From contig NZ_BLJA01000001.1 in NCBI RefSeq assembly GCF_019972295.1, positions 1,657,762 to 1,721,761 on the forward strand: 64,000 nt of DNA, given 5' to 3'. Shown in pieces: positions 1 through 64,000 of the stretch (its first letter is position 1; each line of letters begins with the position of its first letter). Source of the stretch: Geobacter sp. AOG2. Lineage in GTDB: Bacteria; Desulfobacterota; Desulfuromonadia; Geobacterales; Pseudopelobacteraceae. Both the position numbers and the translations under genes were made by a program. The notes under the pieces are model-generated. The model worked only from the letters and a program-made list of their open reading frames with translations, was not told where the DNA came from and ran no database searches.

Positions 1-70
1 GGAAGTTAAGCCCCTCAGGGCCGATGATACTGCACGGGTAGCTGTGTGGGAAAGTAGGTCGCCGCCGGGA
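1..70 (+). rRNA. rrf: 5S ribosomal RNA, 3' part
   Basis: The first ~70 bases match the 3' half of bacterial 5S rRNA: the loop region with GGAAGTTAAGCCC, the central GATGATACTGC segment, and the GGGAAAGTAGGTCGCCGCC run that closes the molecule. The gene is cut by the window edge, so an rRNA operon lies to the left. The exact 3' end is uncertain by a few bases. A hairpin follows directly. Confidence 0.9.
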
Positions 71-83
71 ATAATTACACAAA

Positions 84-113
84 CGAGCCCTTCAGAACTA
101 TCTGAAGGGCTCG
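84..113 (+). terminator. Terminator-like hairpin after the rRNA operon
   Basis: A 12-bp perfect inverted repeat (CGAGCCCTTCAG and its complement) with a short loop lies just after the 5S gene. It lacks a good T-run on the plus strand, so it may work partly as a processing or stability hairpin. Bases 114-221 hold nothing recognised. Confidence 0.6.
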
Positions 114-221
114 CTCGCGTTTCAGGATCAAAAAATAAAATCTCACCAACCAGCCAATACCTCTTCAGCCCCCAAACAAACCATAAAATAGCGAAAACAT
201 CTGTTAGATGCCTGAAACGAT

Positions 222-911
222 CTACGAATGTAAGGCGAAAGGAATGAGCTCTTCGAGTGAGTCAATAATGACTGTAGCATCAGAGATGAGTTCTTTGGGA
301 TAGCTGTTAGTGAGGCCGATTACCTGCAAACCTGCGCCCTTGGCAGCTGTAATCCCCGCTGGCGTATCTTCGATGGCGATGGTGTGGCCGGGTGAAGTGT
401 TGACGCGAGCATTGAGCTGGTCAAACGCGAGGCGATAGGATTCCGGGTCCGGTTTACTTTTCGTAACATTATCCGCGGTCACGATAACATCAAAGCAGTG
501 TGCTATGTTGAGTTGCTGCACTATTGGGGTAATGTCGGAACGCAGAGCACCGCTACTGATTGCTAGGGGCACCCCACTATTGTGCAGTTTATTTATCAGC
601 TCTGTGACCCCTGGGTAGGCGGTAATGCCGTCCTGTATGACCGTCTGAAATATTTGCGCCTTACGTTCAACAAGAGAATGAAGCATGTCGGCATCGAGTG
701 TTCTGCCGTGTGCCGTGAATGCTGCGAGAAAGGCGTCACGATCATCAAAACCCATATAGATATCCACATACTGCTGCCACGAAAATCCGAGTCCGAGCGG
801 TGTCAGTATCCGTTGGAACGCCTCGAAGTGCAGCGGTTCCGTATCAACGATAACGCCGTCGAAATCGAAGATGACAGCATCGGCCTGTAGTCCCACTGGA
901 AAAATTACCAT
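222..911 (-). CDS. HAD-family hydrolase, beta-phosphoglucomutase-like
   Basis: A 229-residue HAD phosphatase. Motif I is DFDGVIVDTEP near the N-terminus. The Ser/Thr motif II lies in AISSGALRSD, the Lys motif III in KSKPDPESY, and the acidic motif IV in AIEDTPAGITAAKGAG. The motif I context (DGVIxDTEPLH) and the helical cap that follows fit the beta-phosphoglucomutase/phosphatase subgroup; the substrate cannot be named. The reading frame is open further upstream from a GTG, but the ATG at 911 is the natural start because it overlaps the stop of the upstream PAP2 gene by a few bases, which implies translational coupling. An alternative role is a general sugar-phosphate or nucleotide phosphatase. 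Confidence 0.85.
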   Translation of the reverse strand: MVIFPVGLQADAVIFDFDGVIVDTEPLHFEAFQRILTPLGLGFSWQQYVDIYMGFDDRDAFLAAFTAHGRTLDADMLHSLVERKAQIFQTVIQDGITAYPGVTELINKLHNSGVPLAISSGALRSDITPIVQQLNIAHCFDVIVTADNVTKSKPDPESYRLAFDQLNARVNTSPGHTIAIEDTPAGITAAKGAGLQVIGLTNSYPKELISDATVIIDSLEELIPFALHS

Positions 912-1717
912 TTGCCCACCATTGCCAGTCCCGCGCCATTTTCGAAGGCCTGAGGAACTACCGCCACCTTCTGGCCCGTTGCATGATAGTGGGTGACGAC
1001 CCGCCCGCACAATTCTCCCAAGACAGCTCCCATAACTACATCACTAGCCCAGTGCTTATTCTGGTACAGTCGCGAGAATCCAACAAACATTGCCGCCGAG
1101 TAATAGGCGGTCTTCAGGGTGAAGCTTTCGGAAGTGGCCGCCAAGACGGAGGCCAGGGCAAAAGAACTGGCGGTGTGCATGGATGGGAACGAATCGTAAT
1201 CGTTTTTGAACCGAAATGGCTTGAATGCCCCTTTGTCTAGGGTTGTGTCGGGGCGCCCACGGCCTGTTGCCTCCTTGAGCAGAAATGTAGAGGCATCGGC
1301 TAGTATAAGTGATTCTCCCATCATCTCACCGACTTCCTCCCACTTTTTGGAGTCCGCAATGATGGCGCCACCGTAGACCAGAGCTGCAAAGCCCAGATGG
1401 ATAAAAGGGTTACCCGCCAGGGACCCGGCATCAGTGGCCTTATCAAGGGACTTGCTTTTGCTGGTCTGCAGTTTGCCGCGGATATCTTTGTCAAACGCGT
1501 ACGTTAGGCCGACAGCACCACCCATCCCGATTGTTATGAGGAAGTTGCCGTTGTTGATTTGAAAGGGCGTCCGGCCCAGTTCAACGGTCTCATGCCCCAG
1601 TCTTGACATGCCGTTGATAATTTCATTGCCGATGGAGAGATCCCCGGTTTCGGACGCGAATCCCAGTGTCGGAATCAACAGGAGGGTTGTTAACATACCA
1701 AGGATCAATTTTTTCAA
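905..1717 (-). CDS. PAP2-superfamily membrane/periplasmic phosphatase
   Basis: A 270-residue protein with a cleavable-looking signal peptide (MKKLILG then a hydrophobic stretch to about residue 22). It carries all three PAP2 acid phosphatase motifs: K-x6-RP (KEATGRGRP), PSMHT in place of the common PSGH, and SR-x5-H-x3-D (SRLYQNKHWASD). Family members remove phosphate from lipids such as undecaprenyl pyrophosphate, phosphatidate or lipid A at the periplasmic face. The predicted start is TTG, with a GGGG stretch upstream. It lies downstream of the polysaccharide export genes and overlaps the HAD gene, so a role in envelope glycolipid metabolism is a reasonable inference. Confidence 0.85.
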   Translation of the reverse strand: MKKLILGMLTTLLLIPTLGFASETGDLSIGNEIINGMSRLGHETVELGRTPFQINNGNFLITIGMGGAVGLTYAFDKDIRGKLQTSKSKSLDKATDAGSLAGNPFIHLGFAALVYGGAIIADSKKWEEVGEMMGESLILADASTFLLKEATGRGRPDTTLDKGAFKPFRFKNDYDSFPSMHTASSFALASVLAATSESFTLKTAYYSAAMFVGFSRLYQNKHWASDVVMGAVLGELCGRVVTHYHATGQKVAVVPQAFENGAGLAMVGKW

Positions 1718-1743
1718 AAGAACCCCGCAAACAATGAAATAGA

Positions 1744-1790
1744 CTATCTGGGTAGTGCCGGCGAAAGATGAGCCGGCACTACCCAGATAG
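1744..1790 (-). terminator. Long perfect hairpin between wzz-like and PAP2 genes
   Basis: A perfect 19-bp inverted repeat (CTATCTGGGTAGTGCCGGC and its complement) with a 9-base loop sits in the 99-bp gap between the chain-length gene and the PAP2 gene. It has only a weak T-rich tail on the minus strand. It may act as a partial terminator or an mRNA 3'-end stabiliser. Confidence 0.55.
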
Positions 1791-1816
1791 AACAGCTAGT
1801 TAGCAAAGAAGGTGCG

Positions 1817-3037
1817 TTACGATTGTTGACGGTTACGGGGCCTAAATCGTAATGAATTCTTGATGTCGCGGATGATAGCTGCATCTTCAGGTGGCAGTTT
1901 GGAAAGGTATTCCTGAATGAATACGATAAATATTGAAGCGAAGAAGGCCGTGATTGCGGCGAGCATGACGATCAACGATCGCTTGGGTTTGCTCTTCTTC
2001 AATGGGACGACCGCCTCATCCAGTACCTGAATAGAAGAAGAGTCCTTGGCCTCGCTTATTTTTGCCACCTCATACTGCTTGGTGAGTTGCTCAAAAATCG
2101 CCTCCTGCGTTTTCAACTCACGCATTTTACGGACGTACTCAACGCCTAATGCGGGTAGATTGCCAATAGCCGGAATCACATTATTGCCATCGCTGCCGCT
2201 CATTGAAGCAAGTTGGTTCTTGAGGAGGGATATACCGGCCCGAAGTGCTTTTATTTCACTGTTCTCATCGGTCATAGAGTTGCTGAGCGAGGCAAGTTGC
2301 GCCTCCTTGGTGACAATCTCTGCCTTAAGACGTGCTATTCCTTCAATGGCAGCCGTGGCTTGGGAATCCACCTTGAAGGTTTTATATTTTTCCTGGAAGG
2401 TTTTCATGTCGTTCTCGGCATTGCGCAAATCCTGCTTTACCACTTCCAGACGCTTTTCGAGAAACATCCGCTCTGCTCCAGCTTTGGAAAGATTGAGTTC
2501 AACGCTACGCCGCCCAAGTTCATCCACGAAGCTATTAGCAAGTTGTGCTGCCTTTTGGGGGTCTTTGCTGTCTGCATCAATACTGATGATACCGTCCTTG
2601 CCGGCTTTAAACTTGACGGCCCCCTCAAGCCTTTTCCTGGTTTCATCAATGTTTTTTGCTTCGAACTCCTTCTGGAGATTCAGCTGTTTAATAACGGCGT
2701 CGGCCACTGAACGGCTCTTGAGGATGCCGAGGTAGAGGTCGGTAGAACCGCCCAAGCCGCCTAGTCCTCCGGCAAGGGAGGCCAAGCCGCCGGCTTGACT
2801 GAGTAACGCGGAAAGGCCGCCGCCGGATTCCTTCTGCGGTGGAAGTATTTTTGCGCTGGCAGTATAGATGTTCTTCAGAGACAGTGAATAACAAACCGCT
2901 ACAATAACGGCAGCAGTGCATATCTTGATAATAACCGACTTGCGTCTGACGATTATCTGCAGAAGTTCGAGAAGGTTGATTTCCTCTTCTTCGGAAAGCG
3001 GGTTCTGGTTTTGAATCTCGTATTTTGTTTCTCTCAT
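1817..3037 (-). CDS. Wzz-type polysaccharide chain-length/co-polymerase protein
   Basis: A 406-residue inner-membrane protein. The cytoplasmic N-terminus is followed by TM1 (about residues 34-55), a Wzz signature (YTASAKILPPQKES), a Gly-rich stretch, a long periplasmic coiled-coil region (about 150-330) and a second TM (about 355-380) after a Pro/Lys-rich motif (PLKKSKPKRS). This is the layout of Wzz/GNVR polysaccharide co-polymerases that set chain length in Wzy-type export. No Walker kinase domain is present. The ATG at 3037 overlaps the stop of the upstream export gene (TAATG), so the two are coupled. The longer frame upstream is only overlap with that gene. Confidence 0.88.
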   Translation of the reverse strand: MRETKYEIQNQNPLSEEEEINLLELLQIIVRRKSVIIKICTAAVIVAVCYSLSLKNIYTASAKILPPQKESGGGLSALLSQAGGLASLAGGLGGLGGSTDLYLGILKSRSVADAVIKQLNLQKEFEAKNIDETRKRLEGAVKFKAGKDGIISIDADSKDPQKAAQLANSFVDELGRRSVELNLSKAGAERMFLEKRLEVVKQDLRNAENDMKTFQEKYKTFKVDSQATAAIEGIARLKAEIVTKEAQLASLSNSMTDENSEIKALRAGISLLKNQLASMSGSDGNNVIPAIGNLPALGVEYVRKMRELKTQEAIFEQLTKQYEVAKISEAKDSSSIQVLDEAVVPLKKSKPKRSLIVMLAAITAFFASIFIVFIQEYLSKLPPEDAAIIRDIKNSLRFRPRNRQQS

Positions 3038-5994
3038 TATTTTAGGCCTATCAGGACCGTGCCTGCCGTAAGGGCAATCTGGGATATGATCGTGGTAATA
3101 TCCTTGATATCCCGAAGCCAGGCAGTGCGCTCCAGTTTTTGCGGCACGACCAGGGTGTCGCCCGGTTCCAGGTAGGATGACATGAAGCTGCCAAGAGTCC
3201 ACTGCTTGGCATCGTCGCTCCACTTAATGCCGAATGATGCTTGCTGTCGGCTGAAGACCGTCCCATCCGCCTTGATAATGAACATCTCGGATGTTTCCGC
3301 ATCATTGGTGGATCCACCGGCCTTGTTGAGATAGCTTTCAACGGAACTGTTTTCAGGGACATACACGAAAGCGGTGGGGTTGTACACCTGGCCCAAAACA
3401 TTAACAACATTGGTACGGGTGGGGATTTCAAGAATATCGCCACCTTCCATCTCCAAGTCATAGCTGCTCTTCTTCAACTCATCAATCTGGGTAAGCCGGA
3501 TGACGACCCGGCCTTCTGCTTTCAGCGTCTTCATTCGGTCAAGATCCTTTTGTAGTCCCTCCAGAGCGGATTTGGTGGCTTCAAGCTCTTCCTTGGAGGA
3601 GGCAATGGATGCCAGGGCGGCCTGCTTCTGGATAATTTCCTTCTCAGTCTTGACAATGATCTCGTCCATTCGTTTCTGTTGCTCTTTTTGAACGGAACGC
3701 CGGGTGAACTTTGCTCCTCGCAGGTAAGCCTTGTCGGTGAAACCGCCGGCACGGGCAATTACGGAACTCAGCCTCTCGCCCCGCCCCACCGAGTAGACGC
3801 CGGGATATTGTACCTCTCCTTTGAGGCGAACAAATTTATCTGTAGAATCGGTCCACCCGACGATGCCCCGAACGATCAAAACATCATCCGGCTTGAGTAA
3901 GAGGTTGTGCGCAGGATCGCCGCTGATAGCCTTGCCAAGATCAATCTGCATGCGCGACGCGGTGGCCTTATCGCCTGCAACTTCCACCCGGCTGAGTTCG
4001 GCCATGTCGAGCAGCGCATTCCGTTTTGGGCTGCCGGCGGCGGAAATAAGGTCACGCACTGTCATGCCGGGATGGAAATCATACTTGCCTGGATTAACTA
4101 CAAAGCCGTTTATGAGCACGCTCGGTTTTTCCTGCATCTCCCAGCGTGAAAAAACCTTTATAGTGTCCTGCTCCTGTAGGGCAACATTTTCGGCCTCGTT
4201 GCCTTCAAGCGCTTTACGAAGGTTGAAGTGAAGAATTTCCTTATGATAATCGGGCAGGGCAAGACGGGTAATCTCGGCGGATTCCAAGTACGATTCCGGT
4301 AACAGGTCGGCAAAGGTTGGAATTAAATCTTTTACATGCATACCCTTGCGAAACTGGTATTCACCCGGTCTGACGGCGTTTCCCCTGAGACTTACAACTT
4401 GGCGAACCGCCTCCTGGACGGGAAATATTTTGACCATATCCCGATCCTGGATTTTTATCCCAGCCGTTGCGCTATCCGTATGACCATCCTTGGGTTCATA
4501 ATCCAAGACAATTCTGGAACTGTTGCCGGAAAAACGTTCTATCTGTATCCGGCCGGTAAATCCACTGGCGGTTATGCCGCCCGCCATCCGGATCACATCG
4601 GCCAGTGATTGTGCTCCTTTTGTTTCATAAATGGCTGGCCGTTTCACCTCGCCCGCAACCGCAACCACGGGGCCGATAACCGGCACGAAAATGGTGTCGC
4701 CGTTCTGCAGGCGGACATCCTTGCTTCGGTCGCCGGAAAGAAACATATCGTACAGGTCGATATTCTCAGCCGGTTTACCATTACGGGTGAGCTTGATCGT
4801 GCGCAGTGAGCCGTTTTTCGTGGGACCACCTGCAGCCGACAAGGCGTTGACAACCGTTGCAAGGGAACTGATGGGGTAACTGCCGGGCAATTCGACCTCG
4901 CCCACCACGAAAACCTGGATAGTCCGTAACTTTCCAAGCGAAATATTCATGTCATAGTTTTTAAAGTATCGCGATACAGCCTTTCCAATAGCCTCCTTGG
5001 CTTTCTCATAGGAAAGTCCCCACACCCTGACGACGCCAGCCCGGGGCACAACAATCTCGCCATTGCGATCCACGGTGAGGCTGTACCGGGCATTGATGGA
5101 GCCCCAGATTGCCAGGTTGAGGCTATCGCCCGGTCCCAGGACGTAATTGTCCCCGACGGGGAGGTTGTCCATCGCGTCGAGCAACTGGGCGCTGTTCTTG
5201 AAAAAATCATAACCGAATTGCCGGAGTTCACGTTTGAATGGCTCCGGCGTGAGTTTATCCTGCAAGGTCTGGTTTTTGTGGGAAAAAGTCATTTCCAGAG
5301 AAGAGCCAAGTTCTTCTCTGGGAAGTGGGGTAATTTTGATCTCGGCTGACTTTATGATACGTCTTTGCTCACGGTTTATGGCAATGATCTGAATGAAGTA
5401 AACCTGGTGATTTTTTAAGTCCCGTAGGGTATAGGTTGTGTCGTTTCCGACATCAATTGACTTGAGCGGTCTATTTGGAGCGAGTCCGATCTGGATGCGA
5501 TATTGAATAGTTTCATTTTCCTGAGGTTTGCGATATCCGGCTGGCTGCCAACTGAGGCGGGCCAAACCGTCACCTGCCTCAGCCTTGACTACAAGACCGA
5601 GCTTCAGTTTGCTTTTGTCCGTATCGGTTTTGCCGATGTCGGTGGTTATCTTTTCCTCTGTTTGCGTGCCGCCAAGAAGTTCGTTGTCAAAGGCTTGCTC
5701 GGGTGTCAGTTCCTGCTCCTGCGTGATGCGCTGGTCGTCCCGAAAGGTGCCATTAGAAAGGGAACGTTGATTGCCGGGATAGGTGCCGCTGTTCTGCTGT
5801 TGGGGATAATAGTTGTTCTGTTGATAGGGGGCGGATTGGTCCGTTTTTGTCGAGCCCTGTTCTTGAAATATACCATCAGTCTGGTTCGTAAAGCCATCGT
5901 ATGAGTCCAGGGACCAGGCATTTGTCCCCAAACTGACCACGACCAAAGCTGCTGTCAGGGGTAGGAAACGAAACAGATATTTAATTTGTGACAT
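3037..5994 (-). CDS. Polysaccharide export outer-membrane protein (Wza-like, SLBB repeats) with FN3-like domain
   Basis: A 985-residue exported protein. The signal peptide (about 1-30) is followed by a Gln/Asn/Tyr-rich linker. A beta-rich segment (about 130-230) has the spacing of a fibronectin type III fold: ARLSWQPA, QYRIQIG, TTYTLRDL, YFIQIIAINRE. Then comes the poly-export domain (VLGPGDSLNLAIWG, about 285 onward) and several SLBB domains, each opening with a V.V.GEV..PG.Y-type strand. A coiled coil (about 740-790) lies between later SLBB units, and the C-terminus is hydrophobic. Wza proteins are usually 350-400 residues, so this is a greatly enlarged form. A TTG start 14 codons upstream is possible, but the ATG at 5994 gives a normal signal peptide. 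It forms the export pair with the Wzz-like gene. Confidence 0.88.
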   Translation of the reverse strand: MSQIKYLFRFLPLTAALVVVSLGTNAWSLDSYDGFTNQTDGIFQEQGSTKTDQSAPYQQNNYYPQQQNSGTYPGNQRSLSNGTFRDDQRITQEQELTPEQAFDNELLGGTQTEEKITTDIGKTDTDKSKLKLGLVVKAEAGDGLARLSWQPAGYRKPQENETIQYRIQIGLAPNRPLKSIDVGNDTTYTLRDLKNHQVYFIQIIAINREQRRIIKSAEIKITPLPREELGSSLEMTFSHKNQTLQDKLTPEPFKRELRQFGYDFFKNSAQLLDAMDNLPVGDNYVLGPGDSLNLAIWGSINARYSLTVDRNGEIVVPRAGVVRVWGLSYEKAKEAIGKAVSRYFKNYDMNISLGKLRTIQVFVVGEVELPGSYPISSLATVVNALSAAGGPTKNGSLRTIKLTRNGKPAENIDLYDMFLSGDRSKDVRLQNGDTIFVPVIGPVVAVAGEVKRPAIYETKGAQSLADVIRMAGGITASGFTGRIQIERFSGNSSRIVLDYEPKDGHTDSATAGIKIQDRDMVKIFPVQEAVRQVVSLRGNAVRPGEYQFRKGMHVKDLIPTFADLLPESYLESAEITRLALPDYHKEILHFNLRKALEGNEAENVALQEQDTIKVFSRWEMQEKPSVLINGFVVNPGKYDFHPGMTVRDLISAAGSPKRNALLDMAELSRVEVAGDKATASRMQIDLGKAISGDPAHNLLLKPDDVLIVRGIVGWTDSTDKFVRLKGEVQYPGVYSVGRGERLSSVIARAGGFTDKAYLRGAKFTRRSVQKEQQKRMDEIIVKTEKEIIQKQAALASIASSKEELEATKSALEGLQKDLDRMKTLKAEGRVVIRLTQIDELKKSSYDLEMEGGDILEIPTRTNVVNVLGQVYNPTAFVYVPENSSVESYLNKAGGSTNDAETSEMFIIKADGTVFSRQQASFGIKWSDDAKQWTLGSFMSSYLEPGDTLVVPQKLERTAWLRDIKDITTIISQIALTAGTVLIGLK

Positions 5995-6148
5995 TTTACG
6001 GAAACCCCATGATAATATTTGTTTGTGTAAATGCAAACTTATACCATTTTACAAATGGCTAAGGCAATTTAAAATCGTGTTGAAGGCTATTTGTCGTGAT
6101 GGTGATGGTGATGGGATTGGGTGGTAGGAGGCTTTGTCGACGCACGAA

Positions 6149-6194
6149 AAAACCGTTTTTACTCCCATGCTAAATAGCGAGTAAAAACGGTTTT
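6149..6194 (-). terminator. Strong bidirectional terminator after tRNA-Leu
   Basis: A perfect 16-bp stem (AAAACCGTTTTTACTC and complement) with a short loop, flanked by A/T runs on both sides. It sits 36 bp past the tRNA-Leu 3' end and closes the leftward gap-pgk-tpiA-secG-tRNA unit. Confidence 0.85.
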
Positions 6195-6230
6195 ATATGT
6201 GTCTTATGGAGTTGTGACCTTAGTAGTTTT

Positions 6231-6318
6231 TGGTGCCGAAGGCGAGACTCGAACTCGCATGGGCTATTGCCCGCCACCCCCTCAAGATGGTGTGTCTACC
6301 AGTTCCACCACTTCGGCA
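6231..6318 (-). tRNA. tRNA-Leu (anticodon GAG)
   Basis: An 88-base class II tRNA with a 7-bp acceptor stem (TGCCGAA/TTCGGCA), encoded CCA end, long variable arm, and a TTGAGGG anticodon loop closed by CCATC/GGTGG. The GTTCGAGTC T-loop is present. It lies 52 bp downstream of secG in the same direction, a common arrangement next to secG. Confidence 0.95.
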
Positions 6319-6370
6319 ATTGAATTTAATTTATTAGCATAACTGATGATGCGTAATCAAGCAGAAAAAA

Positions 6371-6751
6371 CTATTTATGCTGTTGAACAGGCGCTGCCGG
6401 TACTGTAGGCATGGTGGTCGGGTTGCTCTGCTGGGCAGGTGCCGACGGCTGCGGCATTTGAGTCGGCACCTTTGTGGTAACGGCGGATTTGCCCTTGCCG
6501 GACATGATCGACGATGAGGAAGGCTGCCCCGAGATATAGGCCAGTGTCAACGAGGTCAGCATGAAAATAACGGCAGCGCCCGTGGTCATCTTGCTCAGAA
6601 ACGTGGTGCCACCACCGGCTCCAAAAACGGATTGACTTCCACCGCTACCGAACGATGCCCCCATTTCGGCGCCTTTGCCGGATTGCAGTAGGACGACGGC
6701 AATCATAAATATGCTGACCAGAATATGCAATATTGTAAGGGCTATAGTCAT
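6371..6751 (-). CDS. secG: Protein translocase subunit SecG
   Basis: A 126-residue small membrane protein with two TM helices (about 3-22 and 52-72) around the conserved cytoplasmic segment LLQSGKGAEMGASFGSG and the FGAGGGTTFLSK motif, all diagnostic of SecG. The C-terminal tail is Ser/Pro/Gln-rich and low in complexity, longer than in E. coli SecG. SecG joins SecYE to help preprotein translocation. It is the last protein gene of the leftward gap-pgk-tpiA-secG block, about 90 bp after tpiA. Confidence 0.95.
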   Translation of the reverse strand: MTIALTILHILVSIFMIAVVLLQSGKGAEMGASFGSGGSQSVFGAGGGTTFLSKMTTGAAVIFMLTSLTLAYISGQPSSSSIMSGKGKSAVTTKVPTQMPQPSAPAQQSNPTTMPTVPAAPVQQHK

Positions 6752-6842
6752 CTCGTATCCTTTGGACGTTTAGTGCGAAGAGAATCTATACCATAGGGGT
6801 TTCGAATTTGTAAAGTTTTTATTAGTTTTGTGGGGCTTGAGC

Positions 6843-7598
6843 CTAACCGGCAAAATTAGCGATCGCAGCAAACGACGCGGCCTGCAGACTTGCGCCGCCC
6901 ACCAGGGCGCCGTCGATATCTGGTTGCGCCATCAATCCCTTGACGTTGTCTGGTTTGACACTGCCGCCATAGAGTATGCGCATGCTCTCGGCGTTCCCCT
7001 GGCCAAAACATCGCGCCATGAGGCTACGGATAAAGGCATGAACTTCCTGCGCTTGGGTTTCGCTGGCGGTCTTTCCGGTGCCTATGGCCCAGACCGGCTC
7101 ATAGGCAATGATCACTTTGGAGAAGGCCTCTGGAACGAGGCCCTCCAACCCGCCCAAGAGTTGGGTTTCGAGAACAGCAAAGGTCTCGTCTGCCTCGCGT
7201 TCGGTCAGTGTCTCGCCGACACAGACGATCGCAGTTAGACCGGCCTTAATGGCAGCTTTGGCCTTCTTATTGACGGTAGCGTCGGTCTCGCCAAAGTATT
7301 GGCGTCGTTCCGAATGCCCAATGATCACATGGCTGCAACCGGCGTCCTTCAACATTTTAGGGGCCACCTCTCCGGTGAAGGCGCCTTCCTCCTCCCAGTA
7401 GCAGTCTTGTGCGGCAAGCAGGATGCCGGACCCCGCGAGCTCATCAGCCACGCGGCTCAAGGCGGTGAATGCAGGGGCCACGATGATCTCGACCCCCTGG
7501 GTTGCAGCAACCAGGGGCTTTAGGTCGTTTACCATACTGACAGCTTCGCCGATGGTTTTGAACAGTTTCCAGTTTCCTGCGATGACAGGCGTACGCAT
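6843..7598 (-). CDS. tpiA: Triosephosphate isomerase
   Basis: A 251-residue (beta/alpha)8 enzyme interconverting dihydroxyacetone phosphate and glyceraldehyde 3-phosphate. It has the N-terminal GNWK with the catalytic Lys, the catalytic His in VIIGHSERR, the catalytic Glu in IAYEPVWAIGTG, and the phosphate-binding ILYGGSVKPDN loop. Length is normal. It starts 8 bp after pgk and is co-transcribed with it. Confidence 0.98.
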   Translation of the reverse strand: MRTPVIAGNWKLFKTIGEAVSMVNDLKPLVAATQGVEIIVAPAFTALSRVADELAGSGILLAAQDCYWEEEGAFTGEVAPKMLKDAGCSHVIIGHSERRQYFGETDATVNKKAKAAIKAGLTAIVCVGETLTEREADETFAVLETQLLGGLEGLVPEAFSKVIIAYEPVWAIGTGKTASETQAQEVHAFIRSLMARCFGQGNAESMRILYGGSVKPDNVKGLMAQPDIDGALVGGASLQAASFAAIANFAG

Positions 7599-7606
7599 GT
7601 CTCCCC

Positions 7607-8806
7607 CTATTTTTTGGCTTTGATGTCAAGGGCTTTCACACCCGGCAAGATCTTGCCCTCCAATAATTCGAGGAAGGCTCCGCCGCCGGTGGAAATGTAA
7701 CTGACCTTTCCGTCAACTCCGGCCTTGCGAACGGCCGCATCGGTATCTCCGCCACCGATGATGGTAGTGGCATAACAGTTGCCAACCGCTTCGGCCATTG
7801 AAAAGGTGCCGCGTGCAAAAGCATCCATCTCAAAGACGCCCATTGGTCCGTTCCAGATGACGGTCTTGGCATCCCGTAATGTTTCAGCAAAGAGGGTCGC
7901 CGAGGCGGGACCAATGTCAAGGGCCATCCAACCTTCGGGTATCTCCTGCACTGCGGTGATGAAGTTGGTTGCCGTGGCTTCGAAAGCATTGGCCACGATG
8001 CAGTCTACGGGGAGATAGAAAGTAACCCCGCGTTTTTTGGCTTTGTCCATGATCCTTTTGGCAGTGGGGATCAATTCATCTTCCACCAGTGATTTGCCAA
8101 CAGAGTACCCCATGGCCTTAAGAAATGTGAATGCCATGCCGCCGCCGATCACGATCTTGTCAACCTTGTTGACCAATGTTTGCAGCACTTCCAGTTTGCC
8201 GGAGACCTTGGCACCACCCAGTATAGCAACCAGCGGGCGAACAGGATTGCTCATGGCTTTGTCGAAGAAGGTCATTTCATTGCGCATCAGGAATCCGGCC
8301 GCAATGGTCGGGATGCATTTGGTGATGGCCTCTACCGAGGCGTGGGCGCGATGGGAGACAGCAAATGCGTCGTTAACGAAAATTTCGCAATCATTGGCAA
8401 GCTGTTTGGCGAAGGCAAGGTCGTTTTTCTCCTCGCCCGGATAGAACCGAACGTTTTCCAGCATCACCACATCGCCCGGCTTCATTGTGTCGAGCAGTTT
8501 GCTCACCTCGGGGCCAAAGCAGTCCGGGGCCTGTTTCACCTTGGTGCCGAGCAATTCCGACAGGCGTTTGGCGGCCGGAGCCATGGTGTACTTTAATTTT
8601 TTTTCGCCTTTGGGGCGGCCAAGATGAGAGGCCAGTACTACCTTCGCCCCCTGTTCCACGGCATACTTGATGGTCGGCACGGCACCGACAATTCGGGTGT
8701 CTTCGGTGATATTTCCCTTGTCGTCCTGGGGGACATTGAAATCTACCCGGATAAAGATTCTTTTGTCCTTTAAATCCTTTAGTTGATCAATATAGCGGAT
8801 CGGCAT
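7607..8806 (-). CDS. pgk: Phosphoglycerate kinase
   Basis: A 399-residue two-lobed kinase catalysing 1,3-bisphosphoglycerate + ADP to 3-phosphoglycerate + ATP. The signature RVDFNVP lies at the N-terminus, with HLGRPKG, the hinge region, and the C-lobe nucleotide site ([23 protein letters not shown]). Full length, with an AGGAGG site before the ATG. A 121-bp hairpin element separates it from gap upstream. Confidence 0.98.
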
Positions 8807-8833
8807 ATGGCCCTCCTAAAAAAATGGTGTAAT

Positions 8834-8954
8834 ACCAATTCCAAATCAAGGTGCTATTTTCATTGACTCGTCTTCGGCTACTCAACGTACTACCGGTACG
8901 CCTTCCTCTCTTCAATCCTTGCCGCCTTGATTTCACCATTGATTCGAAATTGGT
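8834..8954. repeat. 121-bp intergenic hairpin element A
   Basis: Between gap and pgk lies a 121-bp segment bounded by inverted ends (ACCAATT...AATTGGT, extended by CAAATCA/TGATTCGAA). Its centre is a hairpin core, CGTACTACCGGTACG. Element B (37722-37826) has related ends and core. No ORF is present. It would form one long hairpin in the operon mRNA. Confidence 0.7.
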
Positions 8955-9022
8955 GTGACGATGTGGTGGCAAAAAAAGAGGGGGAATCGGATTCCCCCTC
9001 AGATGACATCCACATAAGTAGG

Positions 9023-10048
<1,026 letters not shown>

Positions 10049-10099
10049 CTATGGTGATGAATTGTATTTCATTCACTGCATAAACAGCACAGTCTCCTC

Positions 10100-10127
10100 A
10101 TAATAAAACATCTTTACAAATCGTCAA
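10100..10127 (-). promoter_or_regulatory. Sigma-70 type promoter for gap operon
   Basis: On the minus strand TTGACG is followed after 16 bases by TATTAT, about 70 bases before the gap start codon. Both boxes are one mismatch from consensus. Confidence 0.55.
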
Positions 10128-10199
10128 CCATTAATTTCCGAGTGTCGCGAATCGTGGCAATCAGAATCGGGAATTAGCAATTCAGTTTTTTTTATATCG

Positions 10200-10208
10200 T
10201 GGTATAAT
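10200..10208 (+). promoter_or_regulatory. Extended -10 promoter for the sensor kinase
   Basis: TGGTATAAT is a perfect extended -10 box 56 bases before the ATG of the kinase at 10265. The -35 region is weak, which is usual for extended -10 promoters. Confidence 0.45.
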
Positions 10209-10264
10209 AAATTTTTTCTTTCTCAAGAAGTTGACCGAATCACTAAACAGGCCCCCTTAATCAG

Positions 10265-12334
10265 ATGAAGCAATCGCTCGAAAAACGCATAATTCTGTTT
10301 TCTTTCGTCATCCTTTCGATGACCACCCTTGCCAACACCGGCATGGATATCGCCGTTTTTCGCAGGGATTACATCCAGGAAATGCAATTACGTTCCGAGG
10401 GGCTTGCGGCGGCATTTAAGGCAAATATCGAGAAGGTGCTTGCCTTGGGGATCAATATTCGCGATGTGGCTGGCCTGGCGGATAAATGCCATGAGATCGT
10501 CCAGTCCGACCCTGAAATGGCCTATTGCGTCATTAAGGGAAAGGATGGTTCTGTGCTGTTTGTCAGTGACAACTCCTTCGCCCGGCTGGATTTCTCACAG
10601 ACGGGTCTCGGGGACGGTGATAAAAACACACGGAACAACAAAACGATAGAAGGTCCCAGAGGCAGTTACTATGACACTCTCACCCCTGTCAAAGCCTTTG
10701 ATGGCGAAACGGCAGCTTTCATTCATATCGGTTTTCCTCAGTCGGTCATCGATCAGAAGGTTCGCGCCGTCGTTGTAAGGTCCATAATTGTCTTTTTTGC
10801 ATTTTTCATCGCTTCTTTCGCTCTCGTTGTCTATTTTGTCAAACGCAGCATCATAGAACCCATTTCAAGCCTGCTTGATGGCGTTACCCGGATCTCCAAG
10901 GGTGATTTTACTACCCCCATGCAGGAACTCCCTGTTTATGAGCTGAATGAACTGAGCATTAAAATAAACGCCATGGCAACCGCACTCGATGCCCGCGACA
11001 CGGCTTTGAGGGATAATTACAAGGAACTGTCGGCAACGCACTCCCAACTCCACGATTCATACCAGCAGTTGGAAAAACTTAGCCTGGAACTGGAGAAATC
11101 CGAAGATCTCTATAAGAAGCTTTTAGAGGAGTCGGGAGATGCAATCATTATTCTTGATCAGAATGAAAGCATTATCATCGCCAACAAAATGGCCGAGGAA
11201 TTTCTCGGCTATCCGGCCGCCGACTTCATCAGTAAGCACGTTACTACGTTGCTCTTATTGCTCAAGGTCGAGAACATCCAGGGGGTCTTGAGAGGCCTTG
11301 CCGACGCCTTCCGTGGAAACCATGTGACCGAAGAAGTCACAATTGTCAATAACCGCCAGGAACAGTTGGTGGGGAGAATTTACGCAAGTTGCGTCACCAT
11401 GGGAGAGAATAGTCTGTTGCAGGTAATTATACGAGATGTCACGAAGGAACGGGAAATCATCACCAACCTTGAAAAAAGCGCCGCAGGTCTGGCACGCCTG
11501 AATAGGATGAAGGATTCGTTCCTAGGACTCGCTTCGCACGAACTGAAAACCCCGTTGACCGTTATCATGGGGTATGCGGAATTGCTTCAATCCGACATGA
11601 AAGAACAACTGCCCGGTGCCGCCCATGAGATGGTTCAAAATATCTCCAGCGCCGCCGCACGTCTCGATACGGTTGTAAAGGATATGATTGACGTATCGAA
11701 GATTGATCAAAAGCAGCTTGATCTCAAGCTTGAACAGGTTGATGTGAATGCCCTCATCGAGGAGACCGTGCGGGAGTTACGTTTTTTCTTTGCCTTGCGC
11801 AGGCAGGAAATCAATGTAACGCTGGACGATTCGCTTCCTATGATACGCGGTGACAAGACGCGGCTTCTCCAGCTATTGTCGAATGTTCTGGGCAATGCCA
11901 TCAAATTTACGCCGGATGGAGGACATATTTCGGTCCGAACATCCCTCCGGCGGTTGCTGCGGGATCCCCAGGTTTCAGGTTTTGATGGTGTTTTTTCGCT
12001 GAATGTCGGCGAAGACCAACAGCCGTTTTTGGAGATTGCCGTCTCGGACACCGGGATCGGCATCGATGCGGACGATCAGACGCGTATTTTTGATAAATTT
12101 TACGAAGTGGGCAATATTGAAGAGCATAGTTCCGGCAAGGTCGCTTTCAAATCCCGCGGTGCCGGCCTTGGGCTCTCCATAGCAAAAGGTGTTGTCGAAA
12201 TGCATGGCGGGTCTATCTGGGCGGAATCGCAAGGCTACGATCAGAGCACGTGCCCGGGCACAACATTCCATATTTTATTGCCCATTAAACCGTTATCACC
12301 GGCGGATGGACCCGGCGTTGGGACCATAAACTGA
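10265..12334 (+). CDS. Membrane sensor histidine kinase (HAMP-PAS-HisKA-HATPase)
   Basis: A 689-residue kinase. TM1 is at about 8-26, followed by a periplasmic sensor region of about 145 residues, TM2 (about 173-194), a HAMP linker (PISSLLDGVTRISKGDF), a coiled coil, and a PAS domain (about 285-395, LLEESGDAIIILDQNE). The HisKA box is ASHELKTPLTVIMGYAEL with the phospho-His near residue 424, and the HATPase has an N box (SNVLGNAIKFTP) and G boxes (SDTGIGID, GAGLGLSIAK). All catalytic motifs are intact. No response regulator is adjacent, so its partner is unknown. A small Lys-rich orphan gene follows 75 bp downstream. Confidence 0.93.
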   Translation: MKQSLEKRIILFSFVILSMTTLANTGMDIAVFRRDYIQEMQLRSEGLAAAFKANIEKVLALGINIRDVAGLADKCHEIVQSDPEMAYCVIKGKDGSVLFVSDNSFARLDFSQTGLGDGDKNTRNNKTIEGPRGSYYDTLTPVKAFDGETAAFIHIGFPQSVIDQKVRAVVVRSIIVFFAFFIASFALVVYFVKRSIIEPISSLLDGVTRISKGDFTTPMQELPVYELNELSIKINAMATALDARDTALRDNYKELSATHSQLHDSYQQLEKLSLELEKSEDLYKKLLEESGDAIIILDQNESIIIANKMAEEFLGYPAADFISKHVTTLLLLLKVENIQGVLRGLADAFRGNHVTEEVTIVNNRQEQLVGRIYASCVTMGENSLLQVIIRDVTKEREIITNLEKSAAGLARLNRMKDSFLGLASHELKTPLTVIMGYAELLQSDMKEQLPGAAHEMVQNISSAAARLDTVVKDMIDVSKIDQKQLDLKLEQVDVNALIEETVRELRFFFALRRQEINVTLDDSLPMIRGDKTRLLQLLSNVLGNAIKFTPDGGHISVRTSLRRLLRDPQVSGFDGVFSLNVGEDQQPFLEIAVSDTGIGIDADDQTRIFDKFYEVGNIEEHSSGKVAFKSRGAGLGLSIAKGVVEMHGGSIWAESQGYDQSTCPGTTFHILLPIKPLSPADGPGVGTIN

Positions 12335-12409
12335 TGCACGTTCCCGTACCAGACCATTCTGTTATCGGTTGAAACCGTTATCACGCGATCTCTGAAAGAG
12401 GAGGAATTT

Positions 12410-12823
12410 ATGGCAAGAGCGGCAAAGCAGGTTGTCAGTAAGAAGGGTACCGTTGCGGCACCGCCAAAAAAGAAGCTCTCTCCCAAAGCTGCTCCGGCAA
12501 AAACGAAGGTCCGGGCAGAAAAGTCGATTAGTGATATGAGCGGTGAGGAGTTGGTGGTTGCAAACTTTGCAACGCTTTCAACGCTGGTCGAAGCTTTGGG
12601 TGAGACGATTGAAATGCTTGTTCAGAAGGCCGAAAGTATGGCCTACCACATAATCGCGACGGAAGAAATTCTGGCTGAAATGGTTGCCGCCAACGGGCTC
12701 AATCTGGCGCAGGTAAACGCCCGCATCAGAAAAAAGGTAGCGGCAGGGACCGCCAATCTTGTCGACCCGTCCCGCGCCATTGATGTGGCTGCAACCATCG
12801 CCTCGCCTCAGCCCCGACGCTAG
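12410..12823 (+). CDS. Hypothetical Lys/Ala/Pro-rich protein
   Basis: A 137-residue protein with an ideal AGGAGG site 5 bases before the ATG. The first ~45 residues are a basic, low-complexity tail (AAKQVVSKK, PPKKKLSPKAAPAKTK), like the tails of histone H1-like proteins. Residues ~48-120 are predicted helical and mostly acidic-neutral (GEELVVANFATLSTLVEALG, ETIEMLVQKAE). No family was recognised. A DNA- or RNA-binding tail joined to a helical oligomerisation module is one possible reading. It follows the sensor kinase in the same direction. Confidence 0.65.
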   Translation: MARAAKQVVSKKGTVAAPPKKKLSPKAAPAKTKVRAEKSISDMSGEELVVANFATLSTLVEALGETIEMLVQKAESMAYHIIATEEILAEMVAANGLNLAQVNARIRKKVAAGTANLVDPSRAIDVAATIASPQPRR

Positions 12824-12896
12824 TGCCTCTGCGGCAACCAGGTTGCCGGGACGGATACCTAAAGCGGTTGTAGGGATGCGTCATTTTTGCACGAAA

Positions 12897-12925
12897 AAGG
12901 GTTTGCAGAATATCTGCAAACCCTT
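12897..12925 (-). terminator. Terminator after tRNA-Gln
   Basis: A stem of AAGGGTTTGCAG paired with CTGCAAACCCTT around a 5-base loop. On the minus strand it is followed by TTTTT. It closes the leftward kor/tRNA-Gln unit and may also stop the rightward 12410 gene. Confidence 0.8.
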
Positions 12926-12933
12926 GTGTTTTG

Positions 12934-13008
12934 TGGCTGGGGTGCGAGGATTCGAACCTCGGAATGTTGGAGTCAGAGTCCAATGCCTTACCGCTTGGCG
13001 ACACCCCA
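12934..13008 (-). tRNA. tRNA-Gln (anticodon CTG)
   Basis: A 75-base cloverleaf. The acceptor stem is TGGGGTG/CACCCCA with encoded CCA, the anticodon loop CTCTGAC is closed by TTGGA/TCCAA, and the T-arm is CGAGGTTCGAATCCTCG. It lies 41 bp downstream of korC in the same direction. Confidence 0.95.
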
Positions 13009-13049
13009 ATAAATTGGACTCTCCTTTTAACAAATTGCAGCCGGTCGCG

Positions 13050-13601
13050 TCAAGTATTTCTTTCGCCTACTGCTGCCGCCCCAGCCAGGATCGCCTTGAC
13101 ATTGGCCGGGATCAGGTGGTGATTGCGTTCCGGCAAGGCCTTTTTCAGGGCCACCTCCAGTGATTCAAGACCCAACGCCCCACTCTTTGCGGCGTAGGCC
13201 CCGCATGCCACCATGTTGACCATGCGCATATCTCCCAGGTCAAGGGCGATCTGGTTCATGGGCACCGCCACGAGTTCCACTCCCGGCAGTTCACTGCTGC
13301 TGGCCTCCACCAGAGTCGAGTTGACGATACACACTCCGCCCTGTTTGACCTTGTTGGCGTATTTGTCGAAGGAAAGCTGGTTGAGAATTATGGCGACCGA
13401 CGGGCTTCCCACCACCGGCGATCCGGTGTCGCTGTCGGAGAAGACCACGGTACACATGGCCGACCCGCCGCGTTTTTCCACACCATAAGCGGGGAAGAAC
13501 GAGACATTCATGCTTTCATGAATGGCGGCATAAGAGAGCAGGTTGCCGGCCAGCAGCACCCCTTGGCCCCCGTAGCCGGCTATAAATACATCGTGGCGCA
13601 T
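13050..13601 (-). CDS. korC: 2-oxoacid:ferredoxin oxidoreductase, gamma subunit (KorC-type)
   Basis: A 183-residue gamma domain of the pyruvate/2-ketoisovalerate ferredoxin oxidoreductase family. It opens with the typical FIAGYGGQGVLLAGNLL and has the PAYGVEKRGGSAMC motif. Together with the alpha, beta and ferredoxin subunits upstream this is most like 2-oxoglutarate:ferredoxin oxidoreductase (KorDABC). Substrate assignment rests on subunit order, not on a proven residue. GGAG precedes the ATG, 17 bp after korB. Confidence 0.88.
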   Translation of the reverse strand: MRHDVFIAGYGGQGVLLAGNLLSYAAIHESMNVSFFPAYGVEKRGGSAMCTVVFSDSDTGSPVVGSPSVAIILNQLSFDKYANKVKQGGVCIVNSTLVEASSSELPGVELVAVPMNQIALDLGDMRMVNMVACGAYAAKSGALGLESLEVALKKALPERNHHLIPANVKAILAGAAAVGERNT

Positions 13602-13618
13602 GGTAACTCCAAATTTAT

Positions 13619-14362
13619 TTAAAGGTTGGCGGTATTGCGATACACGCCCAGCGGGAAGTAGGGGATCATTTCGCTGCCTATCCGCTCATTGGCGGCCAGG
13701 GGATTCATGCCCCAGTTGGTCGGGCATGCGGCCAAGGCCTCAATAAAGGAAAATCCCCTCCCTTCCACCTGGTAGCGGAAGGCGGTCTTGATCATTTTCT
13801 TGGCCTGCATGACATTTTTTGGGGAGTTGACCGCCACCCGAGCCGAGAAGGCAACCCCTTCCAACTGGGCCAACAGCTCGGCCATACGGATCGGATAGCC
13901 GTCTTTGGCCTGATTGCGACCATAGGGAGAGGTAGAGGTTTTTTGTCCCACCATGGTGGTGGGGGCCATTTGACCGCCGGTCATGCCGTAAGTGGTGTTG
14001 TTGACGAATATCACGGTGATATCCTCGCCCCGGTTAGCGGCGTGGATGATCTCCGAGGTACCGATGGCGGCCAGATCACCGTCTCCCTGATAGGTGAAGA
14101 CGATCCGGTCATTGCGGGCGCGTTTCGCCCCGGTGGCGACGGCGGGAGCCCGGCCGTGGGGCGCCTCGATGACGTCAACGTCGAAATAGCCGTACAGAAA
14201 AACCGAACAACCCACCGAAGCGACCCCGATGGTCTTGTTTCTGATGTCGAACTCGTCCATAGCCTCGGCCACCAGACGGTGCACGGAACCGTGGTGACAG
14301 CCGGGGCAGAAGTGGGTCTGGACGTCTTTCAGGCTTTCGGGCCTTGTGAATACTTGGTTCAT
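13619..14362 (-). CDS. korB: 2-oxoacid:ferredoxin oxidoreductase, beta (TPP) subunit
   Basis: A 247-residue TPP-binding subunit. It has the N-terminal CPGCHHG, a [12 protein letters not shown] metal/TPP motif ending in [12 protein letters not shown], and a conserved TSTSPYGR stretch. The ATG at 14362 is chosen because a GAGG site lies 5 bases upstream; the GTG four codons earlier overlaps that site. The enzyme forms or carboxylates 2-oxoglutarate with ferredoxin, a step used in the Geobacter TCA cycle. Unlike the tight spacing elsewhere in the operon, a 318-bp gap with two hairpin elements separates it from korA. Confidence 0.92.
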
Positions 14363-14376
14363 CGAATTCCTCACTA

Positions 14377-14497
14377 AGGTTGTTGAAAAACAGCCATCTC
14401 GCCGCCGTCCTCGAAAGTCCCCTTGTGCGGCGTAGCGCTGCTACGCCTCCGCGTGACTTTCTGCGGGTGCGACGATCTGACTATTTTTGAACAACCT
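14377..14497 (+). repeat. 121-bp hairpin element E (copy 1 of 3)
   Basis: Bounded by AGGTTGTT and AACAACCT, with AAAAACAG/CTATTTTT continuing the outer helix, a middle helix (AAAGTC/GACTTT at 14414-14419 and 14455-14460) and an inner helix (GGCGTAGC/GCTACGCC). Copies of identical length lie at 18120-18240 (inverted) and 21089-21209. It fills the korA-korB gap together with element F. Confidence 0.85.
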
Positions 14498-14517
14498 GGT
14501 ATATTCAACAATCTGTT

Positions 14518-14697
14518 AGTACCTGAATCAGTGATGCCTCCATGCCTTGGTCCGGAAGGCCTCTGCCTTTGCGTTCGAAAAGGTTGCGACGATCAGTCGG
14601 AGTACCAGCCAAGTACGTGAATAGTCACGCCACGGCGGCGTGCGGGCTCCGGCTCTCCAGGCCACAGCGGCATTCCGGCATCACTGATTCGGGTACT
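14518..14697. repeat. 180-bp inverted-repeat element F overlapping the korA 3' end
   Basis: The ends are a near-perfect ~28-bp inverted repeat (AGTACCTGAATCAGTGATGCC on one side, the same with a CCC variant on the other). An internal TAC...GTA core is present. The right arm lies inside korA and supplies its last five codons (QYPNQ) and stop. Together with element E it occupies all of the korA-korB spacer. Confidence 0.75.
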
Positions 14698-15748
14698 GTT
14701 TTTTAATCTGCTCGAAGAGCTCCTCCGGCGTCGGCAGCGAGCCGGCGCCCGGCGGGCGGCCGTAGAAGCCTACCTCGGCGTCGCGGGCCACGGAGAGGCG
14801 CACATCATCAATCATCTGGCCGGTGCTGAGTTCGATGGTCAGAAAATTCTTGCAGCGCCGGGAAATGGTCTCATAGGCCTGCTTGGGGAAGGGAAAGAGA
14901 GAGATCGGTCGCAGCAGTCCGACCTTTATGCCCACCTCTCGCGCCATGGCGACGGCGGTTTTGGCGATGCGGGCGGTCGAGCCGAAAGCGGTCACCACCA
15001 ATGTGGCGTCCTCGGTCATGACCTCCTCCCAGCGGCATTCCTTTTCTGCTAGTTCCTGGTAGCGGGCGTGCATCTTCCAATGGAATGCCTCCATCTCGCC
15101 GTCACCAAGGTAGAGGGATTTGACTACGTTCTGCGCTTCCCCCTGCTCTCGTCCGCGCACCACCCATTCCTTGGCAGGCAAATCGGTCTGCGGACGCGGG
15201 TGCGCCGTAATCGACTCCTTCATCTGGCCGATGACCGAGTCGGCCAACACCATGGCCGGTATGCGGTAGATGTCCGACAGGTCGAAGGCCAGCATGGTTA
15301 GGTCGTACATCTCCTGTACCGACGCCGGGGCCAGCACGATGATGCGGTAGCCCCCGTGACCGCCGCCTCGCGTGGCCTGGAAATAGTCGGCCTGGGACGC
15401 GTCGATGCCGCCCAGTCCCGGACCGGCTCGCATGATGTCCACGATCACGCCGGGCAGCTCCGAACCGGCCATGTAGGAAATGCCTTCCTGCTTGAGGGAT
15501 ATGCCGGGGCCGGATGAGGAGGTCATGGCGCGCACGCCGGTGGCCGATGCCCCTAACAGCATGTTGATGGCACCGATTTCACTCTCGGCCTGGATGAACT
15601 CTCCGCCCAGGCTGGGAAGTTCCCGTGAAAGATATTCGGGGATATCGCTTTGCGGCGTGATGGGATAGCCGAAATAATAGCGGCACCCGGCCTCAATGGC
15701 AGCCATGGCCACCGCCTCGTTTCCCTTGACGAACAGTTTTTCGGACAA
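14681..15748 (-). CDS. korA: 2-oxoacid:ferredoxin oxidoreductase, alpha subunit (KorA-type)
   Basis: A 355-residue alpha subunit. It begins with FVKGNEAVAMAAIEAGCRYYFGYPITPQSDI, the classic pyrimidine-binding start of the family, and has SSSGPGISLKQEG and the C-terminal TIELSTGQM core region. No in-frame ATG lies near the conserved start. A TTG at 15748 with GGAGG five bases upstream is the best start; the longer open frame runs back into the ferredoxin gene. The 3' end is part of hairpin element F. It binds 2-oxoacid with korB. Confidence 0.9.
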   Translation of the reverse strand: MSEKLFVKGNEAVAMAAIEAGCRYYFGYPITPQSDIPEYLSRELPSLGGEFIQAESEIGAINMLLGASATGVRAMTSSSGPGISLKQEGISYMAGSELPGVIVDIMRAGPGLGGIDASQADYFQATRGGGHGGYRIIVLAPASVQEMYDLTMLAFDLSDIYRIPAMVLADSVIGQMKESITAHPRPQTDLPAKEWVVRGREQGEAQNVVKSLYLGDGEMEAFHWKMHARYQELAEKECRWEEVMTEDATLVVTAFGSTARIAKTAVAMAREVGIKVGLLRPISLFPFPKQAYETISRRCKNFLTIELSTGQMIDDVRLSVARDAEVGFYGRPPGAGSLPTPEELFEQIKKQYPNQ

Positions 15749-15782
15749 CCGCGCCTCCGTATCGAGTGCCTGTGCGGTCAGT

Positions 15783-16013
15783 TTACCGTACAGGGTTCTT
15801 CGTTTCTTTAAATACCATAATGGCCACGTCCGGGCACATCTCGGCGCACAATGCACAACCGCTGCACGCCCCCTGGTCGGAAAAGACCGCAACGGTGAAG
15901 CCCTGGCTATTGGGGGTATCGCTCAGCGTGACCAGCTTGTGAGGGCAGGCGATGGTACAGAGGCCGCACCCCTTGCAACGCGCCTCGTCAATGGTGATGT
16001 AGGTATACGCCAT
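15783..16013 (-). CDS. korD: 2x[4Fe-4S] ferredoxin subunit of the Kor complex
   Basis: A 76-residue ferredoxin with two complete cluster motifs: CKGCGLCTIACP and CSGCALCAEMCP. It is the first gene of the leftward cluster, 34 bp before korA, and fits the KorD subunit that carries electrons from the TPP site to free ferredoxin. Length is normal for a delta-type subunit. Confidence 0.92.
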   Translation of the reverse strand: MAYTYITIDEARCKGCGLCTIACPHKLVTLSDTPNSQGFTVAVFSDQGACSGCALCAEMCPDVAIMVFKETKNPVR

Positions 16014-16173
16014 GATGAGTTTTCCTTTTTGTTGGATCGAATGTATATAACTATCAGATTTGCTTCATATGAGTCAAGCCGCTTCCATACTGATGGCTGA
16101 TGTCAGGAACGGAGGTTGGGTCTTTCGACGGTTTTCTAATTGACACCTCTAGTTGCATAGTCGTATAGTTATC

Positions 16174-16201
16174 GTGCTACGTAAATCTGATTCAGTAACA
16201 C
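16174..16201 (+). promoter_or_regulatory. NikR-type operator upstream of nikMN
   Basis: GTGCTAC, 14 bases, GTAACAC: an inverted repeat one mismatch from the GTGTTAC-N13/14-GTAACAC motif reported for NikR in delta-proteobacteria. It ends 13 bases before the nikMN ATG and overlaps the expected promoter or leader, fitting nickel-dependent repression. Confidence 0.65.
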
Positions 16202-16214
16202 AGAGGGGGATGCC

Positions 16215-17231
16215 ATGCACATGGCAGATGCACTCTTATCGCCGGCGGTCGGGGGAACCATGTGGGCCGTTTCTGCCGGGTCGATTGCGTATTGTTCAGC
16301 CAAGGTGCGCAAGGAGCTGGATGATCGCAAGGTGCCGCTTATGGGCGTGCTGGGAGCGTTCCTCTTTGCCGCCCAGATGATCAACTTTACCATTCCGGCC
16401 ACCGGGTCCAGCGGCCACCTGGGGGGCGGGCTTCTCCTGGCAATCTTGCTCGGACCCTACGCGGCCTTCCTCACCATTTCATCGGTTCTCATGGTCCAGG
16501 CGCTATTCTTTGCCGACGGCGGTTTGCTGGCGTTGGGCTGCAATATCTTCAATATGGGATTTATCCCTGCCTTTCTGGTATATCCCCTTGTCTACAAAAA
16601 GATCTCCGGTCCGGCTCCGGGCCGGAGACGTCTAATTGCCGCGACTATGATCTCGGCGATTATCGGTCTGCAACTGGGGCCCTTGGGCGTTGTGCTGGAA
16701 ACGGCCTTTTCAGGTATTTCAGCCCTGCCGTTTTCGACCTTTGCTTTGCTGATGCAGCCGATACATCTGGCCATAGGTGTGGTGGAAGGAGCGGCAACCG
16801 TTGCGATCATCTCTTTTGTTCATAAGGCCCGTCCGGAAATCATCCAGGAAGCCCTTGGGGTCCGTCCCGTAACGCAACGTCCCCTGCGCACGGTGCTGGT
16901 CTCCTTTGTGGTGGCCGCCCTCCTGACAGGCGGTATCCTCTCCTGGTTTGCCTCGAAAAACCCCGATGGCCTCGAATGGGCTATTGCCAAGGTCACAGGT
17001 GCGGAAGAGCTGAAAGGACCGGAAGAGGGGCTGCATGCAGCCATGACCTCTTTCCAGAAAAAAACTGCTTTTCTGCCTGATTATTCGTTCAAAAGCGCGA
17101 CAGTCAGGACAAAAAGTAATACGGCCGATAACTTGGGCACCAGCGTCTCGGGGTTTGTGGGAGGCCTGATGACGTTGGTTATCGTCTTTTTGAGTGGATT
17201 TCTGCTGAAAAGGCGAATCTGGTCGGCCTGA
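16215..17231 (+). CDS. nikMN: Nickel ECF transporter substrate component NikMN (CbiM family, fused N domain)
   Basis: A 338-residue membrane protein. The N-terminus MHMADALLSPAVGG is the hallmark of the CbiM/NikM family, in which the free N-terminal amine and His2 ligate the metal, so the start is fixed. About six TM helices follow, then (from ~ residue 220) an extra helix, a periplasmic loop and a C-terminal TM helix, which correspond to the small CbiN/NikN subunit. The ADALLSP version of the motif and the NikR-like operator point to Ni2+ rather than Co2+. The nikQ and nikO genes follow. Confidence 0.88.
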   Translation: MHMADALLSPAVGGTMWAVSAGSIAYCSAKVRKELDDRKVPLMGVLGAFLFAAQMINFTIPATGSSGHLGGGLLLAILLGPYAAFLTISSVLMVQALFFADGGLLALGCNIFNMGFIPAFLVYPLVYKKISGPAPGRRRLIAATMISAIIGLQLGPLGVVLETAFSGISALPFSTFALLMQPIHLAIGVVEGAATVAIISFVHKARPEIIQEALGVRPVTQRPLRTVLVSFVVAALLTGGILSWFASKNPDGLEWAIAKVTGAEELKGPEEGLHAAMTSFQKKTAFLPDYSFKSATVRTKSNTADNLGTSVSGFVGGLMTLVIVFLSGFLLKRRIWSA

Positions 17232-17297
17232 AGCGGGTATCCGCTCAAGATTACCGGGGAGAGCGTACAGCTCTCCCTTTTTTTCGAGAGATGACCA

Positions 17298-18101
17298 ATG
17301 TGCAGTATTGACGGTGGCTTGCTGGACTTTAAAAACCTTGATCGCCTGGCTGACGGGGATACGGCTATCCATCGTCTCGACCCTCGCGCAAAGGTACTGG
17401 CGACGCTTTTCTTCGTCATCTCCGTCGTTTCATGCGGAAAATATGAGCTGACGATGTTGTTCCCCTTTTTTCTGTTCCCGGTGTTCATGATTACCCTCGG
17501 TAACATCCCGTTCCTCTACCTGGTAAAGAAGATTGCGGTCGTCATCCCGTTTGCCGTCATGATCGGCATGCTCAACCCCCTGTTCGACCGGCAGGTGCTC
17601 CTGCATGTGGGAACGCTGGGGATCACGGGCGGGTGGATCTCCTTTGCATCCATCGTGGTGCGGGCCGTTCTCACGGTAAGCGCGGCCCTGGCCCTGGTGG
17701 CCGTAACCGGTTTTCCCGGCATCTGCGCCGCATTGGAACGCCTGGGCATGCCGCAGCCCTTTGCCGTGCAACTGCTGTTTCTCTATCGCTACATCTTCGT
17801 GCTGGCGGAAGAGGGGGGGCAGATGGCGCGGGCGCGGGAACTGCGGACATTCGGCTCCCGAGGCAGGGGTATCGGGACCTATGGCTCCCTGATCGGCCAT
17901 CTGCTGCTCCGCACCTGGATGCGGGCGGAGCGCATCCACATGGCCATGCTGGCGCGCGGATTTTCCGGCGTGTTCCACACCCGGCGGCAGTTCCGCTTCG
18001 GCGCTGGGGAGGCAGTTTTCCTTGTGGGGTGGGGCGCGTTCTTCATTACCGTAAGACTGGTGCCGGTGGCTCATCTACTCGGGGCTCTAGCAGGTTTTTA
18101 A
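17298..18101 (+). CDS. nikQ: Energy-coupling (T) component of the nickel transporter
   Basis: A 267-residue CbiQ-family transmembrane protein. It has the family start HRLDPRAKVLATL, several TM helices, and the two coupling-helix motifs ARELRTFG and AMLARGFSG near the C-terminus that dock on the ATPase. It links substrate binding by NikMN with ATP hydrolysis by NikO. A 121-bp hairpin element lies between it and nikO. Confidence 0.88.
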   Translation: MCSIDGGLLDFKNLDRLADGDTAIHRLDPRAKVLATLFFVISVVSCGKYELTMLFPFFLFPVFMITLGNIPFLYLVKKIAVVIPFAVMIGMLNPLFDRQVLLHVGTLGITGGWISFASIVVRAVLTVSAALALVAVTGFPGICAALERLGMPQPFAVQLLFLYRYIFVLAEEGGQMARARELRTFGSRGRGIGTYGSLIGHLLLRTWMRAERIHMAMLARGFSGVFHTRRQFRFGAGEAVFLVGWGAFFITVRLVPVAHLLGALAGF

Positions 18102-18119
18102 AAACTCAACTAAGGTCTA

Positions 18120-18240
18120 AGGTTGTTCAAAAATAGACAGATCGTCGCACCCGCAGAAGGCCCTGCGGAGGCGTAGCAGCGCTACGCCGCACAAAAGGGC
18201 CTTCGAGGATGGCGGCGAGATGGCTGTTTTTCAACAACCT
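18120..18240 (-). repeat. 121-bp hairpin element G (copy 2 of 3, inverted)
   Basis: The reverse-oriented copy of element E, exactly 121 bp, between nikQ and nikO. The middle helix reads AAGGCC/GGCCTT on the element's own strand, where copy 1 has AAAGTC/GACTTT and copy 3 AAAGCC/GGCTTT, so pairing is kept while sequence changes. The outer ends and core (GGCGTAGC) are conserved. Confidence 0.85.
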
Positions 18241-18260
18241 CTTGTAACGGGGATACGGCT

Positions 18261-19025
18261 ATGAGTCATCACATTGTTGAGGTAAAAGGGCTGCAACACG
18301 CCTATCCCGATGGGACGCTGGCCCTGCGGGATGTTTCACTGCGCATCACCCATGGCGAGTCGGTAGCGATCATCGGCGCCAACGGTGCGGGCAAATCGAC
18401 GCTCCTGCTGCATCTTAACGGCTATCTGACGCCGACGGCGGGCGAGATCCGCATCGGAGATTTTCCTCTTACGCGGGAAACCCTGCCGGATATCCGGCGT
18501 ACGGTGGGTATGGTCTTTCAGAATCCCGACGATCAGTTGTTCATGCCAACGGTTTACGACGATGTCGCCTTTGGCCCGCTCAACCTCGGCCTACCGCCAG
18601 CGGAGGTGGAAGATCGCGTAAAGGCGGCCTTGGCGAAGGTCGGAGCGGCGCATTTGCAGAGCAAACCGCCATACCGGCTTTCCGGCGGCGAAAAAAAACG
18701 CGTGGCGATCGCCACGGTGCTGTCCATGTCCCCCGACATCCTGGTCATGGATGAACCGACCAACGGGCTTGATCCCTTTGCCCGGCGGCAGTTGATGGGA
18801 CTGATCAAGGATTTCCACCATACCAGGATATTTACCAGCCATGATCTGGATATGGTGCTTGAACTCTGCGAGCGTACCATCGTGCTTCACGAGGGAGAGG
18901 TCAAGGCGGACGGCCCGACTCGCGACATTTTCGGCGATGCGGACCTGCTCGCCGAGTGCCGACTCGAAAAACCGCTTTCCATGCAGGGCTGCCCGGTCTG
19001 CGGTAGTGCCCGAATGACAACGTAA
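18261..19025 (+). CDS. nikO: ABC-type nickel transporter ATPase
   Basis: A 254-residue ABC ATPase of the CbiO/NikO type: Walker A GANGAGKST, Q-loop VFQNPDDQLF, signature LSGGEKKR, Walker B ILVMDEPTNGLDP and the switch His in TSHD. The QNPDDQ form of the Q-loop is typical of ECF ATPases. The C-terminus carries an extra CPVCGS motif, possibly a small metal site. It powers the NikMN-NikQ transporter. Confidence 0.9.
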   Translation: MSHHIVEVKGLQHAYPDGTLALRDVSLRITHGESVAIIGANGAGKSTLLLHLNGYLTPTAGEIRIGDFPLTRETLPDIRRTVGMVFQNPDDQLFMPTVYDDVAFGPLNLGLPPAEVEDRVKAALAKVGAAHLQSKPPYRLSGGEKKRVAIATVLSMSPDILVMDEPTNGLDPFARRQLMGLIKDFHHTRIFTSHDLDMVLELCERTIVLHEGEVKADGPTRDIFGDADLLAECRLEKPLSMQGCPVCGSARMTT

Positions 19026-19073
19026 TTGCCATTCGGGCAACACATAATTACACAATTTTCAGGGAGGATGAGT

Positions 19074-19628
19074 ATGAATGTTTCAGAGGCGATTTTATCG
19101 AGAAAAAGCATCAGAGCATACTTGGACGCGCCGGTTCCCGTCGATTTTGTGGAAAAGATAATTGAGGCGGCCCGATGTGCGCCGAATGCCGGTCCCTTTC
19201 AGATTTCAGTTGTCCGCAATGCGGGATTGCGACAGAAAATCAATGACCATACGCTCGATGCAATGGTTCACTCAGGCAATGAATTCCTTCAGCAGAGAGC
19301 CGCTTTGCCCGGATACCAGCCGCTTTACGGTGCTCCGGTGCTTTTCCTGCTCTCCGGGCCGGCCGATGCCCCCTACAGTGCCGTCAATACCGCGCTTGCC
19401 GCTGAGAACATGCTCCTCGAAGCGACCAGCTTGGGTTTAGGCTCGTGCTACCTCGTTTCCCCGACACTGGCGTTTAATGGCCCGAATAGCCTTGACCTGG
19501 TGCAAGAGGCAGGCATACCGGACGGCTATAAACTCCAGTGTGCGGCCGTTGTCGGGTATGCTGCGGATGAGAACAAATTTGCTCTTGGCGAGCGTAAGCG
19601 GAAGGGTTCAGTACATTACGCCGGCTGA
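19074..19628 (+). CDS. Nitroreductase-family protein
   Basis: A 184-residue FMN-dependent nitroreductase-like protein: the N-terminal SRKSIRAYLDAPV, AARCAPNAGPFQ (FMN-binding), NTALAAENMLLEATSLGLGSCY, and a C-terminal VVGYAADE. It probably reduces nitro or quinone compounds with NAD(P)H as a dimer; the physiological substrate is unknown. The start is the ATG at 19074, six bases after GGGAGG; the ATG two codons earlier touches the ribosome site. It lies 48 bp after nikO, so it may be on the same transcript. Confidence 0.87.
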   Translation: MNVSEAILSRKSIRAYLDAPVPVDFVEKIIEAARCAPNAGPFQISVVRNAGLRQKINDHTLDAMVHSGNEFLQQRAALPGYQPLYGAPVLFLLSGPADAPYSAVNTALAAENMLLEATSLGLGSCYLVSPTLAFNGPNSLDLVQEAGIPDGYKLQCAAVVGYAADENKFALGERKRKGSVHYAG

Positions 19629-19688
19629 AGGCGCCTCCGGTTAAGGAGGGCTCACAATACCAAGGTGGCGGCAAGGAGAGCTGCGGCC

Positions 19689-21071
19689 TTATCCCACCTC
19701 GCTGTATTCCCGTACCCGTAGTTCCACACCCAACGATTCGGCCAGCCGGCGGCAGGCTTCAATATCGACCCCCGGTACGGTTACGGCGCTGGCCACGACC
19801 TGGGGAATATACTCCCGTGCCGTGCGGATGAAGTCGCAGACACCCTCGAAGCCGGCTGCGCCGAAGGGGGTGTTGCAGAGCCGGCCGTAGGTGTCGCTGT
19901 CCGGGGCGTTCAGGCTGACCGAGATGCTGTCAACCAGCCCGGCCAGTTCGGGCAGGATGTTGCGCTGGTGGACCAGGTTGGCCTGGCCGTCGGTGTTGAT
20001 GCGGATGCGGTAGCCGCGTCCCTTGAGCTCGGTCGCCACCTGTTTGACCAGATCCAGCCGGATCAACGACTCGCCGTAGCCGCAGAAGACCACCTCATCG
20101 ATCCCCTCCGGTTTGCCGACAGCCGCCATTACCTCCTCGAAGGAGGGCTCTCCGTCCAGAAGCAGGTTGTGCCCCTTGACGGTGAAGTCGTCGAACTTCG
20201 CGCAGAAGCTGCACCGGTTCGAACAGCGGTTGGTGATGTTCAGGTAGAGTGAGTTGCGGATCATGTAGGCGATCTTGGTGGACTGGTCCCACAGGCGGAT
20301 ACCGAACAGGTCGCGGCAGTTCTTGGTAGTGATCCGGGCCACATCCTCCAGGGACAACCCCTTGGTCTCGGCCACCTTCTCCGCCGCCAGGCGCACGTAG
20401 GCCGGCTCGTTGCGTTTCCCGCGGTGGGGAACCGGCGTCAGGTAGGGACAGTCGGTCTCCACCAGCAGGCGGTCGATGCCGACGCTACGCACCACGTCGC
20501 GCAACGCCTCATTGGAAGGGTAGGTGACCGTACCGGGGATGGAGATGTACAGCCCCATGTCAACGGCTTGGGCGGCCATGGCGGCATCGCCGGAGAAACA
20601 GTGCAGCACCCCCCGGTGCACCCGCTCTTCCCGCAGGATTGCCAGCATGAGATCATGGGCGTCGCGGTCGTGGATGACGACCGGCATTTCCAGTTCGTTT
20701 GCCAGGCGCAGAAAACGGCGGAACACTTTTTCCTGCTCGTCTCTGGGGCAGTGGTCGCGGTAGAAGTCCAGGCCGATTTCCCCGATGGCGACCACCTTTG
20801 CGCTGGACCGGGCCAGATCACGAATTACATCATAGCACTGCTCCGTCACCCGGCCGGCGTCGTGGGGATGGACCCCGACCGCCGCATACATGTGGGGATA
20901 TTTCTCCGCCAGTTCGACCGATTCGCGGCTTGACTCGATATCCGTGCCCACCACCAGCATGGCGCCCACCCCGGCATCCTCGGCGCGTTTCAGCATCGCG
21001 TCGAAGTCGCCGGCGTAGTCGCGGTAGTAGATGTGGGAGTGGGAGTCGATGAGGATGCTGTTGTTAGTCAT
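19689..21071 (-). CDS. TatD-family deoxyribonuclease fused to a radical SAM domain
   Basis: A 460-residue fusion. Residues 1-~260 are a TatD metal-dependent hydrolase: the metal motif IDSHSHIYY, GVHPHDAG, AIGEIGLDFYRD, VIHDRDAHD, HCFSGD, ETDCPYLTPVPHRGKRNEP. Residues ~268-460 form a compact radical SAM domain: LYLNITNRCSNRCSFCAKF with the CxxxCxxC cluster, GYGESLIRLD for SAM binding, and RINTDGQANL. The second part matches the TatD-associated radical SAM family usually encoded as a separate neighbouring gene. The product of the radical SAM half is unknown. Both halves keep their catalytic residues. Confidence 0.9.
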   Translation of the reverse strand: MTNNSILIDSHSHIYYRDYAGDFDAMLKRAEDAGVGAMLVVGTDIESSRESVELAEKYPHMYAAVGVHPHDAGRVTEQCYDVIRDLARSSAKVVAIGEIGLDFYRDHCPRDEQEKVFRRFLRLANELEMPVVIHDRDAHDLMLAILREERVHRGVLHCFSGDAAMAAQAVDMGLYISIPGTVTYPSNEALRDVVRSVGIDRLLVETDCPYLTPVPHRGKRNEPAYVRLAAEKVAETKGLSLEDVARITTKNCRDLFGIRLWDQSTKIAYMIRNSLYLNITNRCSNRCSFCAKFDDFTVKGHNLLLDGEPSFEEVMAAVGKPEGIDEVVFCGYGESLIRLDLVKQVATELKGRGYRIRINTDGQANLVHQRNILPELAGLVDSISVSLNAPDSDTYGRLCNTPFGAAGFEGVCDFIRTAREYIPQVVASAVTVPGVDIEACRRLAESLGVELRVREYSEVG

Positions 21072-21088
21072 CTATTGGTTCCTTTTAC

Positions 21089-21209
21089 AGGTTGTTGAAA
21101 AACAGCCATCTCGCCACCGTCCTCGAAAGCCCCGTTGTGCGGCGTAGCGCTGCTACGCCTCCGCAGGGCTTTCTGCGGGTGCGACGATCTGACTATTTTT
21201 GAACAACCT
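21089..21209 (+). repeat. 121-bp hairpin element H (copy 3 of 3)
   Basis: Same orientation and length as element E, upstream of the TatD-radical SAM gene and downstream of truD. The middle helix is AAAGCC/GGCTTT (21126-21131 with 21167-21172). The outer ends AGGTTGTT/AACAACCT are identical to the other copies. Confidence 0.85.
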
Positions 21210-21261
21210 GAGTAGTGCAAAAACCTGTTTGCGTAGACATTATCTCTCTCTGGCAGGATAA

Positions 21262-22482
21262 TCAGAATGTTTTTGTAATCTCCCGGATCACTGATGTTGC
21301 GTAGCTTCCCTTTGGCAGGCTGAACTCAAGTTCCAATCTGTCCGCTTCGATCCGAAATGAGGGCGTTTCCAGCGGCACCCGCAACGGCCGCCGCTCGCCT
21401 TCCATCCTCAAACCGCCTCCCAGGTCGAAATCAGCCGGACGTATATGTTCATTGTCGAGAATGTGCTGTTCGATTTCAAGAGGTTTTCCCGCCGGCTGCT
21501 TCATCTTGCAGCCGAAGATCGGGCCGGTGGCGGATATCTCAAAGGTACTGGCCCGTTCTGTCTCACTCTCGACATCCTCCACCAGAAAGCAGGCGCCGTT
21601 CACGTGCTTCCACGCAAGGTCCCCCGGCAGCAGGGCGTCGATCTGTTCGATGCGCTGTTCCACAACCTGGTCGAAGAACCAGGATTGCAGGGCCGAGAGG
21701 TAGAGTTTTTTCAGGCGGGGGTGGATGGCGGCAAAGGCTCGTTCGAGTCCGTCTGGCCGAGCCACCAGCCGCTGTAGCACCTCCCGCTCGCTGCGGCAAT
21801 GACGGGGAAACAGCTCCAGGGCCTGGGGCAGATCGCCCCGTTGATAGGCTTCGATCCCGGCTCGCCACTGATCGTCGCGCACCGCCGTGGGTTCGCCAAT
21901 CAGCCGGTCTATCGCTCCCTGCCAGTCGCGCCTCAGCATGGCCGCGCCGATCAGGTGGGAGTTTCCTTGGGCACCGTAACGCTGATAACCGAAATAATTG
22001 GGCACGCCCCGTTGTTCGAGAATTTCCAATGCCGCGGGCACGATCTCCACGGCATTCGCTGCGATGCCCCGGATGACGATGCGGAAACGGTTCCCCTTGA
22101 GGTGCCCCAGTTTGAGTTTGTTGGTGTGACGGGCTGCGGAAACGATCTTTAGCCCGTCCAGTTCCAGCCCTAGAACGGTTTCCGGCTTGATGTGTTCGAT
22201 GGATATGGTCTGGCGGGTAACCCCGGCGGCATCCTTCATGCCTGCGTAACCGATGGCGCGCTCCGCAATGTTTACGTGCCGGGCGATACGGCGGATGGCC
22301 TCCAGGGTCGTGATGCCACGTTTTTCCACGGTCAGGTAAGCATGATCGCCGGAGCCGCAAGGTTGGTAGGACGGAATCTCCTCCACCCGGAAGTCGTCGC
22401 ACGACTCCTTGATCGCCCCGCCGGTGCCGGGGAGGGCGGCGGTTAGGTAGGGGCGCGCGAATGTGGTGTTTTCCGGCGTCAT
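21262..22482 (-). CDS. truD: tRNA pseudouridine(13) synthase TruD
   Basis: A 406-residue TruD: the N-terminal KESCDDFRVEEIP motif, the catalytic Asp (about residue 84) in GYAGMKDAAGVTRQ, NRFRIVIRG, and the PNYFGYQRYGAQGNSH motif. It isomerises U13 in tRNA. The ATG at 22482 lies 2 bp after the stop of the upstream membrane protein gene; the longer open frame runs back into that gene. Last gene of a leftward trmL / membrane protein / truD unit. Confidence 0.95.
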   Translation of the reverse strand: MTPENTTFARPYLTAALPGTGGAIKESCDDFRVEEIPSYQPCGSGDHAYLTVEKRGITTLEAIRRIARHVNIAERAIGYAGMKDAAGVTRQTISIEHIKPETVLGLELDGLKIVSAARHTNKLKLGHLKGNRFRIVIRGIAANAVEIVPAALEILEQRGVPNYFGYQRYGAQGNSHLIGAAMLRRDWQGAIDRLIGEPTAVRDDQWRAGIEAYQRGDLPQALELFPRHCRSEREVLQRLVARPDGLERAFAAIHPRLKKLYLSALQSWFFDQVVEQRIEQIDALLPGDLAWKHVNGACFLVEDVESETERASTFEISATGPIFGCKMKQPAGKPLEIEQHILDNEHIRPADFDLGGGLRMEGERRPLRVPLETPSFRIEADRLELEFSLPKGSYATSVIREITKTF

Positions 22483-22484
22483 AT

Positions 22485-22865
22485 TCAATGCCTCATTCTC
22501 ATCATGCCTGAGATCGCCCCGCTGGCAAAAGCGATCAGCCAGCACGTATAGATAGTCAGGCTAACTCGATGGAAGACGCGGTTGACGGCCTCGGTCTTAT
22601 TGGCGAGCGACGCCACCAGCGCCAGCATAAAATGGAATGCCATGCCGGCCAGCGAGGCTATGCCGGTAATATTGTGCCACTCGGGCGCTTTGCCGTAAGC
22701 GACGGCAAACAGGTTCATCTGGTGGGTTCCCAGGTAGTCGCACAAAAGACCTATACCGAAGATGACGAGATGTTTGCGGTGCAACCCCTGCCTGCGCCCG
22801 CTAAAGACCGCCCATGTGTAGAAGACCAGGGCCAGGTTCATCCAGATTACAGCTCGCATCAGCAT
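22485..22865 (-). CDS. Small integral membrane protein, HsmA-like
   Basis: A 126-residue protein with four likely TM helices, including WMNLALVFYTWAVF, HLVIFGIGLLCDYLG and YTCWLIAFASGAISGM. It resembles the HsmA-type family of four-helix membrane proteins, whose function is poorly known. The start codon overlaps the trmL stop (TGATG), and the stop lies 2 bp before truD, so it is translated as part of a tRNA-modification operon although no direct link to tRNA is evident. Confidence 0.72.
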   Translation of the reverse strand: MLMRAVIWMNLALVFYTWAVFSGRRQGLHRKHLVIFGIGLLCDYLGTHQMNLFAVAYGKAPEWHNITGIASLAGMAFHFMLALVASLANKTEAVNRVFHRVSLTIYTCWLIAFASGAISGMMRMRH

Positions 22866-23347
22866 CAGTCTATCCTCCCGCTTTGGCGTAAAGCCTCATA
22901 AAGTACAATCCCTGCCGAGGTTGACAGGTTCAGGCTGCGCACTGCCCCGGCCGGCATGGGGATCGTAATGCAGGTATCCGGATTGGAGTTGAGCAGCGCC
23001 TCGGGCAATCCCTTTGTTTCTTTTCCAAAGACCAGAAAATCTCCCGGCCGGAAGGCGGCTTTCAGGTAGCTGCGGGCAACCTTGGTGCTGAGATAGAAAA
23101 AACGGCTTTGGGAAGTGCTCGCCTGGAGTGCCTCCAGAGTGTCCCAGCGACGTACAGTCACATGCTTCCAGTAATCAAGCCCGGCCCGTTTCAGGTGCTT
23201 GTCGTCGATGGAAAAACCAAGCGGCCCTACCAAGTGCAGGATGCTGCCGGTGGCGGCGCACAGACGAGCGATATTTCCGGTGTTGGGAGGAATCTCCGGT
23301 TCGACCAGTACGATATTGAATGGTATGTTCGATGTGTTCGAGGGCAC
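22865..23347 (-). CDS. trmL: tRNA (cytidine/uridine-34-2'-O)-methyltransferase TrmL
   Basis: A 160-residue SPOUT methyltransferase with the knot motifs of TrmL: NIVLVEPEIPPNTGNIARLCAA, FGKETKGLP and NLSTSAGIVLYEALRQ. It uses SAM to methylate the wobble ribose of certain tRNA-Leu species. The start is GTG with AAGGA upstream. Length is typical. Confidence 0.93.
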   Translation of the reverse strand: MPSNTSNIPFNIVLVEPEIPPNTGNIARLCAATGSILHLVGPLGFSIDDKHLKRAGLDYWKHVTVRRWDTLEALQASTSQSRFFYLSTKVARSYLKAAFRPGDFLVFGKETKGLPEALLNSNPDTCITIPMPAGAVRSLNLSTSAGIVLYEALRQSGRID

Positions 23348-23500
23348 GAATTGTTCCTTAGAGTTATTTAAAAGCTGTAACCATAGACCACTTATATTTC
23401 AAAATCAACCGCGCCAACTTCGTATACCCTACCGGCTCTTGCAATTTTTATCCGTCAAGGCTACTATGAGCCCACAAATTATTGATACTGGGGAGTTGCA

Positions 23501-25126
23501 ATGAAGATTATCGTAACTGATGAAGTATCTGCGGAAGGGCTTGCTCTGTTGACCCAGGATGCGCGCATTCAACTGGATGTGAAGCTGGGGTTGAAAAAAG
23601 AGGAACTGCTGGCGGTCATCGGCGACTATGAAGCAATCATCACTCGAAGCGGCACCACCGTTGACAAAACCCTGTTGGACGCGGCCACCAAGTTGAAGAT
23701 CGTTGCCCGGGCCGGGGTCGGCATCGACAATGTGGATGTGGACTACGCCAGTTCCAAGGGCGTCATCGTGGTAAACGCACCATTCGGCAATACCAATAGC
23801 GCCGCTGAACATACCCTGGCGCTTCTTCTTTCCTTCTGCCGCAATGTCACCATTGCCAATGCCAGCCTGAAAGCCGGCGAATGGAAGCGGGCTCCCTTTA
23901 CCGGCCACGAACTGAAGGGCAGGGTCGCCGGCGTGATCGGGCTCGGCAAGGTTGGTGGCCGGGTGGCGACACGGCTCAAGGCCTTCGAATGCGAAGTGCT
24001 GGCCTGCGATCCCTATGTTTCGGTCAAGCGTGCCAACGACTTGGGGGTCAAACTGGTTTCCCACGATGAAATCTACAAAAATTGCGACATCATCACCGTT
24101 CACACCCCGCTGACCGATGAGACCCGCGACATGATCGGCCCTCGCGAATTCGGGTTGATGAAGAGCGGCGTCATCATTCTCAATGTGGCGCGCGGGGGGA
24201 TCATCAACGAGCAGGCTTTGCTGGACAACCTGGTCTCCGGCAAAGTCGTCGGCGGCGCCGTGGACGTCTGGAGTCAGGAACCGCCTTCGTCAGAGACGCT
24301 CAAACAACTGATCGCCAACAACAAATTGGTGGTGACCCCGCACCTTGGCGCAAACACCTTCGAAGCCCAGGTCAATGTGGCCATCGATGTCTCCCGCGAG
24401 ATCATCAACTATCTGGACGACAAGCCGATGGAGAACGCCGTCAATATCCCCCGCTTCGATCTGGCCCTTATGGACCAGATGCGTCCGTTCCTCAATCTGA
24501 TGAGCGTTATGTGCGACTTCGGCATCCAACTGGTGGACAATAACCTGGAAAAGGTCAGTTTCGGTTTTGCCGGCAGTATTGCCCATTACGACTGTTCACC
24601 CTTGGCTGTCTGCGGCCTGACCGCTCTGCTGAACCGTGTGGTTGACCAGGACGTCAACATGGTCAATGCCTCGCTGATCGCCGAGCAGATGGGTATCGTG
24701 GTGGAAGAGTCCAAGACAACCCAGGGGGGCGCCTTCTCCAATGTCATTACCCTGGTGATCGAAGGGCAGGGCAAGCGCCGGCTGGTTTCGGGCACACTCT
24801 TCGAAGGTTCACCCCGCATCGTGAAGCTGCGCGACTATTCCATGGATTTCACTCCCGAAGAGCACATGCTGCTCCTGAACTATGACGACCGTCCCGGCAT
24901 AATCGGCAAGATCGGCACCATCATGGGGCAGTACAACATCAATATCGGTTCAATGAACCTGGGACGGCGTGAAAAGAAGGGAGAGGCCATGGTACTGCTT
25001 TCCCTCGACTCGGCCGTGCCCGATAACGTGCTTCAGGAGATAAAGACCGCCACCGATGCCTCCTTCATCAAGGCGTTGCATATGCGCGTCGGAGCCTGTA
25101 CCCGCAGCTGCGGCTGCGGCGCCTGA
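23501..25126 (+). CDS. serA: D-3-phosphoglycerate dehydrogenase
   Basis: A 541-residue long-form SerA. The NAD-binding motif is VIGLGKVGGRVATRLKAF, the active site has Arg in LNVARGGIINE and the His pair in TPHLGANTFEAQ, followed by the intervening ASB domain and a C-terminal ACT domain (LLNYDDRPGIIGKIGTIMG) that senses serine in this family. It catalyses the first step of serine synthesis. The C-terminus ends in a Cys-rich tail (ACTRSCGCGA), unusual for the family. Confidence 0.95.
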   Translation: MKIIVTDEVSAEGLALLTQDARIQLDVKLGLKKEELLAVIGDYEAIITRSGTTVDKTLLDAATKLKIVARAGVGIDNVDVDYASSKGVIVVNAPFGNTNSAAEHTLALLLSFCRNVTIANASLKAGEWKRAPFTGHELKGRVAGVIGLGKVGGRVATRLKAFECEVLACDPYVSVKRANDLGVKLVSHDEIYKNCDIITVHTPLTDETRDMIGPREFGLMKSGVIILNVARGGIINEQALLDNLVSGKVVGGAVDVWSQEPPSSETLKQLIANNKLVVTPHLGANTFEAQVNVAIDVSREIINYLDDKPMENAVNIPRFDLALMDQMRPFLNLMSVMCDFGIQLVDNNLEKVSFGFAGSIAHYDCSPLAVCGLTALLNRVVDQDVNMVNASLIAEQMGIVVEESKTTQGGAFSNVITLVIEGQGKRRLVSGTLFEGSPRIVKLRDYSMDFTPEEHMLLLNYDDRPGIIGKIGTIMGQYNINIGSMNLGRREKKGEAMVLLSLDSAVPDNVLQEIKTATDASFIKALHMRVGACTRSCGCGA

Positions 25127-25139
25127 GGTCCCGGTCTCC

Positions 25140-25922
25140 ATGCAGTTTCCCCACATTAATCCTGTTTTTCTAAGCATCGGCCCGCTCCAGTTTCGCTGGT
25201 ACGGGCTGATGTACGTTTTGGGTTTCGTTGCCACCTATTTCATTCTTCGTGCCGAGGTTCGGCGCAAAAAACTTCCCCTGACCCCGGACGACGTAGCCGA
25301 TCTGGTTTTTTACGGCGCCCTGGGGGTTGTTCTGGGTGGACGGCTCGGCTATATCCTGTTCTATGACCTTGGGGTTTACCTTGCCGACCCATTGCAAGTC
25401 TTTGCGGTCTGGAAGGGAGGTATGTCCTTTCACGGCGGCTTTTTGGGAGTTATCCTTTCCTTTGTTCTGTTCGCTCGGCGCAAAAAGATTCCTTTCTGGG
25501 TGCTGATCGATATGGCGGCGCAATGCGCGCCGGTCGGATTGGGGCTCGGCAGGATCGGCAATTTCATTAATGGAGAACTGTACGGCAGACCGACAGATGC
25601 CCCCTGGGGAATGATCTTTCCGGGAGGGGGCGACCTCCCGCGCCATCCCTCGCAACTCTACGAGGCCTCTCTGGAGGGGGTGGTCCTGTTCTTCATTGTA
25701 CGTATCATGGCCCGTAAGTCTGATGTGACCGGCATCCCTGCCTGGACCTTCTGCGCAGGTTACGGCCTGTTCCGTTTTATTGTCGAATTTTTCCGCCAAC
25801 CCGATGCGCAGATCGGTACCTTCCTCAGTTTCTTTTCCATGGGGCAGCTTTTGAGCTTGCCCATGTTCCTTGTGGGCAGCTTCATGGTCATCAGATTATC
25901 CCGGCGACCTTCTTCTCTTTGA
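25140..25922 (+). CDS. lgt: Phosphatidylglycerol-prolipoprotein diacylglyceryl transferase
   Basis: A 260-residue polytopic enzyme that moves diacylglycerol onto the lipobox Cys of prolipoproteins. It shows the N-terminal RWYGLMYVLGF, MSFHGGFLG, the Lgt signature GRIGNFINGELYGRPT, and HPSQLYEA. The open frame extends upstream into serA, but MQFPHINPVFLSIGP is the family start (25140). It begins 13 bp after serA, so the two are probably co-transcribed. Confidence 0.95.
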   Translation: MQFPHINPVFLSIGPLQFRWYGLMYVLGFVATYFILRAEVRRKKLPLTPDDVADLVFYGALGVVLGGRLGYILFYDLGVYLADPLQVFAVWKGGMSFHGGFLGVILSFVLFARRKKIPFWVLIDMAAQCAPVGLGLGRIGNFINGELYGRPTDAPWGMIFPGGGDLPRHPSQLYEASLEGVVLFFIVRIMARKSDVTGIPAWTFCAGYGLFRFIVEFFRQPDAQIGTFLSFFSMGQLLSLPMFLVGSFMVIRLSRRPSSL

Positions 25923-25928
25923 ATCCAG

Positions 25929-25961
25929 AACGCCCTCCCTTCATGTGAAGGGAGGGCGTTT
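25929..25961 (+). terminator. Terminator after lgt
   Basis: A 14-bp stem (AACGCCCTCCCTTC with its complement) around a short loop, ending in TTT. It separates serA-lgt from ferritin. Confidence 0.8.
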
Positions 25962-26018
25962 ACATGCCCTGTTTAAGGGGTATACTGAAGTAAAACATAT
26001 GACAGGAGGCTTTTCCCC

Positions 26019-26540
26019 ATGATAAGCAAAAAAATGGCTGATTCACTCAACAAGCATATGAATCTTGAACTCTATTCCGCGCACATCTACCTCTCCATGT
26101 CGTCCTGTGCCAACGAGATGGGGCTGAAAGGGGCGGCCAACTGGTTCATGGTGCAGTATCGGGAGGAAATGGTTCATTTTATGAAATTCTACGCCTACCT
26201 TGTCGACCAGGGGGTGAATGTGGAACTCCTGTCCAGCAAGTCTGTGCCGAACACCTATAAGTCGCTGCTTGAGATGATGCAGAGGACCTTGGCCCATGAG
26301 GAGCTTATTACCAAATGCATTAACGAACTGAGCGAGCAAGCTGCTCAGGAGAGGGATCACGCGACGCAGATATTCCTGCAATGGTTCGTGACTGAACAGA
26401 TCGAGGAGGAAAATAACGACCGCGACCTGATCGCCAAGCTCAAACTGGTCGGCGACAATGGCCACGGCATCCTGATGATCGATGCCGACATGGCAAAACG
26501 CGTGTTTGTACTGCCTGCAGGTACCCCGTTCGCGGTCTAG
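26019..26540 (+). CDS. ftnA: Ferritin (iron-storage protein)
   Basis: A 173-residue non-heme ferritin. Ferroxidase ligands are visible in NLELYSAHIYL (Glu17), QYREEMVHFMKF (the Glu-x-x-His pair near 50-53), AHEELIT and FVTEQIEEE. The four-helix bundle length is normal. It oxidises and stores Fe in a 24-mer shell. AGGAGG lies 9 bases before the ATG. No Fur box was confirmed by eye. Confidence 0.95.
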   Translation: MISKKMADSLNKHMNLELYSAHIYLSMSSCANEMGLKGAANWFMVQYREEMVHFMKFYAYLVDQGVNVELLSSKSVPNTYKSLLEMMQRTLAHEELITKCINELSEQAAQERDHATQIFLQWFVTEQIEEENNDRDLIAKLKLVGDNGHGILMIDADMAKRVFVLPAGTPFAV

Positions 26541-26691
26541 TGTCCCATGCGGTGAGTTCGCCAGCTCTTTTGTCTGCTGCCGTCGTTACGGCTTCTTGAC
26601 ATAGACCCTGCCATAGCCGTGTCGCTGCGCCTTGGAATCGGCCAGACCAGCTTGGAATTACTTCCCACAGCTAACCGTACAGGACACTGAC

Positions 26692-26925
26692 ATGAAGATT
26701 CGTTTCTGCGAACATAACAAGGGCAAAGGCAAGGTATATCGTCGCTTGACCGAGGAATTCCCCGATCTCAATATCAAGGTCAAGGAATGCATAAAACAGT
26801 GCTCCGCATGCCGGGAGATGCCCATGGCCACGGTGGATAAGAAAAAGCTCACCGCCCGTGACGGGGATGAACTTTACAACAAAATCGTTGCAGCGATTCG
26901 CATGAAGCAGGCAAAAGAGGAATGA
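26692..26925 (+). CDS. DUF1450-like small Cys protein
   Basis: A 77-residue protein. MKIRFCEHNKGKGKVYRRL is followed by a CIKQCSAC triple-Cys motif and EMPMATVDKK. The pattern fits DUF1450 (YuzB-like) proteins, a small thioredoxin-like or metal-binding family of unknown role. The ATG at 26692 is the natural start; the longer open frame is non-homologous. No strong ribosome site is seen. Confidence 0.7.
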   Translation: MKIRFCEHNKGKGKVYRRLTEEFPDLNIKVKECIKQCSACREMPMATVDKKKLTARDGDELYNKIVAAIRMKQAKEE

Positions 26926-26991
26926 ACACTAGGCGCCGTGTTTCTATCTTGGTTTTTCGCTTCCAATGGCTTGGCGGTGCGTGATTGACGG

Positions 26992-27020
26992 TTGCCGTCC
27001 ATGGCGGTTTGTGCTATATA
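26992..27020 (+). promoter_or_regulatory. Promoter for tRNA-Arg
   Basis: TTGCCG, 17 bases, TATATA, with a predicted start about 23 bases before the tRNA. Confidence 0.55.
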
Positions 27021-27049
27021 TCTCAACTTCCTCTTCGTTAGCAGAGTAT

Positions 27050-27126
27050 GCGCCCGTAGCTCAGTTGGATAGAGCAACGGCCTTCTAAGCCGTGGGCCAC
27101 AGGTTCGAATCCTGTCGGGCGCGCCA
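27050..27126 (+). tRNA. tRNA-Arg (anticodon TCT)
   Basis: A 77-base cloverleaf: acceptor GCGCCCG/CGGGCGC, discriminator G, encoded CCA, anticodon loop CTTCTAA closed by CGGC/GCCG, and T-loop GGTTCGAATCC. Confidence 0.96.
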
Positions 27127-27134
27127 GTAAAAAT

Positions 27135-27165
27135 GCGGGTTTACTAAATTGTAAAACCCGCTTTT
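27135..27165 (+). terminator. Terminator after tRNA-Arg
   Basis: GCGGGTTT pairs with AAACCCGC around an A/T-rich loop and runs into CTTTTG. Confidence 0.75.
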
Positions 27166-27222
27166 GCTTTCCTGGTTTCATACGGGTTGCAGCAGGTTGA
27201 TTTTGAATACCGACCACCAAAC

Positions 27223-27256
27223 AAAAAAGGCTGTCCATCACTGGGCAGCCTTTTTT
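27223..27256. terminator. Bidirectional terminator hairpin
   Basis: AAAAAAGGCTGTCC, a 6-base loop, and GGGCAGCCTTTTTT: a strong stem with A and T runs on both sides, 97 bp after tRNA-Arg. Confidence 0.75.
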
Positions 27257-27581
27257 GTATTCGCTTTTGGGGATTTGCGCCGGGATACCTACACGCCGTC
27301 ACCTGGCCCAATCTCCATTGCCAAAGGTCCATACTGCACCGGAATTCAGGATGTCTTTTCCGATCAGTCGCCCATACGAATGTTCCGGTTGCGGCAAGTT
27401 TGCCGTAGAAACCCAGGCCAGGAGAACCCATCTACACTGGGGGCACCTACCCCAATGTACTTTGGGTGGAGATATCCGTATTTTTTTGTTCACAATTCAT
27501 CGTTTTTATGAGATTTATAGAGTAAATTAATAGTTCCTTAGGCCTTTGAACGCCAATCTTGGTTGAGGTCTACTAAAATGG
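27257..27581. other. Gene-poor stretch with degenerate short frames
   Basis: No convincing gene. A plus-strand frame ending at 27530 contains a CSGCGK motif and spaced His/Cys residues that could come from a small zinc-ribbon protein, but it has no ribosome site and the C-terminus is low in quality. The stretch lies between two strong bidirectional terminators and may be the remnant of a lost gene. Confidence 0.35.
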
Positions 27582-27627
27582 AAAAAAGCCGGATTACCTG
27601 TCAATATGAGGAATCCGGCTTTTTTTA
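27582..27627. terminator. Strong bidirectional terminator
   Basis: AAAAAAGCCGGATT, a 16-base loop, and AATCCGGCTTTTTTT. It isolates the downstream cytochrome gene from anything to the left. Confidence 0.8.
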
Positions 27628-27690
27628 AGGTAGCAGTTTTACGTTCTCGATAGTGTGTGCTGAAACCAACGCCAAGGGGGAGCCTGAATT

Positions 27691-27996
27691 ATGAAACGAA
27701 TTGTTGTGCCGATGATTGTGCTACTGCTGCTGTGTGGGATGTCTTCAGCCGTTCAAGCGGCGGAGCCACCGAACCTCGGCCCGGAGCTCATCAATCTCAA
27801 GATGGGTGTCATGTCTCTTTCGTTTCAGCATAGAAAGCACCAGAAAGATCTGAACAACGAATGTTTTCACTGCCACGCGCGTGAGAACGGAAAAATTGAT
27901 AATTGGGGCAAGGACACTGCCCATACGCTCTGTATTTCGTGTCACGACCTCTATGACAAAGGCCCGGTCGAGTGTCATCAGTGCCACAAGAAGTAG
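27691..27996 (+). CDS. Periplasmic triheme cytochrome c7, PpcA family
   Basis: A 101-residue secreted cytochrome. The signal peptide runs to about residue 24 (cut after VQAA). The mature part has three heme sites, CFHCH, CISCH and CHQCH, and the upstream His pair FQHRKHQ that supplies axial ligands. The spacing and the motifs GKIDNWGKD and KGPVECHQCHKK follow PpcA of Geobacter closely. Such proteins carry electrons across the periplasm to metal-reducing outer-membrane complexes. GGGGGAG lies 8 bases before the ATG. It is monocistronic, with terminators on both sides. Confidence 0.92.
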   Translation: MKRIVVPMIVLLLLCGMSSAVQAAEPPNLGPELINLKMGVMSLSFQHRKHQKDLNNECFHCHARENGKIDNWGKDTAHTLCISCHDLYDKGPVECHQCHKK

Positions 27997-28033
27997 GGCG
28001 CTTATTTATCCAACTATTCATCAGGTCATTCCC

Positions 28034-28059
28034 GGCCCGCCTCAAAGGCGGGCCTTTTT
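28034..28059 (+). terminator. Terminator after the triheme cytochrome gene
   Basis: GGCCCGCCT-CAA-AGGCGGGCC followed by TTTTTG. Confidence 0.88.
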
Positions 28060-28110
28060 GATTGAGTTTGTCTGGGTCTCTCGTGGGAAGTGCCGCAGCA
28101 TCAACCAGAA

Positions 28111-29553
28111 TTATGCGGAACTGTTACCCTTTTTGAGCCGCTGCAAACGATTATTGAGAGCTTGCCGTGTGATGCCTAACAGCCGGGCGGCTATTCCCTG
28201 GTTGTTCTTTGCGATTTCCAGCGCTTTACGGATCAGTTCCGTTTCGGCATGTTTCAGCGTGGGGAACCGGTCGAAGGTGATGCCGTTGGCTCCCGTGTTG
28301 CTCTTGGGAGTCGGGTTGTGTTCCTGAAACGGGAACGAATCCCGTTCCCGCTCGATAAGCTTGCTGAAGTACTCGGTTGACAGTTTAGAAGAAGTGGTCT
28401 TAGTGACACTGTCAAAGACCATGGCTTTCAATTCGCGTACATTGCCGGGGAAGTCGTAGCTGCAGAGAAGATCAACGAGTTCCTTCCGATATGCAGGCCT
28501 TTCTTTCGCCATGATCCTAGCTGTTTCTTCGACAAAATGATCCAGAAGGAGCGGGATGTCATCCAGTCGGTCCCTCAAGGGTGGGATAGACACTTGGTGG
28601 GTGCAGAGACGATAGTAGAAGTCCTTACGGAACTTTCCCTCGTTTACCAACTGACGAAGATTATGGTTTGAGGCCACCACGAGGCGGGCATTGCTTTGGA
28701 TAGGGTTGTCCGACCCGAGTGGGTAGTATTCGTTTTCCTGGAGAAGTCGCAGCAGTTTTACTTGGGAGATCTCGTTCAGGTCTCCGATTTCATCAAGGAA
28801 TATGGTGCCGTGAGCCGCCCTTTTTATGAGGCCTTCCCGATCCTGGTTCGCTCCGGTGTAGGCACCCTTTTTATGGCCGAAGAGGGTGTCGGAGAACATC
28901 AGATCGTCCAGTCCCGAGATGTTGACGGATACGAAATCCCCCTTCTGCTTGCTCATGTTGTGAATTGCCTTGGCCACGAGTTCCTTGCCCACTCCGGTTT
29001 CCCCATTGATCAGGACCGCCTGATGGGAGTTTGAAATGATCTCCACATACTGCATGAGGGAGAGCATGTTTTTGTTTTGCGTAACAATGGAATGTCGGGA
29101 GGCGATTGTCGATGGCGGGGTTACGGCCTGTGTTGAGTCTTGGAGAAAACTGATGCCGTCGTTAAGGGAGCGCAACTCCAACGCTCGGGTAATACTGGCC
29201 ATGAAACGGTTAATCGATATGGGCTTTGTCAGATAATCGGCCGCTCCGGCCTTGATGCACTCAATTGCCGAGTCAATCTGGTTTTCTGCCGTTACGATGA
29301 TGACCGGGACATGCGGTTTGTTTTTGGTAAACAACTCAAGCAGGTACATGCCGTGAAATCTGGGCATAGATAGGTCCAACACCACGACGGCTACTTCCTG
29401 AACGTTGAAGTAGTCGAGCGCCCTGCGGCTGTCGTCAAATGTTATGACATTGTCGTATCCGTCATGACAGAGCAATGACCTGAGCAATGATAATGCCTGG
29501 GGGTCGTCATCCACTATCATGATCGGCGCTGTGCTGTTATTCCGGCTGTCCAT
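28111..29553 (-). CDS. Sigma-54-dependent response regulator (NtrC type)
   Basis: A 480-residue regulator. The REC domain (about 10-125) has IMIVDDDP, the phospho-Asp in VVVLDLSMP and the Lys in YLTKPIS. The AAA+ domain has Walker A GETGVGKE, the sigma-54 contact loop as GAYTGA (usual form GAFTGA), Walker B GTIFLDEIGDL and the Arg-finger region. A C-terminal Fis-type HTH (NNQGIAARLLGITRQALNNRLQ) follows. The ATG at 29553 is preferred over the TTG two codons upstream. It is divergent from the PAS sensor kinase at 29989, its likely partner or co-regulated neighbour. A 24-bp palindrome lies in its leader. Confidence 0.93.
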   Translation of the reverse strand: MDSRNNSTAPIMIVDDDPQALSLLRSLLCHDGYDNVITFDDSRRALDYFNVQEVAVVVLDLSMPRFHGMYLLELFTKNKPHVPVIIVTAENQIDSAIECIKAGAADYLTKPISINRFMASITRALELRSLNDGISFLQDSTQAVTPPSTIASRHSIVTQNKNMLSLMQYVEIISNSHQAVLINGETGVGKELVAKAIHNMSKQKGDFVSVNISGLDDLMFSDTLFGHKKGAYTGANQDREGLIKRAAHGTIFLDEIGDLNEISQVKLLRLLQENEYYPLGSDNPIQSNARLVVASNHNLRQLVNEGKFRKDFYYRLCTHQVSIPPLRDRLDDIPLLLDHFVEETARIMAKERPAYRKELVDLLCSYDFPGNVRELKAMVFDSVTKTTSSKLSTEYFSKLIERERDSFPFQEHNPTPKSNTGANGITFDRFPTLKHAETELIRKALEIAKNNQGIAARLLGITRQALNNRLQRLKKGNSSA

Positions 29554-29988
29554 GGTCAACTCGCATATGGTCGGATTTTTTCTTGTTGCGCGTGACGTAA
29601 CGATGATGCGTTATCTCAAATCACTGCGTCATAAATGACGCAGTGTAATTAATTTACCTGAATACTATATCAAACAAATCAGCATTTCAATCGCTCTGCA
29701 AAAAAACTGGGTAATAAAAGGCATTATTTGTTGCATAAATAGAAAAAGAATCCGGGTTCCCCGGCGTATCGGAGCAGGTTGCTTTCCATCAGGTGCACTG
29801 AATTGCTGCATGGTTGTTTGTAACTCATATCCCGACCCCTTTTTCCTGTGTGCAACATTAGAAAATATAGAGGTGAAATTGTTATGATCTTTTGCTATGA
29901 ATACTACGTAATAGCTTCAAGATAAATGTGGTCTTTATTGTGCGAAGACCAAAGTGCGACAACCTTTTCCGGAGCAGGCGGTCCCGTC
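29554..29988. other. Divergent regulatory region between response regulator and sensor kinase
   Basis: This 435-bp gap holds a perfect 24-bp palindrome (29622-29645) and a second imperfect one nearby (TAACG...CGTTA, 29598-29613). The right half is A/T-rich. No complete -24/-12 sigma-54 promoter was found by eye, and no gene is present. Confidence 0.5.
29622..29645. promoter_or_regulatory. 24-bp perfect palindrome (candidate operator)
   Basis: CACTGCGTCAT-AA-ATGACGCAGTG: two 11-bp arms with a 2-base spacer, 69 bp upstream of the sigma-54 regulator start codon. Symmetry and length suit a dimeric Fis-type regulator site, possibly autoregulation; a transcript hairpin is the alternative. Confidence 0.5.
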
Positions 29989-32301
29989 ATGGCTGAATCA
30001 AGGCAACGAATTATAATACTAATGGGTGCTTTTGCGTTATGTGGCGCCATCTTTGTTATCGATTTGCTGACCCCGCCTGGCGCCGCGGTGTGGATCGCCT
30101 ACCTCTTTATGCCGCTGCTCCTGTTTCGCAGCCTGGGGGCCGGACCCGTAACCTGGTTTGCAAGCCTCAGTACGCCGCTGATGATCGTCGATCTTCTGGT
30201 TACGCCTCCTGCCAGTCATTTCGGAACAGCCGTCTTCAACAGGATTCTGGCGTTGATTGTGTTATGGCTCTCGGTCGCTTTTCTGAGGATGCATTCCCGG
30301 ATGCGCATATCGTGCGCAGAAAGTGAAGCGCGTTACGACAGCCTGTTCAATAGCAGCACCGATGTCATGCTGATAATTGAGCCGCATAGCGGGAGTATCG
30401 TTGATGCCAATCCCGCGGCGGTTTCGTTTTACGGTTATTCGCGAGAGCAGCTTACCGCCATGGACATTTTTGATATCAACGTCCAAACTCAGGATGAGAT
30501 CAGGGAAAATATGTATCGTGCCGGTAACGGCACTGCTTCCAGATTCATCTTTCAGCATCGCCTGGCAGATGGCTCCCAGCGGAGTGTGGAAGTGTCTTCC
30601 GGGGCAATCCGTTTCCAGGGGAGGGCACATCTTTTTTCGATCATCACCGATATCACCGAACGAAGAAGGGTTGAGCAGGAGCTACAACAGGCCCATGCAG
30701 AGCTTGAGCAGCGGGTTGCCGAGCGAACCTCCGAGTTGGCGGAAACGATTCGTGTCCTGCAGATGGAGATTTGTGAACGGGAACGGGTTGAAGATGCCTT
30801 GCGTGAGAACGAGGATCGCTACCGGTCCCTTTTCAATAACAGTATCGATGGAATTCTGCTTGCTACCCCAGAAGGCGACGTTTTGGAGGCGAACCCCGAA
30901 GCCTGCCGTATCCTCGGTATGACCGAGGTGGAGATATGTGGCCGGAGCAGACAGGAGATCATCGATGAGGCGGATCAGCAGGCAGCGGCCCTGCTTGAGG
31001 AACGGGTACGGACCGGCAAGGCGCGCGGAGAGGTAACGTTTCTTCATAAAGACGGCAGCAGGATCCCTTGCGAGTTGAGCTCGTCGTTGTTTGCCGACAA
31101 GGATGGGAATTCCAGGGCGTGTATCATCTTTCGCGATGTGTCGGAGCGGAAGATAACGGAGTCGGCGTTACGCAAAAGCAATGAACGTTACATGCTTGCC
31201 GTCCAGGGGGCCAGCGACAGCATCTGGGATTGGGATCTTGAAACGAACACAGCTTTCGTCTCGTCCCGCTGGAAGGAGGTGTTGGGGTACGGTGAAAATG
31301 AGATAGACAATGTCATGGACGAGTGGATGAACTTGATCCACCCAGATGATTATCGGACCGCATTGGAAACCCTGAATGGTTACTTGGAGGGGAGAATTCC
31401 CGAGTTCTGCCTAGAATACCGCCTGCGGCACCAAGACGGAAGCTATCGCTGGGTCCTGACGCGCGGCGCCTGCTTCCGGGATGATGATGGAAATCCCCAC
31501 CGGATGGCCGGGTCCCATACCGATATCACGGAACGGAAACTTGCCGAGCAGCAATTGCTGGCAGAGACAGCCGAACGTCTGCGCACGGAACAGGATTTGA
31601 GGGAAAAGGAACGATTGATACTGCTTCAGAGCCGCCAGGCAGCCATGGGTGAGATGATCGGCAATATTGCCCATCAGTGGCGCCAACCCTTGAATACTCT
31701 CGGGCTCATCATCCAGAGGCTCTTGTTGTTTTATAACTCCGGCAAGTTAAACGCGGAATTTCTCCAAGAGAGCACTCAGGAAGCAATGAAGCTGGTCTAT
31801 CACATGTCCCGGACCATTGATGACTTCAGAAACTTTTTCAAGCCGGATAAGGAAAAGATCTCCTTCAGCGTACATGCCATCATTCTTCAAACACTCTCGC
31901 TGATCAATGAGAGCTTCAAGGCCCACCATATCGAGATCGATGCGGATACGGCACATGATGTCTGGGTTTCCGGCTTCCCGAACGAATATTCCCAGGTGAT
32001 TCTCAATATACTGCTGAATGCGCGCGATGCCTTTTCCGAGCAAGACATCGATGAGGCCAGGGTTGTGATCAGGGCCTTCGGAGGGGACGGCGGGTCCGTG
32101 GTTACTATAAGCGATAATGCGGGTGGCATCCCCGCCCATATCATCGACAAGATATTCGACCCATATTTCACGACCAAAGGGCCGGATAAAGGGACCGGCA
32201 TCGGGTTGTTCATGGCCAAGACCATCATCGAAAAAAACATGCACGGCAGGCTTAGTGTCCGTAATACGGGAAATGGCGCGGAATTCACCATAGAGGTTTG
32301 A
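29989..32301 (+). CDS. Multi-PAS membrane sensor histidine kinase (HQWRQPLN type)
   Basis: About 770 residues. The N-terminus has several TM helices in the first ~110 residues. Three PAS/PAC modules follow (SLFNSSTDVMLIIEPHSG; SLFNNSIDGILLATPEG; AVQGASDSIWDWDLETN), with a coiled coil between the first two. The kinase core uses the H box IAHQWRQPLNTLGLIIQ (His near 562) and HATPase motifs NILLNARDAF, SDNAGGIP and KGTGIGLFMAK. The start is uncertain: an ATG at 29926 adds 21 residues with no clear ribosome site. The downstream receiver gene starts 1 bp after the stop, which suggests a phosphorelay pair. Confidence 0.9.
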   Translation: MAESRQRIIILMGAFALCGAIFVIDLLTPPGAAVWIAYLFMPLLLFRSLGAGPVTWFASLSTPLMIVDLLVTPPASHFGTAVFNRILALIVLWLSVAFLRMHSRMRISCAESEARYDSLFNSSTDVMLIIEPHSGSIVDANPAAVSFYGYSREQLTAMDIFDINVQTQDEIRENMYRAGNGTASRFIFQHRLADGSQRSVEVSSGAIRFQGRAHLFSIITDITERRRVEQELQQAHAELEQRVAERTSELAETIRVLQMEICERERVEDALRENEDRYRSLFNNSIDGILLATPEGDVLEANPEACRILGMTEVEICGRSRQEIIDEADQQAAALLEERVRTGKARGEVTFLHKDGSRIPCELSSSLFADKDGNSRACIIFRDVSERKITESALRKSNERYMLAVQGASDSIWDWDLETNTAFVSSRWKEVLGYGENEIDNVMDEWMNLIHPDDYRTALETLNGYLEGRIPEFCLEYRLRHQDGSYRWVLTRGACFRDDDGNPHRMAGSHTDITERKLAEQQLLAETAERLRTEQDLREKERLILLQSRQAAMGEMIGNIAHQWRQPLNTLGLIIQRLLLFYNSGKLNAEFLQESTQEAMKLVYHMSRTIDDFRNFFKPDKEKISFSVHAIILQTLSLINESFKAHHIEIDADTAHDVWVSGFPNEYSQVILNILLNARDAFSEQDIDEARVVIRAFGGDGGSVVTISDNAGGIPAHIIDKIFDPYFTTKGPDKGTGIGLFMAKTIIEKNMHGRLSVRNTGNGAEFTIEV

Positions 32302-32302
32302 T

Positions 32303-32701
32303 ATGCAGACCGACCAATTATTGGTTTCTGTCCTATACGTGGAAGACGAACAGAGCGCACGCGAGATTCTTTGTTCGGTATTTGAAAGTAAATACCGTTT
32401 TTCGCGTCTCGACGCGGCGGAAACCGGGGAGCGGGGTCTCGCGCTCTTCAAGGAACATCGCCACGATATCGTCATTACGGACATCAGCATGCCGATAATG
32501 GACGGCATAGAGATGGCTGCCGCCATAAAGGCCATCAACTCCGAAACGGTCATCATCTTTTTAACGGCGCACAGCGGGACGAGCTACCTGCTGGATTCCA
32601 TCGAGCCATGTGTCAATAATTATGTTCTCAAGCCGGTCAATTACGAAAAGCTCTTTGCCGTCATCGACAAAAGCATTTCAACGATCACATTGAAGAAGTA
32701 G
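32303..32701 (+). CDS. CheY-like single-domain response regulator
   Basis: A 132-residue receiver: VLYVEDEQSA acidic pair, phospho-Asp in IVITDISMPIMDG, FLTAHSG switch Thr, and the Lys in YVLKPVNYEK. No output domain is present. It starts one base after the kinase stop codon and most likely receives phosphate from it. Confidence 0.93.
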   Translation: MQTDQLLVSVLYVEDEQSAREILCSVFESKYRFSRLDAAETGERGLALFKEHRHDIVITDISMPIMDGIEMAAAIKAINSETVIIFLTAHSGTSYLLDSIEPCVNNYVLKPVNYEKLFAVIDKSISTITLKK

Positions 32702-32867
32702 CTGGCGGACCGGCTTCGTTTTGTCCGCAGAGTCTCCTGTGCCATCGAGCAGCGTACCTATACTGTCTTTTTTTCATAATGACCCCTCCCATACGTTATG
32801 ACCTTTCCTTTTTCCGTTCGGCAAGGCCTTCTCTACATCCCCTGTATCACGGCCTGAAAAAACGTAG

Positions 32868-32896
32868 TTGACAAAGCCCCATCAATCTGTTTTATT
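32868..32896 (+). promoter_or_regulatory. Promoter candidate for pyruvate carboxylase
   Basis: A perfect TTGACA at 32868-32873 and TTTATT after 17 bases. The -10 box is only 4 of 6. The leader to the pyc ATG would be about 130 bases. The rest of the 330-bp gap (32702-33031) shows no gene. Confidence 0.4.
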
Positions 32897-33031
32897 GTCG
32901 CCATTGTTTACAGTGTAACTATTTAAAATAGCTGAATAAATTTAGTTTTGCTAAATGTTTTGACGTTTAGGGCACACTATTTTCAACCACGTTAAACGTT
33001 CCAGGGTACCCATACACTTCGGAGGATATTC

Positions 33032-36000
33032 ATGCAGAAACAGAAGTTTCGCAAGGTTATGGCCGCGAACCGCGGCGAGATCGCTATCCGCATCTTTCGG
33101 GCCTGTACCGAGCTGGGTATCAGCACGGTAGCCATTTATTCGGAAGAGGACAAGCTGTCGCTCCACCGCTACAAGGCCGACGAGGCCTATTTGGTGGGCA
33201 AGGGTAAGGCCCCAATCGACGCCTACCTGGGGATTGACGAAATAATCGCCTTGGCCCTTAAGGCCGACGTGGATGCCATTCATCCCGGTTACGGCTTCCT
33301 GGCGGAGAACGCAGAGTTTGCTGAAAAGTGCGAGGCCAACGGGATCGCCTTTATTGGTCCCACCGCCGAGATGCAGCGCGCCTTGGGAGACAAGGTGGCG
33401 GCCCGCAAAGTGGCGTTCGCTGCGGGGGTCCCCACCGTTCCCGGGACCGAGGACCCCATCGAAAAAGAGGAGGAGGCCCTCAGGTTCGCCAAGGAACACG
33501 GCTACCCGATCATCATCAAAGCCGCTGCGGGCGGCGGCGGCCGCGGTATGCGCGTGGCCCACAACAAAAAGGAGTTGCTGGAGGGGCTGGTGACTGCCGG
33601 CAGCGAGGCCAAGGCGGCCTTCGGTAATCCGGCCGTCTTCCTGGAACGCTACCTGGCCAATCCAAAGCATATCGAGGTGCAGGTACTGGGGGATAATTTC
33701 GGCAATTTGGTGCACTTCTATGAACGTGACTGTTCGATCCAGCGCCGCCATCAGAAGGTGGTGGAGTTCGCACCTTCCCTCTCCCTGTCCCAGAAGACCC
33801 GCGAGGAGTTGTGCGATGCGGCCCTCAAGATAGCCGGCCAGGTCAAATACCGCAATGCCGGGACCGTGGAATTTTTGCTGGACCAGGAGGGGAATTGGTA
33901 CTTTATCGAGATGAACCCCCGCATTCAGGTGGAACACACGGTAACCGAGATGATTACCGGCCGCAATCTGGTGCAGGACCAGATCCTGATCGCTTGCGGC
34001 CACAAATTGTCCGACCCGGAGATCAATATTTCCAGCCAGAGTGCCATAGACATGCGCGGCTACGCCATCCAGTGCCGCATCACCACCGAAGACCCGGCCA
34101 ACAACTTTGCCCCGGACTTCGGGACCCTGACCACCTACCGCTCGGCGGCCGGTTGCGGGGTACGGTTGGATGCCGGCAACGCCTTTACTGGCGCGAAGAT
34201 CACCCCCCACTACGATTCCCTATTGGTCAAGATCAGTTCCTGGGGACTGACTTTCCAGGCTGCGGCCCATATCATGAACCGCGCGCTGCAAGAGTTCCGC
34301 GTGCGCGGCGTCAAGACCAACATCGGTTTTCTGGAGAATGTAGTCACCCATCCGGTCTTTCTCAAAGGTGGGTGTGACACCTCGTTCATTGAGAAACACC
34401 CTGAACTGCTCAAGGTCCGCGAGAAAAAGGACCGCGCCAGCAAGGTGCTCAAATTTCTCGGAGATGTGGTCGTCAACGGCTCGCCCGGTATCGTAAAACC
34501 GCTCAAATCAGCCGATCTGCTGGAGGCCCAGGTGCCGGAAACCGACGTGACCAAACCTCGCCCGGCCGGTTCCCGTGATTTGTTCATGAAGCTGGGGGCC
34601 GAAGGGCTTTCCAAATGGATCCTGGAGCAGAACAAACTGCTTCTGACCGACACGACCATGCGCGACGCCCACCAGTCCAACCTGGCCACCCGAGTGCGCA
34701 CCTACGACTTGCTCAGGATTGCCGAGCCGACCTCCCACCTTGGGGCCGACCTGTTCTCTCTCGAATGCTGGGGCGGCGCCACCTTCGACGTCTCCATGCG
34801 CTTTCTGAGGGAAGACCCCTGGCAGCGGTTACACAAGCTCTCCGAACAGATTCCTAACATCCTGTTTCAGATGCTTCTGCGCGGCTCAAACGCCGTGGGC
34901 TACACCAACTACCCGGATAATGTGGTGCAGAAGTTTGTGGAAGAGGCCGCCAATTCGGGCATCGATATCTTCCGTGTCTTTGACTCCCTCAACTGGACCA
35001 CCGGCATGCAGGTAGCCATGGAGGCGGTACGCAAGACCGGCAAGATCTGCGAGGCTGCCATCTGCTACACCGGCGACATCACCGACCCCAAGCGGGACAA
35101 GTATCCGCTGGAATACTACGTGAATATGGCCAAAGAGTTGGAAAAGATGGGTGCCCATATCCTGGCCATCAAGGACATGGCCGGCCTGCTCAAGCCGTTG
35201 GCCGCCTACAAGTTGGTAAAGGCTCTTAAGGAAAACGTCGGCATCCCGGTCCATCTCCACACCCACGACACTTCCAGCAACGGCAGCGCAACCCTGCTGA
35301 AGGCCAGCGAAGCCGGGGTGGACATAGTCGATGCGGCCCTGTCATCGCTTTCGGGGTTAACGGCCCAGCCCAACCTGAATGCCTTGGTGGCGGCTCTGGA
35401 AGGGAGCGAGCGGGATCCAAAGGTCAATGCCCGAGGCCTGCAAAGGCTGGCCAACTACTGGGAGACGGTTCGAGACTACTACGCCCCCTTCGAGTCCGGC
35501 CTCAAGTCCGGCACAGCCGAGGTCTATCACCACGAGATCCCAGGTGGCCAGTATTCCAACTACAAGCCCCAGGTGGCCGGATTGGGCCTGCTGGAACGCT
35601 GGGACGAATGTAAGGAGATGTACCACAAGGTCAACCTCCTGTTCGGCGATATCGTCAAGGTTACCCCCTCCTCCAAGGTGGTCGGCGACATGGCTATGTT
35701 TCTGGTCAAAAACAACCTTGAACCGCAGGATGTTTTCACCAAGGGGGATGAACTTGCTTTCCCTGAATCGGTAGTGGGCATGTTCAAGGGAATGCTTGGT
35801 CAACCCTACCAAGGGTGGCCGCAGGAGTTACAGAAGATTATTCTGAAGGGTGAACAGCCTATTACCTGTCGTCCCGGCGAGTTGCTGGAACCGGTCGATT
35901 TCGAAGAGGAGCGGCTCAAGCTGGAGGAAAAGCTGGAGCATGCGGTCAGCGATAAGGCGCTTGTCTCCAATATCCTGTATCCGCATGTGTATCCCGAATT

Positions 36001-36478
36001 CGACCGCCACCGCCAGGAATACTCCGATACCTCGGTTATTCCCACGCCGATCTTCTTTTACGGACTGGAACCCGGGCAGGAAACTTCCATCGAGATCGAG
36101 CCGGGCAAGACCCTGATCATCAAGCTCAACGCCGTGGGGCGTGTGCAGGCCGATGGCACCCGCACGGTGTACTTCGAACTGAACGGCAACAACCGTTCGG
36201 TGGTCATCCGCGATCAATCGGTCAAGAGCGATGAAACCGTACGCGAGAAGGCCGACAAGGGCAATCCCAATCATCTCGGCGCCCCCATGCCGGGCAAAGT
36301 GCTTAAGGTCAACGTCAAAGCCGGTGACCTGGTTAGGGCCGGCGATGTACTGATGGTGACCGAGGCCATGAAAATGGAGACCAACATTAAGGCCAAGGCC
36401 GACGCCAAGGTGGCTGAAGTGAAGTTCAAAGAAGGGGAAAAGGTGGAGAAGGAAGACCTTATCATCGTCATGGGATAA
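33032..36478 (+). CDS. pyc: Pyruvate carboxylase
   Basis: A 1148-residue single-chain biotin enzyme making oxaloacetate from pyruvate, CO2 and ATP. It has the biotin carboxylase part (residues 1-~460: KVMAANRGEIAIRI, AAAGGGGRGMRV, FIEMNPRIQVEHTVTE), the carboxyltransferase part (from ~545: LTDTTMRDAHQSNLATRVR, HTHDTSS), and a C-terminal biotinyl domain with the modified Lys (near 1114) in VTEAMKMETN. GGAGG precedes the ATG. In Geobacter this step feeds the TCA cycle and gluconeogenesis during growth on acetate. Confidence 0.97.
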   Translation: MQKQKFRKVMAANRGEIAIRIFRACTELGISTVAIYSEEDKLSLHRYKADEAYLVGKGKAPIDAYLGIDEIIALALKADVDAIHPGYGFLAENAEFAEKCEANGIAFIGPTAEMQRALGDKVAARKVAFAAGVPTVPGTEDPIEKEEEALRFAKEHGYPIIIKAAAGGGGRGMRVAHNKKELLEGLVTAGSEAKAAFGNPAVFLERYLANPKHIEVQVLGDNFGNLVHFYERDCSIQRRHQKVVEFAPSLSLSQKTREELCDAALKIAGQVKYRNAGTVEFLLDQEGNWYFIEMNPRIQVEHTVTEMITGRNLVQDQILIACGHKLSDPEINISSQSAIDMRGYAIQCRITTEDPANNFAPDFGTLTTYRSAAGCGVRLDAGNAFTGAKITPHYDSLLVKISSWGLTFQAAAHIMNRALQEFRVRGVKTNIGFLENVVTHPVFLKGGCDTSFIEKHPELLKVREKKDRASKVLKFLGDVVVNGSPGIVKPLKSADLLEAQVPETDVTKPRPAGSRDLFMKLGAEGLSKWILEQNKLLLTDTTMRDAHQSNLATRVRTYDLLRIAEPTSHLGADLFSLECWGGATFDVSMRFLREDPWQRLHKLSEQIPNILFQMLLRGSNAVGYTNYPDNVVQKFVEEAANSGIDIFRVFDSLNWTTGMQVAMEAVRKTGKICEAAICYTGDITDPKRDKYPLEYYVNMAKELEKMGAHILAIKDMAGLLKPLAAYKLVKALKENVGIPVHLHTHDTSSNGSATLLKASEAGVDIVDAALSSLSGLTAQPNLNALVAALEGSERDPKVNARGLQRLANYWETVRDYYAPFESGLKSGTAEVYHHEIPGGQYSNYKPQVAGLGLLERWDECKEMYHKVNLLFGDIVKVTPSSKVVGDMAMFLVKNNLEPQDVFTKGDELAFPESVVGMFKGMLGQPYQGWPQELQKIILKGEQPITCRPGELLEPVDFEEERLKLEEKLEHAVSDKALVSNILYPHVYPEFDRHRQEYSDTSVIPTPIFFYGLEPGQETSIEIEPGKTLIIKLNAVGRVQADGTRTVYFELNGNNRSVVIRDQSVKSDETVREKADKGNPNHLGAPMPGKVLKVNVKAGDLVRAGDVLMVTEAMKMETNIKAKADAKVAEVKFKEGEKVEKEDLIIVMG

Positions 36479-36546
36479 ACTAATTTGATCCTGGTGATCT
36501 TGCCCGGTTCCGGCCACCAAGGCCTATGCCGCCCGACAAAAGTTGC

Positions 36547-36580
36547 GCCCCGCTTCGGACTTCCGAAACGGGGCTTTTTT
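36547..36580 (+). terminator. Terminator after pyc
   Basis: GCCCCG, an inner TTCGGA/TTCCGAA pairing, and CGGGGC followed by TTTTTTG. Confidence 0.85.
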
Positions 36581-36727
36581 GTTCGCACGAATTATTTCGG
36601 TTCGGAGCATGGCCGCTGTTTGCGGCAGTGCCACCTGTTGTCGGCCACCACAAAACACCAGCATTATTTTCCATTGTTGCTGGAAAGCGTTATAATTAAT
36701 AATGTACAGTTGATGGAGGTTATGGCT

Positions 36728-37720
36728 ATGGCTGCTGAAGAAACTTTCAACAATCGTGATGTTTCCCTTGCCGACCGCATTGCCGGGGCGGTGTGGGGGC
36801 AGTTTGTAGGTGACGCTTTTTGCCTTGGAAGTCATTGGGTCTATGACCTCAATGAATTGGACCGACTCTTTCCTGGCGGGCCGCGAGGTTTTGATCCGCC
36901 TGCCGAGGGGCACTACCACTTCGGCAAGGGGCCGGGTGAACTGACCCACTACGGGGATGCCGCGTTGCTTCTGCTACGTTCGTTGATGGAACGGGATGGA
37001 TTCGACGCCGCCGATTTCGGGAGCCGTTTCGTGGCGATGATGGAATGTCCGGCCTACAAGGGGTACCGTGATCATGCCACTACAGGAACGTTAGCCAACT
37101 TTCGAGCATTCCGGGAGGCCCACCCCGATGCGGCCTACAGTTTCCAGGATGGTGCCGACGACGACCAGCCCGCCACCATCAGCCGGTTGGCGCCGCTGGC
37201 GGCGCGCTATTTCCGTAGCAGCGATTATCTAACGCAGGTAGAGCGGGCTACGCGGGTCTGTCAGAATAACGAGCGTGCCGTGGCCTATCTCAAGGCCCAT
37301 GCCGTGATCCTGCGTGAACTGTTTTCAGGCCGCCCCCTGTCGGAGGCACTCAACAAAGCGGCGGAACAGATGGAGACTGAGGGATATCCCGGCGCCGAAG
37401 TGAGCCGGAATATCAGGGATGCCTGCTCGTCCCGCAGCCTGCCGGTACGTACGGTAACGGCGAGGTTCGGTCAGTCCTGTCCGCTGGCCAATAGTTTTCC
37501 GGCAGCAGTGCACAGCGCCCTGCACCATGACAATGACTTTAGCGGAGCGTTGAAGGCCACGGCATCTGCCGGCGGCGACAACGCTGGGCGGGCGGCCATG
37601 GTTGGGTCCTGGCTGGGCGCATTTCTAGGCGTTTCCGCCATCCCCGGCGAATGGAGGAAACGCCTTAAGGCGTATGTCGAGATCGAGAATGGCGTCGGAC
37701 GTTTAATGAGGGTGGAGTAA
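36728..37720 (+). CDS. ADP-ribosylglycohydrolase-family protein
   Basis: A 330-residue all-helical hydrolase. The N-terminal ADRIAGAVWGQFVGDAFCLGSHW, the metal-site segment ELTHYGDAALLLL, and the C-terminal GGDNAGRAAMVGSWLGAFLG give the three Mg-binding clusters of the DraG/ARH family. Family members remove ADP-ribose from proteins or hydrolyse related compounds; the target here is unknown and no DraT-like partner is nearby. The long upstream frame is not conserved-looking. The ATG at 36728 has GGAGG at the right distance; an ATG at 36722 is too close to it. Confidence 0.82.
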   Translation: MAAEETFNNRDVSLADRIAGAVWGQFVGDAFCLGSHWVYDLNELDRLFPGGPRGFDPPAEGHYHFGKGPGELTHYGDAALLLLRSLMERDGFDAADFGSRFVAMMECPAYKGYRDHATTGTLANFRAFREAHPDAAYSFQDGADDDQPATISRLAPLAARYFRSSDYLTQVERATRVCQNNERAVAYLKAHAVILRELFSGRPLSEALNKAAEQMETEGYPGAEVSRNIRDACSSRSLPVRTVTARFGQSCPLANSFPAAVHSALHHDNDFSGALKATASAGGDNAGRAAMVGSWLGAFLGVSAIPGEWRKRLKAYVEIENGVGRLMRVE

Positions 37721-37721
37721 T

Positions 37722-37826
37722 GCCAGTCCAAAATCATGTCATATCCGCGTTTCGGCGTACTACAGGTACGCCTTTGTCTTCTCAATGCCCGCCGTTTTGA
37801 CCTCGCCCCGGATTTGAAATCGATAT
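37722..37826. repeat. Intergenic hairpin element B
   Basis: About 105 bp between the ADP-ribosylglycohydrolase and glnD. The left end (GCCAGTCCAAAATCA) and right end (GGATTTGAAATCGATAT) resemble those of element A, and the core GGCGTACTACAGGTACGCC is a near-perfect hairpin. No ORF is present. Confidence 0.6.
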
Positions 37827-37962
37827 AAGCGGATTCCTGGCGGCTCTGCCGCCACTTTATTGCTTTTGACTCATCGGCCCGCGTGACGTATAATCCCCTT
37901 CTGGACGGTCGCCAACGACGCCTGCCGAGCCATAAGTATATTGTTTCCCCAAGAGGAGCCCC

Positions 37963-40671
37963 ATGCAATTTTTTATTGATCCATATTTTCCTGATGACAT
38001 ACGCGCAGTTGGCGACGCAGGTATGGCCGGGTTCGAAGAGAAACGGCCGTTGTATTTTTCCGGCTGCAAAAATTTTCTCGGCAACTACCGCGAGGAGATA
38101 AAAAAACTGCACGAAGCGGGCGCCTCCGGCAACGAGGTGACCCATTTGATCTGCGATATGATGGACGAGCTTAACAACAAACTTTTCCAGAGTATCCTGT
38201 ACGACGTTGACGGCGGCAGCATGATGGAGCATATCACCCTGGTTGCTGTGGGGGGGTATGGCCGTGGCGAATTGAATCCCAACTCCGATATCGATATCAT
38301 GTTTCTTCACGACGGTAGCATGCCGGTGGCACGCGTGGAGGACGTGGCCCAGAAACTTTTGTATTTTCTGTGGGACATGCGCCTGGACGTAGGTTATTCG
38401 GTGCGAAGAATCGCCGATTGCGTCGAAATGGCCGCCGCGGACAGTACGGTCAAGACTGCCCTCATCGATGCCCGCTACCTGAGCGGAAACCGGCAGCTTT
38501 TTGACTCTCTTTCCAAGGTGATCTTTACCCAGATATTGACCAAGTCCAGCGACAAGTTCATCAAGGAAAAGATGGCCGATATGAAGGCCCGCCGGGAAAA
38601 ATACGGCTCGACTGTTTACCTTCTTGAACCCAACCTGAAGGAAGGCGAGGGAGGCTTACGCGACCTGCAGACCGCCATGTGGGCGGCGCGCGTCAAGTAT
38701 AAGTTTACCAACCCCAAGGAGTTGATCATTAAGGGGATATTGGCGGAGGAGGAGTTGGATACCTATTATGCCGCCCTCGACTACCTCTGGCGCATCCGCA
38801 ATGAATTGCATTATTTCAATGGCCGCAAGAACGACCAGCTCACCTTTGATGCTCAAGTGCATCTGGCCCGTTTCATGGGCTACCGCGACCATGGCAGGGT
38901 GCTTGCGGTGGAAGATTTCATGCGGGATTACTACCGTCACGCCAACCGGGTCGAACACTTTGCCTCCAGCTTGGTGTCGCGTTGTATCTGGCGCGATGAG
39001 GGGGCCTTGAAGATTCTAGGCTACTTCGTGCGGCGACCGGTGGGAGACGGCTGCTTCGTGCTCAAGGGGGAGTTGATCATCCCCGACGAGACGGTGGTGG
39101 AGAAAAACCCGGTTGTTCTGATGCGCATCTTCGAGCTGGCCCAGAAACACGGCGTCGCCCTGAATGTTCGCGTTAAGGCGCTGGTCCGCAAAAACCTGCA
39201 TCTGGTCAACGACAAGTTCCGCCGCAACCGCGATGTGAACCAATCGTTCCTGGCCATCCTGCGTTCGCCCAAGGATGTGGCCGGAACCTTGCGGAGCATG
39301 CACCACCTGGAGTTTCTCAATCATTACATACCCGAGTTGGAGCATATTTACTGCAAGGTGCAGCACGATATCTACCACATCTATACCGTGGATATTCATA
39401 CCCTGTTTGCCGTGGAGGAGGCCGAAAAGATGCTGACCGGCCAATCAAAGGAGGTACTTCCCTTCCCGTGTGAGGTCGCTTCCCAGATCGGCAAGCGTGA
39501 ACTGCTGCTCCTGGCAGTCCTGTTTCACGACATCGGTAAGGGGGAGGGGGGTGGCCACGCCGAAAAAGGCGCAGCCATGATCCCCACCATTGCCCGACGC
39601 ATGGGACTTTCCAGGGAAGGTACCGAACGACTGGAATTCCTGGTGCGACACCACCTGCTGTTCGCCCACATTTCCCAACGTCGCGACCTGCACGACGAAC
39701 GGATGGTGGTCCAGTTTGCACTCCAGATGGAGACCAGCGAAAACCTTAAGATGCTCTATCTTTTGACCATAGCCGATGTCAGGGCGGTGGGTTCGGACGT
39801 ATGGACCAATTGGAAGGCGCTTTTGTTTCAGGAGTTGTATGAAAAGGCTTTCAATGTGCTGGAACGAGGCAACTTTCACCTGGAGGCCAGCAGCGAACGG
39901 GTCAAAGGTGTCATCAAGAAGGTTACGGAGCAGTTGCAGGACGATTTTCCGGTGGCAGCGGTCCGGGAAGAACTCAAGTCCATGCCGGTCCGTTTGCTGC
40001 TCTCCAACGACGTGGCTCTGATCTCCGGTCACGCCCGTCTGCTGCTTGGCCTGGAAACGAACAGCCTCCTCATGAAGATCGTCCACCAGCAGGAGAGCGG
40101 CTATTCCGAGTTTACCATCTGTACCCACGACATGCCGGGCTTGTTTTCGCGTATTACCGGCGTCATGGCCGCCAATGGCGTAAACATACTGGGGGCACAG
40201 ATCAACACCAGTCGTAACGGCAAGGTGTTGGACATACTCCAGGTTAATTCTCCGCAAGGCTTGGTCATCACCGATGCGCAACGCTGGCAAAAGGTTCAGG
40301 ACGACATGCGTCGGGCCCTCCATGGCGAGGTCAGTGTCGCGGAGCTTGTGGAGAGCCGCCAGCGCCCTTCGCTCCTCACAGCCCGCCCGATCCCGCGTTT
40401 CCCGACCCGTGTGGAAATCGACAACGAAGTGTCGGAGGACTATACGGTCATCGATATCTACACCCATGACAAGGTCGGGCTGCTCTATCTGATCACCAGT
40501 ACCTTGACCCACCTGGGGCTCTACATAGGTGTTTCCAAGATTTCAACCAAGGTTGACCAGGTAGCCGACGTTTTTTACGTACGAGACATCTTCGGGCAGA
40601 AGATCGTATTCGACGAGAAGTTGGAAGAGATCACGTCGCGCCTGATACGAGCCATCGACGAATGGATCTGA
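37963..40671 (+). CDS. glnD: Bifunctional uridylyltransferase/uridylyl-removing enzyme GlnD
   Basis: A 902-residue PII-modifying enzyme. The nucleotidyltransferase motif VGGYGRGELNPNSDIDIMF lies near residue 97, the HD hydrolase motif LFHDIGKGEGGGHAEKGA near 520, and two C-terminal ACT domains (FTICTHDMPGLFSRITGVM; IDIYTHDKVGLLYLITSTL) bind glutamine. It adds UMP to PII when nitrogen is low and removes it when glutamine is high. All active-site residues are present. GAGGAG lies before the ATG. Confidence 0.96.
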   Translation: MQFFIDPYFPDDIRAVGDAGMAGFEEKRPLYFSGCKNFLGNYREEIKKLHEAGASGNEVTHLICDMMDELNNKLFQSILYDVDGGSMMEHITLVAVGGYGRGELNPNSDIDIMFLHDGSMPVARVEDVAQKLLYFLWDMRLDVGYSVRRIADCVEMAAADSTVKTALIDARYLSGNRQLFDSLSKVIFTQILTKSSDKFIKEKMADMKARREKYGSTVYLLEPNLKEGEGGLRDLQTAMWAARVKYKFTNPKELIIKGILAEEELDTYYAALDYLWRIRNELHYFNGRKNDQLTFDAQVHLARFMGYRDHGRVLAVEDFMRDYYRHANRVEHFASSLVSRCIWRDEGALKILGYFVRRPVGDGCFVLKGELIIPDETVVEKNPVVLMRIFELAQKHGVALNVRVKALVRKNLHLVNDKFRRNRDVNQSFLAILRSPKDVAGTLRSMHHLEFLNHYIPELEHIYCKVQHDIYHIYTVDIHTLFAVEEAEKMLTGQSKEVLPFPCEVASQIGKRELLLLAVLFHDIGKGEGGGHAEKGAAMIPTIARRMGLSREGTERLEFLVRHHLLFAHISQRRDLHDERMVVQFALQMETSENLKMLYLLTIADVRAVGSDVWTNWKALLFQELYEKAFNVLERGNFHLEASSERVKGVIKKVTEQLQDDFPVAAVREELKSMPVRLLLSNDVALISGHARLLLGLETNSLLMKIVHQQESGYSEFTICTHDMPGLFSRITGVMAANGVNILGAQINTSRNGKVLDILQVNSPQGLVITDAQRWQKVQDDMRRALHGEVSVAELVESRQRPSLLTARPIPRFPTRVEIDNEVSEDYTVIDIYTHDKVGLLYLITSTLTHLGLYIGVSKISTKVDQVADVFYVRDIFGQKIVFDEKLEEITSRLIRAIDEWI

Positions 40672-40684
40672 TCCAGAGGCGCTT

Positions 40685-40912
40685 ATGACGGAAGAAAGAT
40701 CCAGAGACCCTCTGCACGGCGTCACCTTGAAGATGATGGTAACCGAACTGGCCGATCACTATGGCTGGGCGGAATTGGGAAAAAAGATCGATATCAGGTG
40801 TTTTACCCATGACCCGAGCATCGGGTCCAGTTTGAAGTTTCTGCGGAGAACTCCATGGGCCAGGGATAAGGTGGAGGAGATGTATTTGAGGTGGAAACTG
40901 GAAGAATCATAG
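40685..40912 (+). CDS. VF530-like small DNA-binding protein (DUF2132)
   Basis: A 75-residue protein with the family core DPLHGVTLKMMVTELADHYGW, then CFTHDPSIGSSLKFLRRTPWAR and a C-terminal VEEMYLRWK. The closest known family is DUF2132/VF530, a small winged or helical domain proposed to bind DNA. It starts 13 bp after glnD with a GAGG site, so it is probably co-transcribed. Confidence 0.85.
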   Translation: MTEERSRDPLHGVTLKMMVTELADHYGWAELGKKIDIRCFTHDPSIGSSLKFLRRTPWARDKVEEMYLRWKLEES

Positions 40913-41013
40913 GGCAATAGATTCGGTTGTGAACCACGCGAGCAACGTGCCTTCTTCCTTATTCCGCAAGAGCTTTTCAGGCTGCCCACCATTCCGGGAG
41001 AGATTCGGATTCC

Positions 41014-41901
41014 ATGAACGACTACCTCGACCTGTTCATAAGCTATCTGGCTGTGGAAAAGGGGCTCTCGGCCAACACGCAGGATGCCTATAGCCACGAC
41101 TTGGCCCGCTACCTGGATTTTCTCGACAAAGAAGGGTGCACATCTTCCGATAGCGTGAAGTCCACGGATATTGCACTTTTCATGGGACGGCTGAAAGACC
41201 GGGGGATTGGCCCGCGCAGTCGGGCGCGCTGCCTCTCCGCCATCCGCATGTTCCATAAGTTTCTGATGGTGGAAAATTACGCCGCAACCAATCCGACCTC
41301 GATAATCGAAGCGCCCCGCATTCTGCACAAGTTGCCAGAGTTCCTCACAACTCAGGAGGTGGATGCCTTGTTCGCCGCCTGTTCCGGGGCGGCGGCCGAA
41401 AATACCCGAGACCTGGCCATGCTGGAGTTGCTCTATGCCACCGGCCTGCGGGTCTCGGAACTGGTCGGCCTCAGGCTGCGCGAGGTTAATCTGGACTCCG
41501 GCTATCTCATGACTGTGGGAAAAGGCAACAAGGAACGATTGGTGCCCATTGGCGAATCGGCCTGCGACAAGGTTGGGGCATATCTTACTGTCGTCCGCGC
41601 CAAAGTCGACCCCTTGGGGGAGACCCCCTTTCTCTTTCTTTCCCGTCTGGGTTCGGGCATGAGCCGCCAGGCGTTCTGGAACATCATCAAAAAACGGGCC
41701 TTGCTGGCCGGTATCCGCAAGAACATCTCGCCCCACACCCTGCGACACTCCTTTGCCACCCATCTACTGGAAAACGGCGCTGACCTGCGTAGCGTACAGA
41801 TCATGTTGGGACACGCCGACCTCTCTACCACCCAAATCTATACCCACGTCACCCGTGAACGACTGAAACGGTTGCACCAAGAGATCCATCCACGGGGGTA
41901 A
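41014..41901 (+). CDS. xerD: Tyrosine recombinase XerD
   Basis: A 295-residue recombinase. An N-terminal SAM-like core-binding domain (about 1-90) is followed by the catalytic domain with Arg in LLYATGLRVSELVGL, Lys in GKGNKERLVP, HTLRHSFATHLL, the second His in LGHADLSTTQIYTH and the nucleophile Tyr near residue 276. Length and motifs fit chromosome-dimer resolution by XerC/XerD rather than a phage integrase. Confidence 0.92.
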   Translation: MNDYLDLFISYLAVEKGLSANTQDAYSHDLARYLDFLDKEGCTSSDSVKSTDIALFMGRLKDRGIGPRSRARCLSAIRMFHKFLMVENYAATNPTSIIEAPRILHKLPEFLTTQEVDALFAACSGAAAENTRDLAMLELLYATGLRVSELVGLRLREVNLDSGYLMTVGKGNKERLVPIGESACDKVGAYLTVVRAKVDPLGETPFLFLSRLGSGMSRQAFWNIIKKRALLAGIRKNISPHTLRHSFATHLLENGADLRSVQIMLGHADLSTTQIYTHVTRERLKRLHQEIHPRG

Positions 41902-41929
41902 ACGGCGCAAACCAACTATCTGTCATGGA

Positions 41930-42054
41930 TACATAGAGACACGAGGAAAAATCCATAAGGAGTCTTATTTAGTAATTGCGAGGCCGCCCATTTGTTTATG
42001 TGATTATTCCTGAGAGATCTCTGAGATACCTCAGTGACTCCGTGATTCTGTGGC
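41930..42054. repeat. Inverted-repeat element I (CACAGAG family)
   Basis: In the 336-bp gap after xerD. The right end, read in reverse complement, is GCCACAGAATCACGGAGTCA; the left end is CATAGAGACACGAGG. The element resembles the one before purF (49528-49618), with a shared GCCACAGA-nnCAC-nGAG pattern. No gene is present here. Confidence 0.5.
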
Positions 42055-42237
42055 AAGAATTTTGAAACATGGGCGCCATGATTACCCTTGAAACTATTCT
42101 GCGCTTCGAGTATAAATATAGTTTATTATTAAGCCGCATAAACGCCGTCGTGCGTTAATTATAACTATCCGAAATCCTTCTATTGTTTGTGTCCTTGGGG
42201 ACATGTGCTTCGTCAGTCCGGGAATCCTGGAGTTTGT

Positions 42238-43008
42238 GTGAAAATCTGTTCGCTGGCCAGCGGCAGCAAGGGAAACTGTCTGTACGTCGAAACCGGTGAC
42301 ACCCGTCTGCTGATCGATGTGGGTCTGTCGTTGCGTGAGACATTGCTGCGCATGGATGTCTGTGGTATCGACGCGGCACGTGTTCACGCCGTGCTGGTCA
42401 GCCACGAGCATATCGACCATATCCGGAGCGTGGGGGCCTTCGCCCGCAAGTTCAAGGTGCCTGTGGTCGCCAGTCATCTGGTGTGCAAAAAAGCGGAGAA
42501 ATATCTGCATAAGACACGTCTGATCGAGTTCGAAGCCGGCTGCGCCTTGACGTTCCGGGATACTCAGGTAGACCCGTTTCCCATCACCCATGACGCCTGC
42601 GACCCGGTCGGTTTTGTTCTGGAGTCGCGGGAGGGTCGTTGCGGCTCGGCCACAGATTTGGGGATCGTCACTCGCCTGGTAGCGGAAAAGTTGCGCGGTT
42701 GCCGGGTGCTGAACCTGGAATCGAACCATGACGTGGAGATGCTGATGAACGGCCCCTATCCCTGGGAGCTGAAGCAGCGCATCAAATCGCGTCACGGCCA
42801 CCTGTCCAATGAGGAATCGTTGGCTCTTTTGTTTGATCTGGCCCACGCCGGGCTGGAGGCGTTGGTCATGGCACACCTGTCCGAGATCAACAACCACCCT
42901 GATCACGTGGTTCGCACCACGGATGCCTTTTTGCGTGACCAGAGCGTTTGCGCTCCCCGGATTGTGATCGGTGATCAGTATAAAGCAAGTGATGTTTTGG
43001 AAGTTTAA
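42238..43008 (+). CDS. MBL-fold metallo-hydrolase, YycJ/WalJ-like
   Basis: A 256-residue metallo-beta-lactamase-fold protein. It has ICSLASGSKGNCLYVE at the N-terminus, the metal motif VLVSHEHIDHI, later His/Asp ligands (ITHDACDPVGF, ESNHD), and a C-terminal MAHLSEINNHP. The GNCLYVE and ESNHD motifs fit the YycJ/WalJ family of MBL exonucleases linked to mismatch repair in Bacillus; the role here is inferred. The GTG at 42238 with GGAG five bases upstream is the likely start. Confidence 0.85.
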   Translation: MKICSLASGSKGNCLYVETGDTRLLIDVGLSLRETLLRMDVCGIDAARVHAVLVSHEHIDHIRSVGAFARKFKVPVVASHLVCKKAEKYLHKTRLIEFEAGCALTFRDTQVDPFPITHDACDPVGFVLESREGRCGSATDLGIVTRLVAEKLRGCRVLNLESNHDVEMLMNGPYPWELKQRIKSRHGHLSNEESLALLFDLAHAGLEALVMAHLSEINNHPDHVVRTTDAFLRDQSVCAPRIVIGDQYKASDVLEV

Positions 43009-43032
43009 TTCATAGATATAATTCAGAAGCGT

Positions 43033-43141
43033 GGATTTTTTCGTTCTGGGTTTGAATATCAAGGACTTGCGCGGAGACGTACCACTCGGTACGTCGCACA
43101 AACAAGGCCGCAGATAGCCAAGGCCAGAGTGGAAAAAGACC
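43033..43141. repeat. Intergenic hairpin element C
   Basis: About 109 bp before purB. The ends GGATTTTTTCGTTCTGG and CCAGAGTGGAAAAAGACC are inverted copies. The core GACGTACC-ACTC-GGTACGTC (43076-43095) is a perfect hairpin. Confidence 0.65.
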
Positions 43142-43160
43142 GTTTCCGCACGGAGGATAC

Positions 43161-44456
43161 ATGATTCCACGTTATACCCGCCCCGACATGGCCCGCATCT
43201 GGGAACCCGAAAACCGTTTTCGCATCTGGCTTGAGATAGAAACCCTGGCATGTGAAGCCCAAGCCGAACTGGGCGTTATTCCCAAGGAGGTGGTGCCGGT
43301 CATCCGTGAAAAAGGGAACTTCGACATAGCCCGAATCGATGCGATCGAGGCCGAGGTAAAGCACGATGTAATCGCATTCCTCACCTCAGTGTCCGAATAT
43401 GTCGGGCCGGAGGCGCGCTTCATTCACCAGGGGATGACCTCTTCCGACGTGCTGGATACCTGTCTGTCGGTGCAACTTGTTCAGGCCGCCGACGAATTGC
43501 TGGCTGATCTGGACATGGTGCTGGCAGCCATCAAGGAACGCGCCCTGGAGCACAAGGATACCGTCTGCATCGGCCGTTCCCACGGCATCCATGCGGAACC
43601 GGTTACCTTTGGTCTCAAACTGGCCTCCTGGTATGCCGAGATGCAGCGCAACCGCCGGCGTCTGGCCGCAGCCCGCGAGAATATCGCTACCGGTGCCATA
43701 TCCGGTGCAGTCGGCACCTTTGCCAACATCGACCCCTATGTGGAAGAGTATGTTTGTAATAAAATGGGGCTCACGCCGGAACCGGTTTCGACCCAGGTTA
43801 TCCCCCGTGACCGTCATGCCGAGTACTTCTGCGTCCTGTCATTGGTCGCCTCGTCCCTTGAGCGTATCGCCATCGAGATCCGCCACCTGCAGCGTACCGA
43901 GGTGTTGGAGGCGGAGGAGTTTTTCAGCAAGGGGCAGAAGGGATCGTCGGCCATGCCCCACAAGCGAAACCCGATCCTTTCGGAAAACCTGACCGGGCAG
44001 GCCCGTTATATACGTTCCATGTGTATCCCGGCGTTGGAAAACGTGGCACTGTGGCACGAACGGGACATTTCCCATTCCTCGGTGGAACGCTACATCGGCC
44101 CGGACGCCACGGTTGCGCTCGATTTTTCTTTGCGGCGCCTCAGTGGCCTGATCAAGAATCTGGTGGTTTACCCCAAGAATATGCTGGACAACCTGAACAA
44201 GATGAAGGGTCTGGTTTTCTCCCAGAAGATTCTTCTCGATCTGACCCAGGCGGGTGTGTCACGCGAGGACGCCTATCGTCTGGTGCAGCGCAACGCCATG
44301 AAGGTATGGGAACAAGGCAAGGATTTTCAGGAAGAGTTGCTGGCAGACCAGGATGTGGTCGGCGCCCTGGGCGAGGCCAAGATCCGTGAGTCGTTCGATC
44401 TCAACTATCACCTCAAACACGTCGATACCATCTTCAAGCGAGTCTTCGGTGAATAA
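43161..44456 (+). CDS. purB: Adenylosuccinate lyase
   Basis: A 431-residue fumarase-superfamily enzyme acting twice in purine synthesis (SAICAR cleavage and adenylosuccinate cleavage). It has the N-terminal RYTRPDMARIW, the His motif in GRSHGIHAEP, and the flexible signature loop GSSAMPHKRNP. GGAGG lies 4 bases before the ATG. It overlaps the mscS-like gene by 8 bases. It begins the purine stretch of the window with purL, purQ and purF downstream. Confidence 0.96.
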   Translation: MIPRYTRPDMARIWEPENRFRIWLEIETLACEAQAELGVIPKEVVPVIREKGNFDIARIDAIEAEVKHDVIAFLTSVSEYVGPEARFIHQGMTSSDVLDTCLSVQLVQAADELLADLDMVLAAIKERALEHKDTVCIGRSHGIHAEPVTFGLKLASWYAEMQRNRRRLAAARENIATGAISGAVGTFANIDPYVEEYVCNKMGLTPEPVSTQVIPRDRHAEYFCVLSLVASSLERIAIEIRHLQRTEVLEAEEFFSKGQKGSSAMPHKRNPILSENLTGQARYIRSMCIPALENVALWHERDISHSSVERYIGPDATVALDFSLRRLSGLIKNLVVYPKNMLDNLNKMKGLVFSQKILLDLTQAGVSREDAYRLVQRNAMKVWEQGKDFQEELLADQDVVGALGEAKIRESFDLNYHLKHVDTIFKRVFGE

Positions 44457-45585
44457 TAGGATTCTCTCATTTGTTCAAGGGCTCTTCCGCCCGCAGGATG
44501 CGGATGGCCCCATTCTGTTCTGGGCCAAGGATATTCTGGGCGCGCTGCTGATCCTGGCGTTTTTCTGGATGCTGGCCCAACTGGCCGTTCTGGCGCTGAA
44601 CAAATGGGGCAAACGCATAGCCGCCTTCACCAGTACCGATCTGGACGACCGTATTCTCCTACAGGTTATTCCCCATGTTTCTCGGCTTTTGGTCACACTG
44701 GGCATCTATCTGGCGATCCGCTCCCTGCCGCTGCATGAAAAGCTGGTGACGGTTTTTTCCGGTGTGCTCTTCATCGCCCTGGTGATTATCGTTTTCAATC
44801 TGATCTACCACTCCTTTGACGAGCTGTTGCAATGGTATATCGCCGGCCGGCAGCACGATCACGATGCCCTGATCTCCCGGCACATGATTCCGATTGCCGA
44901 AAAGCTGACCATGCTGTTTCTGATGGGTACGGCGCTGATTGTCATCCTCAAGCATTTTAACTACGACATTTTCTCGGTGGTTACCGCCTTGGGGATCGGT
45001 TCGCTGGCTATCGGCCTGGCGGCTAAGGACACCTTGGCCAACATGATTTCTGGTTTCACTCTCATGCTCGACCAGCCCTTCCGAATCGGTGACCGCATCC
45101 AACTGTCGGGCGGCCAAGTGGGGGATGTGGCTGGCATTGGCCTGCGCAGCACCAAGATCAGGACATTGGACAATCAGTTGTTGATCATTCCCAACTCGGA
45201 CCTGTGCAATACCATGCTGATCAATCAGGCCTTCCCGGATGCCCGTGTCAAGGGGCGCATCAACATCGGTGTGGCCTACGGTTGCGACGTGGAGCGCGTC
45301 AAGGAACTCCTGGTGGCCACGGCTCATGAGGTTGAAGGCGTACTACGCGACCCGGTGCCGGAAGCATATTTTGTCTCCTTTGGCGATTCGGCCCTGAATA
45401 TGTCGCTGTTTTTCTGGGTGGAGGAATATTCACTGTTGTTCTCCGTCACCGACAAGATCAATTCGCTGATTATTCGCCGTTTTAACGAAAACGGCATTGA
45501 AATCCCGTTCCCCATCAGGACGGTGATCATGGAGCCTCCTGCAAAACGTAATGAGGAGGCCGATATGCAGGGCGCAAGCGAGTGA
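44449..45585 (+). CDS. MscS-family mechanosensitive channel
   Basis: A 378-residue membrane protein. Four or so TM helices lie in the first 200 residues. The pore-lining helix and beta domain are clear: VTALGIGSLAIGLAAKDTLANMISG, LDQPFRIGDRIQLSGGQVGDV and STKIRTLDNQLLIIPN. It releases solutes on osmotic downshock. The start is a GTG at 44449 inside the end of purB. The last codons (ADMQGASE and stop) form one arm of hairpin element D. Confidence 0.88.
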   Translation: MNNRILSFVQGLFRPQDADGPILFWAKDILGALLILAFFWMLAQLAVLALNKWGKRIAAFTSTDLDDRILLQVIPHVSRLLVTLGIYLAIRSLPLHEKLVTVFSGVLFIALVIIVFNLIYHSFDELLQWYIAGRQHDHDALISRHMIPIAEKLTMLFLMGTALIVILKHFNYDIFSVVTALGIGSLAIGLAAKDTLANMISGFTLMLDQPFRIGDRIQLSGGQVGDVAGIGLRSTKIRTLDNQLLIIPNSDLCNTMLINQAFPDARVKGRINIGVAYGCDVERVKELLVATAHEVEGVLRDPVPEAYFVSFGDSALNMSLFFWVEEYSLLFSVTDKINSLIIRRFNENGIEIPFPIRTVIMEPPAKRNEEADMQGASE

Positions 45586-45649
45586 GGGAACGAGGCGTAC
45601 TGTTTAGTACGTTGAGTTTCCGAGCGAGCGGCAACACAGCAGATCGGCC
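45558..45649. repeat. Hairpin element D overlapping the mscS-like 3' end
   Basis: About 92 bp. The outer arms GGCCGATATGCAG and CAGCAGATCGGCC are inverted, with further pairing GCGAG/CGAGC and GGGAAC/GTTTCC and a core GCGTACT-GTTT-AGTACG. The left arm is the coding end of the mscS-like gene. The element ends 15 bp before the ribosome site preceding purL. Confidence 0.65.
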
Positions 45650-45664
45650 CCGCAATAGTTTTGC

Positions 45665-45695
45665 AGGAGGCCCAATGGAAAAAGGAACCAATTGA
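45665..45695 (+). promoter_or_regulatory. Strong SD followed by a 6-codon leader ORF before purL
   Basis: AGGAGG at 45665-45670 is ideally placed for an ATG at 45675 that reads MEKGTN and stops at 45693-45695, one base before the purL ATG. purL itself has only a weaker AAGGA site 11 bases upstream. The arrangement suggests translational coupling or attenuation. Confidence 0.45.
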
Positions 45696-45696
45696 C

Positions 45697-48687
45697 ATGG
45701 CATACAGAATCGAAGTGGCCCTGAAGGAGGGTGTCCGCGACGCCCGCGGAGAGCGGATCAAACGGGAAATCGAGCATTTCCTGCACTTGCAGGTGAACGA
45801 GGTCCGTACCATTGACGTCTATACCGTGGATGCCCCTCTTACGCAGGAAGAACTCCATCAGACTGCGGCTGGCCCGTTCAGCGACCCGGTTATCCAGGAG
45901 TGGAGTATCGAACGGCCCTTGGCGGCCGGTTTCGATTTTGCCGTGGAGGTCGGCTTCCGTCCCGGCGTGACCGACAACGTGGGGCGCACCGCCCGGGAAG
46001 CCGTCGAATATCTGACCGGCCGTCCCTTTGCCGCCGGCGAGGGGGTCTACTATTCGGTGCAATACCTGCTGAAGGGGACCTTTGAGCTGTCCGACGTGGA
46101 AGGCATCGCCACCGGTCTCTTGTGCAATACCCTTATCCAGCGTTATAGCGTGCTCTCGGCGGCCGATTTCATGGCCCGGCGCGGGTTTTCGCCGACGGTT
46201 CCCAAGGTGCTGGCCGAGGTTAAGGCTGAGGTGCGCGAGATTGATCTGAACGTTTCCGACGAGGATTTGTTGCGCATCAGCAAAGAAGGGGTACTGGCCC
46301 TGACCCTGGAAGAAATGCGGATCATCCAGGCCCACTACCGCGATCCGCTGGTCATAGCGAAGCGCACCACCGTAGGTTTGGGCGCTAACCCAACCGATGT
46401 GGAATTGGAGTGCCTGGCCCAGACTTGGTCCGAGCACTGTAAGCACAAGATATTTTCGGGCACGGTGCAGTACGAGGACGAAGAGGGCAACAAACAGGAG
46501 ATCAAATCCCTGTTCAAGTCGTTCATCCAGCGTACCACCAAGGATGTGCGCGCAAATTTGGGTGACAGGGACTTCTGCCTGTCGGTGTTCAAGGATAATG
46601 CCGGGGTCATCAAGTTCAACGACCAACAGTCGCTGGTCTTCAAGGTGGAGACCCACAATTCGCCGTCGGCCCTGGACCCCTACGGCGGGGCGTTGACCGG
46701 CATTGTGGGAGTCAACCGCGACCCCTTCGGCACGGGGCAGGGGGCCAAACTGATCTTCAATACCGATGTTTTCTGTTTCGCCGACCCGTTTTATGAAAAA
46801 CCGTTACCCGCGCGCCTGCTCCATCCCCGGCGCATTTACGAAGGGGTAGTGGAGGGCGTCGAGCATGGCGGCAACAAGAGCGGCATCCCCACGGTCAACG
46901 GTTCGCTGGTCTTTGACGAGCGTTTTGCCGGCAAACCTCTGGTGTTCTGCGGTACAGCCGGGATAATGCCGCGCGAAATCAACGGTCAGCCGAGCCATGA
47001 AAAATCCATCCATCCGGGCGACCTGATCGTGATGACCGGCGGCCGTATCGGCAAGGATGGAATTCACGGCGCGACCTTTTCGTCCGAGGAGTTGAACGAG
47101 AACTCGCCGGTTACGGCGGTGCAGATCGGCGATCCCATCACCCAGAAGCGCATGTTCGACTTCCTGATCCGTGCGCGGGACAAGGCGCTCTATCGTTTCA
47201 TTACCGACAACGGTGCCGGGGGGCTCTCTTCCTCGGTGGGAGAGATGGCCGGCGAATGTGGCGGCTGCCGGATGGACCTGGCTAAGGCGCCCCTCAAGTA
47301 TCCCGGTCTCAATCCGTGGGAAATTCTCATCTCCGAAGCCCAGGAACGCATGTCCCTGGCGGTGCCGCCGGAACGGATCGAAGAGTTCATGGGCATGGCC
47401 AAACGTTTCGGCGTGGAGGCCACGGTTCTGGGCGAGTTCACCGACAGCGGCGTGTTCCACGTCCTCTACGACGGCCGCACCGTGGCCTGGTTGCCTATGG
47501 CGTTCATGCACGAGGGACTGCCCCCCATGCAACTGCCCGCCAAATGGGTGCCGCCCCGGCATGCGGAGCCGGTAGTAGAGGTCAAGGGGGATTACTCCGA
47601 CGATCTGGCGGCCCTCTTGTCGTCCCTCAATATCTGCTCCAAGGAATCAGTGGTGCGGCGGTACGATCACGAGGTTCAGGGCGGCTCGGTGGTCAAGCCG
47701 TTTGGCGGCGTTACCAACGACGGCCCCTCCGACGCAGCCGTGGTGCGGCCGATTCTGGATTCCTTTGAAGGTGTGGTGACGGCCCACGGCATCTGCCCCC
47801 GCTATTCCGACATCGATACCTACCACATGACCGCCAACGCCATCGACGAGGCATTGCGCAACTATGTGGCAGTGGGCGGTTCCCTCGATTTGGTGGCCGG
47901 CCTGGATAACTTCTGCTGGTGCGATCCGGTCCTGTCGGAGAAAACCCCGGACGGCCCCTACAAGATGGCTCAATTGGTGCGCTCCAACCAGGCGCTGTAC
48001 GACATTTGCATGGCCTATAATCTGCCGCTGATTTCGGGCAAGGATTCCATGAAGAACGACTTTTACGATGGCTCCACCAAAATTTCGATTCCGCCGACCC
48101 TGCTCTTCTCGGTGATCGGCAAGATCGAGGATGCCCGCAAGGCTGTCACCATGGACGTCAAACGGCCCGGAGACATCGTGTATCTGCTGGGCAAGACAGG
48201 CGACGAACTGGGCGGCTCGGAGTATTTCGCCCTCAGGGGCGCCGTCGGCAACAAGGTGCCCCTGGTGGACACCAACCGGGCGTACAAGCGGTACCAGGCC
48301 TACCACCAGGCGGTCACGCAAGGGCTGGTGGCCTCCTGTCACGATCTTTCCGACGGCGGCCTGGCTGTGGCGGCGGCAGAATCGGCCTTTGCCGGGGGGT
48401 ACGGCATGAGTCTGGATCTCTCCCGGGCGCTCTGGAAGGGCGACGCGGCGGGCAAATCCGATGCGGCGCTGCTCTTCGCCGAATCGGCGTCGCGCCACCT
48501 GGTGACGGTCCATCCCGAGAAGCGGGACGAGTTCGAGTCGGTTATGAGCGGCAACTGCTTCGCCTCCATCGGCGTGGTGACCGCGGAGCCGGAGCTTGCC
48601 ATTGCCGGACTGAACGGCACTGCCGTGGTACGCGCCGAGCTGGCGGTGTTGAAGGAAGCCTGGCAGAAGACATTAAGGGAGCTGTGA
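45697..48687 (+). CDS. purL: Phosphoribosylformylglycinamidine synthase, PurL with fused PurS-like N-terminus
   Basis: A 996-residue synthetase subunit. Residues 1-~80 (YRIEVALKEGVRDARGERIKREIEHF) look like PurS. From ~230 onward the protein follows the PurL ATPase fold: WSEHCKHKIF, KVETHNSPSALDPYGGA, DNGAGGLSSSVGEMA, GKDSMKNDF and CHDLSDGGLAVAAAE. It lacks the C-terminal glutaminase of the large single-chain enzyme; that function is supplied by purQ, which follows 1 bp later. It is therefore an intermediate PurS-PurL form. The ATG at 45697 is chosen; the longer frame includes the ribosome site. Confidence 0.93.
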   Translation: MAYRIEVALKEGVRDARGERIKREIEHFLHLQVNEVRTIDVYTVDAPLTQEELHQTAAGPFSDPVIQEWSIERPLAAGFDFAVEVGFRPGVTDNVGRTAREAVEYLTGRPFAAGEGVYYSVQYLLKGTFELSDVEGIATGLLCNTLIQRYSVLSAADFMARRGFSPTVPKVLAEVKAEVREIDLNVSDEDLLRISKEGVLALTLEEMRIIQAHYRDPLVIAKRTTVGLGANPTDVELECLAQTWSEHCKHKIFSGTVQYEDEEGNKQEIKSLFKSFIQRTTKDVRANLGDRDFCLSVFKDNAGVIKFNDQQSLVFKVETHNSPSALDPYGGALTGIVGVNRDPFGTGQGAKLIFNTDVFCFADPFYEKPLPARLLHPRRIYEGVVEGVEHGGNKSGIPTVNGSLVFDERFAGKPLVFCGTAGIMPREINGQPSHEKSIHPGDLIVMTGGRIGKDGIHGATFSSEELNENSPVTAVQIGDPITQKRMFDFLIRARDKALYRFITDNGAGGLSSSVGEMAGECGGCRMDLAKAPLKYPGLNPWEILISEAQERMSLAVPPERIEEFMGMAKRFGVEATVLGEFTDSGVFHVLYDGRTVAWLPMAFMHEGLPPMQLPAKWVPPRHAEPVVEVKGDYSDDLAALLSSLNICSKESVVRRYDHEVQGGSVVKPFGGVTNDGPSDAAVVRPILDSFEGVVTAHGICPRYSDIDTYHMTANAIDEALRNYVAVGGSLDLVAGLDNFCWCDPVLSEKTPDGPYKMAQLVRSNQALYDICMAYNLPLISGKDSMKNDFYDGSTKISIPPTLLFSVIGKIEDARKAVTMDVKRPGDIVYLLGKTGDELGGSEYFALRGAVGNKVPLVDTNRAYKRYQAYHQAVTQGLVASCHDLSDGGLAVAAAESAFAGGYGMSLDLSRALWKGDAAGKSDAALLFAESASRHLVTVHPEKRDEFESVMSGNCFASIGVVTAEPELAIAGLNGTAVVRAELAVLKEAWQKTLREL

Positions 48688-48688
48688 C

Positions 48689-49516
48689 ATGAAAAAAACC
48701 CGTGCCATCGTCATCACCGGAAACGGCACCAACTGCGAGACCGAGGCGGCTCATGCCTGCCGCCTGGGGGGCTTCGACGAGGCGGTCATCGCCCATATCG
48801 CCGAGATCCTCTCCGGCGAGATCAGTCTGGACGACTTCCATTTCCTTAACCTGACCGGCGGTTTTCTGGACGGCGACGACCTGGGGAGCGCCAAGGCCCA
48901 GGCCAACCGCCTGAAACATGCCGGTGTCGCCGGTACGGGCGAGAAGTTGGTGGAACAGTTCACCCGCTTCATCGCTGCCGGCAAGCTGATCCTGGGGGTC
49001 TGCAACGGCTTCCAACTGATGGTCAAAATGGGCATGCTGCCCGGTTTTGACGGCGATTTTCTGACCCAGCGCACGACCCTGACTTTTAACGACTGCGGCC
49101 GCTTTCAGGATCGCTGGGTGTACCTGAAGGCTGATCCCGCATCGCCCAGCGTCTTTACCCAAGGGATTGAACAGGGTATCTACCTGCCTATGCGCCACGG
49201 CGAGGGAAAGTTTCTCTGCGATTCGGCTGCGACCCTGGAGCGTATCGAGCGGGAACACTTGGCGGTGCTGAAATACTCCGGACCGGATTACGGGGCTGCG
49301 ACCATGGAGTTTCCGCTGAATCCCAATGGGGCTCAAAACGCCATTGCCGGCCTTTGTGACCCGACCGGCCGCTTGATGGGGCTCATGCCTCATCCCGAGG
49401 CCTTTGTGCATTACACCCAACACCCCCGTTGGACCCGGGAAGAGCTGCCGGAAGAGGGTGATGGGTTGAAGCTGTACCGCAACGCTGCGGAGTATGTGAG
49501 GGGAAATCTTGTATAA
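48689..49516 (+). CDS. purQ: Phosphoribosylformylglycinamidine synthase subunit PurQ (glutaminase)
   Basis: A 275-residue class I glutamine amidotransferase. It has the nucleophile Cys in LILGVCNGFQLM and the His-Glu pair in MPHPEAFVHYTQHPRW. It provides ammonia to PurL. It is longer than the ~225-residue Bacillus PurQ and resembles the glutaminase domain of the large enzyme. It starts one base after purL. Confidence 0.93.
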   Translation: MKKTRAIVITGNGTNCETEAAHACRLGGFDEAVIAHIAEILSGEISLDDFHFLNLTGGFLDGDDLGSAKAQANRLKHAGVAGTGEKLVEQFTRFIAAGKLILGVCNGFQLMVKMGMLPGFDGDFLTQRTTLTFNDCGRFQDRWVYLKADPASPSVFTQGIEQGIYLPMRHGEGKFLCDSAATLERIEREHLAVLKYSGPDYGAATMEFPLNPNGAQNAIAGLCDPTGRLMGLMPHPEAFVHYTQHPRWTREELPEEGDGLKLYRNAAEYVRGNLV

Positions 49517-49527
49517 ACTCAAAATCA

Positions 49528-49618
49528 GCCACAGAGTAACTGAGACACAGAGAAAATATTTTGCAAAAATACTTTTGGTTTTCTCCTGCATTTCTCTTAG
49601 TCTCGGTGTCTTTGTGGC
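49528..49618. repeat. Inverted-repeat element J (CACAGAG family) before purF
   Basis: GCCACAGAGTAACTGAGAC at the left end; the right end read in reverse complement is GCCACAAAGACACCGAGAC. The centre is A/T-rich. Related to element I at 41930-42054. It lies in the 136-bp purQ-purF gap. Confidence 0.6.
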
Positions 49619-49652
49619 GATGCGCTGTTTCAAGCTTAAGGAGCCTTAATCC

Positions 49653-51080
49653 ATGGATTTCACCAAGCCACACGAAGAATGCGGCGTTTTCGGCGTCTAC
49701 AATCATTCCGAGGCATCCAACCTGACGTATCTGGGGCTGTATGCTCTCCAGCATCGCGGGCAGGAAAGCTGCGGCATCGTATCATCGGACGGCACGACCC
49801 TGCACGCCCACAAGCGCATGGGGTTGGTAGCCGATGTGTTCGGCAATCAAGAGGTTTTCAAGAAACTGCCTGGAAAATCAGCCATCGGCCATGTGCGCTA
49901 CTCCACCGCCGGCGCCTCGGTTGAGAAGAATGTGCAGCCGATCATGGTGGACTACTCCCGGGGCTCCATAGCCGTGGCCCACAACGGCAACCTGGTGAAC
50001 GCCCAACTGCTTAAGGCCGAGCTGGAAGCCTACGGCTCCATCTTCCAGACCACCATGGACACGGAGATCATCATTCACCTGCTGGCAATCTCCCACACCA
50101 ATTCCTTGGTGGACCGCATCGTGGATGCCCTCAATCGTATCAAGGGCGCCTACTGTTTGTTGTTCTTGACCGAGAGCCGCATGATTGCTGTACGCGACCC
50201 CAACGGTTTTCGCCCCCTCTGCCTGGGCAGGCTGGGTGATGCCTGGGTCGTGGCCTCTGAGAGCTGCGCCCTGGACCTGATTGAGGCCGAGTTCGTAAGG
50301 GAAATCGAACCGGGCGAGATGATTGTCTGCACCAGGGACGGCAACATGAAGTCCCTGTTTCCCTTCAAGAAGGTCGAACCGACCCCCTGTATCTTCGAAT
50401 TCGTCTATTTTGCCCGGCCCGACTCCTATATATTCGGCAAGAACGTCTATCTGGCCCGCAAGGAATTGGGGCGGCAGTTGGCCCGCGAACACGCCGTCGA
50501 TGCCGACATCGTCATTCCGGTACCCGATTCCGGTGTTCCGGCCGCCATGGGATACGCCGAAGAGTCCGGAATCCGCTTCGAGATGGCCCTGATCCGCAAC
50601 CATTATGTAGGACGGACCTTTATCGAACCGGCCCAGGCAATCCGCCATTTCGGAGTTAAGATCAAACTCAACCCGGTACGGGAAATCCTTAAGGGTAAAC
50701 GTGTCGTGGTCATTGACGACTCCATCGTGCGCGGCACCACATCCCGCAAGATCGTCAAGATGGTGCGCAATGCCGGGGCCAAGGAGGTGCACATGCGCAT
50801 CTCTTCTCCCCCCACCAGCTATCCCTGCTACTACGGTATCGATACCCCTAACCGCAAAGAACTGATCTCCTCTTCCCACACAAACGACGAAATTTGTCGT
50901 TATATCACCGCAGACTCATTGGGTTATCTGTCCGAAGAGGGATTGGTCAATTCGGTCGGTATGGGAAATACCGGTTTTTGCAAGGCATGTTTTGCCGGAA
51001 CTTACCCGGTTGCATTCCCCCGGCCGGCCTTAAAGCCGCAGATGGGACTTTTCGAAGAGGAGTACAGCGAGCATGAATGA
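49653..51080 (+). CDS. purF: Amidophosphoribosyltransferase
   Basis: A 475-residue enzyme for the first step of purine synthesis. The catalytic Cys is residue 10 ([11 protein letters not shown]), so the first nine residues are a propeptide to be removed, as in Bacillus-type PurF. The glutaminase domain has [13 protein letters not shown], and the PRTase domain has [18 protein letters not shown]. Cys residues in the C-terminal [11 protein letters not shown] fit the [4Fe-4S] type. It overlaps pyrE by 8 bases. Confidence 0.96.
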
Positions 51081-51621
51081 CCGTGAACAACTGAAAAAGA
51101 TCATCCTGGAACTGTCCTATGAAAAACGGCTTGTGACCTTGGCTTCGGGCCGGCAGAGCGATTTCTACTTCGACGGCAAGCAGACCACCTTGCACGCGGA
51201 AGGCGGCTTTCTGGTGGGCAAACTTTTCTACGAGGCGATCAAGGATGTGGAAGGTGTTGAAGCGGTAGGCGGCATCACCCTAGGGGCCGACCCCATAGCC
51301 ACAGCCACCTCGATCGCCGCCCATCTGGACGGTAAAAGAATGCATGCCTTCATCATCCGCAAGGAGCCCAAGGGGCACGGTACCGGCCAGTGGCTGGAGG
51401 GGCGCAAGAATCTGCCCCCCGGGACCGGTGTGGTTATTGTCGAGGACGTGGTCACCACCGGCGGTTCCTCCATGAAGGCCGTACGCCGGGCGGAAGAGGA
51501 AGGGCTGAAGGTACTGGGCATCGTCACCCTGGTTGACCGCGAGGAGGGCGGCCGGGAAAATATTGAGGCCGAAGGTTTCTGGTTGAAAACCATTTTCACA
51601 AGGTCTGAACTCGTCGCTTAA
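51073..51621 (+). CDS. pyrE: Orotate phosphoribosyltransferase
   Basis: A 182-residue type I PRTase. It has the PRPP motif [18 protein letters not shown] and the conserved [15 protein letters not shown] and [15 protein letters not shown]. It forms OMP from orotate and PRPP. Its start lies inside purF and its stop overlaps the next start (TAATG), so purF, pyrE and the tlyA fusion are tightly coupled. Confidence 0.95.
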
Positions 51622-52715
51622 TGGTGGTAAAAGATCGCCTTGATAAGCTGATGGTCACCCGCGGCCTGGCCCCTTCTCGTGAAAAGGCCCAGGCTCTCAT
51701 CATGGCCGGCCAGGTGGTGGTGGGAGATCATGCAGCCGACAAGGCCGGGCAGCAGGTAAGCGCGGATGCCGAGATCCGCATCAAGGGGGAGGTTCTCCCC
51801 TATGTGGGCCGGGGTGGTCTCAAGCTCAGGAAGGCGCTGGATGAATTCGGCGTCGATGTCGGCGGTCTGGTTGCCATAGATGTGGGGGCATCCACCGGCG
51901 GCTTCACCGACTGTCTGTTGCAGTCTGGAGCGCGCAAAGTTTTTGCCGTGGACGTGGGCTACGGCCAGTTGGCTTGGAAACTGCGTCAGGATTCCAGGGT
52001 CATCAACCTTGAGAAGACCAATGTCCGTTATCTTGCCCCGGACCGGCTCGATGAGGTCCCGGCACTGGCGGTCATCGATGCCTCCTTTATCTCCCTAGGT
52101 AAGGTCCTGCCGGCCGTGGCCGGGCTTGTCAGGCCAGGCGGCCGCATCATTGCCCTGATCAAACCGCAGTTCGAAGTGGGTCGGGGCGAGGTGGGGAAGG
52201 GGGGGATCGTCCGTGACCCGGCTGCGCATGAAAAGGCTGTCGCCGGAGTCCGGCAGGCTGCGACGGAGTTGGGTATCCGGGTGTGCGGGGTGTGCGATTC
52301 TCCCATTCTGGGCGCGGACGGCAACCGGGAGTTTCTGATATTGTTAGCGCTACCGGAGGATATGAATATGGAGCAGCAATGCCTGTTTTGCAAAATTATC
52401 GACGGTGATATTCCGGCAACCAAGGTGTATGAAGACGAGTTCATGGTGGCAATCGAGGATATTGCTCCCAAGGCCCCCCTGCACCTGTTGCTGATCCCGA
52501 AACGCCATTTTTCCAACTGCCTTGATATGGCCGAAGGGGACGCTTCGCGGGTTGGTCACCTGTTTCGAATCGCCGGGGAGCTTGCCCGCCAGAAGGGTTT
52601 TGATGAACGCGGATTTCGGATAGTTCAGAACAACGGTGAGGGGGCCGGGCAATCGGTCTTCCACATCCACTTTCATCTTTTGGCTGGGCGCGATTTCACT
52701 TGGCCTCCCGGGTAA
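51621..52715 (+). CDS. TlyA-family rRNA 2'-O-methyltransferase fused in frame to a HIT-domain protein
   Basis: A 364-residue fusion. Residues 1-~245 form a TlyA/hemolysin A-type methyltransferase: an S4 domain (RLDKLMVTRGLAPSREKAQ), the FtsJ-like SAM motif VAIDVGASTGGFTDCLLQ and DVGYGQLAWKLR. Residues ~250-364 are a complete HIT hydrolase: CLFCKIIDGDIPATKVYED, LIPKRH and the catalytic HIHFHLL. No stop separates them. An internal GGAGG (52355-52359) stands 8 bases before an in-frame ATG at 52368, so the HIT protein could also be made alone. TlyA normally ends about here, which suggests loss of a stop codon. Confidence 0.88.
   Translation: MVVKDRLDKLMVTRGLAPSREKAQALIMAGQVVVGDHAADKAGQQVSADAEIRIKGEVLPYVGRGGLKLRKALDEFGVDVGGLVAIDVGASTGGFTDCLLQSGARKVFAVDVGYGQLAWKLRQDSRVINLEKTNVRYLAPDRLDEVPALAVIDASFISLGKVLPAVAGLVRPGGRIIALIKPQFEVGRGEVGKGGIVRDPAAHEKAVAGVRQAATELGIRVCGVCDSPILGADGNREFLILLALPEDMNMEQQCLFCKIIDGDIPATKVYEDEFMVAIEDIAPKAPLHLLLIPKRHFSNCLDMAEGDASRVGHLFRIAGELARQKGFDERGFRIVQNNGEGAGQSVFHIHFHLLAGRDFTWPPG
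52355..52370 (+). promoter_or_regulatory. Internal ribosome site for separate HIT protein
   Basis: GGAGG, 8 bases, ATG (52368), in frame within the TlyA-HIT gene and exactly at the family start of HIT proteins (MEQQCLFCKI). It would give a 115-residue HIT protein from the same mRNA. Confidence 0.5.
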
Positions 52716-52734
52716 GAGAAGGGGACATAACAAC

Positions 52735-53274
52735 ATGAAACGTATTATATCGGTTTTGGCGCTGACGCTCCTCTGGTCGTTGCCGGTGAAGGCCGAGACC
52801 TATACCTGGACCGATAAGAGCGGCACCGTCAACTTCAGCGACGATTATTCCAGCATACCGAAACAGTACCGCAGGAAGGTTCGCAAGCTGGGGGATATGG
52901 ATGCTGCGCCGGCAGCAGCCGACACTGCGAAGGATGGGGGGGGGCAGCAGCCGGTGCGGCCTTCAACATCAGTGATTGGTAATCCCGGTACTGCTGGAGC
53001 CGATTCCGCAAATGGATTGTACGGAGGAAAAAAGGCTGAGGTTTGGCAGCAGGAGTTCAAGGCCCGCGAAGCGGAATACAAACGGTTGGAACGTGAGCTT
53101 ACGCAGTTGGAGGGCCTTATCAAAAATCCTGTGGGGATATCACAGGAACGTATGTGGGGGTTGCCTCAGGAGTTCAGGGAAACGCAAAAACGGTATAATG
53201 AAGCCATCAAGTCGTACAACGACCTGAATGACGCCGCAAACAAAGTCGGTCTGCCAGCGGAGTTGAGAAAATAG
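52735..53274 (+). CDS. DUF4124-domain exported protein
   Basis: A 179-residue protein with a signal peptide (MKRIISVLALTLLWSLPVKA). Mature residues begin ETYTWTDKSGTVNFSDDYSSIP, the DUF4124 signature, followed by a Pro/Ala/Gly-rich linker and a C-terminal coiled coil (FKAREAEYKRLERELTQLEG). Function unknown; a periplasmic structural role is likely. It lies 19 bp after the HIT domain. Confidence 0.82.
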   Translation: MKRIISVLALTLLWSLPVKAETYTWTDKSGTVNFSDDYSSIPKQYRRKVRKLGDMDAAPAAADTAKDGGGQQPVRPSTSVIGNPGTAGADSANGLYGGKKAEVWQQEFKAREAEYKRLERELTQLEGLIKNPVGISQERMWGLPQEFRETQKRYNEAIKSYNDLNDAANKVGLPAELRK

Positions 53275-53303
53275 CGGCAATCGCACAAAAACTGAAGACC
53301 CAT

Positions 53304-53335
53304 AAAGGCCCGTCGGATATTTCGGCGGGCCTTTT
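53304..53335. terminator. Terminator between convergent genes
   Basis: AAAGGCCCG, loop, CGGGCCTTTT, usable in both directions, between the DUF4124 gene and the leftward Nramp gene. Confidence 0.8.
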
Positions 53336-53356
53336 ATCATGGGGCAGATTATGCGG

Positions 53357-54655
53357 CTAGAAGGCCAGCAGGTTCTTAATAGCACCGGGTACGGCCATGT
53401 CCATGGTCATGACGAGGGTCATCACGATCATAATCACAACCGTCAGCCAAGCAATCGTGTTGAATATGGGGCCATTGACAAATTTTCCCATGAGTTTGCG
53501 GTCGTTCACCAGGATCTGCATGAAGATCAGAATGAATGGTAACACCGCCCCGTTTACGACCTGGGAAAGAAACATGATCTGGAGAAGTGGCGCCCTGGGG
53601 ATCAGGATCAGACCGGCGCTTATGATGATGATGATGGTAAAGAGCCAGAAAAATTGGGGGGCCCGTTCGAAATCCTTGTCAACGCCCGACTCCCACCCCA
53701 TGCCCTCACAGATATAAAAGGCCGTGGAGAGCGGCAGGATACAGGCTGCAAACAACGACGCATTGAAGAGGCCAAAGGCGAACAACGTGGATGCGTGTCT
53801 GCCCACAAGCGGCTTGAGCGCAAGGGCCGCGTCGGTGGCGGTTTCAACCTTCAAGCCCTGGACATTGATGGTGGCGGCGCAGGCCACCACGATAAAAAAA
53901 GCGACCACAATAGCCATGATGCAGCCAAAGATGACATCCAGGCGCGTAAAGGCATACTGTTCGGCGGTGATCCCCTTCTCCACTACGGCCGACTGCTGGT
54001 AAAACTGCATCCACGGGGCAATGGTGGTTCCGACAAGGCCGACCATGGTCATGGTGAAGGCGCTGTCGGATCGAAACGTCGGGGTAATACTGGCCTTAAG
54101 GATTATGTCCCATTTGGGGCCGGCCATGAAAGCGGCGATGGGATAGGCGACGTAGACCATGCAGGCCACCAGGAAGACCTTCTCCACAGTCTTGTACGAT
54201 CCCTTGACAATGAGCAGCCAGACCACAAGGGCGCTGATGGGAACTGAGGCATACTTGCTGATGCCGAATATTTCGAGGCTGGCTGCGATGCCGGCGAATT
54301 CGGAGATGGAGTTGCCCATATTGGTCAAGAGCAGAGCGATCATCACATAGAAGGTTACCTTGACCCCGAACGACTCGCGGATCAGATCTGCAAGCCCTTT
54401 GCCGGTAACGGCGCCCATGCGGGCGCACATCTCCTGAATCACCACCAGGGCCACCGTGGTGGGAAGCATGGTCCAGAGCAGGTCGTTGCCGTAGTTGGCA
54501 CCGGCCAGGGAGTAGGTCGTGATGCCGCCGGCATCGTTGTCCACATTGGCGGTGATGATACCCGGCCCAAGAATCGCCAGAAACAGCATGATGTTCCGGG
54601 GATTCACGCTTTTAAGCGGCTTGAGGAACCTGAATAAGGATATACCGGTGAACAT
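53357..54655 (-). CDS. Nramp-family divalent metal transporter, probable Mg2+ type (NRMT-like)
   Basis: A 432-residue protein with about 11 TM helices. TM1 is GPGIITANVDNDAGGITTYS, so the usual DPGN metal motif is DAGG here. TM6 reads GTTIAPWMQFYQQ, replacing the conserved MPH with APW; the Met to Ala change removes the soft ligand that prefers Mn/Fe. Such changes are those described for Nramp-related magnesium transporters. The upstream gene in the operon carries MgtE regulatory domains and the transcript begins with a Mg2+ riboswitch, which supports Mg2+ as substrate. Mn2+ or Fe2+ cannot be excluded. Confidence 0.85.
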   Translation of the reverse strand: MFTGISLFRFLKPLKSVNPRNIMLFLAILGPGIITANVDNDAGGITTYSLAGANYGNDLLWTMLPTTVALVVIQEMCARMGAVTGKGLADLIRESFGVKVTFYVMIALLLTNMGNSISEFAGIAASLEIFGISKYASVPISALVVWLLIVKGSYKTVEKVFLVACMVYVAYPIAAFMAGPKWDIILKASITPTFRSDSAFTMTMVGLVGTTIAPWMQFYQQSAVVEKGITAEQYAFTRLDVIFGCIMAIVVAFFIVVACAATINVQGLKVETATDAALALKPLVGRHASTLFAFGLFNASLFAACILPLSTAFYICEGMGWESGVDKDFERAPQFFWLFTIIIIISAGLILIPRAPLLQIMFLSQVVNGAVLPFILIFMQILVNDRKLMGKFVNGPIFNTIAWLTVVIMIVMTLVMTMDMAVPGAIKNLLAF

Positions 54656-54662
54656 TACGTCT

Positions 54663-55922
54663 CTAACCTCTCTTCTTCACCAGGCGAGGCAGATAGTGTG
54701 CAAGGACATCATCAACGGTGACGATCCCCACCATGCGCTGTTCCTCGTCAAGCACCGGCACCGCCGTCAGGTCGTACCGGGTAAGGGTCTCCAAAATCTC
54801 CTCCGGGTCGTCGCCTACGTTTACGCTTTTTATGTTGTCTTCCATGATATCAACGACAAGCTCGTCATCCCGGGAGGCAAGCAACTCCTGAATGCTGAGG
54901 GTGCCTTCCAAGTGTTCGTCGTCGTCCAGGAGATAGGCATAGTTAATATTTTCGATCTCCCCTGCCAGACGGCGCACATCCGCGATGGCCGCGCCCACGG
55001 TATGGTTCAGGGGCAGGGTGAGGAATTCGCTGGTCATGAAACCGCCGGCCGTATCGTCCTCATGCTCCAACAACTCTTCAATCTCTTCCTTCTCCTCATC
55101 ATCCATCAGTTCTAATAGTTGCTGGGCCGTTTCTTCCGACAGGTCGGAGAGAACGTCGGCGGCATCATCCGGGGACATCTCTTCAAGGATGTCCGAGGCA
55201 TGCTCCGCGTCCATCTGGCTGATGACCACGCTGCGCATCTCCGGTTCCAATTCGTAAAGTGTATCACCGGTGGTCTCGGCATCGATGCTGTCCAGCACCG
55301 TCCTGATGTTTTTGATCGGGATCTGCTCGATGATGTCCGCAAGGTCGGCCGGATGGATCTCGTTCATCTGATTGCGGGCAATATTCAGGGCCAGTTTGGA
55401 CGAGTGGGGTTCCAAGGGTTGGACATACTCCCAACTGATCTCGGTATGGGGGATGTCCTTTTTGATCAGCCGCGCCATACTCTCGCCGAACCGTTCGTAT
55501 CCCAAACGGCGCAGCAGTCCGCGAAAGCCGATGTCCACGCTAAATATGCACAGCTTGTCGTGGAGCTTGCCCAGTTTGATATCGTTGACGCGCACCACCT
55601 TGGCTCCGTCCACGTCCACGATCTGCTTGTCCAGAAGGTCGCGGCGCACCAGGATCTCCGCCTCGCGGTAGTCGTAGGCGCACAGGCCGGGCGGGGTGAT
55701 CCCGGACGCCGAGATCACCACATGGGTAAACAGTGATACCTCGTTCCAGGGGAGCGACATCTTGCCCTTGTGCCCCTTGATCACAATGTGCGAAACCTCG
55801 GGAAAGACCTCGCCCGGCACCATGATGAGGTCACGGAGAATGCCGAGCTCTTCGCCCTTGCTGTTGATTACCGAACGGCCAATGACGGCGCTTAGGTATA
55901 TTTCGCTATATTCCGTGTTCAT
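54663..55922 (-). CDS. Soluble PRC-barrel / MgtE_N / CBS-pair protein
   Basis: A 419-residue protein with no TM helix. It has a PRC-barrel-like N-terminal half with two repeats (LSAVIGRSVINSKGEELGILRDLIM; KQIVDVDGAKVVRVNDIKLG), then an MgtE_N superhelix (HPADLADIIEQIP, MDAEHASDILEEMSPDDAADVLSDL, acidic DDEEKEEIEELLE), then two CBS domains (MTSEFLTLPLNH..; NVGDDPEEILETLTRYDLTAVPVLDE). This is the Mg2+-sensing cytoplasmic module of MgtE without its channel. It lies 7 bp before the Nramp gene and behind an M-box, so it is a candidate regulatory subunit of that transporter. Confidence 0.9.
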   Translation of the reverse strand: MNTEYSEIYLSAVIGRSVINSKGEELGILRDLIMVPGEVFPEVSHIVIKGHKGKMSLPWNEVSLFTHVVISASGITPPGLCAYDYREAEILVRRDLLDKQIVDVDGAKVVRVNDIKLGKLHDKLCIFSVDIGFRGLLRRLGYERFGESMARLIKKDIPHTEISWEYVQPLEPHSSKLALNIARNQMNEIHPADLADIIEQIPIKNIRTVLDSIDAETTGDTLYELEPEMRSVVISQMDAEHASDILEEMSPDDAADVLSDLSEETAQQLLELMDDEEKEEIEELLEHEDDTAGGFMTSEFLTLPLNHTVGAAIADVRRLAGEIENINYAYLLDDDEHLEGTLSIQELLASRDDELVVDIMEDNIKSVNVGDDPEEILETLTRYDLTAVPVLDEEQRMVGIVTVDDVLAHYLPRLVKKRG

Positions 55923-55941
55923 GATGGCAACCTCGCGAAAT

Positions 55942-55972
55942 AAAAAAAGGCCCTTTCGGAGAAAGGGCCTTT
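55942..55972 (-). terminator. Expression-platform terminator of the M-box riboswitch
   Basis: AAAGGCCCTTTC-TCCG-AAAGGGCCTTT followed by a run of T on the minus strand, just before the start of the PRC/MgtE_N/CBS gene. Confidence 0.85.
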
Positions 55973-55989
55973 GGCGCGCGCAAAGAAAC

Positions 55990-56153
55990 CATTTCCCCAC
56001 TGGTTGACTTTCGGCAGTGCACAACGTAGGTTGATAAACCAGCTACCTTAGGTAAAGCCTTAGGCCGACAATACCTGGTCTACCCATTGGCGTCTTTCGA
56101 CATTTTTGGGCAGTAGCCTGTGTTTGTGCAAACGCCTCTGCTAACGAGGAACT
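55990..56153 (-). promoter_or_regulatory. M-box (ykoK) magnesium riboswitch aptamer
   Basis: The minus strand carries the conserved M-box core: CGTTAGCAGAGGC, then ACAGGCTACTGCCCAAAAATG, then GTCGAAAGACGCCAATGGGT, later CTAAGGC and ACCTAAGGTAGC, and GCACTGCCGAAAGTC. The first helix (TTCCTC with GGGGAA near 55992-55998) closes the aptamer. An intrinsic terminator follows, so high Mg2+ should stop transcription. It controls the soluble MgtE-like gene and the Nramp-type transporter. Confidence 0.93.
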
Positions 56154-56159
56154 TTAATC

Positions 56160-56188
56160 ATATAATCCAAAAGAAAATTGTTTGTCAA
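56160..56188 (-). promoter_or_regulatory. Promoter of the M-box operon
   Basis: On the minus strand a perfect TTGACA (56183-56188) is followed after 17 bases by TTATAT (56160-56165). Transcription would start near 56153, at the 5' edge of the aptamer. Confidence 0.75.
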
Positions 56189-56294
56189 CACGCAAAAGCC
56201 TCCTCACGGTGAAAAAGACGTTACGGAATAATTACCGTTTCGTGACACAGGATATGATTTCCCTTTCATCGTTGATTTTGCTATGATTGACACC

Positions 56295-56753
56295 ATGGGT
56301 GAGAAACTGATCTGCAACAACAAGAAGGCCTACCATGAATATTTTATCGAGGAAAAGCTGGAAGCCGGGGTGGTGCTTCAGGGGACCGAGGTAAAATCGC
56401 TACGGTGCGGCAACGTCAACCTGACCGACTCCTTCATGCTGATTCGCGAAGGTGAGGCCTTTCTGCACAACCTGCATATCGCGCCCTATGACTTCGGCAA
56501 CCGCGCGAACCACCAACCGGATCGCCAGCGCAAACTGCTCCTGCACCGCAAGGAGATCACCCGGCTTTACGGCAGGGTCAGGGAGCAGGGCTATTCGGTC
56601 ATACCGCTCAGGCTCTATTTCAAGGATGGCTTGGTGAAGGTGGAGATTGGTCTTGCCAAAGGTAAGAAACTGTACGATAAACGTGAAGACTTGAAGAAGA
56701 AGGACACGCAACGCGAAATGTCCCAAGCCCTGAAGTCGAGAAACAGGGCGTAA
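56295..56753 (+). CDS. smpB: SsrA-binding protein SmpB
   Basis: A 152-residue tmRNA partner. It begins MGEKLICNNKKAYHEYFIEE, then LQGTEVKSLR, LHNLHIAPYDFGN, RKLLLHRKEITRL and GLAKGKKLYDKREDLKKKD. It binds the tRNA-like end of ssrA and takes it into stalled ribosomes. An ATG four codons upstream (56283) is also possible; neither has a clear ribosome site. The ssrA gene follows directly. Confidence 0.95.
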   Translation: MGEKLICNNKKAYHEYFIEEKLEAGVVLQGTEVKSLRCGNVNLTDSFMLIREGEAFLHNLHIAPYDFGNRANHQPDRQRKLLLHRKEITRLYGRVREQGYSVIPLRLYFKDGLVKVEIGLAKGKKLYDKREDLKKKDTQREMSQALKSRNRA

Positions 56754-56798
56754 CGGCGCGGATAACGCCGCTGAAAAATTGGTAGGAGATTTTCAAAG

Positions 56799-57153
56799 GG
56801 GGGCGTAAAGGTTTCGACGGGGAAGTGAAAATCTGGGTTGCACCGGGTCGGGGCAGGTGGCCGACCTTAATAAACCTGCACCGGCATTAATTGCCGACAA
56901 TTACAACACTCCTGTAGCTCTCGCAGCTTAACAGGCGTCCCCGACCCAGATGCCGATGGTAAGAAGGGGACGTCATTCACTATCGGATTGGGATGCGCAA
57001 CGCCCGTAGCGCAACCTGAAACTTTACGGGACCGCTGGCAGGATGCTTTGTCCTAGGCGTATTCTGCCGGTTAAATTGAGCAAAGGACTAACGGTGTAGT
57101 AATTCAGACTGTAGGTTCTTCGGACCCGGGTTCGACTCCCGGCGCCTCCACCA
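56799..57153 (+). ncRNA. ssrA: tmRNA (ssrA)
   Basis: A 355-base one-piece tmRNA. The 5' end GGGGGCG pairs with the 3' CGCCTCC, followed by ACCA, and the T-arm is GGGTTCGACTCCC. The tag frame at 56893-56931 reads ADNYNTPVALAA and a TAA stop. It rescues stalled ribosomes together with SmpB encoded just upstream. Confidence 0.97.
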
Positions 57154-57184
57154 ATTAATAGTCCGGCATGGTTCGGACAAGACC

Positions 57185-57219
57185 AAAAGCCCTTGAGAAA
57201 TCAGGGGCTTTTCTTTTTG
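57185..57219 (+). terminator. Terminator after ssrA
   Basis: AAAAGCCC, loop, GGGGCTTTTCTTTTTG. Confidence 0.85.
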
Positions 57220-57396
57220 TGTTGTCCGGCAAAGTCCGCTTTGATATGCTTAAAGCCAGCATTTTTGGAGGTATTTATGGGGGTATATTGATTGGGGCCG
57301 AGCACAAATACCACCAAACCGTGAAGTGGATACCACCAAAACGGAGCTTTCTACCGTAATTGGTTCCGTTCCTCTGTACCTGTTCACAATTAATAC

Positions 57397-57431
57397 AAAG
57401 CCCCGCCACCGAAGACCGGTAACGGGGTTTT
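57397..57431 (-). terminator. Terminator-like hairpin downstream of the 57552 gene
   Basis: CCCCG/CGGGG stem with an inner ACCGGTCTTCGGT pairing. On the minus strand it ends in GCTTTG. It would close the leftward small gene. Bases 57220-57396 hold no recognised gene. Confidence 0.5.
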
Positions 57432-57551
57432 GTGCAGAGCTTGTAGAAAAAATATTGGCGAAGTCGTACCAGTGGTGGCCGGGATCGAAGGTAAAGCCGA
57501 AATATGCTGTCCTTGATTCCGCAATCAATGCCGCCGGAGCAAGCCGGCCTC

Positions 57552-57812
57552 TCAGGAACCCTCATCGGACGTATCCAGAAAGGTCATAATAGAATTAAAC
57601 ATCGAAGAAGGCGTCTCGTCATGGCCTTTTCTGGAATCGAAGACATTCTCCCACCCATATCCCTGCAAATCCACCGTAATCACCCTGCCGGCGCTGCGCA
57701 TGTCAATGTAAGGAGTTACGGATTTCACCACCCGTTGTCCCGGTTTCCGATTAAAGAAATTATGGTCTTCCTCAATATGTCGGATTAGTTCCATAAATTG
57801 ATTAATAGTCAT
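57552..57812 (-). CDS. Hypothetical protein, 86 residues
   Basis: Begins MTINQFMELIRHIEEDHNFF and continues with a beta-rich part (GRVITVDLQGYGWENVF). No family recognised. An AAAGGGC stretch stands about 6 bases before the ATG. It lies in a gene-poor region after the tmRNA, a frequent integration site, and has no relative in the window. Confidence 0.5.
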   Translation of the reverse strand: MTINQFMELIRHIEEDHNFFNRKPGQRVVKSVTPYIDMRSAGRVITVDLQGYGWENVFDSRKGHDETPSSMFNSIMTFLDTSDEGS

Positions 57813-58177
57813 TTTTTGCCCTTTGCCTACTTTGGCGAATAAAGTATATCAAGGCGAAAGTTTGATATGAATGAGTCGTGTATAATTATATAAATCCAAT
57901 AATATCGTTGGCATTTTTAGCACGGTTTACGCGCACCGTCCATATTTATGTTTGACAACAATACCTTCAAAGTAAATGTTGCGGGAAGAGGGTAAGGCCA
58001 AACAGGAAAAGCTTGATTTCCAGATAATATAGGCGTTAAATATTCACCGGTTCCCACGCGACTGATTGCAGCATGTTTTGGGGTGCATTCAAAGTTTAAC
58101 CTTGATAGGCGTACGTAATATATTGGTTGTGCTGTCAGGTGTGTTGACGGCATCCAGGGTGGTACAATGTCGTACGG
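57813..58177. other. A/T-rich non-coding stretch
   Basis: No convincing gene in either strand. A/T content is higher than in neighbouring genes. Nothing beyond the adjacent hairpin at 58178 was recognised. Confidence 0.4.
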
Positions 58178-58203
58178 AAGCCCGCTAGATATGAGCGGGC
58201 TTT
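58178..58203 (+). terminator. Terminator-like hairpin
   Basis: AAGCCCGCT, 8-base loop, AGCGGGCTTT. It precedes rather than follows the small gene at 58284, so it may end an unseen transcript or lie in that gene's leader. Confidence 0.55.
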
Positions 58204-58283
58204 ACTGTTGTCTGCGATGGAATCAAATTGAAACGTCATAACCGATAGGTGGTTATTTTTATCGTCGAATGGAGGAAAACCCC

Positions 58284-58490
58284 ATGCCTGGCTCGTACAC
58301 CACTTCTGCAGTATTGGCTGATTCCGCGCTCGACACGCTGAAGCGTGCCTACGAGGCCCGCCAATCGCCCGATGTCGGCTCACTGATCCTGAAGGCCTAT
58401 GATGTGATCAAAAACCTGAAAGACGAAATAAGCTCCAATGATACAACACACGATCCCTATGAGCTGAATGAGGCAAATTCGGCGATATAA
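58284..58490 (+). CDS. Hypothetical protein, 68 residues
   Basis: Begins MPGSYTTSAVLADSALDTL. Mostly helical and acidic. GGAGG stands 8 bases before this ATG, which makes it a likely real gene. No family recognised. The frame runs five codons further upstream through the ribosome site, so the shorter start is used. Confidence 0.6.
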   Translation: MPGSYTTSAVLADSALDTLKRAYEARQSPDVGSLILKAYDVIKNLKDEISSNDTTHDPYELNEANSAI

Positions 58491-58746
58491 TCACCGGCTG
58501 ACGGCCGTTGGATGTAGTCAGCAACGCCCACTGCGGATTTCTTTATCTGTAGCGGGCTTTCGTTTTTTTGCATGGCGGCAGGCGTGACTTGAGAACGTGG
58601 CCGTGCCGTTATCGGGAGTCGGCAGTTGAATGTTGTTATCTGCTGAGAAGAAGCGTATACGCCATTTGACTAATCGTATTTTTGTATTATTTTTTTAAGA
58701 AAGATCGGGAGGACTACCGTGGGAACCCTCACCTGGGAGGGGCATG

Positions 58747-58938
58747 ATGCAAAACACGATTATATGGGTTAACGACAACACTCTGGAACGCATCATCAAT
58801 GTAGATGGTACGGTTGTGTGTACCCAGAGACTGCGGATCTCCGACAAGGAACGTTGTGAGGCTGCGATGACGAAGTTTTGGCAGCAGTTGCTGAGGGAAC
58901 AGAAACAGAGTAGGCTGAACACCAAGCGCCGCCCATGA
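58747..58938 (+). CDS. Hypothetical protein, 63 residues
   Basis: Begins MQNTIIWVNDNTLERIINV; the second half is basic and helical (FWQQLLREQKQSRLNTKRRP). GGGAGG lies just upstream, best placed for this ATG; the ATG one codon earlier is also possible. No family recognised. A terminator follows, which supports expression. Confidence 0.55.
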   Translation: MQNTIIWVNDNTLERIINVDGTVVCTQRLRISDKERCEAAMTKFWQQLLREQKQSRLNTKRRP

Positions 58939-58965
58939 CGAAAATATCTTGCGGGGTTATGGCTG

Positions 58966-58998
58966 AAACCGGGATTTCCCCGGTTTTCTCTTTTTTTG
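58966..58998 (+). terminator. Terminator after the 58747 gene
   Basis: AAACCGGG-ATTT-CCCCGGTTTT followed by CTCTTTTTTTG. Confidence 0.8.
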
Positions 58999-59051
58999 AG
59001 GGCCAGCAACGCCGTTGCCACCCTATTTGTATAAGCTAATCACCTAAAAAT

Positions 59052-59525
59052 ATGCGTAAAAATGCCAAGACATTCGGACAATTTAAAGGGCTTCGTGTCG
59101 TAGCGCTTTTAGAAGGGGCTAAAGGAACCATTGTTCTTTTGACCGGTTTCGGGATACTGGCGCTTATCCACAAAGACCTCCATCATGTTGCCGAGCAACT
59201 TGTCCAACACCTGCATATCAATCCGGCCCGCCACTATCCGCGAATTTTTATCGATGCGGCTCAGCGTGTTACGGATCTACAGCTCTGGGGGCTCGCTCTT
59301 TCTGCATTAGGCTATGCCATCGTGCGCTTTGTGGAAGCGTACGGGCTGTGGAAACGGATGTCGTGGGCGGAATGGTTCGGGCTGCTGACAGGGGGGATGT
59401 ACATCCCCGTCGAACTGTTCGAGGTCATGCGTGGAGTAACGTGGCCCAAGGTGAGTATACTGATTGTTAACCTGGGAGTTGTGGGGTATCTGGCCTTTAT
59501 TCTGCTGCCGGCAAAACGGAAATGA
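59052..59525 (+). CDS. DUF2127 integral membrane protein
   Basis: A 157-residue protein with about four TM helices: VALLEGAKGTIVLLTGFGILALIHKD, LQLWGLALSALGYAIVRFVEAYGLW, AEWFGLLTGGMYIPVELFE and SILIVNLGVVGYLAFILL. The HHVAEQL and FVEAYGLWKRMSWAEW segments fit DUF2127. Function unknown. No clear ribosome site is seen. Confidence 0.82.
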   Translation: MRKNAKTFGQFKGLRVVALLEGAKGTIVLLTGFGILALIHKDLHHVAEQLVQHLHINPARHYPRIFIDAAQRVTDLQLWGLALSALGYAIVRFVEAYGLWKRMSWAEWFGLLTGGMYIPVELFEVMRGVTWPKVSILIVNLGVVGYLAFILLPAKRK

Positions 59526-59633
59526 CTTTTCTTTCCAGACAAAACTCCCCTCATTCATCTGGTTGTTGCGAGGACACTTTGCGGTTTGAAGCAGGGATGC
59601 GACGGTTATGTCCAGAATGATTGCAGGTGACTC

Positions 59634-60329
59634 ATGCCAGTAACCGCTCATAACGAAAAGCATTTTACCGCATCGGATACGGTTCGGGATGTTGTTATCG
59701 GCATGTCCGACGGTTTAACGGTCCCGTTCGCGCTCGCCGCCGGATTGTCGGGAGCTGTTGATTCCACCGGGCTCATTATCATTGCCGGTCTCGCGGAGAT
59801 AGCGGCGGGCGCGATTGCGATGGGCCTGGGCGGATATCTGGCGGCTAAAACCGATGCGGAACATTTTATTGCCGAATTGGCCCGGGAAGAACGCGAGACG
59901 TATGAAGTCCCTGAGAGCGAGGCGGAAGAGGTCGCCCAGGTTTTTCGAAATTACGGGCTTTCGGAGGAGACAGTGACGACCGTTGTGGGCGCCATCCGTT
60001 CGGACCGCACGCGTTGGGTGGACTTCATGATGAAATTCGAATTGGGGCTTGAGGAGCCGGATCCCCGCCGGGCTCGAAGCAGCGCTCTGACCATTGCTCT
60101 TTCGTACGTGGCCGGTGGGTTGGTACCGCTGGCCCCCTATTTTTTCCTGCGCTCCGTGCATGCCGCTTTGGTCGGTTCCATGATTGTTACACTGCTTGCC
60201 TTATTCGTGTTTGGCTTTGTCAAAGGTCGCTTCACCACCAGCCGTCCGGTACGGAGTGCCTGGCAAACCGTCCTGGTTGGGGGGATTGCGGCAGCGGCCG
60301 CTTTTGGTATAGCAAAACTCATTGGCTAA
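59634..60329 (+). CDS. VIT/CCC1-family membrane transporter
   Basis: A 231-residue protein with five TM helices. TM1 carries VIGMSDGLTVPFALAAGL, and TM2 continues into AAGAIAMGLGGYLAAKTDAEH, typical of VIT1/CCC1 iron/manganese transporters. An acidic cytoplasmic segment (about 78-135, EREEERETYE-like Glu clusters) corresponds to the metal-binding domain. It probably exports or stores Fe2+/Mn2+; direction and metal are inferred. AGGTG lies before the ATG. Confidence 0.85.
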   Translation: MPVTAHNEKHFTASDTVRDVVIGMSDGLTVPFALAAGLSGAVDSTGLIIIAGLAEIAAGAIAMGLGGYLAAKTDAEHFIAELAREERETYEVPESEAEEVAQVFRNYGLSEETVTTVVGAIRSDRTRWVDFMMKFELGLEEPDPRRARSSALTIALSYVAGGLVPLAPYFFLRSVHAALVGSMIVTLLALFVFGFVKGRFTTSRPVRSAWQTVLVGGIAAAAAFGIAKLIG

Positions 60330-60570
60330 TAGTTAGGAGTTGTGCAGGTCTCCGGCACACGGTTTCCCGTGACGTTATAGTGTCTGTTTTTTTCATTATC
60401 TCCACCTGCTGTATCTGTCTTTGCGGCTGACAGCAGGATGCCCACGTAAGTAATCCTACCCGGCGGCATTACTTCATTAGCAGTATTTTAATGACTCTTG
60501 CAATCCGGCGACCACGAGGTATAAAACTTGAGAAGCATAGGCTTGGAGCCGCTTTCTTGAGGATACATTC

Positions 60571-62391
60571 ATGCAGGCGATAGTGAGTTGGATAAAAGCA
60601 ATTGTAAAATGGGCCCTCCTTATGACAACGACGGTCTGTATGCCATCCGTCGTTTGTGCGGAAGAAGCTGTTCCTTCGCCTACCGTTGCAGACACTATCG
60701 TTGCCGCCATCCCTCCCGACTTTCCGCCAACCTATTCCCGTGATCGCCAGAGCGGAAAACCGGTCGGTTTTGCTGTTGATATCTTGAATGAAATTGCCCG
60801 CAGAGCCGGTTTGAAGGTCGTCTATGTCTTCGGACAGCACTGGGATGATGTCGAACATCTGGTTCTGAGCGGCCAGGCCGACGTGATACCGAATCTCATT
60901 GTTGACGATGCGAGGAGCAAGCTTTTTACCTTTACGAAACCCATTGAAGCGGTACCGATCTATTTGACTGTTCGCAGCCATGAGTCGCGTTTTCAACGCA
61001 TTGTTCCAGGCATAAAGATCGGCGTGATCAAGGAAAGTGTCGGGGAACACTATCTGAAAAACATTCCCAAGGTCACAGTCACTACATATTCCAACCTGCA
61101 TTCCCTGATATTCGAACTTCTCTCGGGCCAGATAGACGCCGCACTGACGGCGACACCAAACCTGATGAAGCTTGCCAATGAGGCCGGCGTGAGAGACAAA
61201 ATCAAGATGGTCGGCGAACCGGTCATTGATGGGAAACGGGCCATAGCGGTACGTAAAGGGGATCCGGCCCTTACGGCCCGCCTTAACAAGGCTATCGCGG
61301 GATTTGTCGGCTCGCCTGAATATCAGGCATTGTACCGGAAGTGGTGGGGCACACCGGAACCGTACTGGAATGCCCGACGAGTTGTCGTTGCCATAGCTGC
61401 AACGCTTGTCGTGGCGATCATGTCCATGGGAGGTTGGCGGTATTATTCGATCAAACGCCTCAACGCGCAGCTTACAGAGAGCATGGCCGGGTTGGAAAAA
61501 GCTCAAAAGACGCTTCAGGAACAGGCGGTATTGTTGGAGGAAGAGATTGCCGAGCGGCATCTGGCAGAGGTGAAGCTGGCAGTCAAGCAACAGCAGCTTG
61601 AAGAAATCAATCGCTCGCTGGAAGATCGTATAGCTACGACGTTGAGGGAAATCCGTGAGAAGGACCAGATGCTTATCCAGCAGGGACGTTTTGCCGCAAT
61701 GGGCGAAATGATCAGCAATATATCGCACCAGTGGCGCCAACCACTCAATAACGTGGGCCTGATCATTCAGAATTTGCAGGAAATGTCCGAAAATGGTGAA
61801 CTTAGTCAGGATGTCCTGAATTATGAGGTTCGGGTAGCTATGGACATCATTCAGTTCATGTCGAATACGATCGATGATTTCCGCTATTTTTTTAAGCCGG
61901 ATAAAGAAAAGAAGGAGTTCGTCGTTAACGAGGTTATTGCAAAAACAGTCAAATTCATGTCGCCGGCCCTTCGAAGCTGCGGCATCACTATCACATTCAA
62001 TGAAGAGTCGGACGTCTGCATTTTGGGATACCCCAATGAATATTCCCAGATGCTGATCAATATCATCAATAATGCAAAGGATGTATTGCTGGAGCGGAAG
62101 ATTCCCGACCCATGCGTGATAATTCATGCCTTCCATGATAACGAACTTGCGACGGTAACCATAACAGATAACGCCGGAGGCATAGATGCTGCCGTGCTTC
62201 CCAAGGTATTTGATCCCTATTTTACCACCAAGGAGCCTGGTAAAGGCACCGGTATCGGCCTTTACATGTCGAAGGTAATCGCGGAGAAGAACATGGGGGG
62301 GAGATTGATCGCCCGAAATGTGCCGGATGGAGCGGAGTTCAGGATTGAGCTGCTGTCGTGCGGCTGCGCGGAAAGGGGTGTGTATACATGA
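60571..62391 (+). CDS. Sensor histidine kinase with periplasmic substrate-binding domain (HQWRQPLN type)
   Basis: A 606-residue kinase. A signal/anchor helix (about 8-27) is followed by an SBP_bac_3 domain (about 45-265: AAIPPDFPPTYSRDRQSGKP, VGFAVDILNEIARRAG), a TM helix (about 272-290), a coiled coil (about 295-365), and the H box ISHQWRQPLNNVGLIIQ (His near 386). The HATPase has NIINNAKDVL, TDNAGGID and KGTGIGLYMSK. The catalytic core is closely similar to that of the PAS kinase at 29989. No receiver gene is adjacent. The ligand is probably a small amino acid-like solute. Confidence 0.92.
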   Translation: MQAIVSWIKAIVKWALLMTTTVCMPSVVCAEEAVPSPTVADTIVAAIPPDFPPTYSRDRQSGKPVGFAVDILNEIARRAGLKVVYVFGQHWDDVEHLVLSGQADVIPNLIVDDARSKLFTFTKPIEAVPIYLTVRSHESRFQRIVPGIKIGVIKESVGEHYLKNIPKVTVTTYSNLHSLIFELLSGQIDAALTATPNLMKLANEAGVRDKIKMVGEPVIDGKRAIAVRKGDPALTARLNKAIAGFVGSPEYQALYRKWWGTPEPYWNARRVVVAIAATLVVAIMSMGGWRYYSIKRLNAQLTESMAGLEKAQKTLQEQAVLLEEEIAERHLAEVKLAVKQQQLEEINRSLEDRIATTLREIREKDQMLIQQGRFAAMGEMISNISHQWRQPLNNVGLIIQNLQEMSENGELSQDVLNYEVRVAMDIIQFMSNTIDDFRYFFKPDKEKKEFVVNEVIAKTVKFMSPALRSCGITITFNEESDVCILGYPNEYSQMLINIINNAKDVLLERKIPDPCVIIHAFHDNELATVTITDNAGGIDAAVLPKVFDPYFTTKEPGKGTGIGLYMSKVIAEKNMGGRLIARNVPDGAEFRIELLSCGCAERGVYT

Positions 62392-62463
62392 TGTGCAATT
62401 CGTTTATATCGGATTATAGTGTTTCAGGTGATACGAGGCGTATTGAGCGGGAGGTACTAAACT

Positions 62464-63036
62464 ATGCGGGTACTTCAGGAATACGATACCGTCAGTATCG
62501 TACTCAAGTTTGCGCATATCATTTCATCCTGCGTCTGGTTTGGGGCTGTCGTTTGTATTGGGGTTTTGCTGTATCTGAATCATGAATCCGGCAGCAGCGA
62601 GGAACTAAACGCCTTTAACCTGGGAATTCACTATCTGGACAACTACCTGATCGGTCCCGCTGTGATTGTCAGCATTCTGAGCGGGGTTTTTCTCTGTTTC
62701 AGTAACAACCTGCAACTCTTCGCCTGTCGCTGGGTAATCAAGAAATGGTTGAGTAGCCTGGTTGCCGTGGCATTCGGTCTCATCTGGCTCGCCCCGTGGT
62801 TGAAGGAGTTGGAGATCATCTGCAGGATCAACCAATTCATGGTCTTTACCATACCCGGCTATTATCGTACCTACTACCTGAACCATATCAGCCTGGTGGT
62901 CCAGGAGATCATGCTGCTCTACCTTATTCTCATTTCACTTTTGAAACCCTGCACCGGCTATAAGAATTGTATCCATTGCCGGGAACGTTTTGGTTACAAA
63001 AAGTCTGAGAAGCCGCTCTCGTGCCCCAGTGACTGA
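62464..63036 (+). CDS. Integral membrane protein, DUF2269-like
   Basis: A 190-residue protein with four TM helices: VLKFAHIISSCVWFGAVVCIGVL, IGPAVIVSILSGVFLCF, WLSSLVAVAFGLIWLAPW and VVQEIMLLYLILISLL. The first helix has the KFAHI...VWFG pattern of DUF2269 and related proteins. The Cys-rich C-terminus (YKNCIHCRERF) may bind metal. GGGAGG lies 9 bases before the ATG. Function unknown. Confidence 0.65.
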   Translation: MRVLQEYDTVSIVLKFAHIISSCVWFGAVVCIGVLLYLNHESGSSEELNAFNLGIHYLDNYLIGPAVIVSILSGVFLCFSNNLQLFACRWVIKKWLSSLVAVAFGLIWLAPWLKELEIICRINQFMVFTIPGYYRTYYLNHISLVVQEIMLLYLILISLLKPCTGYKNCIHCRERFGYKKSEKPLSCPSD

Positions 63037-63091
63037 CCGCACGGGATACGAGAGGCATCTGCTGTTCTGCCGCCCTGCAACGGAGGCTGGC

Positions 63092-63859
63092 TTATGGGGA
63101 CGGAAGGACCAGGCGAAACCCCACATCATAGGTATGCACCTCTGGTGGCAGGGAGCTACGCACCGACGCCCGGACATTTTTAGGGAGCATGAACCAACCA
63201 CCACCCCGGATGATACGGTTCGAGCCTGCTGACGGCCCCTGAGGATTCTCCTTGATGCTGGAGAATTTCTCGTCATACCAATCGTTGACCCACTCCCAGA
63301 GATTGCCACTCATATCATAGATTCCCAGTCCGTTTGGGCGCTTCCTTCCCACACGTTGGGGACGGTCACCCGCAGTGCTGAAATACCATGCCACTGCCTC
63401 CACATCGTTGCCGCCGCAGAATTTCTCACTTTTGCCGCCGCTACGGCAGGCATACTCCCACTCGGCCTCGGTGGGTAGACGATACTCTTGGCCGCTCATT
63501 TTGTTGAGCTTACCGATGAATGCCTGTACGTCACTCCAACTTACGTTCTCCACCGGGCAATCGTCGCCGCAGCTTTTGAAGAAAGCCGGATTGTCGCCCA
63601 TCACCTTTTTCCATTGTGCCTGAGTGGTTTCCGTTTTTGCGATGCTGAAGTCGGAGACGCAGACATCGTGAGGGGGTTTCTCGTTGTTGGCGCCATCGCC
63701 AAAGGTATCACCCATCTTGAAACAGCCTCCGCCGACATGAGCAAAACGGATGCCGGTGACGGAATCAGTATATTCCTTGACAACCTCTCCAAAGGACGTG
63801 GATGCAGCGAACAGCGGCAAAAAGCAGATACAGGCTGCGACGAGCGACAGTCTCTTCAT
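63092..63859 (-). CDS. Secreted formylglycine-generating enzyme-like (SUMF1 family) protein
   Basis: A 255-residue exported protein. The signal peptide ends near residue 24. The SUMF1 fold is clear: FKMGDTFGDG, YRLPTEAEWEYACR, GLYDMSGN-type motif IYDMSGNLWEWVNDW, and the C-terminal RIIRGGGWF and VGFRLVL. The Cys pair of true formylglycine-generating enzymes is not evident at the usual site, so it may be a carbohydrate or protein-binding relative. GAGGAGG lies upstream of the ATG. Bases 63860-64000 hold only this leader. Confidence 0.85.
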   Translation of the reverse strand: MKRLSLVAACICFLPLFAASTSFGEVVKEYTDSVTGIRFAHVGGGCFKMGDTFGDGANNEKPPHDVCVSDFSIAKTETTQAQWKKVMGDNPAFFKSCGDDCPVENVSWSDVQAFIGKLNKMSGQEYRLPTEAEWEYACRSGGKSEKFCGGNDVEAVAWYFSTAGDRPQRVGRKRPNGLGIYDMSGNLWEWVNDWYDEKFSSIKENPQGPSAGSNRIIRGGGWFMLPKNVRASVRSSLPPEVHTYDVGFRLVLPSP

Positions 63860-64000
63860 GACAGTGCCTCCTCTATTTCTTCAAAGTGTGATTTATTGTC
63901 CGGTGCAGCAATGGGCTTGAATGGCGCGGCCGGGTGGTGGTCGCACGACGCAACCGATCCAATCGGGCTCATAATATGCCTTATTTTTATCCTTTTTACA

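Follow-up and report, generated by a model that had tools for sequence, protein, structure and literature searches.

Organization of the locus

The window, a 64,000-nucleotide stretch of Geobacter sp. AOG2 DNA, carries on its minus strand, in order: a candidate promoter; an M-box riboswitch; a terminator; a gene for a soluble protein, here termed the partner; and, after a gap of 7 bp (from ORF coordinates), a gene for an NRAMP-related Mg2+ transporter, or NRMT (Table 1). Judged from its sequence, the locus is a Mg2+-uptake operon of a previously described type. The arrangement is not new: Shin et al. (2014; PMC4072509) had already grouped M-box, MgtE-N-like gene and NrmT. New here are counts of the pairing across genomes, by which the partner looks like a standing associate of the transporter.

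Table 1. Features of the operon (window coordinates)
Feature	Position	Strand	Details and basis
Candidate promoter	56160..56188	-	TTGACA 56188-56183; -10 TTATAT (17-bp spacer) or TATATG (18-bp spacer); read from the sequence
M-box (ykoK leader) Mg2+ riboswitch aptamer	55989..56155	-	RF00380 covariance model
Intrinsic terminator, riboswitch expression platform	55946..55972	-	12 pairs, T tail
Soluble MgtE-sensor-like partner, 419 aa	54663..55922	-	PRC1 about 7-80; PRC2 about 90-170; MgtE_N 189-290; CBS pair about 291-410; ORF, Pfam and structure comparison
NRMT, NRAMP-related Mg2+ transporter, 432 aa	53357..54655	-	Nramp PF01566, motifs, tree

Leader RNA

A preliminary description of this DNA had proposed a strong promoter followed by an M-box with its terminator. 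The TTGACA hexamer is indeed perfect, but "strong" overstates the case: the -10 element is imperfect, and a consensus scan of 55850-56320 returned no site passing its rule. The riboswitch and terminator, by contrast with that adjective, stand as proposed. The M-box match scores 151.5 bits against a gathering score of 44 (E 1.5e-34) and spans model positions 1-169, the full length.

In the predicted fold, helix P1 of the aptamer has a 3' strand (GGGGAAA) that is also able to pair with UUUCUCC from the 5' arm and loop of the terminator, and folding of the truncated transcript yields an antiterminator of -15.4 kcal/mol. These predictions describe an expression platform that would trade terminator against antiterminator: high cytoplasmic Mg2+ would fold the aptamer, P1 would sequester the antiterminator strand, and the terminator would form ahead of the coding genes. 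Homology and folding both suggest that the M-box is an OFF switch.

The transporter

The distal gene product matches the Nramp family (PF01566, E 1.2e-102), and its aligned metal-site motifs are D41-A-G-G44 and T210-T-I-A213-P-W, as the preliminary description had read them (DAGG in TM1, APW in TM6, in a gene 7 bp downstream). The NRMT signature is DxxG in TM1 and TxxA/T in TM6, replacing DxxN and A/CxxM (PMC8806188); D41AGG44 and T210TIA213 display it. The metal site lacks the TM6 Met and both proton-coupling His residues of TM6b, whose positions (taken from PMC8806188) align to W215 and Q220. EleNRMT, 49% identical, is the best solved-structure match (7qia, E 1.1e-121). The transporter lies within the NRMT clade and groups with EleNRMT, separated from MntH with 100% SH-aLRT. 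The tree came from a quick search over 91 rows and flags long branches, that of EleNRMT among them; where exactly EleNRMT belongs within the clade is uncertain. The same genome also encodes a canonical MntH bearing DPGN and MPH motifs. From the metal-site signature and the kinship with EleNRMT, we infer an NRMT that would import Mg2+ without H+ coupling.

The partner protein

The proximal gene encodes the soluble PRC-barrel/MgtE_N/CBS protein proposed earlier: Pfam finds PRC (26.5 bits; cut-off 21.2), MgtE_N (90.1) and CBS (55.5). The MgtE membrane domain, PF01769, has no Pfam match in the partner or across the whole genome, and no 19-residue window of the partner reaches a Kyte-Doolittle value of 1.6 (maximum 1.25). 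Its net charge is -48. The cytosolic MgtE_N and CBS parts of an MgtE channel are present, but the membrane domain is absent and the score against the MgtE equivalog model TIGR00400 (185.6) falls under the cut-off of 232.75.

In the structure model, the C-terminal half can be overlaid on the cytosolic domain of MgtE (2yvy, 2oux, 8gpv; Z 24.5-26.5, 22-34% identity), and the chain ends near the start of the MgtE plug helix. The N-terminal half adopts the PRC fold, in keeping with the Pfam score, and as a tandem resembles 8qzo (Z 12.1 over 128 residues, 19% identity). Its structure matches include H-subunit entries of the photosynthetic reaction centre, whose cytoplasmic side is capped by PRC barrels.

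Residues of the Mg2+ sites known from Thermus MgtE were compared across partner rows. D95 (Mg6; D256 in the partner) is Asp in all 66 partner rows: 62/62 from the window and the best 80 of 586 confirmed loci, and 4/4 of the second type, which has the opposite gene order. The motifs also served to retrieve those 80 loci, whose identity to the window protein is 53-83%; part of the motif conservation among them is therefore built in. The Mg4 pair D91/D247 is D/D in 14/14 M-box rows, and S/N or S/S in 15 of the 48 rows without an M-box from the best-80 set, which counts against gating. These 15 rows cluster in one tree branch (Syntrophaceae and kin); the replacement may therefore be a single event, and the M-box was rejected as a predictor of the Mg4 state. 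D226 (Mg5) is other than Asp in 44/48 rows without an M-box, but it is Asn in 10/10 MgtE controls too. The plug-helix Mg2 and Mg3 residues E258 and D259 align, by gapless extension, to K416 and K417, which again counts against gating. Loss of the ATP site was considered as a hallmark of the partner and dropped: F227 is Leu in 12/14 M-box rows, yet F227 is missing from the ten full-length MgtE controls as well (Ile in eight, Leu in two), and so are D188, N203 and V207.

Invariant residues number 14, of which PRC2 holds eight, CBS three and MgtE_N two. Regional conservation is highest in the core of PRC2. Mean conservation is 0.59 for MgtE_N and 0.56 for the whole of PRC2, and the top conserved 15-residue block (241-255) lies in MgtE_N rather than PRC2, which counts against an emphasis on PRC2.

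Pairing across genomes

Among the matches listed, at the thresholds used, the transporter occurs in 41 of 146 genomes of the class and the partner in the same 41; the pair is both present or both absent in 146/146. The partner gene adjoins the transporter gene on the same strand in 46 of 47 cases, the remaining one being ambiguous; in two of the 46 the transporter is incomplete (lying at a contig end in G064, a fragment of 140 aa in G104). An M-box lies above 29/42 partner-first operons and 4/5 second-type operons, under stricter filters by which weak matches were lost; none was found at the fifth second-type genome (G109). All class-genome counts were tallied by hand from printed rows.

Beyond the class, among the best 80 of 586 loci, the partner lies beside the transporter in 56 of the 62 loci flanked on each side by 1.5 kb or more, and the genomes of the other six encode it beyond the flanks. 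Adjacency holds in either gene order, even convergent. Adjacency is thus conserved, and the two-part system suggested in the preliminary description is well supported. Of the three outcomes that would have refuted that description (no M-box match, a transporter placed among Mn/Fe Nramps, no conserved adjacency), none occurred. In three genomes whose transporter abuts a contig end (L086, L088, L098), the partner had no match at E 1e-30. Of the 69 loci scanned, only 15 showed an M-box (the other 11 of the 80 are truncated upstream by the contig), and the pair is therefore not bound to this riboswitch. Of 21 M-boxes lying away from NRMT operons, ten were inspected.

Several further leads were set aside. 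PF01769 occurs in 1/41 NRMT genomes versus 70/105 others in the class, leaving 40 of the 41 pair-bearing genomes without MgtE. However, all 70 MgtE genomes fall outside the window's order, and members of that order without NRMT also lack MgtE; shared descent explains the absence, which is not usable as proof. A partner–transporter fusion would have demonstrated contact, but the N-terminal extension of three NRMT-like genes with frames of 599-641 aa (L063-L065) is unlike PRC1 and PRC2 (hhalign probability 0.3 and 0.7%), and Pfam PRC appears in only one of them, under the cut-off (E 0.022). No single frame holding both genes was seen among the best 80 of 586 loci. Two transporter frames there exceed 500 aa: L102 (576 aa) and L132, whose 786 aa reflect an overlong start overlapping the partner's frame. 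Partner frames over 520 aa are L087 and L092, and in L155 the frame of the transporter is interrupted close to the start. As for another regulatory RNA at operons without an M-box, PyrR-site matches upstream of four loci lie on the opposite strand, and those at L099, L121 and L126 belong to a divergent operon headed by a gene that, by eye, resembles pyrR.

A model and its rivals

The partner likely regulates the transporter; the preliminary description suggested that the CBS protein gates or senses for it, an idea that Shin et al. had put forward before. We propose, with a probability of roughly 0.6, a Mg2+-uptake operon controlled twice: by the M-box OFF switch, and by feedback of the partner on the NRMT. 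The partner would be the detached Mg2+-sensing half of MgtE mounted on a tandem PRC barrel, docking on the transporter from its cytoplasmic side; Mg2+ filling the acidic MgtE_N/CBS interface would then make it lower transporter activity. PRC2, which holds most of the invariant residues, is the proposed docking surface, and would replace the plug helix by which MgtE keeps its own membrane domain shut. The broader proposal is an even bet: that in this NRMT branch the MgtE Mg2+ sensor is a detachable, trans-acting gate, serving an unrelated transporter of the LeuT fold as its standing feedback regulator.

The partner might instead assist assembly, stability or targeting of the NRMT, with docking PRC barrels, a purely structural MgtE-like half and no Mg2+ gating. 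The preponderance of invariant residues in PRC2, the mostly missing plug helix and the clade with Mg4 replaced would all suit such a factor. Yet D95 is retained in every partner row, MgtE_N is on average no less conserved than the whole of PRC2, and published NrmT proteins function alone in B. subtilis (PMC4072509); we regard this explanation as unlikely. Still more doubtful is a soluble buffer, chaperone or sensor for Mg2+ or other divalent ions that acts elsewhere than on the transporter. Strict co-occurrence in the class genomes at the thresholds used, and adjacency in both gene orders and even convergently, argue against it, despite the strongly negative charge, a chaperone activity suggested by Shin et al. 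(PMC4072509), and three genomes with a partner gene and no NRMT gene within the 7-kb stretch read.

That the transporter carries Mn2+ or Fe2+, the M-box merely coupling it to Mg2+ status, seems improbable given the M-box itself, the NRMT signature with TM6 Met and both TM6b His missing, and the separate MntH. In its favour, EleNRMT also carries Mn2+ in vitro (PMC8806188), and the A. capsulatum relative, whose gene has no M-box, rescued a Mn2+ transport mutant (PMC4072509).

PRC2 emerges as a surface to mutate, and the Syntrophaceae-and-kin branch, with one Mg2+ site replaced, allows a comparative test of gating. NRMTs are described bacterial Mg2+ importers, and the class-naming paper leaves the job of the MgtE-like neighbour open (PMC4072509). 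The present counts move that neighbour from "often next to" to a near-obligate pairing, surviving gene-order change and even unlinking.

Comparison with known systems

The operons of Shin et al. share both riboswitch class and gene pair with this one; they include Ca_c0685 and Ca_c3329 of Clostridium acetobutylicum, the others being mostly from Clostridia and Deltaproteobacteria. Those authors proposed feedback by the MgtE-N-like fragment and left its role open. In B. subtilis, both Ca_c0685 and Ca_c3329 carry Mg2+ when the fragment is absent. When the A. capsulatum pair, whose transporter appears Mn2+-specific, was co-expressed, rescue was no better than with the transporter alone. Both results count against the feedback model, the second not decisively, since a feedback inhibitor is not expected to improve rescue. 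The paper describes the neighbour as homologous to the N-terminal cytoplasmic domain of MgtE, and its main text never uses the words PRC and CBS. In the Ca_c0685 operon the partner is split into two genes (PMC4072509), whereas here one gene carries two PRC barrels in front.

Among the open-licence papers searched from 2015 on, no later work on the MgtE-like neighbour of NRMTs was found. Of these papers the EleNRMT one in eLife alone names both NRMT and MgtE; its main text uses MgtE five times, always for other matters, and has no instance of "operon", "riboswitch" or "CBS". EleNRMT itself (Eggerthella lenta; PDB 7QIA, 7QIC and two further entries for that chain) shares with the transporter the DxxG-TxxA site, a conserved TM3 Glu and a Trp in place of the first TM6b His, besides overall identity; at the second His position it has Asn, and the transporter here has Gln.

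The N-terminal half of the partner resembles the tandem PRC proteins CdpB1/CdpB2 (8qzo), which act in cell division. These are archaeal (A. fulgidus) and, at about 150-170 residues, too short to hold MgtE_N and CBS. With the MgtE channel the partner shares the MgtE_N and CBS pair and several Mg2+-site residues; unlike MgtE, it has no membrane domain, ends about where the plug helix starts, and bears extra tandem PRC barrels at its N-terminus. If the proposed gate is real, one Mg2+ switch controls two unrelated membrane machines: MgtE via the plug helix, and the NRMT via PRC-mediated docking.

Operon anatomy and leader RNA

The operon runs on the minus strand: an M-box leader, then two closely spaced genes. 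The first encodes the partner, a soluble protein resembling the MgtE sensor, and the second an NRAMP-related Mg2+ transporter (NRMT). The M-box named in the preliminary description is present as a full RF00380 aptamer. The strong promoter claimed there stands in part: the TTGACA box is present, the full consensus is not.

Features of the operon and its surroundings, as positions in the window
Feature	Position	Strand	Remark
Candidate promoter		minus	TTGACA box with imperfect -10; not passed by consensus scan
M-box aptamer	55989-56155	minus	RF00380 end to end, 151.5 bits
Terminator	55946-55972	minus	12 pairs and T tail
Partner ORF	54663-55922	minus	419 aa
Transporter ORF	53357-54655	minus	432 aa; starts 7 bp after partner stop
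smpB and tmRNA	upstream of operon	divergent	smpB named by eye
TlyA-HIT frame	51621-52715	plus	TlyA-type rRNA methyltransferase (S4 and FtsJ) fused in frame with a HIT-domain protein
VIT-family (Fe/Mn) membrane protein	59634-60329	plus	a few kb from operon

When the leader is folded without the terminator 3' arm, the P1 3' strand GGGGAAA pairs with UUUCUCC in the 5' arm and loop of the terminator, at -15.4 kcal/mol. By itself, the terminator reaches -17.7 kcal/mol. The predicted alternatives are the expected OFF logic, in which Mg2+-stabilized P1 would withdraw the antiterminator strand. A simple scan detected a terminator-like stem within 140 bases of the M-box at 8/14 related loci and none at 6/14.

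The neighboring TlyA-HIT frame was compared across 20 relatives, its own genome included. Eleven match both parts in one stretch (eight without an internal stop), and eight match the parts separately, six of them as neighbors; genome G104 matches the methyltransferase part and not the HIT part.

The transporter

Pfam identifies the transporter as Nramp (E 1.2e-102). Its closest solved structure is Eggerthella lenta EleNRMT (7QIA, E 1.1e-121; 49% identity), with MntH chains at 1e-29 and weaker. The aligned residues are D41AGG44, T210TIA213PW215, E119, and Q220. As described in PMC8806188, NRMTs are marked by DxxG-TxxA/T, their site is enlarged for hydrated Mg2+ by the Met-to-Ala and Asn-to-Gly changes, and absent H+ coupling accompanies loss of the TM6b histidines. 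In a quick tree (91 rows), the transporter groups with NRMTs and away from MntH with 100% SH-aLRT, bearing out its proposed place among the magnesium transporters.

The genome's second Nramp protein (motifs DPGN and MPH) groups with MntH. No MgtE membrane domain was found in the whole genome, which also contains one CorA match and one P-type cation ATPase match; the NRMT therefore is not the sole candidate Mg2+ route.

Three NRMT-like proteins elsewhere (L063:1465-3201, L064:1836-3662, and L065:1951-3867; L-handles denote extracted loci) carry a soluble-looking amino-terminal extension of ~150-200 aa with no clear family match. Their metal site is altered, with NDAS in TM1 and TISPY in TM6.

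The partner

Pfam finds PRC, MgtE_N, and CBS domains in the partner. Its net charge is -48, and no hydrophobic segment was detected (19-residue Kyte-Doolittle window at 1.6). The AlphaFold2 model, built from 62 rows, scores a mean pLDDT of 82.4 and a pTM of 0.49, so the domain folds are more reliable than their arrangement. The carboxyl-terminal half resembles the MgtE cytosolic domains (Z 24.5-26.5; Foldseek E down to 2.9e-22). The amino-terminal 178 residues, folded separately (pLDDT 86.0, pTM 0.81), match the tandem PRC protein CdpB1/CdpB2 (8qzo) with Z 12.1 across 128 residues, whereas single barrels, among them those of RimM and the reaction-centre H subunit, reach at most 6.7. PRC1 and PRC2 are mutually related (hhalign 85%).

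Of 14 residues invariant in 62 rows, eight lie in PRC2: D98, Q100, D103, R111, D114, D130, R138, and R139. The mean commonest-residue frequency is 0.39 in PRC1, 0.56 in all PRC2 (0.64 in its core, 96-145), 0.59 in MgtE_N, 0.55 in CBS1, and 0.49 in CBS2; the top 15-residue block, 241-255 in MgtE_N, reaches 0.72. Partner rows (n=66) stop 4-25 residues past Thermus MgtE position 249, where 10 full-length MgtE controls continue for 202-203, which leaves the partner without most of the plug helix. By gapless extension, Thermus E258 and D259 become K416 and K417.

MgtE Mg2+-site and ATP-site residues are as listed in PMC5882242 and PMC5529423, respectively. The window partner has Asp at D91, D95, D226, and D247, and at E59 as well. 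D95 is Asp in 14/14 partner rows with an M-box, 48/48 without, and 4/4 of a second operon type (controls: D 7, E 3). D91 and D247 are both Asp in 14/14 M-box rows and 33/48 rows without; the other 15, one tree branch of Syntrophaceae and kin, have S/N or S/S. Second-type partners have Ala at D91 and retain Asp at D247 (4/4 each). D226 is Asp in 8/14 and Asn in 6/14 M-box rows, Asp in 4/48 rows without, and Asn in 10/10 controls. G136, D214, E216, and A223 are further MgtE site residues.

At the ATP-site positions R187, D188, N203, and F227, the window partner carries Q, E, E, and L, respectively. The 10 controls also are changed at F227, D188, and N203, so ATP-site loss does not serve as a partner hallmark.

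A 1177-aa frame in genome G150, also the source of locus L143, is rich in hydrophobic stretches and ends with a part that includes an MgtE_N/CBS region (L187:1128-4661).

Gene pairing

Among 146 genomes of the class, tallied by hand, 41 have an NRMT (E <1e-40), and the identical 41 have a full-length partner. Forty-two of 47 partner genes precede the transporter (partial in G064 and G104). The other five are second-type partners (30-35% identity to the window partner): four follow the transporter, and that of G109 lies on another contig than the transporter piece. The adjacency expected from the window thus is conserved, 42/47 partner-first and 4/47 nrmT-first. These genomes gave 54 M-boxes: 29 before partner-first operons, four before nrmT-first operons (~0.3-0.5 kb), and 21 elsewhere.

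Beyond the class, 80 transporter loci from many phyla were extracted, the best 80 of 586 confirmed; in 62, both flanks of the transporter extend 1.5 kb or more. The partner is beside the transporter at 56/62 (52 before, two after, two convergent). For the other six (L106, L107, L124, L135, L153, and L154), the genome has a full-length partner match outside the locus flanks, interrupted by one stop codon in that of L135. In the three genomes checked (L106, L107, and L153), the 7-kb stretch surrounding the partner holds no NRMT. L115 and L144, two loci with a short downstream flank, likewise have a full-length match elsewhere in their genomes. In eight more genomes, a contig end truncates the locus; the partner was found in four of these and not in four at E 1e-30; L102, one of the latter, has a 100-aa partner piece at the locus end.

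An M-box is present at 15/69 loci scanned of these best 80. It stands ahead of nrmT alone at L106 and L107; at L147 (2142-6018, Pelotomaculum MAG), M-box, CorA-like gene (by eye), partner, and NRMT follow in series.

Other M-box genes

At L171, L172, L177, and L178 (genomes G068, G127, G113, and G096), an ABC transporter operon likewise has an M-box, ~0.4 kb ahead of it. The operon encodes a protein of 578-580 aa that contains two permease domains, and an ATPase of 437 aa whose carboxyl-terminal domain is AAA_assoc_C, as assigned by Pfam for L172 and the L171 permease. The permease occurs in 5/146 class genomes, four with the M-box. This operon is a candidate Mg2+-controlled ABC importer; a narrow search of open-licence literature found no publication on it. 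M-box-controlled CorA-type proteins of 427-438 aa occur at L173, L174, and L176 (G133, G078, and G038). The L174 protein, the one scanned, has a weak MgtE_N-like stretch ahead of the CorA domain (20.8 bits against a cut-off of 25.9).

Function and relation to known systems

That Mg2+ should repress through the M-box, and that NRMTs should take up Mg2+, follows from established work. With its M-box, its transporter of NRMT signature and placement, and its paired genes, this very probably is a Mg2+-repressed Mg2+ uptake operon (probability about 0.85). Somewhat more probably than not, the partner is a regulator of the transporter: it would dock physically on the NRMT, perhaps through PRC2, and may inhibit it in a Mg2+-dependent manner.

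Shin et al. (2014; PMC4072509) report M-box-linked Nramp-related genes, chiefly in Clostridia and Deltaproteobacteria, and name them NrmT. Most have a neighbor homologous to the MgtE amino-terminal cytoplasmic domain, for which that paper proposes cytoplasmic feedback or chaperoning. Ca_c0685 and Ca_c3329 gave Mg2+ rescue without such a neighbor. The A. capsulatum pair, without an M-box, acted as a Mn2+ transporter, and fragment co-expression gave no extra rescue. Searches of the open-licence literature found no subsequent study of the partner; since 2015, PMC8806188 alone there pairs NRMT and MgtE, the latter appearing in its relevant passages as the known channel only.

The preliminary description correctly saw a real system in the raw sequence, and the system belongs to a kind already known. 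The sharper question worth keeping concerns a detachable and near-obligate sensor of the MgtE kind that would serve an unrelated transporter.
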